This document shows, piece by piece, positions 1 to 64,000 of a stretch of DNA of 64,000 nucleotides. Under the pieces are notes generated by a model. That model ran no database searches. It saw only the letters and a list, made by a program, of their open reading frames with translations, and had not been told where the DNA came from. How positions within the stretch are numbered: the first letter of the stretch is position 1; each line of letters opens with the position of its first letter. This DNA is from Mauremys mutica (Eukaryota; Chordata; Testudines; Geoemydidae), in the NCBI RefSeq assembly GCF_020497125.1, contig NC_059080.1, forward strand, positions 46,813,563 to 46,877,562, written 5' to 3'. The translations under genes and the position numbers were made by a program.

Positions 1-341
1 CAGTAGAACACAAATGGTGAGCTTCCTAGCTGTGCTCTATCAGTGGAGGCTTCTCAGGTTGGTTTGCCAGGACAGGCTTTTCCTGGCCAGTTTAATGTCA
101 AATTCATTATGATATTTATCTGCTGCTTTAGATCTGATTCAAAGCCTTTTTTTGAAGTCGGTAAGGGTCTTTCCATGGATTTCAGTGCTGTTTGGATCAG
201 GCCCTCCAACAGCCTCAGAGCATAGCTTTAAGTATCAGTTTTGCAACCCTGCTTTCTGATACCACTGGTCTCTGCCGTTCTTTACTAAATATACTCAATG
301 CATAGTAAATTGAAATCCATTAAAATGAATACGGGCTAGTG

Positions 342-372
<31 letters not shown>

Positions 373-1926
373 CTGCAAAACATTGGCAAATCTGCATAAC
401 CAGTTACCATTGTTCCTAATGCTTTCAATTTATCCTAATAGACAGTTAATGAATACTTTATAAAGCCTTTAATGGGGTATTTTAAAATCAATGGCACTAT
501 TTTATTGCCGTTTGTATTATCTTTATTTGGATGGTGTCTTAGCACTCTGATGCCCATTGATCGCATGACCTGATCAATGGGACAAGATTTCATTTTAACT
601 ACATTGAGATGGACAAGGAACACTGTGTCTGGGTGTGTGTGTATGTGGAAGAGGGATCCTACTTAATGTTTTTGAGGGGTTAGATTGTGCAATTCTTACT
701 AATATCAGTGAACATTTAATAATCTCACTGAAGTCAGTGAAACTATTTGTGTGAGTAAATGCTCACCAACATGATTAAGGGCTACAGAAGCTAAACCTAG
801 ATGTTCTCCCCACATTAATCATCTCTTGTAGTTTGGCTACTAAATTTTCTGATGGGCAATTGGGCCTGATAAATCAATTATCTTCAATGGTTCTTAGCCA
901 ATCAGCAGTGCTATGCAAGGGAGAGATCAGCAGAGTTATGACATATTTTTGCTCACCACATTTAGATGCTACTCTGTAGCACCTAGATACTATGGTGATT
1001 ATACTTAGATAGACAGACAGATACATTTGAGGTTTAACAAGTTATTCTGTCCATTTCAACTTGTATGGTTTCACATCCATTGATTTTTCTTTCATGTTTT
1101 TGGCTTGCTCCAGTTCAACATGGCACACATAGGTGATATTTGCAACAAAAGTGGTGAGTTCCATTAATCTTGGTGCATTATACATGGGCTTGATTGGAAG
1201 AGGGGTTGTTTGACCATGAAGATCAACCATGAGTCAAAGGTGTCACACATGTAATTGAAATCAAAACAAATCACAGATCAACCAGGGGGAAATTGAACCA
1301 ATCCAAAGATGGCAGCAAGTTCCACTTGGTTTGTAGAGCCTGGAAAGTCTTGAATGAAATTTGACAGTTTATTCCATGGTCAAACATGGAAAAGTCAAGA
1401 TTGGCAGGGGGAAAGACTTTTATTTAAAAGGTTTGTGCAGCTCTAGTGGTTAGCCAATCAGATCACCAGAATGAACTTTCCTAAACATCTTATATGAATG
1501 GGTATGCAGCCCAGAAGGCCCCTCTCTTTGAACTTAATATTCAGATGTGGCCTCTAATTTTGCAGACATGGGTTTGCACAATCCAGACTGCAGTGCAGAG
1601 ATAATTAGGCCTTCAGTGGTTCCTACAGGGGTTTCTCCTGCACAGTTCTAGTTTGGGGCTGCAGCATAAAGTGGGTACCAGGCCCAGTGGCTACATAGCA
1701 GCATCTGGCATTTAGGTTTGTGCTTTAGTGGAGCTAGATGTTATTTCTGCTTCCATTGTTTAAAGGGAGGAGGGCTCCCTTCTGGATGCTCACCACTACC
1801 CCTCGCTCCTTTTGCTGCTGTACTCACCCTTGGGGTTCCTGTAATTTTGTTTCTTTACCAGAACTCTCTTGCCTTTCTTATTGCAGAGATTAGTGTGCTC
1901 AGGAAATGCATGTTCTATATTGTTTA
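1..1926. other. Gene-free stretch, mostly unassigned
   Basis: No reading frame here resembles a known protein, and the short open frames look like chance. The one clear structure is a GATA tetranucleotide run near 342-372. The rest is moderately AT-rich DNA that may include old repeats I cannot name. Confidence 0.6.
342..372. repeat. (GATA)n microsatellite
   Basis: About eight uninterrupted GATA units are visible. This is a simple-sequence repeat and probably length-polymorphic. Confidence 0.95.
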
Positions 1927-2658
1927 GCCAACAGAATGTTGGGAATCATTAAGAAAGGGATAGATAATAAGACAGAAAATATCATATTGCCTCTATATAA
2001 ATCCATGATACGCCCACATCTTGAATATTGCGTGCAGATGTGGTCGCCTCATCTCAGAAAAGATATATTGGAATTGGAAAAGGTTCAGAAAAGGGCAACA
2101 AAAATGATTAGGGGTATGGAATGGTTACCGTATGAGGAGAGATTAATAGGACTGGGACTTTTGAGCTTGGAAAAGAGACGACTAAGGGGGGATATGATAG
2201 AGGTCTATAAAATCATGACTGGGGTGGAGAAAATTAATAAGGAAGTGTTATTTACTCCTTCTCATAAAATAAGAACTAGGGGCCACCAAATGAAATTAAT
2301 AGGCAGCAGGTTTAAAATAAACAAAAGGAAGTATTTTTTCACACAGCCCACAGTCAACCTGTGGAACTCCTTGCCAGAGGATGTTGTGAAGGCCAAGACT
2401 ATAACAGGATTAAAAAAAGAACTAGATAAATTCATGGTCCATCAATGGCTATTAGCCAGGATGGAGAGGGCTGGTGTCCCTAACCTCTATTTGCCAGAAA
2501 CTGGGAATAGGCGACAGGTGATGGATGACTTGATGATTACCTGTTCTGTTCATTCCCTCTGGGGCACCTGGCATTGGCCACTGTTAGAAGACAAGATACT
2601 GGGCTAGATGGACCTTTGGTCTGACCCCAGTATGGCTGTTCTTATGTTCATGTTCTTA
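1927..2658 (+). mobile_element. LINE 3' end (L2/CR1 clade), C-terminal reverse transcriptase fragment
   Basis: An open frame (to 2607) encodes the C-terminal part of a LINE ORF2. Motifs run in the usual order: [71 protein letters not shown]. These are typical of L2/CR1-clade non-LTR retrotransposons. The 3' UTR follows (the 'ctagatggacctttggtctgacccc' region) and ends in short 'gttcttatgttc'-type repeats. The copy is 5'-truncated: polymerase and endonuclease domains are absent. The frame is still open over about 180 LINE codons, suggesting a fairly young insertion. It is not a host gene. An opposite-strand relative lies at 34181-35130. Confidence 0.88.
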
Positions 2659-3288
2659 TTGTTGGGGGAAGGCAGCTATTCTGGGTTTGGCTAGAATTGG
2701 GAGCTACCTAGGAGAAATGCTAGAAGGTTGGGCTAGTGGTATAAGGTTATAAGTGGTTTCCATGGGTCAGCTTCTTTGGAAGGAGATTCTCTTTGTTCCC
2801 GGTAATCAGAATTAGACTGATCTGTGTGTTCTGTCTGCCAGCTGGTGGCCAGACCCTCCATGGAGCCTACACATTTCTAGAGCTGCTACCTCTGAAATAG
2901 GGCACCAAAGCCTAGGGCCCATTGATTTCAGTGGGAATTAGGCTCCTAAATCCCTTTGAGGATATGGGCCCAAATCCATTTGAACAATGTATGACTTTTC
3001 CAGTAAACATTCCCCGAAACCCCAGGAGCCTTCTCCCTATCCAAATCAAGGCATTAATTCCCCTCGCCCCAAAGCCCTTGTCTGCTGCTTGCATGGAAGT
3101 CCAAGCATTTAGAAATTCACAGAACAACCACTCTCTCCTCTCCTCCTTCATTTCCAAAGCACCAGCCCTGGCTGTGAGCTTCACAATGGAAGTTAATCTG
3201 CTGGCTACTGATCTCTCCAGCAATAAGGGATAAGAAGAGGAACAATATGGAGAAGGCCTGTGGGTCAGGCCCTGGCCTAGAGGGCTTG

Positions 3289-4482
3289 TAGTGAGGTGGC
3301 CTGGCTCCCGGCCGCACCTGAGAGGGATGAGCCAGAACAGCCGCCACAGTGGGCGGAGCCACAGCCGCCTGTCCCCGCCTGCCCCGGAAGTCAAGGGGCG
3401 GGACAGGAAGTATAAAGGCCCAGGCCCAGCGCTCAGTTGCTGCCTGGCAGCTGGAGAGGACAGATGCTCCTGACCGAGCTCCTGCTGGACCGAGCCTTCC
3501 CCAAGCCCGGTACCCTGAGGAGGACTGGCCGAGCCTTCCCCGAGCCTGGTACCCCGAGGAGCTGCCCGAGCGTCCCCCCAACCTGAGTCCGGAGGAGCAG
3601 CCCGACCTATCCAGCCCTCAGTACGCCGAGGAGCCCATGGTGTGGGACCCTGCTGCGGACACCAGTGATGAGCAGGTACCCATGGAGGAGGAGATGGGAA
3701 GTAGCCCCTGGGTGGCTACCGCAGATTTTGAGCCGATGTTGGTGTGTTGCGGTCAGGACCCCACCGACGCAGCAGCAGACTAACTGCTGCTGTTAGGGCC
3801 CTGGGCTGGGACACAGTGGAGTGGGTGGGCCTGTGTCCCCCCTGCCACCCCACTCACGGGTGGCAGTCTCCCCCTCAAACCAGCGCTCCGGCATAGAAGT
3901 CTGGACTTACCTGCTGTTTGCTCAGCCCCTGCCTGAGGGTCTGAGCCCCTGAACTGACTGTTTGTTTTGTTCAGCCCCTGCTTGAGGGCCTGAGCCTGTG
4001 AACTGCTGTTTGTTGCCCCGCCCTGACCTAGGGCTGGGCTTCCCTGACTGTTTGTTGTTGCTCAAGCTCCTGCCTAAGGACCTGAGCCCCAGAACTGCTG
4101 TCTGTTGCCCTGCCCTGACTGAGGACTTGGGCTTAAATTACTGTTTGTTGCTCAGCCCCTGCCTGAGGGTCTGAGCCCTCAAACTACTGTTTGTTGCCCC
4201 GCCCTGGCCTAGGGCTTGGGCTCCACTGACAGTGTGTTTTTCTCAGCCCCTGCCTGAGGGTCTGATCCGGTGGACTACCATTTGCTACCCCCGCCCTGAC
4301 CCAGGGCTTGGGGCCTTAAATACTGTTTGTTTTGCTCAGCCCCTGCTTGAGGGTCTGAGCCTAGGAACTACCATTTGCTGCCCTGCCCTGACCTAGGGCT
4401 TGGACTTCAGAGACTGAACTGATTATGTGGCCCCGCATAGTGAGGTGGCCTGGCTCCCGGCCACACCTGAGAGGGCCGAGCC
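3289..4482 (+). mobile_element. Composite repeat with 45-bp terminal direct repeats, family unknown
   Basis: Nearly identical 45-bp segments beginning 'tagtgaggtggcctggctcc' lie at 3289-3333 and 4438-4482. Between them are, in order: a GC-rich promoter-like stretch with a TATA-like 'agtataaaggcc' (about 3408), a proline- and glutamate-rich reading frame running to the stop at 3781-3783, and a degenerate tandem array (3895-4430). The arrangement resembles a short non-autonomous retroelement with small terminal repeats, or one unit of a larger array. I do not recognise the family and see no reverse transcriptase or integrase. Confidence 0.6.
3895..4430. repeat. Degenerate tandem array of alternating ~45-bp units
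   Basis: Two unit types alternate. One reads about 'ctgtttgttgctcagcccct' followed by 'gcctgagggtctgagcc'. The other reads about 'tttgttgccccgccctgacc' followed by 'tagggcttggg'. Five to six dimers are visible and have diverged by substitutions and small indels. No frame is maintained. The array lies inside the composite element at 3289-4482. Confidence 0.8.
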
Positions 4483-5539
4483 CCAACACTGGACCTTTAC
4501 AGGGCTCTTAACCCTTTGCCTACCAAAACTCTCATGGAACCTTCCTGGAAGAATTCTGTCTGTCAGCCAGGACAATCGGACTTAGAAAGCGAGATAAAAT
4601 AAACCATCTCATCAGCCAACTCACTAATATATTTCCACACAATGCATTCCCTTTCCTCTTTGCAAGAATGGTAACCAGTGCAATGCTTATGCTCATAACA
4701 GACCCACTCTCAGGAACACAGAGCCCTAAGTATATAATGCTGTAGTGGGTTTTACAAAAAGCACATTGCCCAGGTTACTGAATAGACCTGGTCACTTTTC
4801 CAGCTGGAGTGCCACTGGGCAAGCAGGGCAGGAACACAATGGCACCAAAAGTCTACAGTTCTCCATGTGCCAGGCTTCCCATGCTACAGGCAGCATGCCA
4901 GACAGAGTATGACAGACACAGTCACGTTTCCTTGCAGGACAGCGAGAGAAGTCAGTGTGGGGCCAGCTGATGGCAGGATGGGTGACTTCATTCTCCAGGA
5001 CTATTATTCCCACACTAAAAATAAAACTAATTTATGGTTCAGGTATGGTTTGAATTTTGGCTCCAAAATTGAGTCTCTTTCTATCTAATGCAACTGGTCA
5101 CCTGTTCCTAGCACAGCAATCACTTATACTATTCTGATGTAAAAGAAACAACATTATAACATCACTAAGGGATTTCCACTCTGTCTTTCAATCAATACTT
5201 TGTCCTTCTGCTATGTCCAGGTATTACAATCCTTGGATGAAAAATGGTGCATAAAAGTAGAGCATCATTATTGCAGGACACATTAGCTAAGATACCTACA
5301 CAGTTGTGACTCCATTCCCTAGGAAAGGCTAATAAACAGGGTCTAGTAAGTAAAAGTTTGCTTTGCCATCCACAGTATACATACCTGCTTAGGTTTGTTG
5401 CATGCATGGGGCTAAGTACTGAAGTGGATTCATTCATGCACTGACATTTAGCCATTGGAGAATGGAGGTAAAATCTTGCCTAAGTCACATAATTGTAATG
5501 TAGCCTCCTGGTTTGACATCCTCCCTTGTCCGCATAACA
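4483..5539. other. Gene-free stretch, unassigned
   Basis: I see no coding similarity, strong repeat signature or tandem structure. The open frames here are short and composition-driven. Confidence 0.5.
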
Positions 5540-5850
5540 AAAGCATCACACATAATGCTACTATTGTTTAGCACTTATGTGTCATTATCATCTCCAGAAG
5601 GCCTTAAATACATTCCAAGTATTTGTGTAGCTCTCATCTCCATCTCATCTGAGTGCCTCCCCATCAATGATGGAGTTAGGTGCTCAATACCCTTGTGAGT
5701 TACTATTCACATTTTAACAAGGTTCAGGGTAGGTTAAGTGACATGCCCAAGGTTGCACAGAAAGTCTGTAGCTAAGCTGGAAATTGACTGCTAGTCTTCA
5801 GACTTTCAAGACCATGTGCCATCCTCTAGAGCATCCCATTTACCTAGTAC
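5540..5850 (-). repeat. Old MIR-like (CORE-SINE) copy, antisense
   Basis: The stretch 'taagtgacatgcccaaggtt' followed by 'gcacagaaag' is the reverse complement of the MIR-type 'ctgtgcaacc..gggcatgtcactta' core. Neighbouring sequence also fits a decayed antisense copy. The boundaries are approximate. Confidence 0.5.
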
Positions 5851-6345
5851 ATGCTAGCCCATTAACCATATCATAGCATTAGTATGACCAGCAATCTCTG
5901 GAGACAAACCATATGGGGATTATGGGGGACTGCTGCAGGTCAGAACAGAGGGCTGCTCACAGAGCTGGTGCTGGCGTGGGAAGCTGGAGGTAGCAGAGTG
6001 CACTAACAGGGACAGGAATACAGGTCAGGATTGAGGTGAGCTGTGTGAGAGCCCAGGAATAGCGTAACAGAGACCAGAAATGAGAGAATAATTCATAAGG
6101 AATAATTTATTCAAGCAATGTCACCTCTTTTTGTGTCACCAGGATGCCTGTGAGCACATCACAATGTCCTCAGATGTCTCTGGTATTTGAAATTAGTCAA
6201 TGACATTTTTGCTAATTTCATTGACTTGCCATTTGATGGTCAATATCTGAAATGTTCACTGTCTTGCTTAGTTGTGACTGGCCACAGAAATCAAGTGATG
6301 TTGTTCTTATCTTGTCCCTGGATTAGAGGTGTAGATTTTATAGGG

Positions 6346-6413
6346 CTTGAACCAGCACCGACTGAAATCAAGGGGAATTTTCCCATTGACTTCAATCAGA
6401 TTTCTGATACAAA
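6346..6413. repeat. Short palindromic MITE-like repeat ('cattgacttcaatgg' family)
   Basis: The sequence contains 'actgaaatcaaggggaa' followed by 'ttcccattgacttcaat', a foldback with roughly 25-bp imperfect arms. The same kind of foldback occurs at 16339-16392, 31096-31165 and 62018-62090. Confidence 0.55.
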
Positions 6414-6649
6414 TACTTGCTGAAGCTTTGCTAGAGTAAGTGAAAAGGCATCGATGCTACTAACTCTTGATCAGAGGTGTTTACATAACAAAATAGGGTG
6501 TGCAAACATAGATGACAGACATCTACATTTCAATCTGTATGAATGCTAATGAGCATTTCTTTTGTGTTCTTCCCTAGGCCCTAGCAGGGAGGCTGCTACT
6601 CATGAGTATAAAACTGCATGGGTTCCAAAGACTTGAATAGTGAGAGAGT

Positions 6650-6800
6650 ATGGGAGGCTGCAGGCCATGAATGAGATGCATCAGTAGGGCTGAGTGTGGG
6701 GAGCCCAGAGCTGGGATAGCAGGGGGGCTGCAGGCTTGGACTCAGGTGCATTGGTGAGCTGTGTGGGGAGCCCAGACCTGGAATAGTGTGTTGGGGGCAG
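6650..6800. repeat. Two diverged ~80-bp direct repeats
   Basis: Two consecutive segments each contain 'ggctgcaggc', then 'tgtggggagcccaga', then a 'ctggratag' box. They look like diverged tandem copies. No coding potential is evident. Confidence 0.5.
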
Positions 6801-6974
6801 GGGATGTGCATCAACAGCTATTTAGGATGCATGCACAGTGCTTGCCTCCAGCCAGACTAATTCTCTCTCACTTTTATAAATGCATACTTTATAAAGAAGT
6901 ACAAAAATTAAAAGTCCCAAAACTTTCTCTGGTGCCCAGTGTTGGGGATTCTTTGACAGCTATTTGGGACATCA

Positions 6975-8040
6975 TGTGCTGGTTGGAAAAATTTTGTTGA
7001 AATATTTTTTTTGTCAAAAAAATGCTGGTTTTATTGAAATCGATACACTTACAAAAACATTGATTTTGATTAAAATTTGTTTTAAAATATTAAATGAAGC
7101 ATTTCAATAATGTCAAAAGTGCCGGTCACAGGTCTGCTACTCACCCCTCAGCAGTGCCTCCTCATGGCTTATCTGGGATATTAACTCACCCCTGTCTGTG
7201 CCCCATCTGGTGGTCACTCAGCCTGTCGCCACAGACACTCACACTGCGCTTGTCCCTCTCTCGCTTGTCAGGAGCTGCAGTGCATTTCTTTGTGGCTTAG
7301 CCCTGCGCCCAAACCACCACTGTCCCCGCTTCCAGGCTATTATCAGAGTCTCCTTCCTCAATCTCCATCTCCAAGGTGCTGACTACGCCACTCCCACAGT
7401 GGCTGGTAGGGGAACCCAGGCATACCCTCTACACTGGGCTCCGATTCGGGGCCCTCAAACCAGCAGTTCAGGTCTATCCCTCTCAGCCTTTACTGCTCCT
7501 TCCCTGGACTGCACCTGACCCTGCCCTTCTCAGGCTCCTATTGTCTCCCAGCAGCTCTAGTCTCAACTCCTAGGCTTTATAGAAGCTCCACCTGTTCCTG
7601 CCAAGGTGAACTTCCTTCTTAACCAGTCTCATTGCCCCTTAGCTCCCAGCAGGTGCAGCCTAAGGTGAATTGGCCTTTCTTGCCACTTTAACCCCATCCA
7701 TGCTGGTGTAGGAGGAATGCCCCATCACAATGTCATTTTGACATTTTCAGAAAAAAAGTTTCAATTTTTCATTTGGAAACAATTTTTCAAACTGAAATTC
7801 ATTCTTTATATTAAAACATTTAAATAAATATTTTAAAAGGTCAGAATTGCAGCAACATTTTGATTTATTCAAAATAAAATATTGTATTGACCTGAGAGAA
7901 TTTTTTTCAGAATTACATTTAGCAGGAAATTTCAGGTTTTTTTGTTTTTGGTTTCATTCTGTTTCAGAATGGCAAAAAATTAAAAAAGCATGGTGTTTCC
8001 CACAAAATGGAAAATCTTGTTCCTGCCCAGCTCATATATT
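6975..8040. repeat. AT-rich dispersed repeat, split by an LTR insertion
   Basis: Flanks 6975-7108 and 7736-8040 share a distinctive GAAAA/TTTTC-rich composition ('aaaattttgttgaaatattt', 'tttcaatttttcatttggaa'). It recurs at 8893-9240 and 40995-41350. The LTR-like segment at 7116-7728 interrupts it, so the AT-rich repeat is the older insertion. I cannot name the family. Confidence 0.6.
7116..7728 (-). mobile_element. Probable solo LTR (endogenous retrovirus or LTR retrotransposon)
   Basis: The segment differs sharply in composition from the AT-rich repeat on both sides and is flanked by identical 7-bp repeats AATGTCA at 7109-7115 and 7729-7735. On the minus strand it begins near TGTGATGGGG and has a TATA-like 'cttctataaagcc' (about 7570-7583), consistent with minus-strand promoter orientation. 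No internal gag, pol or env sequence is present. Confidence 0.6.
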
Positions 8041-8159
8041 GTAAGCCACCTTTATTGGGCTGAACACCAAGAATAGAAATGGTTTATAGTGTGTGTGTGT
8101 GTACGTCATTCTTTTGCTCTAAAAAACTGCAGAATGAAACAGTCTAGACAACATTAGGT

Positions 8160-8882
8160 CAGTGCCTGTGTACGGGGAGATTTTGGCAAACCAGTAAAGT
8201 GCCTGAAACCACTATGGCTTATTGCTAAAAGCAGCCAAGTCAGCAGGCCATAAAGTGGCCATGTAGAGAGCTCAGCTTATCCAAGGCAGAAGGGAGCGGG
8301 GGTTGGGTGCCAAAGAAAGGGTAGCTTAACCCCGTGTCCTTCCTGATAAGAATTGTGTTGAAGCTGCTGATACATTCATTTTAGAAGAGCAGGATGTGCC
8401 TCAGGAATGTCTATTGGGGCCTCAAGGCTGCAAACTCTGGAAAAACCCACACCTGGTTAATCAATAATTGGAACCTCTTGCTCGAACATTGAAACTGCTA
8501 GCTTAACAAGTTTTCTTTAAGGGACATGTCATTGTGTTACTAATGTATAAAATAAGGGGGAAGAGTTGGGGGGGGGGGGCAAGGACTCTTCAGGACTGGA
8601 CTCTCCCTCTGGATGCATCTTGTGTTCCCCACCAGCAGAGAGCCACACTCAGCTTTGGAAATTATCGAGGGTTGGGGTTGTTTTATTAACCTGTTGCAGA
8701 CGTGTGTAAGTGCTTGAGACTAAGTAAAGTTTAGCTTTAAGTGAAAGCACTCTTGTGTTGTCCTGTTTGTGCGAGCCATCTATCGGTCGGACGGCCGTGT
8801 CTCCCCTGATTTATTTCCTGACACCTCCTTGCACAGAGTAAAAGTTACCGAGAGCTTTGGGTTGAAAGAACCCCGGGTAACA
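8160..8882 (+). mobile_element. Probable solo LTR, plus orientation
   Basis: The layout is retroviral: a U3-like region, a TATA box TATAAAATA at 8546-8554, a G-run, an R/U5-like region with 'agtaaagtttagcttt' (about 8723), and a terminus '..gaaccccgggtaaca'. The adjoining sequence contains no coding region, so it is best read as a solo LTR. The 5' edge is uncertain (I place it near 'tgtgtacggggag') and I could not confirm a target-site duplication. Confidence 0.6.
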
Positions 8883-8892
8883 CCTATTGCTG

Positions 8893-9240
8893 GAAACTGG
8901 GCTAGCTGCACAAATCCTTTTTTATATTTGCTGGATCACTCTTGGTCAGAAAATTGTTTTCTTTTCCAGGGAAAATTTCAGCTTTTCTTTGAATAAGGAA
9001 AAGCTGACAATTGTTTTTCCAAAAACAAAAAATGAAAGCATTTTAAGTGGAAACTGCCAAAAAATTGAAAATATTTAGCTGAAGTCTGAAGAAAAACTTA
9101 GTTTCCTGGTTTGTGGTTTTCCAACAACAATTGAGCCTTCTTGAGGAATGCAGACATTATCTGTCAATGTTTCCTTTTGGACAAAACCCCAATTTTCCAC
9201 TGAAAAAAAAAATTGATGGAAAATTTCTGATCAGCCCTGC
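8893..9240. repeat. AT-rich dispersed repeat, second fragment
   Basis: It has the same 'ggaaaatttc' and 'gaaaagctgacaattg' texture as 6975-8040 and ends in 'gatggaaaatttctgatcag'. The solo LTR at 8160-8882 sits between these AT-rich segments, so they may be parts of one older copy. Confidence 0.5.
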
Positions 9241-10496
9241 TCTCCATAAAAATTGAGCACGCTCTCAGCTTTGGCTAAAGTTCTGGGCTAATGGGATGGG
9301 GAAATTTTTATCTTTTCCATTCCAATTTGCCCATCTTTACAACTAGAGATGGCTCCTAGCCCTCCAGCATCCAGACACTCCTGAATTTAGGGCCATGCTT
9401 CTGAACTGGAACTCTGATGTCAGTTTCATTAAAGGGCCTGATCTTTAGATTGGGATGCATCAAAACCTATAATCCGACACCCTTCAAAGGTTGGTGGGTT
9501 TTTAAATCTAGAACTGGTCTTTGCAGAGTTCTGCAATGGGATTCCTTCCTGTGATATATCGCTTTCTTACAATAATGGAAATAAATGATTGTCCAAGCAG
9601 AATGAAACTACTGGCATTGATTTGGATTCTTAGCTGGTGTAAATTGGCATAGATTCACTGAAGTCAATCTCCCCCACTGCAGCCAAAAGAGCTACTCTGA
9701 CTTACATCTGCTGAGAATCTGGCCAACTCTCCTTGGTGGAGGGGTGAAAACGAGCCCAGATCAGCTGGAGCAGCCTGTGCAAAGGCTATCCTCATCCCTC
9801 CCTGAGCCTGGGGTGCAGCCCCTCCCCCGCAGCACTCTTCTTTCCTCTCCTCTCCCTGGGAGGAGAATGGTGCTGTGTGAACTCCCTGCTTCCTCAGGAG
9901 GGGTAATTGTAGCAGCACATACAGCATATGGCCAGGCAGGGATACCTGCTGGTGCACCAGCTGTGAGCTGGGTGCTGTGGATCAAGCACACATTAAAAGG
10001 CTTCATCTCCCTGTCTGTCTCTATCACTAGCTGTTGCTCACCCTCTGCTGAGGCAGTTATTCAAATGACAGTTCTTAAAGAGGCCAGTTAGTAGCTGTCT
10101 GGATGCCTGGGGGGAGAAATAGCCCAGGCTTTCAGGCTAAGCTCCTCTTCTCAAGTTCTCTCTTCCCCTACTCGCCTTCTCTCCCTTTCTTCTCATCCTC
10201 CCCCCTCCCTCTCCTCCTCTTTCCCCACTGCTGTGCCTTCTGTCCCCCTTCTTTTGATCTGTGTGTGTTTTACCAGCATGGGCAGGCCTGGCCAGTACAA
10301 GAGGCTCCCCGGTTCATGTGGTTCAACCAGGGTCCCTGCCCCCTGGAGAATAAGTTGCTCCCCACTTCTCTCCAGATACTTCTCATCAAGGAAGCATAGC
10401 TCTGTCAGAGGAACCGCTCACTGCTGCAGCTTCTGAGAGTGCTCATATCCCCAATGCTCCTCACCAGCAAGGGTTTACCCCAGACTGGGCTAGGGC
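9241..10496. other. Gene-free stretch, unassigned
   Basis: The segment is GC-moderate with pyrimidine-rich tracts (10140-10260). Overlapping open frames occur on both strands at 9660-10100, but none resembles a protein family I know and none keeps a consistent coding signal. A fragment 'ctggtgtaaattggcataga' (about 9634) resembles a dispersed reptile repeat. Confidence 0.5.
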
Positions 10497-10678
10497 TTAA
10501 GGTGCAAGACAAGGACTTATGAAATGTGAGTTCAGTTCCTGGCTCAGCTGCAACTCTCTGGGGTACCTTGGGTAAGTCAAAGAATTTCTCTGTCTAAATT
10601 TCCCATCTGTAATATAGGGCTAATGATCCATCCTTTGTCTGGTGTGGGAGCCCTCCAGAGCAGGGACTGTCTCACTAT

Positions 10679-13051
10679 GGCCTGGTCTACAGTACAATTT
10701 TAGGTTGAATTTAGCAGTGTTACCTCAATTTAAGCCTGGACCTGTCCACACAACGAAGCCCTTTTTTTTTTACTTAAAGGGATCTTTAAATCGATTTCTT
10801 TACTCCACCTCCGATGAGGGGATTAGCGCTGAAATCGGTCTTGCCGGGTCGAATTTGGGGTAGTGTGGATGCAATTCGATGGTATTAGCCTCCAGGAGCT
10901 ATCCCAGAGTGCTCCATTGTGACCACTCTGGACAGCGCTCTCAACTCAGGCCTGGTCTACACTACACGTTTAAACCGATTTTAGCAGCGTTAAACCAATT
11001 TAACGCTGCACTTGTCCACACAACGAGGCCTTTTATATCGATATAAAGGGCTCTTTAAACTGGTTTCTGTACTCTTCCCCGACAAGAGGAGTAGCGCTGA
11101 AATCGGTATTACCATATCGGATTAGGGTTAGTGTGGCCGCAAATCGACGGTATTGGCCTCCGGGCGGTATCCCACAGTGCACCATTGTGACTGCTCTGGA
11201 CAGCAATCTGTACTCGGATGCACTGGCCAGGTAGACAGGAAAAGCCCCGCGAACTTTTGAATTTCATTTCCTGTTTGCCCAGCGTGGAGCTCTGATCAGC
11301 ACAGGTGGCGATGCAGTCCCAAATCCAAAAAGAGCTCCAGCATGGACTGTACGGGAGATACTGGATCTGATCGCTGTATGGGGAGGCAAATCTGTTCTAT
11401 CACAGCTCCGTTACAGAAGACGAAATGACAAAGCATTTGAAAAAATCTCCAGAGGCCACAGCAGGGACTCAGCACAGTGCTGCGTGACAAGCGTAATGGA
11501 AAGCCAAAGAATCAAATGGACACTCATGGAGGGAGGGAGGGGGTACTGAGGACTCCAGCTATCCCACAGTCCCCGCAGTCTCTGAAAAGCATTTGCATTC
11601 TTGGCTGGGCTCCAAATGCCTGAAGGGTCAAAAACATTTTCCCGGGTGTTTCAGGGTGTATGTCGTCAATTTACACCCTTCACCCCTCCCCCCCCGAAAG
11701 AAAAGGGAAAAAAATTGTTTCTCGCCTTTTTTCAATGTCACCCTATGTCTACTGCATGCTGCTGGTAGACAGGGTGCTGGAGAGCTAAACAGCAGCATCC
11801 TCTCCCTGGTGGCAGACAGTACAGTACAGTACAGTAGGACTGGTATCCATTCTTGTCATCCACCCATGAGTGCTCCTGGCTGGCCTCGGTAAAAATAGGA
11901 ATGACTCCTGGTCATTCCCAGCAGATGGTACAGAATGGCTGGTAACCGTCCTCATCATAGCAACTGGGGACTGAGCTCCATCAGCCCCTCCTCCCGTCAT
12001 GTATAAAGAAAAGATTCTGTACTGCCTGGACTATCATAGCAGTGGAAGGCTGGTCTCCTCTCACCCGCTACCCTTTAATGTCCTGCCTGGACTATCATAG
12101 CAGCTGGAGGCTTCCTCCCCCTCATTTTATCTCACTAAAAAGTCTGTGTTTCTTATTCCTGCATTCTTTATTACTTCATCACACAAATGGGGGGACACTG
12201 CCACGGTAGCCCAGGAGGGTTGGGGGAGGAGGGAAGCGGGAAGCAACGGGTAGGGTTGTTGCAGGGGCACCCCCTAGAATGGCATGCAGCTCATCATTTC
12301 TGTGGGATCTCTGGGGCTCTGACACAGAGTGGCTGTGCTCTCTGGTTCTCTAGTACACTTGCCCCATATTCTAGGCAGGACTGACTCTATTTTTAGACAA
12401 AACATAGGAAGGGATTCCCATTTTTCCCTATGCACCCCCGGCCAACCTCAGCGAGGCTAGCCAGGAGCACCCATGATAGCAGCAGATGGTACAGAACGGC
12501 TGATAACCGTCATCTCATCGCCAATTTACAATGGCATGGTAGATGGTACAATATGACTGGTAACCATCTCTGCTATTTTGCAAAGGCAAATGAATGCTGC
12601 TGTGTAGCAGTGCAGTACCGCGTCTGTCAGCAGCATCCAGTACATATACGGTGACAGTGACAAAAGGCAAAATGGGCTCCATGATTGCCATGCTATGGCG
12701 TCTGCCAGGGCAATCCAGGGAAAAAGGGCGCAAAATGATTGTCTGCAGTTGCTTTCCCGGAGGAAGGATTGAGTGACGACATTTACCCAGAATCACCCAC
12801 GACACTGTTTTTGCATTGGGATCTCAACCCAGAATTCCAATGGGCAGTGGAGACTGCGGGAACTGTGGGATAGCTATCCACAGTGCAACACTCCAGAAGT
12901 TGATGCTAGGCTTGGTACTGTGGACGCAGTCTGACGACTTAATGCACTTAGAGCATTTTGTGTGGGGACACACACAATCGACTGTATAAAAATGATTTCT
13001 AAAAAAGCGACTTCTATAAATTTGACCTAATTTCGTAGTGTAGACATACCC
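10679..13051 (+). mobile_element. PIF/Harbinger-type DNA transposon, nested and double-headed
   Basis: The terminal motif GGCCTGGTCTACAnTAC occurs at the left edge (10679) and again at 10949. Its inverted counterpart 'gtagtgtagacataccc' ends the element near 13051. Segment 10679-10948 is the 5' end of one copy; the second copy starts at 10949 and runs through. Inside are a Myb/SANT-like coding remnant (11311 onward) and recurring motifs such as 'agatggtacag' (about 11925, 12484) and 'cctggactatcatagcag' (about 12025, 12084). No intact transposase is visible. Assignment to PIF/Harbinger rests on the Myb/SANT partner gene and on similarity to widespread turtle repeats. A clean 3-bp target duplication could not be confirmed here. 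Confidence 0.7.
11311..11895 (+). pseudogene. Degenerate Myb/SANT-like DNA-binding protein remnant of a Harbinger element
   Basis: The start codon at 11311 opens a frame matching MQSQ-type N-termini of the Myb/SANT-like domain proteins that accompany Harbinger transposases in turtles. After seven codons a one-base shift is needed to read the conserved helix AWTVREILDLIAVWG, followed by a second-helix region containing FEKIS. Downstream the frame has several stops. In intact elements this protein would bind transposon ends and help the DDE transposase. Here it is broken by frameshift and stops and cannot make a working product. Confidence 0.68.
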
Positions 13052-13845
13052 TGAGTGTATGTACAGCGCCTAGCATGGGGTGCCCCTGATCTTGGTTTGG
13101 CCTTTGAGGGCTGCTGGAATACAAAATGACTATAATTGTTTCAATGGGTTTTGGATCAGGCCCCTGATCACCCAAATGCATTTCCACTTGCAGCCAATGC
13201 TCTGCCCTTGTGCCAGTCCCTTTGCTTTGGGTCAGTCACACACTTCAGCTGGGCTGAGGGTTGCTTTAGTTTGATCATCACATTGGGTATTGGCTTTGGA
13301 GAGGACTCCATGTTGGAGCCCGAGCTCTGAAACCCCAACTCCCTATCAGAATATCTTCAGCTGGCTGCATGCCACACATGATAAACACTTACCATGTGTC
13401 ACAAGGGATCATGTGACATACACTATGTCTCATATAAGGCCTCACATGTCAAATACTTAATAAGGCTACCTCACTTCCACCCTCTTTCCCCCATGTTTAT
13501 GAAATTACTGTCTTCATTTGAAGTGATGTTCTCCTCAGACTGAGCCCAATGGACACATCAGGACAACTGGCTCGTTTCATGCACTGCAGAGAACAGGAGG
13601 TCTGCATTGCCCTGGACATGGATTGGATCCATTGATAAGATCTATGATCCTAGGGGTTTGTAATGTTGCATTGCTAGTGGATCTTCTTAGTGGAAATCCG
13701 TTTGAACACGGAGTTCTAGCATGTACTTGTAAACTGTGTTTTATCTGGCTGCATATAGAACAGAAATCCTTAATGCCTTGACATCATGGTGAAAGCCAAG
13801 ACCTTACTGCTGACCTATATGGATTAACCTGCAGCTCCTAGTGGT

Positions 13846-14059
13846 CTAGGAGGTCTCAGACTTTTGGGCATTGGGGGCCACAACTTCTATTCACGATAAC
13901 CAAGCCCCTGTCTTCCTTCCATTCACCATGGCAGCTATTGCTTACAAAGATGTTATTGTATACTTAGCATCTTTTCACGTGGATTTGCAGGTGGAAACAA
14001 GGAGGAGGAGCCAGCATCATGTGACCATGGTCCATGTAGCACAGTTTGAGAACCAGCTG
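13846..14059. mobile_element. Probable hAT-type non-autonomous element, decayed
   Basis: The left end 'aggaggtctcagactttt' and the right end 'cagtttgagaaccagctg' are imperfect inverted repeats of the common hAT terminus CAGNGGTTCTCAAACTT. I found no convincing 8-bp duplication. Confidence 0.45.
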
Positions 14060-14257
14060 TTTATAGAGGAGGGGCAGTAGTCCAGGCCATCATGTACACA
14101 GAATGCTTAGATTCTATATAGTACATGATCCTTTACAAACATCACTGGTAATTTTATAGTGGTATGGTTTTAGGAAACATTCGGAGCTTAGAACTTATGT
14201 GAATCAAGGTGATATATAGTATGGCTAATTTAACAAATGAATCGTCACACAAAGTAC

Positions 14258-14283
14258 ATCTCTCTCTCTCTCTCGTCTCTCCC
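14258..14283. repeat. (TC)n microsatellite
   Basis: A short run of alternating TC dinucleotides lies in otherwise unremarkable sequence. Confidence 0.85.
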
Positions 14284-14934
14284 TCCATTCTTTTGGCCTT
14301 TTCTAAACCTTTCTTGCTCCATAAGCTAAGGTCCTGGGGGATTCAATGAAAGCAGAAAAAATGGCAATAATAATCCTTCTGTCATCCCCTGGGGGAAGGA
14401 GGAGATTTGGATGGCTGCGTAAAAGTCAATAGAAAGAAAGGGGGATGTTACTTCACTAGTGGGTTTGCAGTTGCTCCTAATCCAGGTTAGATTAAACAGG
14501 ATCCCTTGAATGGTTAAATGATGATAGCATCTTGGAGAGCCAGTTCTGCCTCCCCAATCCAGAGAGGGGGAATTCCCATTGACTCTAATGGGCACTGGGC
14601 CTGTGTAACTGGCCCCAGAGGGTTTGTCTGCATTGCAGCGAGGAGCGAGCCTCCTTGCCTGGGTAGACAGACTCATTCTAGCGGGATTGGAGCTCCCATA
14701 CTAAAGAGAGCCATGTGGCTGCTGCAGGTTGGGCTGCAGCACAGGCCCTCCAGATGAGGGGTCAAGTGGGCTAGAGAGCCAGGGCTCCCACATCCTTACT
14801 GTTGTTTTTAGAGTGTTAGCTCAAGCCCTGCTAGCACGAGTCTGTCCCCCAGGCTAGGAAGCTGACTCCCGGCTGCATTATCACCCATTAGCGTGGCATC
14901 ATGGCTTGAAGAACCAAATGTCATGAACGTGAGA

Positions 14935-15150
14935 AATCAGGAGGAAAAGAGCAGTGAGTCCAGAATTGTGAGTTTTGTTACAGGCACTGCTAGTATGTGT
15001 GACCTTGGCCAAGTCACTTGACTGCTCTGTGCCTCAGTTTCCCCATGTGTAAAATAGGAGTAATACCTACTTATCTCACAGGGCGTGGGTGAAGGTTAAT
15101 TCACTAATATTTGTGAAGTGCTTCAAGAGCCTTGGCTGGAAGCATAGTGG
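14935..15150 (+). repeat. MIR-like CORE-SINE
   Basis: The core reads 'gaccttggccaagtcacttg', 'tgcctcagtttccccatgtg', then 'taaaatag'. It is followed by the usual 'tttgtgaagtgcttcaagag' tail. These are the hallmarks of MIR/CORE-type SINEs of amniotes. Confidence 0.8.
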
Positions 15151-15204
15151 AGGGTAACACATGCTCAGTACGCACCTCTCCAATTCTTCATTCATTCATA
15201 CATG

Positions 15205-15295
15205 CGGTAGCTCTGAGAGGCCCATTGTGCTAGGCACTGTACACGCATATAACTAAAGATGATTTCAGTGCCAAAGAACTTGCTCTCTAAGTAGT
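15205..15295. repeat. Dispersed repeat fragment ('gtgctaggcactgtac' family)
   Basis: The sequence 'tgtgctaggcactgtacacg' and then 'gccaaagaacttgctctcta' matches a repeat tail seen again in variant form near 59445-59520. No coding sequence is present. Confidence 0.45.
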
Positions 15296-15819
15296 AAAAA
15301 TTTCTCATGTACAGTGGCACTATTTCATTGCCGGCAACCTCACCCTGAGATTTCACGTGTCTGTGAATTTTGACAAAATGGCTGTTTGCACTGAAAAAAA
15401 TGAGAGAACTTTGAAGTTTGCATTGGGCCCCTCTTTTCTTTTCAAATGGGCCCATTTTAGCTATGGGCCAGTTCACTTTCACTTGGCAAGGGGCCTCTGG
15501 GCAAGTGAAAAAAGTCACAAAATATTTGAATGAAAATTCACCCATGCTAGAATATTTTGCCCTCCTACGATATTGAAACAACCCCTATATACAATGTCAT
15601 CCCTTTTACATCATAGTAGGCAAAATAAATGTAGAAGATCTATTAGTTCCCCTGCTCACCCTTGTTCCTGAAACAGGGATCAGAGACCTAAGGAAACTGG
15701 GACCCTCCCTTGAACTTTGAATCTGTAGGGGATGCTAGGGGAAGTCTGCTCATATTTCTGTCTTGCTGGATCATTCCATTCAAATGTGAAAGAAGTTCAA
15801 AATGGAAGATCCCACAGAC

Positions 15820-16055
15820 CAGTGTTGCCCAACCTTATTACACAGGAGGGCCACATAAACCTAACCACAGCTTTGTATGGGCCAAACAGATTCTGTTTTG
15901 TATTGATTTAGATAACTAAACTAAAATGATGTAAACCTGACAACAAAACGCTAATGAATCAGCTGTTAGTACATTGTGCTGAAGCAGGCCATGGGCCTTA
16001 TGAAATACTCTGGTGGGCCAAGTGCGGCCCATCGGCTGCAGGTTGGGCAACCCTT
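15820..16055. mobile_element. hAT-type MITE
   Basis: The left end CAGTGTTGCCCAACCTT and right end AGGTTGGGCAACCCTT are near-perfect inverted repeats. The flanks are ccacagac (15812-15819) and ccacagat (16056-16063), an 8-bp duplication with one mismatch, as expected for hAT. The 236-bp interior has no transposase. Confidence 0.8.
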
Positions 16056-16338
16056 CCACAGATGACAGACAATTCGGTATTGACTGAGTCTTGAGTGAAA
16101 ATAATACAGCAAGAGAGTAGAAGGTGTAGGTGACATTTTCTGCCTCTTGCTTGGATGTGGAGCTGAGATGAGGGAGGACATAAAAGGGGGTACATATGGT
16201 GCTTTAGAAAATCAAACCATCTGGGGGCACTGAGGTGAGCAAATCCTCCCTCTCCCTAAAACCTATCAGTAGGGGTATAGAGGCTCTGACACTTTTAGAA
16301 CCACTCTCTTCTGGACAGCTTGTTAACTCCAAGTGCTT

Positions 16339-16392
16339 GATCCAATGCCCATTGATGTCAATGGGAGGATTCTCATTGGTTTCAATGGGCAT
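16339..16392. repeat. Short palindromic MITE-like repeat
   Basis: The sequence 'atgcccattgatgtcaatgg' pairs with 'tggtttcaatgggcat' as an imperfect foldback. It is the same type as 6346-6413. Confidence 0.55.
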
Positions 16393-16710
16393 TTCCTCTC
16401 CTCCCTCATTTTAGTGTGTGGGTGATGGTTGAAATACTTCTTGCTGTCTCTGCCATGGAAGAGGTTAGCTTTCTCAATTTGAGAAACTGATGGAAAACAC
16501 CACAAAATCATGTCCCAGTTCCAGATGTTCCCCTGATTTGGGGGGAAACATCTGCTCACCAACATGGTTCAGGTTGGGAACTAGTGTCTAAGCCCTAAAA
16601 AGCACGAATAGTCCCAGGTATTATTTTTGGCCACCAGAGGGTGCCCATATTGTTCCAGATATGCACTAAAAATGGATGGAGGTTGGTGAAAACACAATTG
16701 TCAGTTGGCT

Positions 16711-16873
16711 AAAGAATATCAGGGTTGGAAGGGACCTCAGAAGATCATCTAGTCTATCCCGTTACTCAAAGCAGGACCAAACCCCAGACCCCTATGTGGT
16801 CCCCTCGAGGATTGAGCTCATAACCCTAGGTTTAGCAGGCCAATGCTCAAACCACTGAGCTATTCCTTCTCCT
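16711..16873 (-). repeat. Cryptodira-type tRNA-derived SINE, antisense
   Basis: The minus strand shows the tRNA-like head 'tagctcagtggtttgagcat' and 'gggttatgagctcaatcc' (internal promoter box A and B regions), then 'agaggtccct'-type sequence and the tail complement of 'agaatatcagggttggaagg'. It is essentially full length. This SINE class is a marker of cryptodiran turtles. Confidence 0.85.
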
Positions 16874-17164
16874 CAAAGTATAGGCCCTCTGCTTTCCCCA
16901 GGTCATAGCTAGCTTAAGGCAAGTTCTGTGTTCACAAGAAATGTTAAGGAAATCAGACATCATTTTGCTGGGTGTTTTATGTCTTCAATGCAAAAAAGAA
17001 GGCCCTAGAGTTTTCTGTCCACAGTGAACCAAGAAAAGGGGTTTGTTTAGTGGGTGATGTCTGAGTGACTGGGTCAGTCCCAAAACTAGGTAAGTGATGA
17101 GTCCCTGTTATATGTGAATCCCTCCATGAAGATCTGATTCCAAAATCTATTCCAGCCTGGCCCC

Positions 17165-17523
17165 CTGGGGGACCAAACCACTGTGCATATCTCTCTATCA
17201 GTGTTATAGAGGGTGGACAATTTATGACTTTACCCTGCATAAGCTTTATACAGAGTAAAACGGATTTATTTAGGGTTTGGATCCCATTGTGAACTGGGTG
17301 TCTGGGTTCAGGAGACAGGTAACCTGCTCAGCTGTTTTCAGTTAAGTCTGCAGCTTTTGGGGCATGGACCAGACCCTGGGTCTGTGTTGCAACAGGCTAG
17401 CATGTCTGGCTCAACAAGGCAGGGTTCTGGAAGTCCCAAGTTGGCAGGGAAAATGGGCTCAGAGGTAATTTCAGCACATCGGGTGACAGTCTTAAGAGGG
17501 TCTCTGTGACTGAACCCGTCACA
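17165..17523 (+). mobile_element. 5'-truncated LTR fragment, same family as 60308-61453
   Basis: The terminus 'gggtctctgtgactgaaccc' then 'gtcaca' matches the reverse complement of the left end of the LTR at 60308. Internal stretches also match: the 'aagctttatacagagtaaaa' region, 'cccagacaccc'-type sequence, and 'ggtctgtgttgcaacaggct'. This copy is in plus orientation and lacks the upstream promoter half. Confidence 0.7.
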
Positions 17524-18264
17524 TACCTCATGTCCCCTCCTGGTGACCCCCACACAGATACGTGACCCACTGTATCCTTCTACCCCTTCCTGAGCTCCAG
17601 TGGCCACCTTCCTACTCCTTCCATCTGCCTAGCTCTGCTCCTGCACTCGGACCCTGTCTGTATAGTCCAGGGTGTCTGTCCTGCTCTTTATCGTTTGGTA
17701 TCCACGGAGTGCTGTCAGTGGATATGTGCTGCCCATGAAAGAAATAGCACATAGATTCACTGAATCCCCAGCAACAGCCCCAAAGGCCCAATCCTGCAAA
17801 ATGCCGAGTGCCCTCCATGTCCACTGAAATGAAGTGGCAAGTGCCCCTGACCTCTCAGATGAGGCTCTCAGGCCCGAATCATGGTTGCCCCATGGCTACT
17901 TTGTACCATCATAGCCAATGCAATTTGGCCATTAAGCAGCCCCATGTTCTCCTGTAACAGAGGGCCCTTTCCACCATTCACAGACCCAGGGCTGCCAACT
18001 CAGCACCCCAAAATGGGGATTTAGGGGCTGTGAAGGAGGGCTGGCAATGGGAGGTAGTTTGGCTTGAATATTAACATATCCCAGCTGTTCCCTGGCTATT
18101 GGAAGACCCCAGGCATGTGACCCGCTCCCAAGGGTTCAGGTTCTAGGGATTGCTGGATGCTGCAGATAAAACTGCTCACAAATTGACCATGGATATTATT
18201 TTTTTCTGTTGAAAAACTGTGTTTTCAGTTAGTCATTTCCCAACCAGGCCTATTGATGAGTGAA
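17524..18264. other. Gene-free stretch, unassigned
   Basis: No protein similarity or clear repeat structure is seen. A short AT-rich piece near 18195 ('ttctgttgaaaaactgtgtt') may be a fragment of the AT-rich repeat found at 6975-8040. Confidence 0.45.
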
Positions 18265-18276
18265 TCTCTACACTGT

Positions 18277-19911
18277 AAAAGCAGCAAAGAATCCTGTGGC
18301 ACCTTATAGACTAACAGACGTTTTGCAGCATGAGCTTTCGTGGGTGAATACCCACTTCTTCAGATGCAAGTGGTGGAAATTTCCAGGGGCAGGTAAATAT
18401 ATGCAAGCAAGAAGCAAGCTAGAGATAACGAGGTTAGTTCAATCAGGGAGGATGAGGCCCTGTTCTAGCAGTTGAGTGAAAACCAAGAGAGGAGAAACTG
18501 GTTCTGTAGTTGGCAAGCCATTCACAGTCTTTGTTTAATCCTGAGCTGATGGTGTCAAATTTGCAGATGAACTGGAGCTCAGCAGTTTTTCTTTGAAGTC
18601 TGGTCCTGAAGTTTTTTTGCTGCAGGATGGCCACCTTAAGATCTGCTATTGTGTGGCCAGGGAGGTTGAAGTGTTCTCCTACAGGTTTTTGTATATTGCC
18701 ATTCCTAATATCTGATTTGTGTCTATTTATCCTTTTCCTTAGAGACTGTCCAGTTTGGCCGATGTACATAGCAGAGGGGCATTGCTGGCATATGATGGCA
18801 TATATTACATTGGTGGACGTGCAGGTGAATGAACCGGTGATGGTGTGGCTGACCTGGTTAGGTCCTGTGATGGTGTCGCTGGTGTAGATATGTGGGCAGA
18901 GTTGGCATCGAGGTTTGTTGCATGGATTGGTTCCTGAGCTAGAGTTACTATGGTGCGGTGTGCAGTTACTGGTGAGAATATGCTTCAGGTTGTCTGTGGG
19001 CGAGGACTGGCCTGCCACCCAAGGCCTGTGAAAGTGTGGGATCACTGTCCAGGATGGGTTGTAGATCCCTGATGATGCGCTGGAGGGGTTTTAGCTGGGG
19101 ACTGTATGTGATGGCCAGTGGAGTCCTGTTGGTTTCTTTCTTGGGTTTGTCTTGCAGTAGGAGGCTTCTGGGTACATGTCTGGCTCTGTTGATCTGTCTC
19201 CTTATTTCCTCGTGCGGGTACTGTAGTTTTGAGAATGCTTGGTGGAGATTTTGTAGGTGTTGGTCTCTGTCTGTGGGGTTAGAGCAGATGCGGTTGTATC
19301 TCAGTGCTTGGCTGTAGACAATGGATCTTGTGGTGTGCCCGGGATGGAAGCTGGAGGCATGAAGGTAGGCATAGCGGTCGGTAGGTAGGTTTTCGGTATA
19401 GGGTGGTGTTAATGTGACCATCAATTATTTGCACCGTAGTGTCTAGGAAGTGGACCTCCCGTGTAGATTGGTCCAGGCTGAGGTTGATGGTGGGGTGGAA
19501 GCTGTTGAAATCATGGTGGAATTTTTCCAGAGTCTCCTTCCCATGGGTCCAGATGATGAAGATGTCATCAATGTAGCGTAGGTAGAGAAGGGGCGTGAGT
19601 GGACGGGAGCTGAGGAAGCGTTGTTCCAGGTCAGCCATAAAAATATTGGCATATTGTGGGGCCATGCGGGTGCCCATAGCGGTGCCACTGATCTGGAGAT
19701 ATATATTGTCATCAAATTTGAAATAGTTGTGTCTGAGGATAAAGGCACAGAGCTCAGCAACCAGTTGTGCTGTGGCATCATCAGGGATACTGTTCCTGAA
19801 AGCTTGTATTCCATCAGCATGTGGGATGTTGGTGTAGAGAGCCTCTACATCCATGGTGGCCAGGATGGTGTTTTCTGGAAGGTCACCAATGCAGGTCTCT
19901 ACACTGGAAGG
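18277..19911 (-). mobile_element. Penelope-like retroelement (RT plus GIY-YIG endonuclease), 5'-truncated and frameshifted
   Basis: Read on the minus strand, the coding remnant starts within the reverse transcriptase (MDVEALYTNIPH, GTAMGTRMAPQYANIFM, then the catalytic RYIDDIF). It continues through a spacer (SIVYSQALRYNRICS; the INRARHVPRSLL region) to a C-terminal GIY-YIG nuclease: IYAIICQQC..MYIGQTGQSLRKRINRHK and later GEHFN. This RT-to-GIY-YIG order defines Penelope-like elements. A 4-bp duplication ('taggtagg', about 19388) and another indel near 18990 break the frame. The 3' end is the widespread 'aagaagtgggtattcaccca' turtle repeat. The 12-bp repeat TCTCTACACTGT flanks the copy at 18265-18276 and 19912-19923. 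The element copies itself by target-primed reverse transcription when intact; this copy is dead. Confidence 0.92.
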
Positions 19912-19923
19912 TCTCTACACTGT

Positions 19924-20280
19924 GATCATAGACTCACAGAAATGCAGAGCTGGAAGGGATCTTGAGAAATCACTTAGTCCAGCCACCCTATGCTGAGCAG
20001 GACTAAGTAAACCTAGACCAGCCCTGACAGGTGTTTGTCCAACCTGCTCTTAGAAACCTCCAATGATGGGAATTCCACAACCTCCCTTGGAAACCTGTTC
20101 CAGAGCTTAACTGTCCCGAGTGTTAGAAAGATTTTCCTAATATCTAACCTAAGCCCATGGTTTCTTGTCCTATCTTCAGTGGACATTGAGAACAATTGAT
20201 CACTGTCCTCTTTAGACCATCTGGTAACCAATTTGAAGACTGTCATCAGGTCCCCTGATGGGGTGTGGTTGCAGTTCATG
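19924..20280 (-). mobile_element. CR1 LINE 3' end
   Basis: The minus-strand frame carries CR1 ORF2 C-terminal motifs: DRTRNHGLRLDIRK, VKLWNRFPREVVEFPSLEV. The 3' terminus 'atcatagactcacagaaatg' is typical of CR1. It abuts the Penelope-like element, and the junction duplicates 'tctctacactgt'. Heavily 5'-truncated. Confidence 0.88.
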
Positions 20281-20529
20281 TAGACGTAGCTGAGCTAGCT
20301 TTAATCTAGCTCCTTCTGGCACCAGACCAATGCAACCACCACAGTGTGGGCTTCAGCACAGGCTGTACAGCTCTAGGTAATCACTTGGGCGGCTAGCCCA
20401 CACTGAAGGCCATGCTGCTGTGGCTTCACTGCTCCAGCCCCAAAGCTCACACGAGTAAAGCCGGCTCAGGTACGTGTACACATGCTGCAATCACACCCTG
20501 TGACTGCAGTGTAGACATGCCCTGACAGG

Positions 20530-20776
20530 CAGGGCCGACTCCAGGTTTTCTGCCGCCCTAAGCTGTGCAAAAAAAAAAAAAAAAAAGCCACGGCAGCGCA
20601 ATCGCGCCGCTCCACTCTGGCGGCTGGTCCTTCGCTCCGAGAGAGAGTGAGGGACCCACCACCGAATTGCCACCGAAGACCTGGATCTGCCACCCCAATA
20701 CTGGCCAGAATGCCGCCCCTTGGTATTGGCCGCCCCAAGCACCTGCTTCTTTAGCTGGTGCCTGGAGCCGGCCCTG
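20530..20776. mobile_element. hAT-type MITE with perfect 8-bp TSD
   Basis: Inverted ends CAGGGCCGACTCCAGG and CCTGGAGCCGGCCCTG are flanked by identical ctgacagg at 20522-20529 and 20777-20784. The interior holds an A18-type homopolymer (20569-20586) and a 'ccaccgaattgccaccgaag' motif shared with the elements at 28497 and 55910. It has no coding capacity, and overlapping minus-strand frames here are artefacts. Confidence 0.92.
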
Positions 20777-20989
20777 CTGACAGGCAATGCGTGGCCCTTC
20801 ATCCACAGGTCTCTAGCATGGACTGTGCTGCCCTCCAGCAGTGGGGCTGAACCAGCCTGTGCACTCATTGGGTTTAGCCCATGATTAGGTTTTGGACTGG
20901 AACTTCCACAATGTTCAGGGTTGTCTGGACACGGGGTTGGACCCATCTCTAAAGGGTTTGGGATCTAGACCTTGGAAAACATCAAAGAG

Positions 20990-21275
20990 AGGGAGCCTGG
21001 TCTTGTGGTTAGGGCACGGGCCAACTATGTGGAAGACCCAAATTCAGTTTCCTGCTCTGTCATGGACTTCCTATGTGACCTTAGCCAAACCACTTCCCCT
21101 CTCTGTGCCTCAGTTCCCCATCTGTAACATGGGGATAATAACGCTCACCTACCTCCCAGCACTGTTGTGAGGCTCAATACATTCAAAGATTGAGAAGCAC
21201 TTTGAGATCTACTGCTGACAAGTGCTATATAAGAAATAGGCATTATTATTTTATTTTATTAATTATTATTATTCA
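20990..21275 (+). repeat. Near full-length MIR-like CORE-SINE
   Basis: A tRNA-like head ('tggttagggcacgggcc') is followed by the core 'gtgcctcagttccccatctg' then 'taacatggggataataa', and by the tail 'agcactttgagatctactgc' and 'tgctatataag'. It ends in an ATT-rich simple repeat (21241-21275). Confidence 0.88.
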
Positions 21276-22462
21276 TGACTCTGGGAGAGAATTTCCACCT
21301 CCCATCATGAAGAGCTCATACGACTGCAGCGGCATTGAGAAAATTCCTAGAAACACTTCTGAATTTAGCCCTGTGGATTCACTCATCATCTTAACTGGCC
21401 ATTGTAAGTTTCCTCGCCATGTCCACACATTACAGCTGAGTTTCCCAGCCTAGGGGGAGGGGACGGAGAGAAACAAACTCTGTATTAAAAAGAAGGGGGC
21501 ATCATTTGTACCAATTATTCTCAAACTGAGGTAGAGGAAGCCGTCATCTCGGAGTTCACTTTTTTCCCTCTTTTACATTTGTTGTGGGTTTTTTTTAACA
21601 TGCTGCAGATGGCAGACTATCATACAAGTGCCCTGTCAAGAGGTATATTCAATAAATACTTGACACACAAGCTCAGGAATACATGGCCCATGGCAAACAT
21701 GAATTATTCAACCAGAAATCAAGATAATTTTGCTTCTTACTCAGAAAACCAAGACTCTGTCTTTCTTTCTGTTTTTCCTTGCCCTTTTTCTCTTCATTTG
21801 CTTCCTGTTTTCTTTCTTTCTTTCTTTGGAATTATTACACTAATTGGAACAATTTACAGTAATAACTTCATTAAATAAACTGGAATGAAACACAATTAGA
21901 GTTGGTATTTTTCAAAAGAGTGGGAGAGGGGAAGCTGTTTCCAGGAGCTTTGCCTGCTTGTTTAAAATCTGTCTGGGCTGTGAAGTGAAGTGGGGTTGGT
22001 GTTCTCCCAGAATCACTTGTGGATCTTTCTTGATGCCACAACACTACAACTTGGGACACAGACCCAAACTCCCCACTCAGGAAAAACTCTCATCAAAGTA
22101 AATGGTATTGTTATCTGAATGAATCAGGAGCCCAGGCCTGGGCCTTAGGGGCTCCTTGCTGCAGCCCTTACACCCAGAGTGAAATCATAAAAACACAAGC
22201 TAAAGGATTAGGCCTTTAATCTTGAACTATCTGCTCTGAAAGTCTCAGGTTGGCAATGGGAATGAGGGTCACAGGTCAGGGTGGGGGTGCGTAGGTAGAG
22301 TTAAAGGCTCGGGGCTGGAATGGCAGGGGGTGTTGTGGGGCTGCACCAGCAGAGCTGGTGGGGATCCGAACTCTGGGATAACTGGGGGCGATGTAACTCA
22401 GGACTGGCATCTATTTTGCAGTGCAGTATAGGAGGCTCAGGCCTAGACTAGGAAGGCACAGT
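21276..22462. other. Gene-free stretch, unassigned
   Basis: No coding similarity is seen. A CTTT-rich tract (21770-21830) is present. Sequence near 22300-22390 ('ggctggaatggcaggggg') resembles the direct repeats at 6650-6800. Confidence 0.5.
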
Positions 22463-22467
22463 GGGAG

Positions 22468-23445
22468 TGTCATAGGTTTATTCCCCACTTTGAACTTTAG
22501 CGTTCACAAGATGGGGACCTGCATGGACTCCTCTAAACGAAAATCCTAGTTTAGATCTGGTTCTCGCTGCCACCAGTCAAGTTTTAAGTGTCTGACACAC
22601 TCCCTGTTCCCCCAAAAACTTTTCCTGGGGAACACAGATCCAAACACCTTGAATCTCAGCACAAAGGGAAATAATCCATTTCCCCCACCTTCTTCTCCCT
22701 CCCCTTGTCCTTGGGAGAGATACCTTGATTCAAACTCCTTGAATCAAACAAAGAGGGATTCACTTTTCCCCCTCCCCTTCCCTTAGTCCTTGGGAAAAAT
22801 ACCTTGATTCAAACTCCTTGAATCAAAGAGGGATTCACTTTTCCCCCTCCCCTTCCCTTAGTCCTTGGGAAAAATACCTTGATTCAAACTCCTTGAATCA
22901 AAGAGGGATTCACTTTTCCCCCTTCCCTTCCCCTGAAAATCCAAACAAGGGAAGAAATCAATCAAGTTCTAAAAAAGAAAAGATTTTATTAAAGAAAGAA
23001 AGAAAGTACACTATCTCTGTAATACCAGGATGGAAAATATCACAGGGTCTGACTTATAAACCTGGAGAGACTTCCCCCTCCCTCCTCCTCAGAATAATCA
23101 AAGTAACAGCAAACAGGAATAAAGAATTTATCCAGCAAACACACAATTGCAAATACAGAAAGTAACTCAAAAGACTAATCCGCCTTTTTACTAATACTCA
23201 CTATATTGAATAGAAGATGCTATTTCAGGAAACTTGGAGAACTTGAAGGATATGACTGGCCTCTCTTAAATCCAAAAAGAGACTAACTCCAAACAAAGAA
23301 ACACAGACAAAGGCTTCCCTCCACAGAGATTTGAAATTATCCTGTCCCTTGATTGGTCCTCTGGTCAGGTGTTCATCAGGTTACTGAGCTTGTTAACCCT
23401 TTACAGGTAAAAGAGACTTTAACCCTTAACTATCTGTTTATGACA
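22468..23445 (-). mobile_element. Solo LTR with perfect 5-bp TSD
   Basis: The 978-bp element begins TGTCATAGG and ends CTGTTTATGACA, so both ends fit TG..CA. It is flanked by identical gggag at 22463-22467 and 23446-23450. On the minus strand it starts 'tgtcataaacagatagttaa', which I recognise as a common turtle LTR. No internal retroviral genes are adjacent. An open frame over its repeats is an artefact. Confidence 0.92.
22722..22925. repeat. ~76-bp tandem repeat, about 2.7 copies, inside the LTR
   Basis: The unit 'ccttgattcaaactccttga' through 'cttagtccttgggaaaaata' occurs three times, the last copy partial. The first copy has a small insertion ('caaa'). The array sits in the transcribed part of the LTR. 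Confidence 0.88.
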
Positions 23446-23893
23446 GGGAGTGAGGCTCACTGGGAGATGAGTGAGGGGTTCCTGGGGCTGGAATATTAAA
23501 GAAGGGAAGGCACATCTATTTCCTGCTTTTCTCATGCCTCACCCATTTTCCCTCTGTCTCTCATCTTCCCCACATTATACAAATGCCTGTGTAGACCCCC
23601 TGCTTCTCAGTGCCTGCCAGAGGTAGGACACCCCTTCATGAGGTGGCAGGAGGCAGGACTATCCAAGGTGCTTATTCAGTAAGGCTGTGCTCAGGGAACT
23701 GGTGGCAGCAGCAGCAAGAGAAGAAGAGTCCATGTGCTTTGCCTTGGAGGGAAGCAGCTGTGAATATCAGTCTTCCCTGTGACATTAATGTACCTGTAAT
23801 CACTGGGGAACAGTGGCATTTCCATGTGAGTCACACAAGGTCCCAAGGCAAATCCAGGGCATCTTTCAGCTTCCCTCTCATCTGCTCCTCTAA

Positions 23894-24189
23894 GGGTAGG
23901 TCCATACTTACCTGCCAGGTCGACGCGGAGAGTTCGACTTCTCGGAGTTCGAACTATCGCGTCTAATCTAGACGCGATAGTTCGAACTCCGAACGCGCTC
24001 CCGTTGACTCCGGAACTCCACCACCGCGAACGGCGGTGGCGGAGTCGACGGGGGAGCCGCAGAGTTCGATCCCGCAGCGTCAGGACGGGTAAGTCAGTCG
24101 AACTAAGGTAGTTCGACTTCAGCTACGCTATTCACGTAGCTGAAGTCGCGTACCTTAGTTCGACCCCACCCCGTAGTGTAGACCAGGCC
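23894..24189. mobile_element. PIF/Harbinger-like hairpin MITE with TAA target duplication
   Basis: Ends GGGTAGGTCCATACTTAC and (right end, reverse complement) GGCCTGGTCTACACTAC are imperfect inverted repeats related to the termini of the 10679-13051 element. It is flanked by TAA at 23891-23893 and 24190-24192. The interior is dominated by two strong foldbacks (23943-23991 and 24097-24163) and is CpG-rich. It has no coding capacity. Confidence 0.85.
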
Positions 24190-24192
24190 TAA

Positions 24193-26026
24193 GAGGCCTG
24201 GGATGCTGTAGCTCTGTTGTTTGCCTGGCTGACCCACTCCTGCTCGTTGGCTATAACATAAAGCATAAATTTTGCAGATGATCAGGCCAGAGCAGCAGAA
24301 GCCGGGCACTTGGACAGGAATCCATTGGACCTGCAATGAAAATCTCATAGAATATCATGGCTGGTTCAAGGTACTGGACTGTTGCATTCTCTTTTTTACC
24401 CACAGAACAGGTACAGCATGACAACAATAGTGTAAGTTTCCTCCATGCTCTTCTCTGCCAATGGGTCTCACCAATGCCCAGGATGGACCTTAAAGGAGTT
24501 GGAGGGATTCATTCTCCATAAGCTAATCAATCAATGACCTGTCTGCCAAGAGTGCCAATCAATGCCAATACTAGAGGAGAGACCTGCCTGATAGGCAGTT
24601 GACTGAGACCATCTTGCCACTTGTTTCACAAAAGCCACTGAACAGTAAAAAAAAAACAAAAAACCCACAACCCTTTGCTCACTGTTGCCTCAGTGTGGAT
24701 TTGTGCCAGCGACTTGGCTCTAAAAGGATCACATCCTGCAGGAGGAGCTCTCCTGACACTCAAAGTGACTATTAAAATAGGACTAATAATATTTTGGAGG
24801 AGACATTCCCCCAGGGCAGAAGCAGAGAAAGAAGAGTCTAGAGTATTGCATAGGGACCCACAATGATTGGGGAATGGTTACAGGAGTGGCAAATGCGCTG
24901 TTATCTTACTGCTTGTGTTACAGAATCTCCTGATCCTTTCCTTGCCTCTGATGGGAGGTGGAACAGAGAAGAAGTTTGCAATAATTCCCCTCAGTCCCTT
25001 TAATTTGGTCAATGCTGTTAATTATTTTATTACTCCCCTGCCTTGTCTCTCTGCAAACATCCCTTGGATGGGAGGGGAGTGAGATCCATTTTCTACAACA
25101 TCATCTCCTTCCTTTCTTCCTCTTCCATTCCTCCGAGTCTTATTTTTAGTGCCGGAGTTTCCCCTTCTCCTGTTGAATGGCCATTTACAGCACACAGTGG
25201 TTACTTGTGAGGTTGGGACTGGCTGTCAGCCAATCAGAGTTGAGTAGCTGGGATCTAATAGCCCAGGCGCCAGCCATTAAGGAGGAAGGAGAATATAGGT
25301 CATTTGTGACATCATCTCTCGGAAAGGTGGGGAGGGAGAAAGATAGGAGGGGGGAAGCAATTGTTTAAATTTGGAGAGGAGATAACTGGAAATTTGGGCC
25401 ATCAGGAGAATAATGGGTATAGAGGAAGACAACAGGATATTAATAGAGATATTTTCTGTAAAAGAGATAAAGGGAAGGTGCAGTTTGCAGAGAGATATAT
25501 ATATATATAGAGAAAGAAAGTCACAAGACGACTCAAACAAGTCAGGCTCATGTATTCTGGAGAGGTCTGTATTCTGTAACATTCTGGAGGAGCCCAGAGA
25601 GATGGCAAGGATCCACTAGGAAAATGACATGGGCATGTTACAGCAAACATTCCCAGTGTTCCAGGGAAAGACAGAAAGATCTGTTCCTTCAGATCCCTAT
25701 TCTGGGAGCAAAATAGCCTTCCTTTTACCGAGGCAGCTCCTTCAACGCTCCCTTTGTGTGGGTTGCTTTCTCCCTACACCATACAGCTCTTGCTCGCATT
25801 CCATGCATTGGCTTCTTCACCAGCCTCTGAAAGTCTACTCACTGCACTGCCATGCCTCTCCACACCGTAACTTACAAGTTACAAGGGCTATGCCTTCCAG
25901 TTCTGGCACCAATCAGTCTGAGGGAAAGTCTTGGAGAAGGCGGACCAGGAGAAATGTAGCTTCTACAGCTGTGGGTGACCTCACGTTGCTCCCGCCCTCC
26001 AAGGATGCAAGACTCTTCTGAGCTGA
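24193..26026. other. Gene-free stretch, unassigned
   Basis: Several short frames overlap but none resembles a protein family. A (TA)n run lies near 25495-25510. I cannot assign the rest. Confidence 0.5.
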
Positions 26027-26565
26027 TAGAATCATAGACTATTAGCATTGGAAGAGACCTCAGGAGGTCATCTAGCCAATCCCCTGCTCAAAGCAGGACC
26101 AACAACAACTAAATCATCCCAGCCAAGGCTTTGTCAAACTGGGCCTTAAAAACCTCTAAGGATGGAGATTCCACCACCTCCCTAGGTAACATATTCCAGT
26201 GCTTCACCATCCTCCTAGTGAAATAGTGTTTCCTAATATCCAACCTAGACCTCCCCCACTGCAACTTGAGACCATTGCTCCTTGTTCTGTCATCTGGTAC
26301 CACTGAGAACAGCCTAGCTCCATTCTCTTTGGAACCCCCCCTTCAGGTAGTTGAAAGCAGCTATCAAATCCCCCCTCACTGTTCTCTTCTGCAGACTAAA
26401 CAAGCCCAGTTCCCTCAGCCTCTCCTCATAAGTCATGTGCCCCACCCCCCTAATCATTTTCGTTGCCCTCCGCTGGACTCTCTCCAATTTGTCCACATCC
26501 CTTCTGTAGTGGAGGGACCAAAACTGGACTCAGTACTCCAGGTGTGGCCTCACCAGTGTTGAATA
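26027..26565 (-). mobile_element. CR1 LINE 3' end
   Basis: Minus-strand frames encode [30 protein letters not shown], then DRTRSNGLKLQWGRSRLDIRK and WNMLPREVVESPSLEVFK. These are the C-terminal CR1 ORF2 motifs in order, split by a frame change near 26310. The 3' end is 'agaatcatagactattagca' (plus-strand reading). An 'agatat' simple repeat borders the 5' truncation point. Confidence 0.9.
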
Positions 26566-28271
26566 GATATAGATATAGATATAACAGCTCTCATCTTCAT
26601 CAGCATCATGATGTCAGGATGCAGCATTGCCATGGTTCATCTGTTGAACCCAAATGAGCTAAAGGGCTAGATGTCAGCTGGTTCAGGTTGCTTCATACCC
26701 CTGCCCCACCCAGATCCCCATCTCACTCTTTACTTCTTCCAAGGCTTTACTGGGCCTCTGGTTGTTTGGCAGTGGCTTTTCCAGTGTATGTGGCTCCCAG
26801 CGCCAAACAGCCTCTTCAGCGCATTTCCAGAGGGATTGTTTTCTCCCCAGTGCTAGAATTGAGGAAGACCAGGAGAGAAGTGATGAGAGGAGCATGATTT
26901 TGCCTGCTGAAATAGATGCCGTGGTTTAATATGTATGAGAAGACGAGAGAGGCGAAGGCATCTTCCCCTTGTTAAATATTAACCATGAGCCCTGGTTACG
27001 TGATATTTTCTGCCCTCCAGGAATTCCTAGCTAGTGTAAGTGTTACCCATGGAGGATGCTTAAAGAGGTAGCAAAGTTCCCAGCAGGCAGAAACTACCCC
27101 CCAACCCCAGAATCTCATGTGCTGCAGATGACCCAAGGATAGAAACATCTTGATTAGAGGAGCCCAATGCCAGAGATGTGTGAGGTCAAAGTGTGCTGTC
27201 AACTCGACTACTGCCATTGGCAGACTTGAACCTGCACCCAAACTCCTCTCCTGTCTGCCTGGGCTCAAAGGGCAAACATCTAAGAGGAGTTAACCCTTTG
27301 TCTGCCAAAATGAACTCACAATGTTGGGGAGGAGCTGGTCAGACTCCAGCAGAGCTGGTTGGCTTGGCTTTCCTGCCTAAGCCATGAGCCAAGCTGTTGG
27401 TAGATGTCTGTTGCTGTGCATTATTTGAGCTGGGTCTAATGTGGCAGAGCTCATTAATGCATGTTCAGCTTCATCTGCTTCCCTCCTTTCTTTACTAGTT
27501 GAATAAAACAGTGACATTTCCTGAACTCTCCTCTCAGAATTATAAAAATGGTAAAAAGTAATTGCAAACCATGTACTGAAGGGGCTTCAAAAGAAGAATC
27601 CACCTACCCCACCAACCCTGTTCTTGGGGTGTATTGGCTGATCCCTTACCACTTGGTGCCAGTGTCAGTGGAAACCATGCCCCTGGCAGTAAGACCCATA
27701 GGCCCTTCTATTAGCAGAGAGTAGACCCATGGGGAGGGGGGGAGTTACCTAATACTCATGCAATCCCTTCCTCACTGTTGCTACATTTCTATGGGTGTCC
27801 CATGCCCAAGTCTGCCCTCAAGTATGCTGGTAAAAATGAAAATGCTGTATCTGCATATTCTAGGAACAGGTTGGACCCTCTGTCTCTCCATCAAGCCTGG
27901 GATACTTTCTGGAACTCTTATAAACATCCTCTAGAGATTGCATGGGGATGTGAACCTCAACTGAGACCAAAATGCATTTAATAATGCTGCAGAGGGGTGG
28001 GGGTTGGGTGGCAAAGGTGGTTCCACACCCCCTCAGCAGTTCCTCTCTGTGGGGCTGGCCAACAACCTCAGAGGTGTTCTAAGTTATGACCATCTGCCCT
28101 AGCCCGAGTGTCAGCTGTAGATCAGTGGATACAAGGATGCCTGTGTCACAGGCTGGGGGATGGGATGTCTCAGAACCCACTGGCTCTATGCCATGACTGA
28201 TTCCTTCTACACAAGGGGAACCTTCGGGGAATCAGGTCATCTGGCTTCTGGCTGCTTCACACTGCTGGGCC
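26566..28271. other. Gene-free stretch, unassigned
   Basis: I see no recognisable protein and no strong repeat boundaries. Scattered open frames are short and overlap on both strands. Confidence 0.45.
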
Positions 28272-28830
28272 AGCCTGAGAGAAAGGAAGTGGTTCAAGCA
28301 CTAGAATGGGGCATGGCAGGTCTGGTTTCAATTCCCAGCTCTTTCACAGACTCCCTGTGTGCCCTGGGATAAGTCATTGTGCCTTGGTTCCCCATCTGTC
28401 AAATGGGGTAATACTCCTCCTTTTCCCCACCCTTGGTTTGTCTATCTCTTTAAGTTCTACAGGGCAGGGCTCTCTCTCACTAGGTGTATGTACAGTCAGG
28501 AGCAGCTCTATGTTGTTTGCTGCCCCAAGCATGGCAGGCAGGCAGCTTTCGGCAGGCAGTCCACCAGTGCAGCGCCATCGGCGTCCTCGCCACCGAATTG
28601 CCGCCGAAGCCGCAGGACTGGAGGACCTCCCGCAGGCGCACCGCCAAAAGCCACCTGCCTGCTGCCGTCACGGCGACCGACAGGCCGCCCCCCGCGGCTT
28701 GCTGCCCCAGGCATGCGCTTGCTGGGCTGGTTCCTGGAGCCGCCACTGTGTACAGTGCCTAGAACATCAGGGCCCGAACTCAGCAGGGGCTTCTAGCAGT
28801 ACAACTACTGATGGTGGTAAGGTGCTGCTA
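28272..28830 (+). repeat. MIR-like SINE, split by a hAT MITE
   Basis: The core 'gtgccttggttccccatctg' then 'tcaaatgggg' and the tail 'cagggcagggctctctctca' run to 28496. The tail resumes after the hAT element with 'tgtacagtgcctagaacatc' at 28749. The hAT insertion is therefore younger than the SINE. Confidence 0.8.
28497..28748. mobile_element. hAT-type MITE with perfect 8-bp TSD
   Basis: It starts 'caggagcagctcta' and ends 'tcctggagccgccactg', imperfect inverted ends related to CAGNGGCGGCTCCAG. Identical tgtacagt flanks lie at 28489-28496 and 28749-28756. The interior is GC-rich with a 'ccgaattgccgccgaag' motif. Overlapping frames on all strands here are artefacts of its composition. Confidence 0.9.
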
Positions 28831-30529
28831 GAGAGTGGGCATTTCTTGCAGGTTTCCACCGGATACAACATGTGACATCCTCAGTCAAGGATTGCCTCCT
28901 GGGATCAGTACGGCAGAGGGCCTGCCGGGGGCGGGGAAGTGTCTGATGCAGACTGGCCACTTTTTCCAAAGGTTTCCATGTGTTTGTCATTGTCACTGCA
29001 AATGGTGATAAATAGGGGAGCTTTTCCACTCGCTGCGGGCCCTTCCCTCCACTCTTGTATTACTCACTCCAGTATCCCCATTCAGAAGGCTCAGCTCACA
29101 TTACAGCTGTGACATTTGAAGGGCTGGTGCACCGTGGTCTTTGATCTTTTTCTGTGGATGCTTCATCTCAATCCCAGAACAAAGGGGCAACAGGGAGGGC
29201 TGATCTGGGCTGCACAAGGGGATACCTGTCTCAACAGCTGCAATGCAGACTGCAGTCTCTAACCCCTCCCCCCAACCCCAAAACCCCAGCCCTCAGCTGG
29301 TGACACCATAGGCCAGCAAAGTGGCTCAGACAAGTGCTCAGAACAAGGAGATAGCATTTTACTGCCAAAAGATAGCTTCCGTTCTTTCTATCAGCATTCT
29401 ACAGAGACAGCTGAAATACTATGTGCCAAACCCTATAGTCTTTATACCTGTGCTTAAGCAAAACAAGTATGATGACTGAATAAATGTGTAACAGTTTTAA
29501 AAGGGTTTACATCATTGTTTTTATATGCAAGTGAAATGATAATAAACTAGGGCCTTCTTTGGATGGAGATCTGGTTATTGATCACTGTCGGTGGGTCTTC
29601 GTTTTATCTCAGGCTGCTGATCAGTAGTGACTGGAAGCTGTTGCCATTAATGTCTGCTTGACGGCTTACATGTAACAAACTGAGGGGTTCACATCAAATT
29701 GTTACTTAACAGACATACATACTCCAAAAACTCACCACAAGTGATGCCTTGTTGGCAGACTCAGGAAATTAGCTAAGAAAGAAAGAGCAAAAGGTACCAA
29801 GGTGACTTTGTGGGATGCACCATTACCATTAAGCGAAACTTCACACTAAAGGCTGGGAAGAATCTTTCATGGTATTACATTGGGTTTTCTTGTAGCTACA
29901 GATAATAGTGGTTAGTGCTGGATCCTGATATCCCTAACATAGCACTGGGTAGCTGAGAAAACCCAGCCCCTAATTCCATGCTGATTCCTGAAGTGAAGGT
30001 GGATCTACAAGGAAGCCATTGAACTGGATCACTCAGAGAAATCAGCAGTGTTATCACCTAGTGAGCTGTTGGGTGTCTGCTTGGGAAGACACAAAGGAGA
30101 CAAAGAGAATCAGGCTGCGACATTTCTGACCTATTAGAGTCTCCAGTTCTTTGCTGTATAGACATTGATGGACCAGTTCTCTGATCAGGCAGATGTGTAG
30201 CTGTGCTGGTTGAGAAGTGAGAAGAACACATGTATTTCACTTTTTCCTCTCACTTTCCCACTGTGGTGCATTTGCTTTCTGTGTCCTGCACCTTTAAATT
30301 TCTAAGATTTCCACTCCTGTCCTAAGATAGAGGCTCCTTTGTTCAGAGTTGCTGCAGCATGTTACACAGGAAACACTATGGGAGGCAGGCCTGCTCTGCA
30401 GCGCTCCCTTCAGGGCCATGCATGGTACTGCAGATGCTCCCCACCTCAGTCTGTGAGGTTGGGGCAGGGTAGCCCGGGTTGTAAACTTGGCATCAGTCTC
30501 TAAACTATCAAATATCAATCATCAAAATA
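28831..30529. other. Gene-free stretch, unassigned
   Basis: I see nothing codable or repetitive that I recognise. Segment 29430-29640 is AT-rich unique sequence. Confidence 0.45.
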
Positions 30530-30849
30530 GCAGCTCTAGACTCAGCTGTCTGAGCCTTTAAACAAAGTAGGGAAAACCCCTTCGAATGCTTAGGCCTTGG
30601 CCTGGGTTCTCCCTTAGGCGCTCCTCCTCTATACCAGGGTCATCCAGCTCTGCCCCTGAGCAAAAGCCTGAAAGCCTTCTTAAGAGGCTTGCTGATTCTT
30701 GATTGGTCAGTATTTCCTCCTGGCCCTTTTAGCCCTTTGGAGGACTGCCTTGTTGGTTGCCCAGTCTGACTAGATTTTCCTTGGGCAGGCAGCATCAGGG
30801 TGCTGATACCTCCCACGGGGGCCAGAGAAGGCCAGATAGACCCTGTCAC
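30530..30849 (-). mobile_element. Possible LTR fragment
   Basis: The right edge, read on the minus strand, starts TGTGACAGGGTC, a typical LTR start in these genomes. The segment is more GC-rich than its surroundings and has a CCAAT-like 'tgattggtca' (30701) and a short 'ttaagagg' box. No left boundary or target duplication was found. Confidence 0.35.
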
Positions 30850-31095
30850 AAACACATACAATGTGCTCTCTCCTGGAGACTTTACATTAGTTCTTTCTTG
30901 TTAATATTTTCCTGAATATAAAACTAAAACATCTGAAAATATGTGGCTGCTCATGGGGCACAGAACCATGACAGCCACTGGGCTGTTCCAATGTGAAATG
31001 GCTGAGTCCTAATGTCAGGGCTTTGTACCCCCCCGAGCATAGCACAGAATGGGGAAATGATTCTCTTGCATGATGGGCAGATCCTTAACCGCTGC

Positions 31096-31165
31096 GGGTG
31101 AAACTCTGACCCCAGTAACATCAAGGGGTGTTTTGCCATTGATTTCAAGGGGCCAGGATTTCACC
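31096..31165. repeat. Short palindromic MITE-like repeat
   Basis: The sequence 'gggtgaaactctgaccccag' pairs with 'ggggccaggatttcacc' as an imperfect foldback. The same family occurs at 62018-62090. Confidence 0.65.
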
Positions 31166-31204
31166 TTGGGAGCCTTGGTTCACATGTTTATTTCTGCTGA
31201 ATCT

Positions 31205-31412
31205 CTTAGAGGAAGCACAGTTTGGTGATCATAGCGCATGTCTGGGAATCAGGAGACACAGATTCTATGGCCAGTTGGGCCAGCAAGTGTCTATCAAAGG
31301 CAAGTTACTTAATTACTCTCTGCTTTACAGTTCAACAGTCACCTACCTCTTTGTAAAGTACATTGAGCTCCTGGGTGAAAGGCGCTTTCTCAGTGCTTGT
31401 TGTAGGTGAATT
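31205..31412 (+). repeat. Diverged MIR-like SINE
   Basis: Head-like 'gtttggtgatcatagcgcat' precedes 'aggcaagttacttaattact' and 'tgtaaagtacattgagctcc' with 'tgaaaggcgctttctcagtg', in the order seen in MIR-like SINEs. Confidence 0.6.
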
Positions 31413-33478
31413 TCACACATATGGAAGGAGGAGCTGGTAACAATGGCTAGAGTCAGAAAGACCATGGCCAGGTTTTGTGCTGGCTTCCCCACACTGCTCT
31501 ACTAGTGCACCTGACTACTGACCTTGTAATATTACCTGCATTTCTAGTCCTTGCCTCCCACAGTCCTCTGCCAATGCATACAGCTTTGATCAGCTGTGAC
31601 ACCCATATCAAGTTCTGGGCCCTCCATGACTCTGCCAATGTGCCTACACTGCAGCAAGCCCCTTTGTACAGACATACACACACTCCTTCAGTCAGCTTCA
31701 AGAAATACATGTTTCCCCTGCCAGTGTTTCTAGACAAATGTTCCTATGGAAGGGAGAAAGAACATGGGTTTCTAAGGAAACACTGAGGCCAGGAAATAGA
31801 CCATATTTCCCAATGGGAAGCACTTTCCCATAGAAATTAGGCATGCCCAGCTTTCCAAAGATGGGCTGTGACAAGCGCTTTTGCAGTCCATGTGGGCTTG
31901 AAATGAGAATTCCTAGTGCTAGGTCTCAGGTAATCTCCGGCTGCATGAGCAAATACATTTGATACACTGAAAGGGTTGCATGAGTATATCAGACAAGGCT
32001 TCCTCACTTTGCCCAGGCAGCCCATAAAATATTTAACAGGCCGCCATAGGCAATTACATTAGAGGAGATAGTTAAACACCCCCTACCCTAGGGCACCCCC
32101 CCTGCAATGTAAATCAAACAAATTGGACTCTTTTCACAATTGACACACACGATTTTACTTACTGTAAATAATTTAGTATTAAAAAGTAGAGATACACTTT
32201 GCCCCATCTGTATTTTCTTTTCTCTCGCTCTCTCCTTCTCCACGGAGTCAGATTGGTGCAGGCTTCAGGTTCCTAATGCAGTAGATGGAATGGGGGAATT
32301 TTGCTGCCTGGTTGAGCTGTTAAAAGATTCCCATTTTCTAATGGAAGAAACCACACTCAAGAAACTTTCAAAGTTGTCCATTTAAACTAAGATGTTCCCT
32401 GCCAGCTAACACTGAGGGATGAAAAGGTCCCCCCCTGCAGGAGGGCCCCACTAAATTGCTGGTTGGCACATCTCAGGGATTGAAGCATCTTCCTATAAAC
32501 TTGGATGAATGTTTGCACTCTTTAATTGAAAGCTATCTTTCACAGTTGGGTGCACTGGGGTTTTAATAAGGATTTTTACAAGCTGGTCTGAATCACTTTT
32601 CTGCAGGGATATTTTTTTCTTCTGGGTTAGATCCCTGAGTTAAATTACAGAGCGAGAAATCAGGAAGAGATGGACCTTGGCATCACTGGAAGTTGGTTCT
32701 ATTTCCCCACCTCCAAAACTGATTCAGTTGAAAACACATTGTTTTAAATCACCACTTGATGGTTTTTAGCCAGACTATGAATGGAGCAGTACAGAGCTCT
32801 TGCACCTACTTCAGTCCTGCTGTAACTCCACTGCTTGCTGTGGAGCTGCATTGGGTCACACCCTTTAGCTCCTTACAAGCCCATTTCTGATCTCATACCA
32901 GCTTTAAACGGAGGTAACTCCATTGACTTAGATGGAGGTGCTCCTTATTTACAGGTGTGTAAGTCAGAGCAGAATCAGGCCATAGGGTTTAGTGCATCAT
33001 CTCTGAAATTCATAAGGCTTGATTTGATTTTCAGCACCTCCTTTTCTGCATTCAGTGCTGGCTGTTTAAACCACCCTTCTGCTCCCTGTATTCCATGAAC
33101 TGTCAAGGGCCCATCCAGCCCCTGGAATATGAGTCATGGAAACAAAGAATGTGGAGCAAAGGTGCTCTCTTGCTACACTCATCATGTCCCCTATGCCAGG
33201 ACCCATTCTGCCAACTCTAAGCCAGTTCAGGGAGTCATTTCTCCCACCGTTATGACTTCTTTGCCCCACTGGAGTAAGAGACAAGCAGGCCCTAGACTTC
33301 CTGAAACCACAGTTTTAAAGCCTGACAGAGATGACTCAATCCTTCATCCTTTAGAGCAGATAAAATGACACTTCATCTGGGTACTTCCACTGAGATTTTG
33401 AAAGCAGAGGTCTTGTCTGCTCCATGCTGGTGCTATGTTGCAAGGTGCTATTGGCGGCCAGCAGGTGAATTTTGAATC
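31413..33478. other. Gene-free stretch with one dispersed-repeat copy
   Basis: No gene is evident. Segment 32800-32985 contains 'ggaggtaactccattgactt' and 'tatttacaggtgtgtaagtc', a dispersed amniote-type repeat also seen at 35886-36080, 54180-54245 and 57222-57290. The remainder is unassigned. Confidence 0.5.
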
Positions 33479-33483
33479 CAATA

Positions 33484-34175
33484 TGTAGCGGGGTGGTCAC
33501 CCCGCTCTGGTTTGGAAGGGGTTAAAAACAGCCCTGGGAAAGGGCTGCCCAAGGGCAGCCAATCATGAGTGGGCTTGAGGCAGCCAATCAGGGCCCGGAT
33601 GGGCCAGTATAAGAAGGGCTCCTGGGGCAAAGGAAGTGAGTCTTGCTCCAGCAGTGGAGTAAGAAGGACTTAGCTGCCTGGTAGAGATAGGGCTATCTTG
33701 GACAGAGCAATACTGGGAAAGGGCGGGCTGAGCTGGAGAGCTCTGGTCTGGTGACCTCCCAGGCTCAGGCCTTGACTCAAAGGCCTGAGGCGGTACTAGG
33801 GCTGCAGGGAGGCAGCCAGGCCAAGAAAAGGCAGCAGGTCCAACCATCTTGCTAGTGATAAACAGCCATTTCAGACTGCAGTTTGCCCCTGAGAGAAGAG
33901 GCTAGGTGATGACATGCAGTAGCCACTGAGGCAAGGTGGGTTGAGGTTCACCTAGGAGGGGAGACCCAGAGTGTGGGGACACTGCCATGGGGCAGCACCC
34001 CAAGGTAAGGGGCAGTGGGGTCTGGGAGGGACATGGGGCCAGAGGTGGTGGAGACAACAGGGCAGGTAACTGAGGGCGAGAAACCGGCCAGATCAGGGCA
34101 TTCCTGAGCTGGATGAGCTAATTCCTGGATTTACCAGCAGGAGGTGCTGTGCCGGTGAGACAGCAGCCTGCTACA
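33484..34175 (+). mobile_element. Solo LTR, plus orientation
   Basis: The ends are TGTAGCGGGG and CCTGCTACA, which are inverted and fit TG..CA. They are flanked by caata (33479-33483) and caaga (34176-34180), a 5-bp duplication with one mismatch. CCAAT boxes ('gcagccaatcatg', 'gcagccaatcagg') precede a TATA-like 'cagtataagaagg' (about 33606), giving a plausible plus-strand promoter. No internal viral genes flank it. Confidence 0.82.
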
Positions 34176-34180
34176 CAAGA

Positions 34181-35130
34181 TATAAGAATGGACATACTGG
34201 GTCAGACCAAAGATCCATCTAGCCCAGTATCCTGTCTTCTGACAGTAGCCAATGCCAGGTGCTTCGGAGGGAATTAACAGAACAGGTAATCATCAAGTGA
34301 TCCATCCCCTGTCGCCCATTCCCAGCTTCTGGCAAATAGAGGCTAGGGACACCATTCCCTGCCCATCCTGACTAATAACCATTGATGGACCTATCCTCCA
34401 TGAATTTATCTAGTTATTTTTTTAACCCTGTTATAGTCTTGGCCTTTACAACATCCTCTGGCAAGGAGTTCCACAAGCTGACTGTGCGTTGTGTGAATAA
34501 ATACTTCCTTTTGTTTGTTTTAAACGTGCTGCTTATTCATTTCATTTGGTAACCCCTAGTTCATGTATTATAAGAAGGAGTAAATAATACTTCCTTATTT
34601 ACTTTCTCCACCCCAGTCATGATTTTATAGACCTCTATCATATCTCCCCTTAGTCGTCTCTTTTCCAAGCTGAAAAGTCCCAGTCTTTTTAATCTCTCCT
34701 CATATGGAAGCCAGCCCTAATAAATTTGTTGTCCTTTTCTGAACCTTTTCCAATTCTAATATATCTTTTTTTGAAATGGGGCGACCACATGTACACAGTA
34801 TTCAAGATGTGGGCATACCATGGATTTATATAGAGGCAATATGATATTTTCTGTCTTATTATCTATCCCTTTCTTGATGATTCACAACATTGTTTGCTTT
34901 TTTGACTGCCGCTGCACATTGAGTGGATGTTTTCAGAGAACTATCCAAAATGACTCCACGATCTCTTTCTTGAGTCGTAACAGCTAATTTAGACCCCATC
35001 ATTTTATACGTATAGTTGGGATTATGTTTTCCAATGTGCATTACTTTGCATTTATCAACATTGAATTTCATCTGTCATTTTGTAGCTCGGTCATCCAGTT
35101 TTGTGAGATCCTTTTGTAGCTCTTCTCAGT
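34181..35130 (-). mobile_element. LINE 3' portion (L2/CR1 clade)
   Basis: The 3' UTR lies at 34181-34330 ('catactgggtcagaccaaag'), the reverse of the 3' end at 2600-2658. Upstream on the minus strand the RT C-terminal region can be traced with indels. It includes the thumb-like MKFNVDKCKVMHIGKHNPNY and VILDSSLKTSTQCAAAVKKAN at 34859-35071. It is 5'-truncated and frameshifted, so it is not functional. Confidence 0.85.
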
Positions 35131-35159
35131 CTGGCTGGCACTTAACTATCTTGACAATC

Positions 35160-35680
35160 AGAGACCTCTTTCAAGCCAAGTGGGAGGGGATCCACACTCT
35201 TTTAGGCTCAAGAGAAGCAATCAAGCCTTTTATGTAGTAAAAACAGCTAGGGTCTGGGGAGGGTTGTGACCAGCTGAGGTACCAAGCCACATGGCAGGTC
35301 AGAGCTAAGCTATGTGAACTGAGGGATTTCCCTGGCTGCAGACACGGGGCTAGGAGATTGGTTGCATACTGTGTGTGCTGGAGGCAGAACAAGTCAGCAT
35401 GAGGAAGCATGAGTGTGACTTTGAGAAGCCGAGAGATGGGGCTTTTTGGGCACAGAACCTGCTAGAGTGGTGTACTTGGGGATTTCTGAGCAAGGAAAGT
35501 GCCTGTTGCTGTTTGTTTCTGCGATGTTCAGGGAAACAGGACTCAGTGTGCTTTTGTTGTAAATAAACAGGATTGTACCACAAACAGGCCTGACTCCTAG
35601 GATCCACTTCTCACACTGGAAACAACTTTGTAGAGCCTGAGCTTGGGCTAACTGCTCGGGCCAAAGGGGCAGCATGATGA
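35160..35680 (+). mobile_element. Possible LTR (R-U5-like end)
   Basis: The stretch has 'tttgttgtaaataaacagga' (a polyadenylation signal AATAAA in an LTR-like context) followed by a U5-like segment. I recall similar sequence in turtle LTRs. No termini or target duplication could be confirmed. Confidence 0.35.
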
Positions 35681-36970
35681 CGCCCATGGCACAAAGGACA
35701 CCCATAGGGGTTTGTCCCAGCGTTCTCTTCCAAAGTTTCCCCTTCCTTTGATGGTGTGCTGTGGGTGCCAAGGATTTGCCTGGAAATTGGGCTCCATCCC
35801 AGAAGTGACAGCATTTCAGAGATGCCAGATCCTCAGATTCTTTATGCAGTTTTTATTCAGTCCTAACACAAGCAGAACTCTCAATGGGCCTGATTTTCCT
35901 CTCCCTTACACCTGCATTTACACTGCTGCAGCTCCTTTGACTTCATTGGTGTTACTCCTAATTCATACCTGAAAGGAGACTCTTGCCCATTGCATTCAAT
36001 GAGCAACCAGTGAGTAACACTGGTGTAACTTTGGAGGAGTGCCACTAAAGCCAGTGGAGTTATCCCAGTGTAAATCGAAAGGAGAAGTGAACGTGGGTAA
36101 TGATCTGAAGAGTTGGACCATTTCTTTGCAAAGCATTTTGGATTGTTCAGGGTGAAAGATGCTATGGAAGTGGAATAATTAATAATAGTTGTTGTTATAC
36201 TGCTGCCCATTTTTTTGACTTGATAGCATCAGTCTGTTTTTAAGATGTCTAGCTTCACCAATCACAGAAGAATCTGCTAAACTTCTAGCTAACCCATTGG
36301 CCTTGGTGTGTTGCATCTGTAATACATCTGCTCTCCTGGCCAACTGTAGCTAAATCACAGTGTGTTTTCTTTTAAATATCCATCATCGTATTATAGTCCA
36401 TCTCTTGCATCATGAGGGAGCCCTATCTGACCAACTCGAACATGGCAGGACAACAAGGCAATGTAGCTATGACACTTTGAGAGCTTGAAAATCAATAGCA
36501 AAGGTTCCCCTATCTGCACTGGGAGCAGGAAAGGGCACTAAGAAAAGGCTGTGCTCATTTGGAATCAGGGAGTGTGGCGTAGAGGGGGACCACACAAGCC
36601 AGTTGATTATAGTAATTAATGTAATAAGTTGTTTAGGATGGGTTTATGCCTTCTTTGAATTATGGGAGCCATTCAAAATAGCTGAAATGTCCCAGAAAGT
36701 CTGGTCCCCTGTCCCTCCCTCCCTCCACCCTGCATCCCAAAACCATCAGGTCCAAATTGCTTCCCCTCCCTAGCTGGAAAAAACATTGACATCAATAGCT
36801 TTTATACTCTGTGCAGTCTGGGGTTTGCCATGTGGTTCAGTACTTTGACCCAAACATCTATTAAAGACATATCATAGATGATCAACATATATGCAGATCT
36901 GAGCAGTACATCTAAACTGCAAACAACTGTTAATTCCTTCAGTCTGAGTATGAGCAAAAATTCCAGCTGG
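35681..36970. other. Gene-free stretch with one dispersed-repeat copy
   Basis: Segment 35886-36080 contains two arms of the 'cagtgtaaat..ggagttac' dispersed repeat in opposite orientation ('cctgcatttacactgctgca' and 'agttatcccagtgtaaatcg'). The rest is unassigned and has no coding signal. Confidence 0.5.
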
Positions 36971-37192
36971 GCCCTGGGAATGCCAGGCAGGTCTCTGGCA
37001 GTGAAAGTCTCCGCCCAGCAATGCCCTGGGAATGCCAGGCAGGTCTCTGGCAGTGAAAGTCTCCGCCCAGCAATGCCCTGGGAATGCCAGGCAGGTCTCT
37101 GGCAGTGAAAGTCTCCACCCAGCAATGCCCTGGGAATGCCAGGCAGGTCTCTGGCAGTGAAAGTCTCCGCCCAGCAATGCCCTGGGAATGCT
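36971..37192. repeat. 52-bp tandem repeat, about 4.3 copies
   Basis: The unit 'gccctgggaatgccaggcag' through 'ctccgcccagcaat' starts at 36971, 37023, 37075 and 37127, with a partial unit at 37179. Copies are almost identical (one G-to-A at about 37117). As 52 is not a multiple of three, the overlapping minus-strand frames across it rotate frame by frame and are not a protein. Confidence 0.95.
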
Positions 37193-37199
37193 GGGTCGG

Positions 37200-40100
37200 T
37201 AGGTGTCCCCCACTAATATAAACTTCCTCAGCTGGTGCCAGCTGGAACTTCAGCAACATTCCCTCTTTGCCAGCAGCTGTGTCTTCTACAACTGCACGGG
37301 ACTCGTGCCCTGGGACTTTCCCCACCACAATTTTGTGTGGATCTTATTGCTGACATCAGCTGAGTCACACACACAGCAGGTGTTTGCCAGCACTGCTCTG
37401 AGATCACACTGTTGACCCAGCATCCAGATATGCTTTTCACCCAGGACCAGTTTACATCACTCCAGGACTGGAGGTATGTGTCTGCTACCAAAATGGACTC
37501 CAGAAATGTCCTAGCAGGAATCTTGCTGCTGGAGAGCCATACTGCATGACACAAAGGTAGAGTAATAAAGACTTCCCAGGGCAAGGATAGCACTTTTCTG
37601 CCTTGGTGAACCCTGCTGAGCCTCAACTTCCAGGGAAAGGCAGGTTATGTTTCTGTGACTTCCCTCTCCAACACAGTGCAAACACATGATGGTAATCCAT
37701 CTTGGAGGTATGGATTACCAGGTGTGGGAGTGGGTCTCACAGGAAGGAGTGCAGTCCACCAGCCAAAGGTGAAAGAAAGTATGTCTGAACACTGCATGGA
37801 CGCAGATTCTGAAAACCATCTTGACGATGAGAAGGTGCTGGGTGCTCCTGTTAGCATCTGCAGGTCAACAATTGAGCACAGCATAGACATTAAAACAAAA
37901 GCAATAGTCACTATTTTTTGGGTCCCATGAAAACAATGGGTATTTATTCACATGGTCAACCTGCTGGCTATGCATCAGTAGTTAAGCATAATAAACAGCA
38001 ACCCCAGACTTGTATATGTTCCTGATTTGGGGTCTAACCCTGCAATCCAATTCATGTAAAACTCCCACTGATGGAGTACAAGAGCATGCCTTTATCAAGG
38101 CATTTAATATTATTACCGATGACCTGATTGATGGTGGGAGTGTGCACACATGGAATCTCAGAGGAACAGGTGTGTACATTTTAGCTCCACTGGACTCACT
38201 GGAGGTAAGGAGTGTGTGTTTGTGCTGGTATGCACACTTGTGTTTGAGGGTATGGGCATGTGTTTGCTGTGTGTGTATTTGTGGGTATGTATTTGTGTGC
38301 ATGTGTTTGTGTGTGTGTGTATATATATATATATAATGTGTGTGTGTCTTTGCATATAGATGCCTATGTACTTTTGTGTGCTTGCAGTTGTTTGTGTTTT
38401 TGTGTGCATATATGTTTGTGTGTATACACATATTAAGTGTATGTGTTTATGTGCCCACATGTGTGAGAGAGAGAGTGCGCAGTGTTTACCAGACAGGAAA
38501 GGATGACAATGATAAGAAATGAAGATGTGTTTTCATCCTCCCTAAGCCCTGGATCTACTCATTCTTGAAGAATCTCACATTATAATCAGCCCCGATAGTT
38601 CTAATGGGCTGAACAAAAACCCTGCAGCTGAACATGCCAGAGCTTTGGGGAAGTTCAAGTTCAGACCCAGACCTGAACTCCATCACATGGGCCAAGATTA
38701 ATGGGAAAGGTCTCCCTCATCAACACAGCTCTGAGGGTCAGCTTGAGTAGGGCTGGTATCAGAACAGTGGGAGATCCTGCCTCTCTGAAGTGGTCTTCGT
38801 GCCTGGTGCAAGGCTTGGGCATGTTCAGCTGCAGGGTTTTTGTTCAGCCCATTAGCACTATAGGGGCCAGTTGTAACATGAGATTCTTCAAGTCTGAGTA
38901 AATCCAGGGCCTGGGATCAGGCCTGTCTCCCCGTCCTTGGCAGGGGCTAGAATTGCTGGAATGCAGAGAACAAGGAGAGAGAGGGGCAGATGAAGAGAAA
39001 CTGGGGTATCTGGGAGGCTCCACAACTCCCCAAGAAAAAACCAACTGCCGAGAGATTATTGCAGCCATCAGAGGTAATGATATTACAAGCTATTAGCCGA
39101 GAAAGTGCCTCACCACATTGCTCTCTCTGCCGCAGAGCACCAGGCAGTGAGAATTCCCCCTTGCAGTCATTCCACAAGTCTCTAGTGTAAAGGGAGCATA
39201 AAATGAACCTTGCTGGCAGTGTCTTTCCTTTGCCCATCATCCAATGCTGCAGTGTCTGCAAGCAGCGGTGGTAATTCCAGAATGACTCAGACAGCTGCGC
39301 TGATGGAAAACTGAGGGGAGGAAAGAGTTATCCATCCTAACACAGTGGAAAGCATTCCATTCCCACATGCTTTAGGCCTACAGGCAGTTAGCACGGAGTA
39401 GCCATGTTGGCAGGGAACAACAGAGGTCCCAAATGTTCTTTACAAATTATAAGGTTCAAGAAAAGGCAATCGGGTTCTGCTGCTTGTTTTGCAGTGATGA
39501 CACTTTAGGCCTGGATCTAATATTGTCAGTAGGAGTTTTTGTTTAGAGCAGAGCCTCAGCTCTGTCTGGAGATGCAGGGCATTAATCAGACACATAAAGG
39601 AGGAGCAAGAATCTTTCCCAAGGCTGCAGAGTGGGTTTAGAGCCATTCTGCAGAGTTTGCTCCAGTCCAGTGGCTGGGATCACCCATTATGTGTCCCCTC
39701 CCATTGTGAGGGGATCTCCAAAGATGCCGATTTTATGGCCCCAGCTGTGCCCCACCCTTGCCTGCCTATTGCCTTTTGCTGCCACAGGGAGCTCCTATGG
39801 ATTCTATGCCATAAGGGAAAGGGCATTCCCCTGTAGCTTCCAAATCCTGACTTCTCATTCCAGCACAGCAGAGCACAGCCAGTTCTTCTGCCAAGGTCTT
39901 TCCACAGGCATGGAGTTTAATTTTTCCTTGGACACAATCTCTAGACACTCATCAGTGATTTGCTACATAGACATAGTTTATTGATTCATTGCACGCTTCT
40001 TTGGCCAACCACAATTCCATGACCTGAGAATGGATCACAAGACTATAGCCTCAAAGCCTGGCTCCAGCCCTGGAACCTGGATTTGAACTTGCCCAGACTT

Positions 40101-40994
40101 TGCAGGTGTTCAGACTCTGGTTTTGGTGTCATCTCAGCCAATTAGACTGTGTTTTGTTTTTTCTTTCAACCCTCCTGTCCTGGCTGCCTCCTTCTCCTCT
40201 CTCTTCCTCCCCATAGTTTTTAAAGCTTCCAGTTTCCCAGCTTTAATACTTTGTGTGCAGCCACACCTGCCACCTTCTTCTGTGGCCCTAGAAGATCACA
40301 GGTGCCAAGCTGGGTCAGTAGTGAGAGGAGAGATCTCCAAGAGACATCTAAATTGTGTAGGAATCCAGCTGGGGCAGTTAACTTTGAAACCACTGTCTCA
40401 TAATAGCATTGTGGGCATTATGTTGGTACAGGGGCAGCAGGAGCTATGTAATACTAAGAGAGCATGCAGGTGTTGCCTGCACGGCTACAACCGCTGCATA
40501 TCTGTGACATGCTATGTGTGTACAGTGCTGCACATTGCACCTGCTCTGAGCAAGCACCTTTTTATCCACCTTCCTGTCACACTGCACCATTGCAGTGCCA
40601 CAGAATACAGTAAGCACTGGGAAAGCACCTGCAGCAGTACACTTAGTCTTTCCCTGAAATCCCTCAATGCACCTGCTCACCCTTAGTGACAGCTTGGACA
40701 GCTTAGTGTAGTGTCTTTGTTGCCTGTCAAATGGTTGCATGAAGGCCTGAGAGCATCTAGTGGGCTGGGCTTGGATTTGCAAATTCCCCCAGTTCAGAAT
40801 GGGCTTGAGCATTATCTCCATGCAGACTTTAGTTGAATGGATAAATTACAATAAAACAGTGGAGACGGGGGTGGAGGGGGAGGAGTTTACTGAAACACAG
40901 AGGATAACTAGCTAGCTAAATCCATAAGCATGGTAAGCCATCTGGGACTGCACTAATTCTTACAGAAGAATAGAGTATAAATAAATAACCCATA
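37200..40994. other. Gene-free stretch, mostly unassigned
   Basis: Apart from the TG/TA-rich tract at 38210-38470, nothing is recognisable. Open frames of up to 187 codons (40123-40686) lack any known domain and have no codon bias that I can see. Confidence 0.45.
38210..38470. repeat. TG-rich microsatellite with (TA)n core
   Basis: Interrupted TG/GT runs surround 'gtgtgtgtatatatatatat' near 38310. The tract is alternating purine-pyrimidine. Frames reading HTHTHT or VCVCVC across it are artefacts. Confidence 0.9.
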
Positions 40995-41350
40995 TTTATG
41001 ATTGTCAAACAAATTTATTAGAGTGGGTGAAAAAAATCATTGAAACATTTTTTCAACAAAGAAGTGGCTTTTTGATCAAAATGGTATTTTGTTGTAGAAA
41101 ATTTTCATTTTGGCTAGAATACTCCAGATTTTTATGGAAATCAAAAACAAAGATTTTTGTTAAAATATTGGGTTTTGGTATTCAAAAACTAAACATTTTT
41201 ATCCCAAAAATAATTTTTGAAAACTGGCTTTTTCTCTCAGTTTTTTTTAAAGTTAAAATGTTTTAATTTTTGGTTTCTCATTTAAAACCAAAATAAACAA
41301 ATAAATAAATAAATTGAACAGAAATTTTGAAAAAAATGATTAAAAAAACT
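40995..41350. repeat. AT-rich dispersed repeat, third copy
   Basis: It begins 'gggtgaaaaaaatcattgaa' and has the same GAAAA/TTTTC texture as 6975-8040 ('agaaaattttcattttggct'). It is the last clear repeat before the POU4 locus. Confidence 0.55.
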
Positions 41351-43060
41351 TCCTCTGAAAAAAAATTTATCTTTTAAAAAAATTTATACTGTATAATTAA
41401 ATATATTCACCATTTTTATGTGAGCCATTGATAGTTATTGTGTGATGACAACCCTTTGACAATCCATTTTTATTACAGCCAATACCACTTTAAAAGAAGT
41501 CAAAATATGATCAGTAAATAAAATACATTTCCTTTAGTCATGCATCTGTGTTGAAATCCTGGTTTCAAATACCGGAGACTCTGAGAAAGTTTGCATCCAG
41601 ATTCATATGCGAACTTTGTGACTAGCCTCAACTCAATTTTTGAAAGCCCTTAATAATTTAAAAAACAACACGAGAGGCACAAAAGGCATAAGAGCAATAT
41701 TTATAGCACTGTACAGATATAGCACGACATTCTAGAACAGAGATTCTGATTCAGAAAAATTAGCACAGTAAGTCCTTTAAACCTCAATCCTGCAAACACT
41801 TTTAACGTGGCTGCTTACTTGGGGGAGTATTCCAGTTGACTTCTGTGAGCAGAATTAAGTCAGTGGGTTAGTTTGGTTCATCATGAGAAATATACAATAG
41901 CCACTGCAGAAGAGAAGATATCACAACCAATATATTGTTAGCGACTAATATTTTAATTAAATCAATGGCTGGAACATATGGGAGACACATGAGTACAATC
42001 AGAGCTTGTTATTTGTTAAAATGATACTATTAAATTAGCTCCTTTCTTGGTTAACGAATTGTTTGGGAGCCAATCCTGATTTTCTTCCCAGACAGTCTTT
42101 ATTTCTAAATATTTGCTGGGTTGTTTGGACAAAGGATTTTTCCAACTATAGGTGGTTTGAGAACTATTTTATTTTTGATGGGCGCGATATGCTTTTTGTG
42201 TTGTCTGATTGGTCATCTAAGTCACGTGGTCCTTCACCCTGATTCGCTGACAAACTTTTTCTACACGAGGCGAAGGGAAATGTGTACAGAGCGGGGATAC
42301 AACATTCGAAGCTGGCTGGAGTGGCAATTCGGCCGTGTGTGTGAGGAGCCCAGGTTCTGCAGGCAAGCGGCCCATGGGAGCATACAGCTAGGAAGATAAA
42401 GAACAATGTACTTTCAGGTACAGCTCTTCAGAGGACTAACATTCCTGCTAGCATATCTGGAACCAGTCAGGATTCATGAGCTGATCAGAACTCGGAGATT
42501 TATCCAGCACCAAAATATCCAGGTATCCATTGACTTTGTGCTGTTCACGCACCCCTCCTCAGTGAGCCCTCAGACTGAGTCAGAGGTTAGGGCTTGCCAG
42601 GAATATCCTCGCCTTCATTCCAAATAAATATGGGCTTGTTGCAAACGAATGGAGACGCAGAGACAATAATCATTGGGTGGTTCATCTAACCGGGTGTCCC
42701 TAACCAATTTAGCTCAGGCCAGGGGGGTCAAGGAAGTTTACCTTGTTTCACCCATTAGCGGCGGGCAGTATTTCTCAGCGAGTTGAGGTGCTGGCAGCTA
42801 GCCCTCGCACCCTGCTTGGGAGACACAGTCGGGCAGGGCTCCGAAGCAGTGTACCAGTCCCGCTGCACAATGGCATCAATGCACCCTGACTGCCTGCAGC
42901 GGGATCATCGCTGGGGCGGGGACGGGAAGAGGTGGGGAACGCCGGGGCCAAGAGGCTAGTGAGATCACTGGCTCCTGCTCGACTTCTCGGGGGAGTGGTA
43001 GGAAGAGGAGGCGGAGTCCGCAGCCAGTTCCCCCAATTGGAGGGGCTGGGGGCGGGCCAG
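41351..43060. other. Repeat-poor upstream flank of the POU4 gene
   Basis: No transposon is recognisable. A CCAAT-like 'tgattggtca' (about 42206) and a palindromic E-box CACGTG (42223-42228) lie about 1 kb upstream of the coding start. From about 42760 the sequence becomes GC- and CpG-rich. Regulatory roles are inferred only. Confidence 0.5.
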
Positions 43061-43420
43061 GGTAGGACTATAATGCCATTGATGCTGTGATCAGCAGTCA
43101 GACAATAACAACAGACCAAAAGAGCAAAGCTCAACGGATTCCACCTGCCCATGCAGTAGCCACCCGGTGCCATTGCGTCTCTTTCCCTCTCTGTCACCAT
43201 GATGTCTATGAACAGCAAGCAGGCTTTCAGCATGCACCCCATCCTGCACGAGCCGAAATACACCCACCTGCACACCAGCTCGGAGGCCATCAGGAGAGCC
43301 TGTCTACCAGCCCCCCAGGTAAGCGGCACAAACAGTCCAGCACGTCCCTGAGAGCGGGACTGATGTCAGGCCGCTTTGCTGCCGGCTGCCTGGGGGCCCC
43401 GCGCTAGATGTACATGCATT
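42760..43420. promoter_or_regulatory. CpG-rich block over the POU4 first exon
   Basis: GC content and CpG density rise sharply compared with the flanks ('ggcggagtccgcagcc', 'cggggacgggaag') and fall again in the intron. This is the usual CpG-island setting of vertebrate developmental transcription-factor promoters. The edges are estimated by eye. Confidence 0.6.
43031..43100 (+). promoter_or_regulatory. Candidate core promoter of the POU4 gene
   Basis: A CCAAT motif (about 43032-43037), a GC box 'gggggcggg' (about 43048-43056) and a TATA-like TATAAT (43069-43074) lie in conventional order and spacing. A start near 43100 would give a 5' UTR of about 100 nt. The start codon at 43199 has a good initiation context (caccATGa). 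The transcription start is not proven by sequence. Confidence 0.45.
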
Positions 43421-45002
43421 TCAGTTTATTTCATAGGCAAGGGAAAGATGCAGGAGTCATGAACAGCGGATGGATTATTTTTATTTAGTGTCTTCGGCTA
43501 ATGCTTAGACCCTCTGTGTGATGGGGATTCCGCAAACTGCCTCTAACTTTTTCTTTAATTTAATTTTGCAGGCAGTCACATTCAGCAGAATCTCTCTAAC
43601 TAAATTGGCGATAAGTTTGTCGGGCAATTTCGATTCCTAGTATATTTTTTCCTGGAAGGAATATAAATTCTGTGAAGGACCCAAGTATGTGTTTGCGGGG
43701 CAGTTTGCTCGGGGTTCCCGGTTTAAGAAATAAGGCGAATGGCTTGCAGCTATTTGGAGTAAGAAAAAGAAACGGTCTCCCTCACTTTCTGGGCATGTTT
43801 GCCGGATTTAGGTCCATTGCCTGGTTTTATTCGTTTTTTTTGGGGGGGGGGGTGTTTTGTTTTTTCCAAAAATCTCTTTGCTTTGGACGAGCGTTGCCTT
43901 GAAGATTGGGTTAGATCATGTTGGCATTGGCTGGTAATTCTCCTAACGGGATGTTGGTGTCCTGACACCGAAGCCTCTCCTGCTCCTCTAGTCTGGGGTG
44001 ACCCGTTGCCTGTCGCCAGTCTTGCCCCCCTTGCATTTCAGAGAGCTATCGCGTGCTTCACACTCTTCTGGCATTTTTGTTTTTTTGTTTCCTCAGATCC
44101 AAGGCAATATCTTCGCGGGCTTCGATGAGACTTTGCTGAGAGGGGCTGAAGCTCTGGCAGCTGTGGATATAGTGTCTCAGAAAACCCATCCCTTCAAACC
44201 AGATGCCACCTACCACACCATGAGCAGCGTCTCCTGCACGCCCACCTCTTCTTCGGTTCACCTGCACCACCCCTCGGTGCTGACCACCCACCATCACCAC
44301 CACCACCACCACCAGCCCTCGCAGGGTTTGGAGGGGGAGCTCCTGGACCACCTCAACTCTGCCATCCCGCTGGGGGGTGTGCCCGGACCCGAGGTGGGCT
44401 CCACGCCCTCCCACCCGCACTCCCACATGCCAGCCCTCAACCACATGGCCCACCACCCTCAGTCCATGAACATGTCTCACCCCCACGGCTTGGCCTCCCA
44501 TGCTGTCATCTCAGGCCCCGAGACAGAGACAGACCCCAGGGAGCTGGAGTCCTTTGCTGAGCGGTTCAAGCAGAGGAGGATCAAACTTGGGGTGACCCAG
44601 GCGGATGTGGGCTCCGCCTTGGCCAACCTGAAGATCCCAGGTGTTGGCTGCCTGAGCCAAAGCACCATCTGCAGGTTCGAGTCCCTCACCTTGTCCCACA
44701 ACAACATGGTGGCCCTGAAGCCCATTTTGGAGGCTTGGCTGGAGGAGGCTGAGAGGGCTCAAAGAGAGAAAATGACCAAGCCCGAAATCTACACTGGGGG
44801 GGACAAGAAACGCAAGCGCACTTCCATAGCAGCCCCGGAGAAGAGGTCGCTGGAAGCTTATTTTGCTGTGCAGCCCAGACCTTCCTCGGAGAAAATCGCA
44901 GCCATTGCAGAGAAGTTAGACTTGAAGAAGAATGTGGTGCGCGTCTGGTTTTGCAACCAAAGACAGAAACAGAAAAGGATGAAATTTTCTGCAACCTACT
45001 GA
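43199..45002 (+). CDS. POU4F1-like: POU class 4 (Brn-3) homeodomain transcription factor, two exons
   Basis: Coding exons are 43199-43318 and 44097-45002, joined across a 778-bp intron with a consensus donor (CAG|GTAAGC) and acceptor (tttcctcag|ATC), in the same position as in other POU4 genes. The 341-residue nuclear protein starts MMSMNSKQAFSMHP. It has the POU-IV box (about 50-82, EALAAVDIVS and HPFKPDATYHTM), an eight-His run (105-112), a POU-specific domain (about 186-260, FAERFKQRRIKLGVTQADVG) and a homeodomain (278-337, ending in VVRVWFCNQRQKQKR). It should bind AT-rich POU sites; family members specify sensory neurons, retinal ganglion cells and hair cells. The C terminus KFSATY matches POU4F1. 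However, Cys225 replaces the usual Ser, Val replaces Ile in NNMVALKP, Glu replaces Gln in ILEAW, and the glycine-rich and alanine-rich spacers of POU4F1 are missing. It is either a divergent POU4F1 or, more likely, a fourth paralogue. Confidence 0.96.
43319..44096 (+). other. POU4 intron 1
   Basis: The 778-bp intron is bounded by GT..AG with a T-rich polypyrimidine tract just before the acceptor. It contains no recognisable repeat. In-frame open sequence from 43998 into exon 2 is intronic read-through and not an alternative start, because exon 1 supplies the conserved N-terminus. Confidence 0.93.
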
Positions 45003-46255
45003 GAGCTGGAGAGGGGATGGGAGGGCAGAGAAAACCAGTGTTCGCCCCCTCCCCCAAGCCAGCCCTGGAATGATCTGCCTCCCCAGCTCCTAAATCAGGC
45101 AGATATTTTTTAAAGGGAAAACCACCAAGAACTGGTGACTTCGCTCTCCTCTCGAATCCGCCGTTGTCTCTGCAAATCAAAGAACTGGGCATAATAGTGT
45201 TACTAATAAAGACTTTTTTAAAAGACAAAACCATACAGGAGAAAGGTATAGAACTTTCCAATAGTCCTGGTGAGTGAATGTCAGGGCTTGTGTCTTTGAG
45301 ATGAAACCCGCTTACCCCCTCCACTGACTACTAGAAAATGGCAGAGGAGAAAAAAAATCAATGAAACTTGAAAAAATGTTTATTCTCAGTTTCAGATACT
45401 CTTTTTATATTTATGATTGTAAATATGTCCTTGTGATGGCACTCTACCGGGGTTGGAAAGTTCCGTTCTGTTAGGTTGCTGTATAGCACGTCATCCATGT
45501 CAAACTCTTTTTTTTTAAATTTAAACAAGCATTCACTTGAAGGGCTCCTCACCTCCACACACACTTGCATGGTTTACTTGGCTTTCCCCCTTTCTCATCT
45601 AGCTGCAAATCCGTCGCATTTTTGCAATAACTGTTCTGTTTCTACCTCATCAGCTAAAAAATAATGGAAAAAAAGAGAAAAGGACAAAATATCAGGTCCA
45701 TGGATTAATGGTTTGTTTGGAAAATTGGGGACTTATTTTGCTTTTGTTTTACTTGAAATGTTTAACGTCCATATAATTTCACTGTAAAAAACGCTTTGAC
45801 AATCAAATAATTAAATCTCATATTTATGACATTTCCCCTTGAAATGAGTGTAATAACGTGTAAGTAACTGGTCTACTTGCTTCTCACCATAAAAGCTCTT
45901 GGATTTGACATACGAATTTCTTTTCTCTGTACAATTCACTCGTTTCTGTGCGGTTTTTATTTTCCAGGATGCATTGACCCAGGGGAAAGTTTTATTTTTG
46001 AGAGGTCGAACTTATGTGTAACTTAAAGAAAACTCACTATGGTTATCAGAAGTTATTAGTAAATAACTTGTTACTTTGCAAATATTTAACTCTGCACTTT
46101 CTAAGGCAAGATTTTTTTTTGCTTTGCGTATTTAATAGAGAAATTTGCCTTTGTTTCTTTTTTAATGATTATTTAATTTTGTTGTGTGTGTGCTGAATGA
46201 AATTTTGTGTCTGTGTATGCTACAGAATTTCAAATAAACCATGCACGTTTTACCT
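45003..46255 (+). other. Probable POU4 3' UTR
   Basis: AT-rich, ORF-poor sequence follows the stop codon. AATAAA signals occur at 45205-45210 and at 46233-46238, the latter after a TG-rich stretch. Either could end the transcript; the second would give a UTR of about 1.25 kb, usual for this family. Confidence 0.55.
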
Positions 46256-47429
46256 CACCCATTCCTTGGCTTGTGGTACTTATTGTAGGGGGACCTGTAG
46301 GGAACAATATCCAGATAGAAATAACCCTCTTTTTAGCAACTATATATCCTGCAGAGCAAAAGTTCCCAGACGCTTATGCTCCCAATTTCTGGCTTGCTAC
46401 AAGGTAGCTTCTTTAGCAAGCAACTGCGCGGGGGAGGGGGGGGGGAGAGAATCCATCTACAAATGTTTTTAAAATTGCCAGGTCCGCAGCCTTTTCTTTA
46501 ACCAAAACTGCCGTCTATTTGATTCGCAGTCACAACACCTGATTTGCAGTGATAGGAGTTGAGTTGCAGGCATGATATTTCTTGAACCGGTTGTGCTGTT
46601 CTCTTGACAGAAGAAACCCCAAATGCAAAGCATTTGAAATCGAACAAATTAATTCACGTGCCTTTCGCTAAACAAGGTTTAGTTGTACCACGAAAATGTA
46701 AATACTGCATCCAGCTTCTCTCTGCAATATCCAGTGTCTTTCTCTGAGGCGGGGATTCCTGCTCGTCAGGGGAAAGAGGTATTTCACCTTTTAAGGAAGC
46801 CTGCAACATGGACAACGTATCAGACAGAGAGAGAACTAAGTGAGCACCAGCCCAGGAATTCTACTCGACTCCAGCGACTGTAAAATGTGACACCGAAATC
46901 AAAGAAATATTTCATTACAGGCATTTAGTTGTCAATAAAATGCTTTAACCTGAAGAGCTTTACATTAAGAGCTTTGAAATGACAATACCTTCCCCCCCCC
47001 TCTTAACGTTCAGGCATTTCTTGATTATTTCATAGAAGTCATCTGGGGCAGGGGCGGAATCTTGTTCCCTATGACAGCTAACTTGCGGGGTGGGGACATG
47101 AATCGCAGGTCCTTTAGCAACAGTCAGAATGATAGAACTGCTGTGGGATATTGGTATTACTTTGTTTAAATGTAACTTGTGTGTTGGGAGCGCCGACCTG
47201 ACCTAAGTGCGTTTATTTCTAATGCACTTTGAAGTGTGTAGTGTATACATACCCACTGACATGCAGATATGTGTGAATATTTGTTCTTTTCTCCCATGGC
47301 TCTCAATAATTTTTCTCGGGAGTTGTCAGCTAGAATTAAAAGCGGGGAAGAGAATAGAAATGGTCCAGAGAAAACTCCTATCAGCACTGAAGGCAAACCC
47401 CAAAGACATCAAACAAGTGTAGACCTCTG
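46256..47429. other. Repeat-free 3' flank of POU4
   Basis: Unique sequence of mixed composition with a G-run (46431-46446) and a C-run (46991-47000). No gene or transposon is recognisable. Confidence 0.5.
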
Positions 47430-49780
47430 TTGTCTGCCAATCCTCTTCCAGCAGGTTTACACAGACACACAGCCCCCCCGTCCCCCCAGGGAGCGATGCT
47501 GGCTCAAATGACCCGTCTTCTCTTCAATCTTCAGCAACTGCACATGGAAACTTCCCACCACATGAGCGCAGAGGGAGCGTCTCTCTCGGTAAAACACATC
47601 GGGGTGTTGCAAAGTGGCCGAATGTTCTCTTGCTACGGTGCCGCTCTCAGTCTGACCCGCCGAGCGCGGGGCTGCTCAGGCTGCATCAGCGGTAAAGACA
47701 AGTGCAGCCGGAAGGGCCTAAAGTACTTGGGATCTAACCAAACCCGGCCTGGGACTGCTTAGAGCAACCTTCCAGCCTGGGGCAGGGGTTTCTAGTGTCA
47801 CCCCCGTCCCCACGGGGGAGGCTAAGGAGCCAGAGCGAGGGGCTCAGGCGGGGCGGGGCGGGGCGTTGCTGCCACACACCTGTTAGCCCAGCCTGGCCTC
47901 TCGTGCTTCCCGAACGTTGTATTTTTGTGCAGGGCCCTTTCTCCGATCCCTCGGGTCAGAAGGGCAGCACGTGCGTGCCTCATTCAACCAGCGCTGGCCA
48001 TGGCCTCTGCCCGCATAACCCCGGGGGAGGAGGCGGGGAGACAACGCTAGAAACACTTCCAAGTTTCCAGTCCAAACCAAACCGCAAAGGATCTGGGGAA
48101 TTTCCCTTGTTTTCTTTTGAAATCAGCCCGGGGCCTATCAAACGAAATTTCTTGTCATTGATCTGGAAGCAGATGAAGCCGTTTGACCCCAGGTCGACAG
48201 CGCGCTCGCCTTGCTGATGAGAGCCAGGTACTGGTGTTTCCCCTTTCCCGCGGAGATTCTCCTTCTACGCCCGATACCAGGCTGGCATCTTTCCCCTCCT
48301 CTCCTGCGCTGGGGGTCTGCTCAGAGAGGAGTTTGCAGCGCTCACCACTCTGGAGTCTTTTGGCAGACTAAAGACTCACCGGCTCATAGCAGCCTCTATT
48401 TCTTGCCTGACATGAGAGAGGAACCTGATTTTAGATCATTTCCCTTCTGCTCTGAACTGAAACGGATCCCATGGCCGCTTACAACACTTCCCAGGGTCTC
48501 CGCTAGAGCCCAAAGCCCCAGAAAACCGCAACGGAGCGGTGGGTGTGTCCCGGGGCCAACGAAAGGGATGGCACCGAGCTGTTTCTTTTCAGCCTGCCTT
48601 TTGGTTCTGACTTCTTGGGAAACCTCCCCCTTCCAAATGTGTGCGCTAGAAATACCCGGGTGTGTCTTTCTTGCTGGGAAACACTATCAAATGGTATTTC
48701 ATAATCCTCCTGCCACTCTGCCGGCGAGATTCGATTTAACCCGAAATCAATGTTTCTTAGTTGTTATTGTTATTATTTAAATGGGGGAGGAACTTCCACT
48801 AGGAATATCAACGTCTCAGCGTCTACACACTTGCTTTTGCCCACTGAAGCCTTTCGCGTTTTCACCAGAGGAGCACTGGTAACAGTGGTTGCGGAGTTCA
48901 TAGGTTTTCCTGTAAATTATGAAGCGGGGAGCTGGGGAGGCTGGAGGGGTGCGGAACACAAATGTCAAAAATTGATGGCAAAAGATATGAGTGCAGGGAG
49001 TCGCCTAATCTTATCAATCAAACGGATTGCAATCTGCATCCGCCCTGAGGTGGGAATCGAGGAGAAAAGCACCCGCTCCGCACCTGTCCGTCAGGCTAAG
49101 GTCTGAGCTGGGCTCCGGGATTCTGTGGTGCTCCTAACACAGCCGCGGGGCTTGGGGGACCACAGCTCTCTGCTTTGCTTTCACCCTCTGAACTTCGGTG
49201 GGAAGTTTGCGTGGGAAGCACCCCCAGAATTTTCCATCCCTCCCGCCCTCTGGCAGAGGAAGAAGGCCTCCACTTCGTGCGTCTTGCAGGCTCGCTGAGC
49301 TCCTCTGTTTGGCATCCCGCCTGGGACCACATTAAAGCCTCCCTGTCAGGCATTCGGCAGAGGGAATATGTAGTGCTGGAGCTTTTCTCCATGAATGAGA
49401 GGCTTGGGGTTTAGTGCCTTACAGCCTTGGGCTAGCTCCCTGCAAACCCTGCCACAGGACCACTCGCGCCCCCTTCCAGCCGCCCGGCCCTTTCAGCACC
49501 TCGGACAGACCCGAGGCGCGGAGATCGGCTGGAGATTCTCTTCGGGCTTCCCTGCTCGGGTCAGGCCGGGCAAGGAGCAGAGTCACACTAGCGCTGGAAG
49601 GACGCATTTCCCGTGCCCTCCCCTCCCGTGCCCGGCCCATTCACATAGATCTGAATGCGCAGGAAGCCGAGGCGGGCTGGGGGTTGGGGGCTGGTGTCCC
49701 TGGCAGGTGTACGGGGCTGTCCGGCTGCTCCCCTCCCGCCCCATGTACTGTACATAGGCACATTAGAATCTCATCCTCTC
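47430..49780. promoter_or_regulatory. GC- and CpG-rich unique block without a recognisable gene
   Basis: GC content is clearly higher than on either side, with CpG clusters such as 'gggcggggcggggcgttg' (47850-47868) and 49440-49640. Overlapping open frames occur in several phases on both strands, but none carries a domain I know. It may be a second CpG island, for example the promoter of a non-coding or antisense transcript, or a regulatory domain of the POU4 locus. Confidence 0.4.
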
Positions 49781-52700
49781 CTTTGTTCTTTCGCTTGATT
49801 CCTGTTTTTTCCATGAAGCGAAAAGCGCATTTTCATAAATAGACCTTGGCCAAGTGCTGGGTATGAAATTTTAATGAAGTCTGGATGCTGAGTGCTGCCT
49901 GGGGGGCCTTTGAGAATCATCTCAATGCAACATTAGCAGGGCCCTTTTCTCTCTCTTTTCCCTCCCTCCCTTCGTGGCTCTTTCCCTCTCAGACAGAACA
50001 CACTCCAGTCTGCTGCAACCCTTGTGCTTCAGACCGAATTCCCTCCCCCTCTTCCCCAAAAGAAAAGGACACCGAGTCCTACCTTGGATGCCATGAAACA
50101 ACAAATAAATACATGACACCAGCGCAGAGTGACTTTAGCCCCAGCCCACACTTGGTAGGAGGCAGAAAGGAAAGCGCTCGCAGGTGCAGCTCACACCCCT
50201 ACTATTAAAAGTTTTAAATGCAGGCGATGCAATATTTATCACCTGAGATAATAAAAAGGCAAGTCAGTATTTTCCAGTCACAAATTCAAACAGCTTAAGC
50301 AAATGCCTGGGCTGCAGAATCGATCTGAAGGGTTAGTTGGGGGAAGATCTTTCAATTTTTATTTTTCCAGGGGACTTAAAAATAATAACTATATCCATCA
50401 GAATTATGTTGACAGCAGCCAGGTAAGGGCGATTTTATACAGACCCGGGGATCTTTGAGAAATCAGGAATAGCTTGAACAAGGTTTAGATAAAAGGAAGG
50501 GGTTCCCCCCTCCTATCACCTCTGAATCTAAATACAATTATGCATGTCTTGATCTCTTGCGAGTAGAACAAAAAAGCGTGCATGTTTTTACAATGATTAA
50601 CTATAACAACATAATTAGGAATATAATCAAAGTAAATACATTGACTGAGCACTTGAGACTCCAGAATCAGAAAAGGAGCAGCTATTAGGCTTAACAATTA
50701 AGAAAACTAGCAAATGAATCACGTCTAATTTAGTATTGTCAGTACCAAGATTTTTTTTCCACCCTTTTTCTTGATCTTTCTTGTATCCCAGGAAAATTAG
50801 CCTAGCAGTATTTGTCTATGCACATCTACAGACGAAGTGATTTTAGACGATCTGTTGGTTTGTCATGAGAACGAATGCGGGGAAGGAAAGGAAAGTTGGT
50901 GTTAAAACAACTTCGGTGCATGGCTTTTTATAAAAGTGGCGGACTGGGTGGAGTTGCTAAGAATTTGGGATTTTTGTTCCGACTGAAATAGCTGTTATTA
51001 CTGTAATCTAATCGAGCCGATGGACAGCTTGCAAATGTCATATTTGACAAATATGACCCCAGCAAAAGAAAAGTGACGGGATTGTTTTAAAGAGATCAGG
51101 TACTTTCTTTGCAAACACAGGTGCAAAAGATCAAGGGAATTGAATGGACTCCGTTTCAGCATCAAACATCTTGCATTAACTTTAGGGTCATATTCAGAAC
51201 ATGAGCTCTACTGAATGCAAAATAAATCAATCAATAATATTTACCTCCACAGCAAAAAAGAAATTTATTTTTAAATAAATATAGGAAATATTTCTTTAAA
51301 ACAAAACCACGACAAAACCCAATTCAGAACAATGTAGCTCCAGAATTGATTTTCACCGAAGAACTCTAGGATGTTATATTTTGAACTGTAAAAATGTGTC
51401 ACCCGGAAAGCCAATTAGGGATCGCTGGTGAAAAGAAGCCACTAGAGGAACTATTTAATCATGGGTGGTATGTTCACTGCCCAAAGAAACCATTCATGAA
51501 TTATTTTAGTCAGAGATTTACTCCTTCCAAACCCCCAAAAGCCCTGAAAATGACCCTCCCTCTAACATTTATGTAACAATTTATAGATTGAAAATTGTCC
51601 GAGAAATCAATGGAAAGAGGAAGCTCCCTTGGCGATTCAGACATGGCATTTGAATTGGATTTTTTAAATATCTATAATCGTCATTAATAATACTGGAATG
51701 CAATGACCTGCTCAATATGTGCTACCTTTGGAGGCTAGTTATCCCAAAAACGAATTTTAAAGTTCTCCGAATTAACTAGGTTCCATTTCAAATCACGCCT
51801 TAAAACAGGCAAAAGAATTGGGAAAATTCTCACTTAGCAGATATCTGACAGGAGGGAGGGAAGAAGACTGAAAGAAAAAATAGACTCCTGCTCTGGGGGC
51901 GAAAAAAACAACTGTAAAAAGTTGTTGTAAAAGGAGAGCTCTAAATAAAAAAGCCCCCACATCTGAGACAAACCACAACAAGGCTGTTAATTTTTCATTT
52001 TTGAAGAGTAAAAAAGGAAAGAAAGAATTAGAGAGATGACATCAATAAAATAATGGCCTCATTTTGAGCACCCTGGACAGGTAAATCTGCAGTACAAAGG
52101 CAAAGCAACAAATCCCCACGGTTCTCCTTCAGAACTATTTGCCTCTTCTACTGCTTATGCGTTATTCTTTGCACAGCCTTTATTTGTTCATTTGGCATCT
52201 GAGTTTTTAAATGAACGCTGAAAAAAATCCCAGCCTAAATCACTGCAACTCTTGGGAGTGGAAGTAGGGTTAAAATATAATTTGATCCAGTTTTCCAGCA
52301 ATCAATTGCCAATCTTCATTTGGAAACAGGTCAGATGGCAAGATTTAGATCTGTCTCAATATTTTACAACTTAATAATATATCACTATCTCAGAGAAAGA
52401 CACACAGAAGCAATTGCTGTTCCTTATTCTGTTTCTCTTCTCCCGGGTATGGCTTAGAATCCAGGATCTGGGATAGAGTGTTGAAAGGAATATGCCTTTT
52501 AGGGAAACAGACAAAGATTTATCCCCCTTAAATTCAAATTCAGTCAAATGCACATGCCACATGATTTGATTTTTAGTTTGTTAACATGGTTCCTATGAAA
52601 ATAAGAGGGAACTTTATCAACCCAGAGAAACCCAAGGAGCTACATTTTTCTTTTCTCTTTAAATATTCCTTTTTATTCCATTTTTAAAAACACAGCACAC

Positions 52701-52980
52701 ATGAGTATTATCAACACAGCATCTGAGTCCAAATTTATAAATCTAAATTTATCCCCATGCCACCTTAAAATTCAATATTCACTCTTTGCATGCAAGACAG
52801 TATAGGCAGAGTTTATGAGAGTCCAAAGCAATAACAAAAATATAGCTCCAGAAGGATCACCCTCACCCCCCCCCCTCCCACACTCTTTCTGCTCCTGGAT
52901 TGCAAAGGGAACCTGTGAACCATGACCTCAGTGCTGAAATTGTATTAAATTAACAGATTATTGATTAGCAGGGCACCCAG
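49781..52980. other. AT-rich, transposon-free unique DNA
   Basis: No LINE, SINE, LTR or MITE signature is visible over 3.2 kb. The sequence is rich in ATTA/TAAT cores. A near-perfect 21-bp palindrome lies at 51037-51057. It could hold conserved enhancers, but conservation cannot be judged from one sequence. Confidence 0.45.
51037..51057. promoter_or_regulatory. 21-bp palindrome
   Basis: GTCATATTTG and CAAATATGAC are perfect 10-bp inverted arms around a single A. It is a candidate binding site for a dimeric factor. Function is inferred only from symmetry and location. Confidence 0.4.
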
Positions 52981-55414
52981 CACTTGCAGGTTCTTTACTT
53001 GAGGTTTTGATATATGAGCTGTTTCTTCTTTTATCAGATTTGTGGCTTGGTAAGTAATTCTTTGATTAAGGGAACCCTCCCTCTCTCCTCTATACTGAAG
53101 GCCACTGTGCCAGTGACAGAGATAGAGAGGAGGCTTTTGGGGGAACCAGTTAAAATTCTATCACGTTGGGGGGGGGGAGGAGGGGAGTTCCTTGCATTGC
53201 ATGAAGCCACCACCCCTCTCATGGTGCTGCTAAACCATCTCTGTCAGAAGTGACTTTTACAGTGATTCTAAGTATTCTGAAGAACACATTTTTTAGGAAC
53301 ACAGTACTTAGGCCTGGACATCTTGGAACATCAGTTCAGTCTCTTGCTATTGCAAGCAACTCCATCATACAATCCCCATCATATAATTTTTGGCCTTTGA
53401 GAAAACAGGTCACTTTGCACTTATCAGCAGGTGGTTGGGAAATACATTTTGAGATACCCCTACAATAGAGGTTCTCATCCTGTAGTCCATGAAACCCATT
53501 CCAGTGGCCCACAGAATAAAATGCTTTGAGAAGTCAGCAGTGAAGGGACTGGGACCTTGGGAATGGTGTGTTTCTGAGACAGGATCTCTCTTTTGCTTGG
53601 GCAGGATATTGGGGACTCACTGGCCTGTTCATACTAAGTGCCCACATCATTTCCCAGCTATTGAACATTGTGCTGTGCTCCCCATGCACAGAGTGCCTGT
53701 GGCCCCAATTCACCAAAACACTGAAGTACATGCTGAATTCCCATTGACTTCTTTAGTGACCTGGTAACTTTGATGGAACTGAAGCAGGTGCTTCAGATTT
53801 TTAAAGGTCTTTAGGTGTTGCTTCATTTAGCCTGGTTTTCAGAGCTGAAATATCATTTTCAAAGGGGATTTAGGCTCTTAGGCACCAAAATCCCAGTCCA
53901 TTGACCTTTAAAAATCTGGACAGAAGTGATTTGCTGAACTGGGACCTACATCCCAGACACATGCAGCTCAGCAGAACAGCAGAAGTTTGTTTGCCCAGCA
54001 GTGCTGCTACCTCCCTCTTTGGCTGTGGCTCTGAGGAAGTATTTTTTGTCCCAGTGGGTGTGCGAATGAATTGATCACACAGCGCTTCCCTACGCTCTCT
54101 GCGGCACATGTACCCCTCATGCAGTAGGATCATCACTGGCTATGGGCCAAGCACTGCTTCTGGTGCCCCGAAGTGATATAAGTCTGACTTCGTGAAGTTA
54201 CTCCATTTTTACACTGATGCCACTGAGAGCAGACCGTGGTCCTGAGGAGGAAAATGTTGGTGCAAGGCCCTAGTTAAAGTGCAGGCAGCATGTCATGCTC
54301 CGCACTCTGGTTCAGGGCTGAAAGAAAGAAAATGGCCAGTGTTCTTTTAACAGATTCCTTCCTTTGAAAGACATCCTGGGAAAGGGTGCCCCTGCTGACG
54401 GACTATATTCTATTATTCTATGTGTTTTAGTTTAGTGCAGTGAAGATGTATTTTTAAACAGGTATGTGCTTGAAGTAGGCTCTGTTCCACTACAGGGGGA
54501 AAGAAGTAGCAAAGCAGTAATTACAGGCTTCGGAGGTGTGGTAGCATGAAGGAGAACAGCAGGGTTTAAAAAGGAAACCTAGGGAGGAAGACTATAAATG
54601 AGCTGCCTGCAGAAGAATGCTGGATAGTGAGCAGTTTAATTCTTGTATTAGGGAAGACTGAGTGATTAATTTGTAAGGGGGGGCATCTATTGGACCTTCT
54701 CCCTCTGAATTATTTAATTATTCCTCAACCAGGCATGCATCCCTCCCTCCATCTCGTTTTTTTCTTGGTTTGATACTAAGCCTCTTACACTGGCTGAATC
54801 CTCAGTGAAGTATATGGGGGGTGGCGGGTTGGCTGAGTAGGGAGTGCAGGATTGGGCCCTATGTTTTGTATTTCCATTTCCTGTGTGTTTGTATCTGGTC
54901 TCAGGGTGTGGGTTGAGATAGGGCTCTCCTGCTTACCCACCCTCTTGTCAGGTGCTGGCATGCAGCAGGGCATTGTGGATTGATTGCTGTTGGCTCAGGA
55001 TACCCTGCAGAAACCCCCCACCTCCTGTAGCAGCAACCCAGGTCCGACTTGGGCTTGAGGGGCTCATGGTACTGGCCTGTAAAGAGCAGCCTAGATGTTC
55101 CCACATGGGCTGAAGGGGTGGGCCTCAGAGCCCAGGCCACATCCCTAGCAGGAACACCTACGCTGCTGTTTTTAGCCCCACAGCATGAGCCTGAGTCAAC
55201 TGACTCAGGCTCTGGGACTCGCTGCTGTGGGATTTTTTGCAGTGTAGACGTATCCTCATAGTGACGAATGCAGGTCATTACCTCCACCCTGGATATTTGG
55301 GCAAAGGGAACTGGGCTCTAGGACAAATGAGATCCTGCATAGAAGCTGTAAGCAGCACCAAGCCTGGGGAGAAAGTTTAGACAGATATTCAAGTTTCTGT
55401 TGTTGCTAACATCT
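52981..55414. other. Gene-free stretch with minor repeat fragments
   Basis: A possible decayed hAT end ('gaggttctcatcctgtagtc', 53468) and dispersed 'gttactccatttttacactg' sequence (54198-54217) are present. No coding similarity is seen. Confidence 0.45.
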
Positions 55415-55600
55415 GGTGCACTAGACTGGGATTTAGGAGACCTGGGTTCTATTCCTAGCTCTACTGGTGGCCTTGAGTAAGTCACTTCCCTTCTCTATGC
55501 CTCAGTTTCCCCATTTTTAAAATGGGCATAATGATATTGCTCTCCTTTGTAAAGGGCTTTGAGATCTACTGATGATGACAGTCAGCAATTAGTATGTTTG
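55415..55600 (+). repeat. MIR-like CORE-SINE
   Basis: The sequence runs 'agtaagtcacttcccttctc', 'tgcctcagtttccccatttt', 'taaaatgggcataatgatat', then 'gtaaagggctttgagatcta'. Its tail leads directly into a cluster of Cryptodira-type SINE pieces. Confidence 0.85.
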
Positions 55601-55601
55601 T

Positions 55602-55646
55602 GTTAGTAATAGGGATCTGGGGCAAAATCAGATCCCTATTACTAAC
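55602..55646. repeat. Perfect 18-bp inverted repeat within a SINE tail
   Basis: GTTAGTAATAGGGATCTG (55602-55619) is repeated in perfect inverse at 55629-55646 around a 9-nt loop. The right side continues as SINE tail. Confidence 0.9.
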
Positions 55647-55730
55647 TTGGTCCTGCTAGTGAAGGGAGCGGCTGGACTCAATGACTTTTCAGGGTCCCTT
55701 CCAGTTCTATGAGATAGGTATAGCTCCACA
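55613..55730 (+). repeat. Cryptodira-type SINE, tail half
   Basis: The sequence 'ggtcctgctagtgaagggag', 'ggactcaatgacttttcagg' and 'gtcccttccagttctatgag' matches the SINE tail found again at 57080-57155. The tRNA-like head is missing here. Confidence 0.75.
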
Positions 55731-55740
55731 TATTATAGAA

Positions 55741-55864
55741 GAGGGAGGGATAGCAGAGTGGTTTGAGCATTGGCCTATTAAACCCAGAGTTGTGAGCTCA
55801 ATCCTTAAGAGGGCCATTTAGGGATCTGGGGCAAAAATCTGTCTGGGGATTGGTCCTGCTTTAA
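55741..55864 (+). repeat. Cryptodira-type SINE, head half
   Basis: The tRNA-like head 'gagggagggatagcagagtg' then 'gtttgagcattggcc' and the box-B-like 'agttgtgagctcaatcc' are followed by the linker 'gggccatttagggatctggg' and 'gattggtcctgctttaatgg'. It ends where the next SINE copy begins. Confidence 0.85.
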
Positions 55865-55909
55865 TGGGGGAGGGATAGCTCAGTGGTTTGAGTATTGGCT
55901 TGCTAAACC

Positions 55910-57015
55910 CAGGGCCGCCCAGAGGATTCCGGGGGCCCGGGGTCTTCGGCGGCGGGGGGCCCTTCCGTTCCGGGACCCGCCGCCAAAGTGCCCCGAAGAC
56001 CCGCGGCGGGAGCCTCCCGCCGCCGAATTACCGCCGAAGCGGGACCGCGGCCGAAGCGCAGCCCGGTCTTCGGCGGTAATTCGGTGGCGGGGGGTGGTCC
56101 CCGCCACGGGCCTTCGGGGCACTTCGGCGGCGGGTCCCGGAACAGAAGGGCCCCCCCGCCGCCGAAGACCGGGCTGCGCTTCGACGGCGGCGGGTCGCGC
56201 TTCTCCCCCCCCCCCGCCCGGCCCCGGCCCCGGCTCCTTCCCCCCCGGCCCCGGCCCCCGCTTCGTCCCCCCCCCCCGGCCCCCGCTCCTCCCCCCCCCC
56301 CGGCCCCGGCCCCGGCCCCAGCCCCGGCCGCGGCCCCCGCTTCTTCCCCCCCCCCCCCCGGCCCCAGCCCCGGCCTCGGCCCCCGCTTCTTCCCCCCCCC
56401 CCCCGGCCCCAGCCCCGGCCCCGGCCCCGGCTTCTTCCCCCCCGGCCCCGGCCCCCGCTTCTCCCCCCCCCCCCCCCGGCCCCCGCTTCTTCCCCCCCCC
56501 CGCCCGGCCCCGGCCCCAGCCCCGGCCTCGGCCCCCGCTTCTTCCCCCCCCCCCCCCCCGGCCCCAGCCCCGGCCTCGGCCCCCGCTTCTTCCCCCCCCC
56601 CCCGGCCCCCGCTTCTTCCCCCCCCCCCGGCCCCGGCCCCGGCCCCGGCCCCGGCCCCGGCTTCTCCCCGAGCGCGTCGCCGGCAGGGCCTGAGCTCCGT
56701 CCCGCTCAGAGCCGCGTGGTGAGGGGGCGGGGCTGGGAGCTCCCCGCCAAGCGGAGGGAGCTGCCCCGCCCCCTCCCCACGGCGCTCTGAGCGGGACGGG
56801 GCTCAGGCCCCGTTGGAGCTCCCAGCCCCGCCCCCTCACTACGCGGCTCGGATCGGGGCGGGGCTCAGGGGCTCGGCCGGAGTCTCGGCGCTTGATGCGC
56901 TGAGGCTCCAGGAGAGGGGCGGAGGCGGGAGCCTCCGCTCTTCTCATGGGGGCCCCTGCGGAGCCCGGGGCCCGGGGCAAATTGCCCCCTTTGCCCCCCC
57001 CTCTGGGCGACCCTG
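55910..57015. mobile_element. GC-rich hAT-type foldback element with perfect 8-bp TSD
   Basis: The ends CAGGGCCGCCCAGAGG and CCTCTGGGCGACCCTG are inverted repeats with one mismatch. They are flanked by identical gctaaacc at 55902-55909 and 57016-57023. Inside are a ~100-bp inverted repeat (55941-56039 against 56068-56170), a C/G-only low-complexity array (56190-56665), and a second foldback (about 56695-56850). The long open frames of 366, 244 and 199 codons are Gly/Arg- or Pro-rich products of base composition, not genes. No transposase is present. Confidence 0.93.
56190..56665. repeat. CCCCGGCC-type low-complexity array
   Basis: C-runs of 8-16 alternate with 'ggccccggccccagccccgg' and 'cccgcttcttcc' motifs, ending in a clean run of GGCCCC hexamers (about 56632-56660). 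The minus strand has many G-runs able to form G-quadruplexes. Confidence 0.92.
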
Positions 57016-57170
57016 GCTAAACCCTGTATTGTGAGTTCAGCTCTTGACTGGGCCATTTAAGGATCCAGGGCAAAATCAGTACTTGGTCCTGCTAGTGAAG
57101 GCAGGGGACTGGACTCCATGACCTTTCAGGGTCCCTTCCAGCTCTATGAGATAAGTATATCTCCATATCA

Positions 57171-60100
57171 TTTTATAAGGCCAAATCCTGGGAAGGGGTT
57201 AGATTTGGATTAAATATCTTGGGTTAAATTCTGCTCCCACTTACACCTAGGTAAATCCAGAGTAACACCACTGAGGTTAATAGATACATCCACATTAAAT
57301 CCAGAATAACTGAGATCAGAAATTGGTATACTGTGTGTTGATGCAGTTCAGAATAGGATGGGATCTGTAGCTGCTTACAAGACTGTTTGCCTGGGCTTAC
57401 AATTCTGAAATTTGTGTGGCTTTTATTTCTAGTGGCTCAGTCCTGCTCGTCTTACTCATGTGACCAACACCACTGAAGTCACTGGACAGGATTTTTGACA
57501 GTGCTCAGCACTGGCCTAATTCTGGTCTCACTGGGGTCAATGTGAGTTTGACCTTTGACCATTTGGGAGCAAACTTATGGAACACCTAGGCCCAGGTACA
57601 CAGAAGTATTTGGGTGCCTCACTCCTGTTGAAATCAATGAGAGGTAGGTGGCTAAATCCCTCTGTGAATCTGGGCCTGAGTGACTTTGGAAAACCCCTCC
57701 AAGTAGGGCTGGCCCATAAGGGTATGGGAGATCAGCAGGAATGGGCTCTTAGGCGCATATCCTCTAAGCTATTTAGGCACCCAACACTGATTGATTTCAG
57801 TGAAGGTTAAGTGTCAAAATACCTTTGAGGATCTAGGATTGATCCTTACGTGGGCAAAACTCCTTTGCCTGTGTAAGGACTGAGGCGCTGACCCAGCCAA
57901 ACCTTCCTTGCAGGAATAGTCTCACTCAGGTGTATGGTCCCACTACAAGCTCTGGGCATAAGTTCATGGAGGGATTGCAGTATTAGGCCCTAAGGAAGGG
58001 CTGCAGGATTTGGCTTCAGCTCATTAGGGAGCTCAGAGATGGGGAGTGTGCACTGGGCAGTTAAGAGACACTGGCCACCTGGAGATAAAGAATGAAGATC
58101 AGAACTAAATCCATAGTTCAGAGAGCAGCTCAGAGCTCTTCAGCAGTATAGCCAGCAAGTCAAAGAAAATCAGCATTTTCTGAGAAATATGAACATGATG
58201 ACTAGCAATATGGTTTCTTTTATACCACACAAAGAGTTTTGTAGTTTCACCTAGGAAGGAAGGAATAACAAATATTCCTTAGGCATTATGTGACTCAGAA
58301 ATGGAGTTCATTTTACAGAGTTGTTTTCAGTGATGTATACTGCAACTAGGTACCAAATTAGTCAGCAGAAACTCTGCATCATTCATCATCTAGTCCACAA
58401 AAAGTGCTTTCTAGTCCTGTTGCAGATTATTGTTAAATATTGAAGCAAGAGAGTGAAATTTACATGAAACTTAGCTCACCTCTCAGGAAGGATTTGGACA
58501 GTTGATGCTCTGCAATACAATATGATACAGATGTACCTATAGCACTGTTTGCACAAGGTCTCCTGCTTTTGAATAAAAGTAGCACTAGGAATCTCAGCCA
58601 GGGGTGGCATTCAAGCCTTGGAGATATGAAAACAACCCTCTCTTTACTGTGAGTTGAATTGCAGTAGCTCCCAGAGGCCACAACTAAGATCAGGGCCCCA
58701 TTATGTCAGGCCCGGGGTGTCAAACTCATTCTGGAGAGTGCCATATTCCTCCTTTAATTATGCTTCATGGGTTGGGGTATGCACTGAGAACTTACACTCC
58801 CCTCAGAGTAGAAACAAGCACCCCCTGATATCAATGGATGGGTTGCACAAAGATCAAGAGGAGAGTATGGCCTTTAGGTATTCACTAAGCTTCTTACTAT
58901 TATTCATTGAGTCTTTCAGCATCATTCAGTGAGAAACTCTCTGCCTCATTTTTTCACCACTATTTCTGCCATTGATTCTTTTTCTTCCCCATACATCTTT
59001 TCCTCTTTTTCTTCTCCTTCCCTCACTTTGGGTGTCTCTTCTATTCTTCCTTCTGCATTTCCTCTTCTACAGCAACTCCAAACCTCATGGGCTTTATTCC
59101 TATCCCTTCCCCCAGCCTATCCACTGAAAAGATAAGTAGTGAAACGGTTAATGTTGACACACAAGTGTCATTATTGGGTTTTAAAGTTAATCCTCCAATA
59201 TGATTACTGGGAGGTGGGGAGTCACAACTCTGCATCATTGCTTCAGGCTCTCAGCAGACCCAGGCAGATCTCACTACATCAGTTACTCTGGGATCATATA
59301 TGGGAAGTTTTCTTTACAATCACCAGGGCTAAAGACTTACTTAAAAAAGAAAAAAAGAAAAAAAAAAGAAAGCTTAGATTCTGCAGAATCTGAATATACC
59401 ATATTCACAAGCAGGACTCCTTGAGTAATTAGTTTGGCATCTTAGTGCTAGGTGTTATACATCAGAAGAGACAGTCCCAGCACTAAAGAGTTTACAGTTT
59501 AAATAGAAAGAGTAGGAGGAAGACCTGTGACACAGGGAGTCGCTATCTGTGGAGGATCAGGTCCTCCTGGATTTGATGCCTGATCATTAAAGACTACATG
59601 GGGTCTGAGTCACCATCCCCAGACAAATGCAGAAGAAGCAAGTGCGCTAAAATGGAAAAAGGCATTCCCCCCTTCATATACTAAGTTGTTGGCTATTGCT
59701 TCTCTGCTGTTAAACAATTGCTGTGTTCCACCCCAGAGGCAGCTGCAGTTCAAAGCTGAGTCCTACATATAGTCAGAGTTTACAATGTTTGTAAAATGCA
59801 CTGGGATCCTTCATGATAAAAGCTGCTATATAAATATAAAGCCATTATTGTCAAGATATTCTGTTATAAAACCAAAGGGGACTTTATCCATCTTCCAAAC
59901 TGACCAAATGATTTACACACTGACAGTAAGTTGGTGTTGATGTACTGTATTGTGCTTTTAATGTCTGTGTTTTCCCAATATCGTAGTAGTTTAGAGATAG
60001 AGGTTTTCAATTTTCTGCCATGGCAGGAATTTCAGACTATAGAGGAGGAATTTGGACTTTGGTACCCACACAGTGTCTGGGGAAATGGTGCCATTCATCA

Positions 60101-60302
60101 GAGTCTGTTGTATGATGTGCACTAATTCCCAAAATATTTCCTTTACGTTAAGAAGACTGAACAAGCCAGAGGCTTTCTATCCTCTGAAATGCTGTTTTAG
60201 TTGCTGGAGAATGGCTGAGACTCCATGAGGAGACAGTGGTAGGAGCACTGCATCACAAATGTGCTTTACTAGTGAGGTTTCATTTCTTCTCCTCTGATGT
60301 TT
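57171..60302. other. Gene-free stretch with small dispersed repeats
   Basis: Segment 57222-57290 is the 'ttacacctaggtaaatccag' dispersed repeat. Segment 57590-57850 has 'ggtgcctcactcctgttgaa'-type reptile repeat sequence, and 59785-59850 is a MIR-like tail ('tgctatataaatataaagcc'). No gene is recognised. Confidence 0.5.
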
Positions 60303-60307
60303 GACTT

Positions 60308-61453
60308 TGTGATGGGTTTGGTCACAGAGACCCCTTTGGGACTGTCACCTCACGTGCTGAAACTACCTCTGAGCCCATTTTCCCTGTCACCTTGGGACTC
60401 CAGAACCCTGTCTTGTTGAGCCAGACACGCAAGCCTGCTGCAACACAGACCCAGGGTCTGAACCACATCCCCAAAGCTGCAGGCTTTAACTGAAAACAGC
60501 TTAGCAGGTACTTCTGTCTCCAGCACCCAGACACCCAGCTCCCAATGGGATTCAAACCTCAAATAAATCCATTTTACTCTGTATAAAGCTTATACAGGTA
60601 AACTCATAAATCACCCACCCTCTGACTGATAGAGAGATATGCACAGCTGTTTGCTCCCCCAGGTATTAATCACTTACTCTGGGATTAATAATAAACCAAA
60701 GTGATTTTATTAAGAATAAAAAGTAGGATTTAAGTGGTTCCAAGTAATAACAGAGTTACCAAGCAAAATAAAACAAAACACACAAGTCTAAGCCTAATAC
60801 ATTTAAGAAACTGAATACAGGTAAAGCTCACCCTCAGAGATGGTCCAATAAGCTTCTTTCACAGACTAGACTCCTTCTTAGTCTGGGCCAAATCCTTTCC
60901 CCGGTACAGTTCTTGTTCCAGCTCAGGTGATAACTAGGGGATTTCTCATTACTGAAGCCTCCTTTGTTCTGTTCCACCCCTTTTTATGGCTTTGGCGCAA
61001 GGCGGGAATACTTTGTTTCTCTCTAGGTCCCCTCCCTTCCTTCTAAATGGAAAAGCACCAGGTTTAAGATGGATTCCAGTATCATGTGAAATGTTCACAT
61101 GCCCTGTGAGACTTCATTATTCAGTGGCTGGCAACCACCTATACAGGAAGGCTTACAAGTAAACAGAGTCATTTACAACCAATTGTCCTAGTTGATGGGA
61201 GCCATCAGGATTCTAAGCCATCATTAATGGCCCACACTTTGCATAATTACAGTAGGACCTCAGAGTTATTTTTCATATTCCTAGTTTCAGCTACAAGAAT
61301 GATACATTCATACAAATAGGATGACCACACTCAGTAGATTATAAGCTTTGTAATGATACCTTACAAGTGACCTTTTGCATAAAGCATATTCCAGTTACAT
61401 TGTATTCACACTTATAAACATATTTGTATAAAAATATGGAGTGCAGCATCACA
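60308..61453 (-). mobile_element. Solo LTR, minus orientation
   Basis: The ends are TGTGATGGG and GCATCACA (inverted, TG..CA). They are flanked by gactt (60303-60307) and gacta (61454-61458), a 5-bp duplication with one mismatch. The minus strand has a TATA-like 'gccataaaaagggg' (about 60980-60995). Its left 350 bp match the fragment at 17165-17523 in opposite orientation. No viral genes are adjacent. Confidence 0.85.
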
Positions 61454-61458
61454 GACTA

Positions 61459-62572
61459 GGCTCCTAATAATCATGGGTGCTCATCTGGTGACTGTGATTA
61501 GTGATTGTGTTGGTGACTTCATAAATTTATTCACGGTTAATCTAGTATATAAATACCTCTGCTTGAACCCTGACTGCATAATGTCCTGACTTTCATTAAT
61601 TTTAGTTGCTTTTGCCCAAAATGCATTTAGCTCATTGGCATCTCCAGTCTCCAGGAACCTGATTCTGTGAGCTCCTCCGTATCTCATGGGATGAGCTGAG
61701 CACCATGAACTCTGATTACTCACCACATCAAAGGATCTGGCCCTTGTTTGGAAAGTGCATTTGGAGCCTATTCTGCTCTGATTGTAACAAGTGGGCATTT
61801 TGCTATTGGCGTGACTGGGAATTATAATTCGTATGTTATACTGTAATTTATAACTGGTTCTTTTTTGTTGGAAGTGGAAAACTAGGACACTAGAGATAGC
61901 ACTGAGACCCTGATCTGCCAGCCCGTACCCAGGAAAGATTCCAGTTGAACTTAATGGAAGTTTTACCTGTGTAAGAATTCAAGGTCAGGCCTTAAAATGG
62001 GAAGCTCCAAGATCTAGGGTGAAATCCTGACCCGACTGAAATCAATAGCAAAACTTCCATTAACTTCAACAAGGTCAGGATTTCATTCTGAGTGTATTTC
62101 CTCTTGTATTAGGATCTTTTGGAAAACAAAAAGTTAAAAACAGAAAAGGCAAGGCAGAAAGTGCTAAATTCAAACCTAAGGAGCAAAACTACTTGCAGTG
62201 AAACCATATTGCTAATAATCTACATACGGTGCACAAATAGAGCACAGATATTTTAGAGCACTATTAACTCATTTTATTTCCTTAGCAACAAGTCTATGAA
62301 CAGCACTTCTTTATTTCTATTAAGCAGATCATTGCAATAATTTTTCTCCAGAAATGGGCACTTCAGCCTAAGTCGGTTTCTACTTAACAAGTGTTTTTCT
62401 TCCCATTGTGATACCAATGATGTTTCATTCTTGTTTTCACATTTCTGACATTTGCAGGTTCTGTATAACATATCCTCACCAAAAAAAAATCTAAGTGAGA
62501 AGCATTTCTGCTCTATAGATCTATCTCTGTTTCAGTACAATCTCTCTCTCTCTCTCCCCCACACACCCTAGT
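61459..62572. other. Gene-free stretch with one MITE-like repeat
   Basis: Apart from the palindromic repeat at 62018-62090 and a (TC)n run near 62543-62557, nothing is recognised. Confidence 0.5.
62018..62090. repeat. Short palindromic MITE-like repeat
   Basis: The sequence 'ggtgaaatcctgacccgact' pairs with 'aaggtcaggatttcat' as an imperfect foldback. The centre contains 'cttccattaacttcaac', the same family as 31096-31165. Confidence 0.7.
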
Positions 62573-62785
62573 CAGTAAGCGCATTCACCATCGGAACAAC
62601 TTACCAAGGGAAATAGTGGCTTCTCCATCACTTGCTGTCTTTATGCCTTTCTAAAAGAAATGCTATAGCTTAAATCAGAAGTGATGGGCTTGATGCAGAA
62701 ATTCCTGGGTGAGGTTCTTTGGCCTCGCTTATGGAGGAGGTCAGAGAAGATGATTGTTTCTGGCCTTATTGTATATGAACCTACC
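62573..62785 (+). mobile_element. LINE 3' terminus (CR1/L2 clade), short fragment
   Basis: The plus strand encodes NNLPREIVASPSLAVF, the last conserved block of CR1/L2 ORF2. It is followed by a UTR with 'gaggtcagagaagatgattg' and 'tctggcctta'. Strong 5' truncation leaves about 200 bp. Confidence 0.75.
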
Positions 62786-63019
62786 TATGTGTAAAGCTAG
62801 ACTAGAGCTGGTCAAAAAAGATAGTGAACATTTAAAGATAGTGAAAATTCCCTTTTCTCACCTCTCTTTTTTTGGTTTTGGGGCTGTGCTGTTTAAGTGA
62901 AGGCAGAACCCACTGGAATACACTGAAATAAACTGGCTAGTGTGTATGAGCATCACAGACATACTGAGACCACTGCCTATCATGCTGACCAATATTGTCT
63001 CATTGTTTCCTTGCACTCC

Positions 63020-63215
63020 CCTGTTGGTGTGTCTGTATCCATCTTCTGTCTTGTGTTGTATACTTGGATAGTGAGCTCTCTGAGGCAGGGCCATCTTTTT
63101 GCTCTGTTTTTGTAAAGTGCCTAGCATAGTGGGGTCCTGATCCATGACTGGGCCTCCTATGTGTTCTGGTAATACACATAAATAGTATAAATAGTAATGT
63201 CTACTGGATAGAAAC
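63020..63215 (+). repeat. MIR-like SINE tail fragment
   Basis: 'gagctctctgaggcagggcc', 'ttgtaaagtgcctagcatag', then 'tggggtcctgatccatgac' is the tail sequence also seen at 13055 and 28740 onward. It ends in 'aatagtataaatagtaat'. Confidence 0.7.
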
Positions 63216-63781
63216 AGAACTGCTCAGCTATGTGTCATGGGCCTTATGTTGTGAGCTCCTCTTGGAGAATCTCTTGTAGCTCAGTCTCTAGGCAGTGGCC
63301 CATGCTTTGGGAATCAAGGAGGTCTGAGTTCTCTTCCCATGAAGTTCCAGATGGCCATACTGTGCAGTGCAGTGACAACCTCAGAGTCTCAGGTTTGTTC
63401 TAGTGCAAATGTGTGCTGCCCTGCCTCTTGCATTGAAGTAGCTCATGGATCTTCTGCCGTTAACAAATAGGAATGGTGCAAGGAGGTAATTCAGTTTCAC
63501 CTTGGTGTAGTAGTTTCCCAGGGGCAGAGAAACCACTGAACAAGAATAGGGGATTCTGTGAGGTCATTTCCACACTCCCTTTTCTGACTGTAATGGCACC
63601 TTAATAGCCAAATCCACTTGCAATTACTGCAGCAATCCGTTTATTGACACAATATTCACCTGCACTTCTCATTTCACGTTCGTGCTCAGATGGAAACTTT
63701 TCCAGTGATTCCATCTGACTGTGTTGTCCACTGTGAAGTGTGTTCCACTCTGACCCACTCTTGAGAGCTTCCTATGCAGTC

Positions 63782-63910
63782 TTATGGCTGTGTCGGTCCA
63801 AGGATATTAGAGTGACAAGGTGGGTGAGATACAGTAATATTGAACCAACTTCCATTGGTGAGAGAGACAAGCTTTTGAGCCACACAAAGCTTTTCGTCTT
63901 CAGGTCTTCT
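63782..63910 (-). mobile_element. Penelope-like element 3' tail fragment
   Basis: 'aaggatattagagtgacaag', 'gtgggtgagatacagtaata' and 'gagagagacaagcttttgag' match a common turtle repeat that I associate with the 3' ends of Penelope-like elements. The 'agctttt..cttcttcag'-like end parallels the 3' end of the element at 18277. No coding part remains. Confidence 0.55.
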
Positions 63911-64000
63911 TGCAGTCATCAGCCTTCTGGTGGCAATGATTAAAAGACACTTCTGCTTTGTTTCCTTTGCACTTTCAGGAGGACCCAGTTGACGGTGACC

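Follow-up and report, generated by a model that had tools for sequence, protein, structure and literature searches.

The window analyzed here, a stretch of 64,000 nucleotides from the turtle Mauremys mutica, carries a two-exon gene on its forward strand (hereafter referred to as the window gene) with a single unbroken spliced open reading frame of 341 aa (Table 1). The start codon lies in a CACCATG context and the exon 2 acceptor reads CTCAG. The predicted protein matches the Pfam Pou (E 2.3e-31) and Homeodomain (E 6e-18) families, both over the cut-off and at scores for which chance is not an issue, with the POU-specific domain preceding the POU homeodomain as in class IV POU proteins. Alignment with 16 relatives also reveals the POU-IV box and a second conserved N-terminal box, with the intron falling after the first box, and an intron interrupts turtle POU4F1 (800 bases) and POU4F3 (315 bases) at the same place. 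No other POU class is named among the best 120 of 2871 database relatives, some of which bear a general name or none. The window gene is thus an intact class IV POU (POU4/BRN3) gene, and the full POU4 architecture attributed to it in the initial annotation is present in its intact two-exon frame, its two Pfam domains and both N-terminal boxes.

Pfam analysis of 10 chosen open reading frames among the 115 in the window identified only GIY-YIG and reverse transcriptase pieces, which leaves a further exon possible, while Rfam (at gathering scores) returned nothing in the window and ARAGORN no tRNA. From their make-up, we take these retroelement pieces to be of Penelope type, and an additional 237-aa frame presumably represents something akin to the tail of a CR1-type LINE.

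Table 1. Features of the window (positions in nucleotides) and SPRY-type genes on the turtle POU4 chromosomes (positions in Mb on contigs C1, C5, C8 and C9, the last being the contig of the window).
Feature	Position	Strand	Remarks
Open frame, 237 aa	1894-2607	+	No Pfam match
Retroelement pieces	18443-19914	-	GIY-YIG (E 4.5e-6) and reverse transcriptase (E 5.8e-11), each in an open frame of its own
Short tandem array	22697-22932		75-bp unit x 3.1, 94%
Short tandem array	36971-37191		52-bp unit x 4.2, 98%
Exon 1, coding part	43199..43318	+	40 codons; POU-IV box; ends CLPAPQ; donor GTAAGC
Intron	43319..44096	+	778 bases, GT-AG
Exon 2, coding part with stop	44097..45002	+	Second N-terminal box, His-rich region, POU-specific domain, homeodomain, tail KFSATY
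POU-specific domain	44532..44753	+	Residues 186-259 (Pfam Pou); Cys (PGVGCLSQST) and Glu (LEAWL) of the clade
Homeodomain	44808..44978	+	Residues 278-334 (Pfam Homeodomain)
AATAAA	45205..45210	+	Possible polyadenylation signal, sequence match only
GC-rich tandem array	56217-56661		Periods 6 to 152; 1-kb bin 83% GC, C over G
SPRY-type gene, C1	281.64 Mb		POU4F1 at 282.86 Mb, 1.2 Mb apart
SPRY-type gene, C5	46.04 Mb		POU4F2 at 59.45 Mb, 13.4 Mb apart
SPRY-type gene, C8	95.48 Mb		POU4F3 at 93.39 Mb, 2.1 Mb apart
SPRY3, C9	46.671 Mb		Window gene ~185 kb apart

Searching the assembly from which the window derives (2.48 Gb in 595 contigs) with the Pou family yielded 30 matches, counted exon by exon, of which eight were assigned to loci and the remaining 22 were weaker. 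Half of the located matches are POU4-type frames, corresponding to the window gene on C9 and to frames on C1, C8 and C5, each of the latter with its exon 1 found upstream. These three frames were named POU4F1, POU4F3 and POU4F2, respectively, from their tails and from where they fall in the phylogenetic tree. Among the eight located matches, the window gene is the sole POU4-type match on C9; a 361-aa POU-domain gene at 27.73 Mb on the same contig is presumably of POU3F4 type. The separate POU4F1 that the initial annotation had anticipated elsewhere in the genome is therefore present, on C1, which disposes of the objection that the genome might hold no other POU4F1.

The four turtle genes are alike in their N-terminal boxes, POU-specific domain and homeodomain, and differ in chromosome and in the SPRY-type gene alongside. 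Comparison of their products agrees with the mixture of paralog features first described for the window protein, with one correction. Its tail, KFSATY, is identical to that of POU4F1, exon 1 ends in APQ as in POU4F3, a run of eight His residues compares with runs of 10 in POU4F1, 12 in POU4F2 and 2 in POU4F3, and the long Gly spacer is missing (longest Gly run of 2, versus 22 in POU4F1). The EAIRRACLPAP segment described as F1-like is so for EAIRRACLP, but not for the ensuing AP, turtle POU4F1 reading EAIRRACLPTPP. The homeodomain stretch KRKRTS...KQKRM is identical to that of POU4F1 (58/58 residues). In the POU-specific domain, the window protein matches POU4F1, POU4F2 and POU4F3 at 70, 69 and 68 of 74 residues, and the latter three share 71-73 of the 74 among themselves.

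Phylogenetic inference was performed on 51 proteins, comprising those of the four turtle genes and 47 picked from 125 database proteins. All taxa were vertebrates, with no invertebrate outgroup, and the root was set for drawing on lamprey and hagfish; the branching order of the four copies is therefore not claimed. The resulting tree assigns the window gene to a fourth group, whose 24 rows are split from the rest by a branch supported at 100/100. Besides the window gene, this group takes in three cartilaginous fishes, ray-finned fishes, coelacanth, lungfish, amphibians, squamates, turtles, canary, platypus and echidna, and it recovers the expected clade with the extra frog and fish copies. An ungrouped seahorse protein also falls inside this group, in which the echidna-platypus pair adjoins the turtle Carettochelys on a weakly supported branch (83/64) that departs from the species order. 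Support for the remaining clades is 100/99 for POU4F1 (with four cartilaginous fishes), 100/99 for POU4F2 and 100/100 for POU4F3. Approximately unbiased (AU) tests rejected a clade uniting the window gene with turtle POU4F1 (p 1.5e-6), as well as a clade uniting the bony-vertebrate fourth genes with bony-vertebrate POU4F1 (p 1.1e-5). The tree, the AU tests and the chromosome thus all place the window gene outside the POU4F1 clade and locus, and it follows from the tree clades and AU tests that its separation from POU4F1 predates the split between cartilaginous and bony fishes. The identification of the window gene as an ancient fourth POU4 paralog holds, and the separate ancient copy first argued for on sequence divergence is now backed by a fully supported clade, the AU tests and the POU4F1 gene on C1. 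The simplest source of four POU4 copies would be the two early vertebrate genome duplications.

Two residues of the POU-specific domain track this division. The motif PGVG[C/S]LSQST carries Cys in 89 of the 125 database proteins and Ser in the other 36. Glu is found in L[E]AWL in 88 of the 89 Cys rows, P0017 being the one that does not match the pattern, and Gln in all 36 Ser rows; these 36 include the rows whose visible name is POU class 4 factor 1, 2 or 3. Both Cys and Glu are invariant in a 17-row alignment of clade members. A Sphaerodactylus townsendi protein flagged 'LOW QUALITY PROTEIN' (P0051) bears the fourth gene's name, yet shows Ser and Gln, as in POU4F1-3, and is possibly a chimera or the product of gene conversion.

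Sprouty domains were identified at eight places in the turtle genome, four of them in frames of ~300 residues or more. There is one such frame per POU4 chromosome, each a different SPRY-type gene, and named relatives identify the one on C9 as SPRY3; given the distance on C5, linkage with POU4F2 is loose. The four remaining matches, two on C15 and one each on C3 and C4, lie in shorter frames and are presumably SPRED genes. The POU4F1 synteny that might have spoken for a POU4F1 identity is absent from the window gene, which lies on C9 beside SPRY3, with POU4F1 on C1 at 1.2 Mb from a SPRY2-like gene. If contigs of identical length are treated as one and the same, SPRY3 and the fourth gene lie together in 12 of the 13 species with lengths in both lists, including lungfish, coelacanth, caecilian and echidna. 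Lerista is the exception, with its fourth gene on an 11-kb piece. A shared contig with SPRY3 is not peculiar to the fourth gene: in a control comparison, a POU4F3 row matches the contig of SPRY3 in length in two of five species, both teleosts. This match in length, observed in Larimichthys (P0114/P0221) and Anguilla (P0110/P0209), is perhaps due to a teleost chromosome fusion.

In birds, the neighborhood of the fourth gene includes further markers. EDNRB2 has been described near the fourth POU4 gene in the duck, with the corresponding gene list placing the latter between SPRY3 and EDNRB2 plus VAMP7, and GRID2 is named in the linkage block as well (PMC8146663). In guinea fowl, the order by position is TMLHE, SPRY3, EDNRB-like and VAMP7 (PMC6579635). 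A probe search of C9 at 46.633-46.877 Mb, a region made up of the window and the 180 kb on its left side, found neither EDNRB2 nor VAMP7; the duck gene order leads us to expect both to the right of the window gene in the turtle.

Two explanations that dispense with an ancient fourth gene were considered in the light of these results. The window gene could be the reptile's only F1-type gene, a POU4F1 altered by lineage-specific evolution, as the POU4F1-identical tail and homeodomain would allow, but the turtle has a separate POU4F1, the AU test rejects grouping the two, and the Cys and Glu changes are common to sharks and fishes; the C1 gene and the tree led us to reject this explanation, whose probability is negligible. 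Equally remote is a turtle- or reptile-specific duplicate of a known POU4 gene, arising in tandem or by retrocopying. Against it stand the presence of the family intron, the lack of a second POU4-type match among those located on C9, the orthologs found in cartilaginous fishes and as far afield as a bird and the monotremes, and the equal-length contigs shared with SPRY3 in coelacanth, lungfish, caecilian and echidna. Nothing was found in its favor, and it was rejected on the cartilaginous-fish members of the clade.

The ancient fourth paralog had also been described in the initial annotation as absent from mammals, a claim that does not survive the database search: the gene is present in platypus (P0020, 85% identity across 99% of the query) as well as in echidna (P0066, 78% identity, flagged as low quality by its source). 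No therian member of the fourth clade was present among the best 120 of 2871 matches, nor among the best 120 of 2171 matches to the 17-row profile, a search that scored the 7980 candidates sharing most words; database rows are clusters shown by their named member alone, and this therian absence is thus no proof. The profile list extends to 569 bits, past the named squamate member with the lowest score (647 bits), and the therian rows among the matches listed correspond to POU4F3 (macaque) and POU4F2 (elephant shrew). Therians such as wombat, dugong and lemur retain SPRY3. In people, SPRY3 and POU3F4 are X-linked. We infer that the fourth POU4 gene was lost in therians and, because it is found in both living monotreme lineages, we place the loss on the therian stem.

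The same pattern of therian loss and platypus retention has been described for EDNRB2 (PMC3900529), and its recurrence in two nearby genes suggests a single loss of a block flanked by SPRY3 and VAMP7. We lean slightly towards a joint loss, on the therian stem, of the fourth POU4 gene and EDNRB2 from this interval as the segment joined the therian X, with monotremes keeping both. Such an event would mean that therians shed a pigment and sensory regulatory block at one stroke, and that chick BRN3A work is partly about a gene missing from mice and people. The main text of the report on the platypus and echidna genomes (PMC8081666) contains no mention of POU4, BRN3, SPRY3 or EDNRB.

Regarding function, the window gene very probably represents the fourth POU4 gene known in frog as Pou4f1.2/XBrn3d and encodes a nuclear activator of sensory-neuron genes working with POU4F1. 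The predicted nuclear protein would use its POU-specific domain and homeodomain to bind A/T-rich sites of POU4 type. It would activate terminal genes in somatosensory neurons and in those derived from placodes, and its function may partly overlap with that of POU4F1. In the chick, POU4F1 and POU4F1.2 reads are collectively higher in somatosensory than in viscerosensory ganglia (PMC4730756); in frog placodes, Six1/Eya1 target Pou4f1.2, which is placed downstream of NeuroD1 (PMC5035141); and in zebrafish, pou4f4 marks Rohon-Beard sensory neurons (PMC8367380). The fixation of Cys and Glu in the POU-specific domain of the 17 aligned members, while the N-terminal region of the clade varies, could instead point to a paralog whose role has moved away from terminal sensory differentiation, with no functional overlap with POU4F1. 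The homeodomain identical to that of POU4F1 and the expression in chick sensory ganglia and frog placodes (PMC4730756, PMC5035141) make such a divergence improbable, and a sensory activator partly overlapping with POU4F1 remains our preferred interpretation.

The best 120 of 2871 matches to the window protein include those of canary (P0002, 97% identity over the full length) and the turtle Emydura (P0003, 96%). Together with the platypus protein, these named orthologs belong to the same clade as the window gene and show no substantial difference from it, the window gene being an unremarkable ortholog. The fourth POU4 paralog proposed as possible in the initial annotation is therefore real but not new, being named in databases and described for chick and frog (PMC4730756, PMC5035141). 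Three points seem to have attracted little notice: that monotremes have the gene, that one genome holds four SPRY-type partners, and that EDNRB2 offers a parallel. Among the papers listed in a literature search outside subscription journals and supplements, there was no report of any of these or of a joint loss with EDNRB2. A 2023 table of vertebrate POU genes has three class IV members (PMC9953854), as opposed to the four POU4 genes of many jawed vertebrates, and BRN3A-type expression studies in chick, reptiles and frog may mix two genes.

The known systems to which the window gene compares most directly are those of amphibians, chick and zebrafish. The chick POU4F1.2 gene has been identified as the ortholog of amphibian Pou4f1.2/XBrn3d (PMC4730756), and in our tree, which contains no Xenopus protein of the fourth gene, toad, axolotl and caecilian proteins fall inside the clade of the window gene. 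Zebrafish pou4f4 is likewise a further POU4 gene (PMC8367380), the orthology of which to the window gene is assumed from its name, and the protein of its congener Danio aesculapii (P0023) lies inside the same clade. The chick study reports that the gene was not found in mammals (PMC4730756), whereas in the present analysis it is carried by both platypus and echidna.
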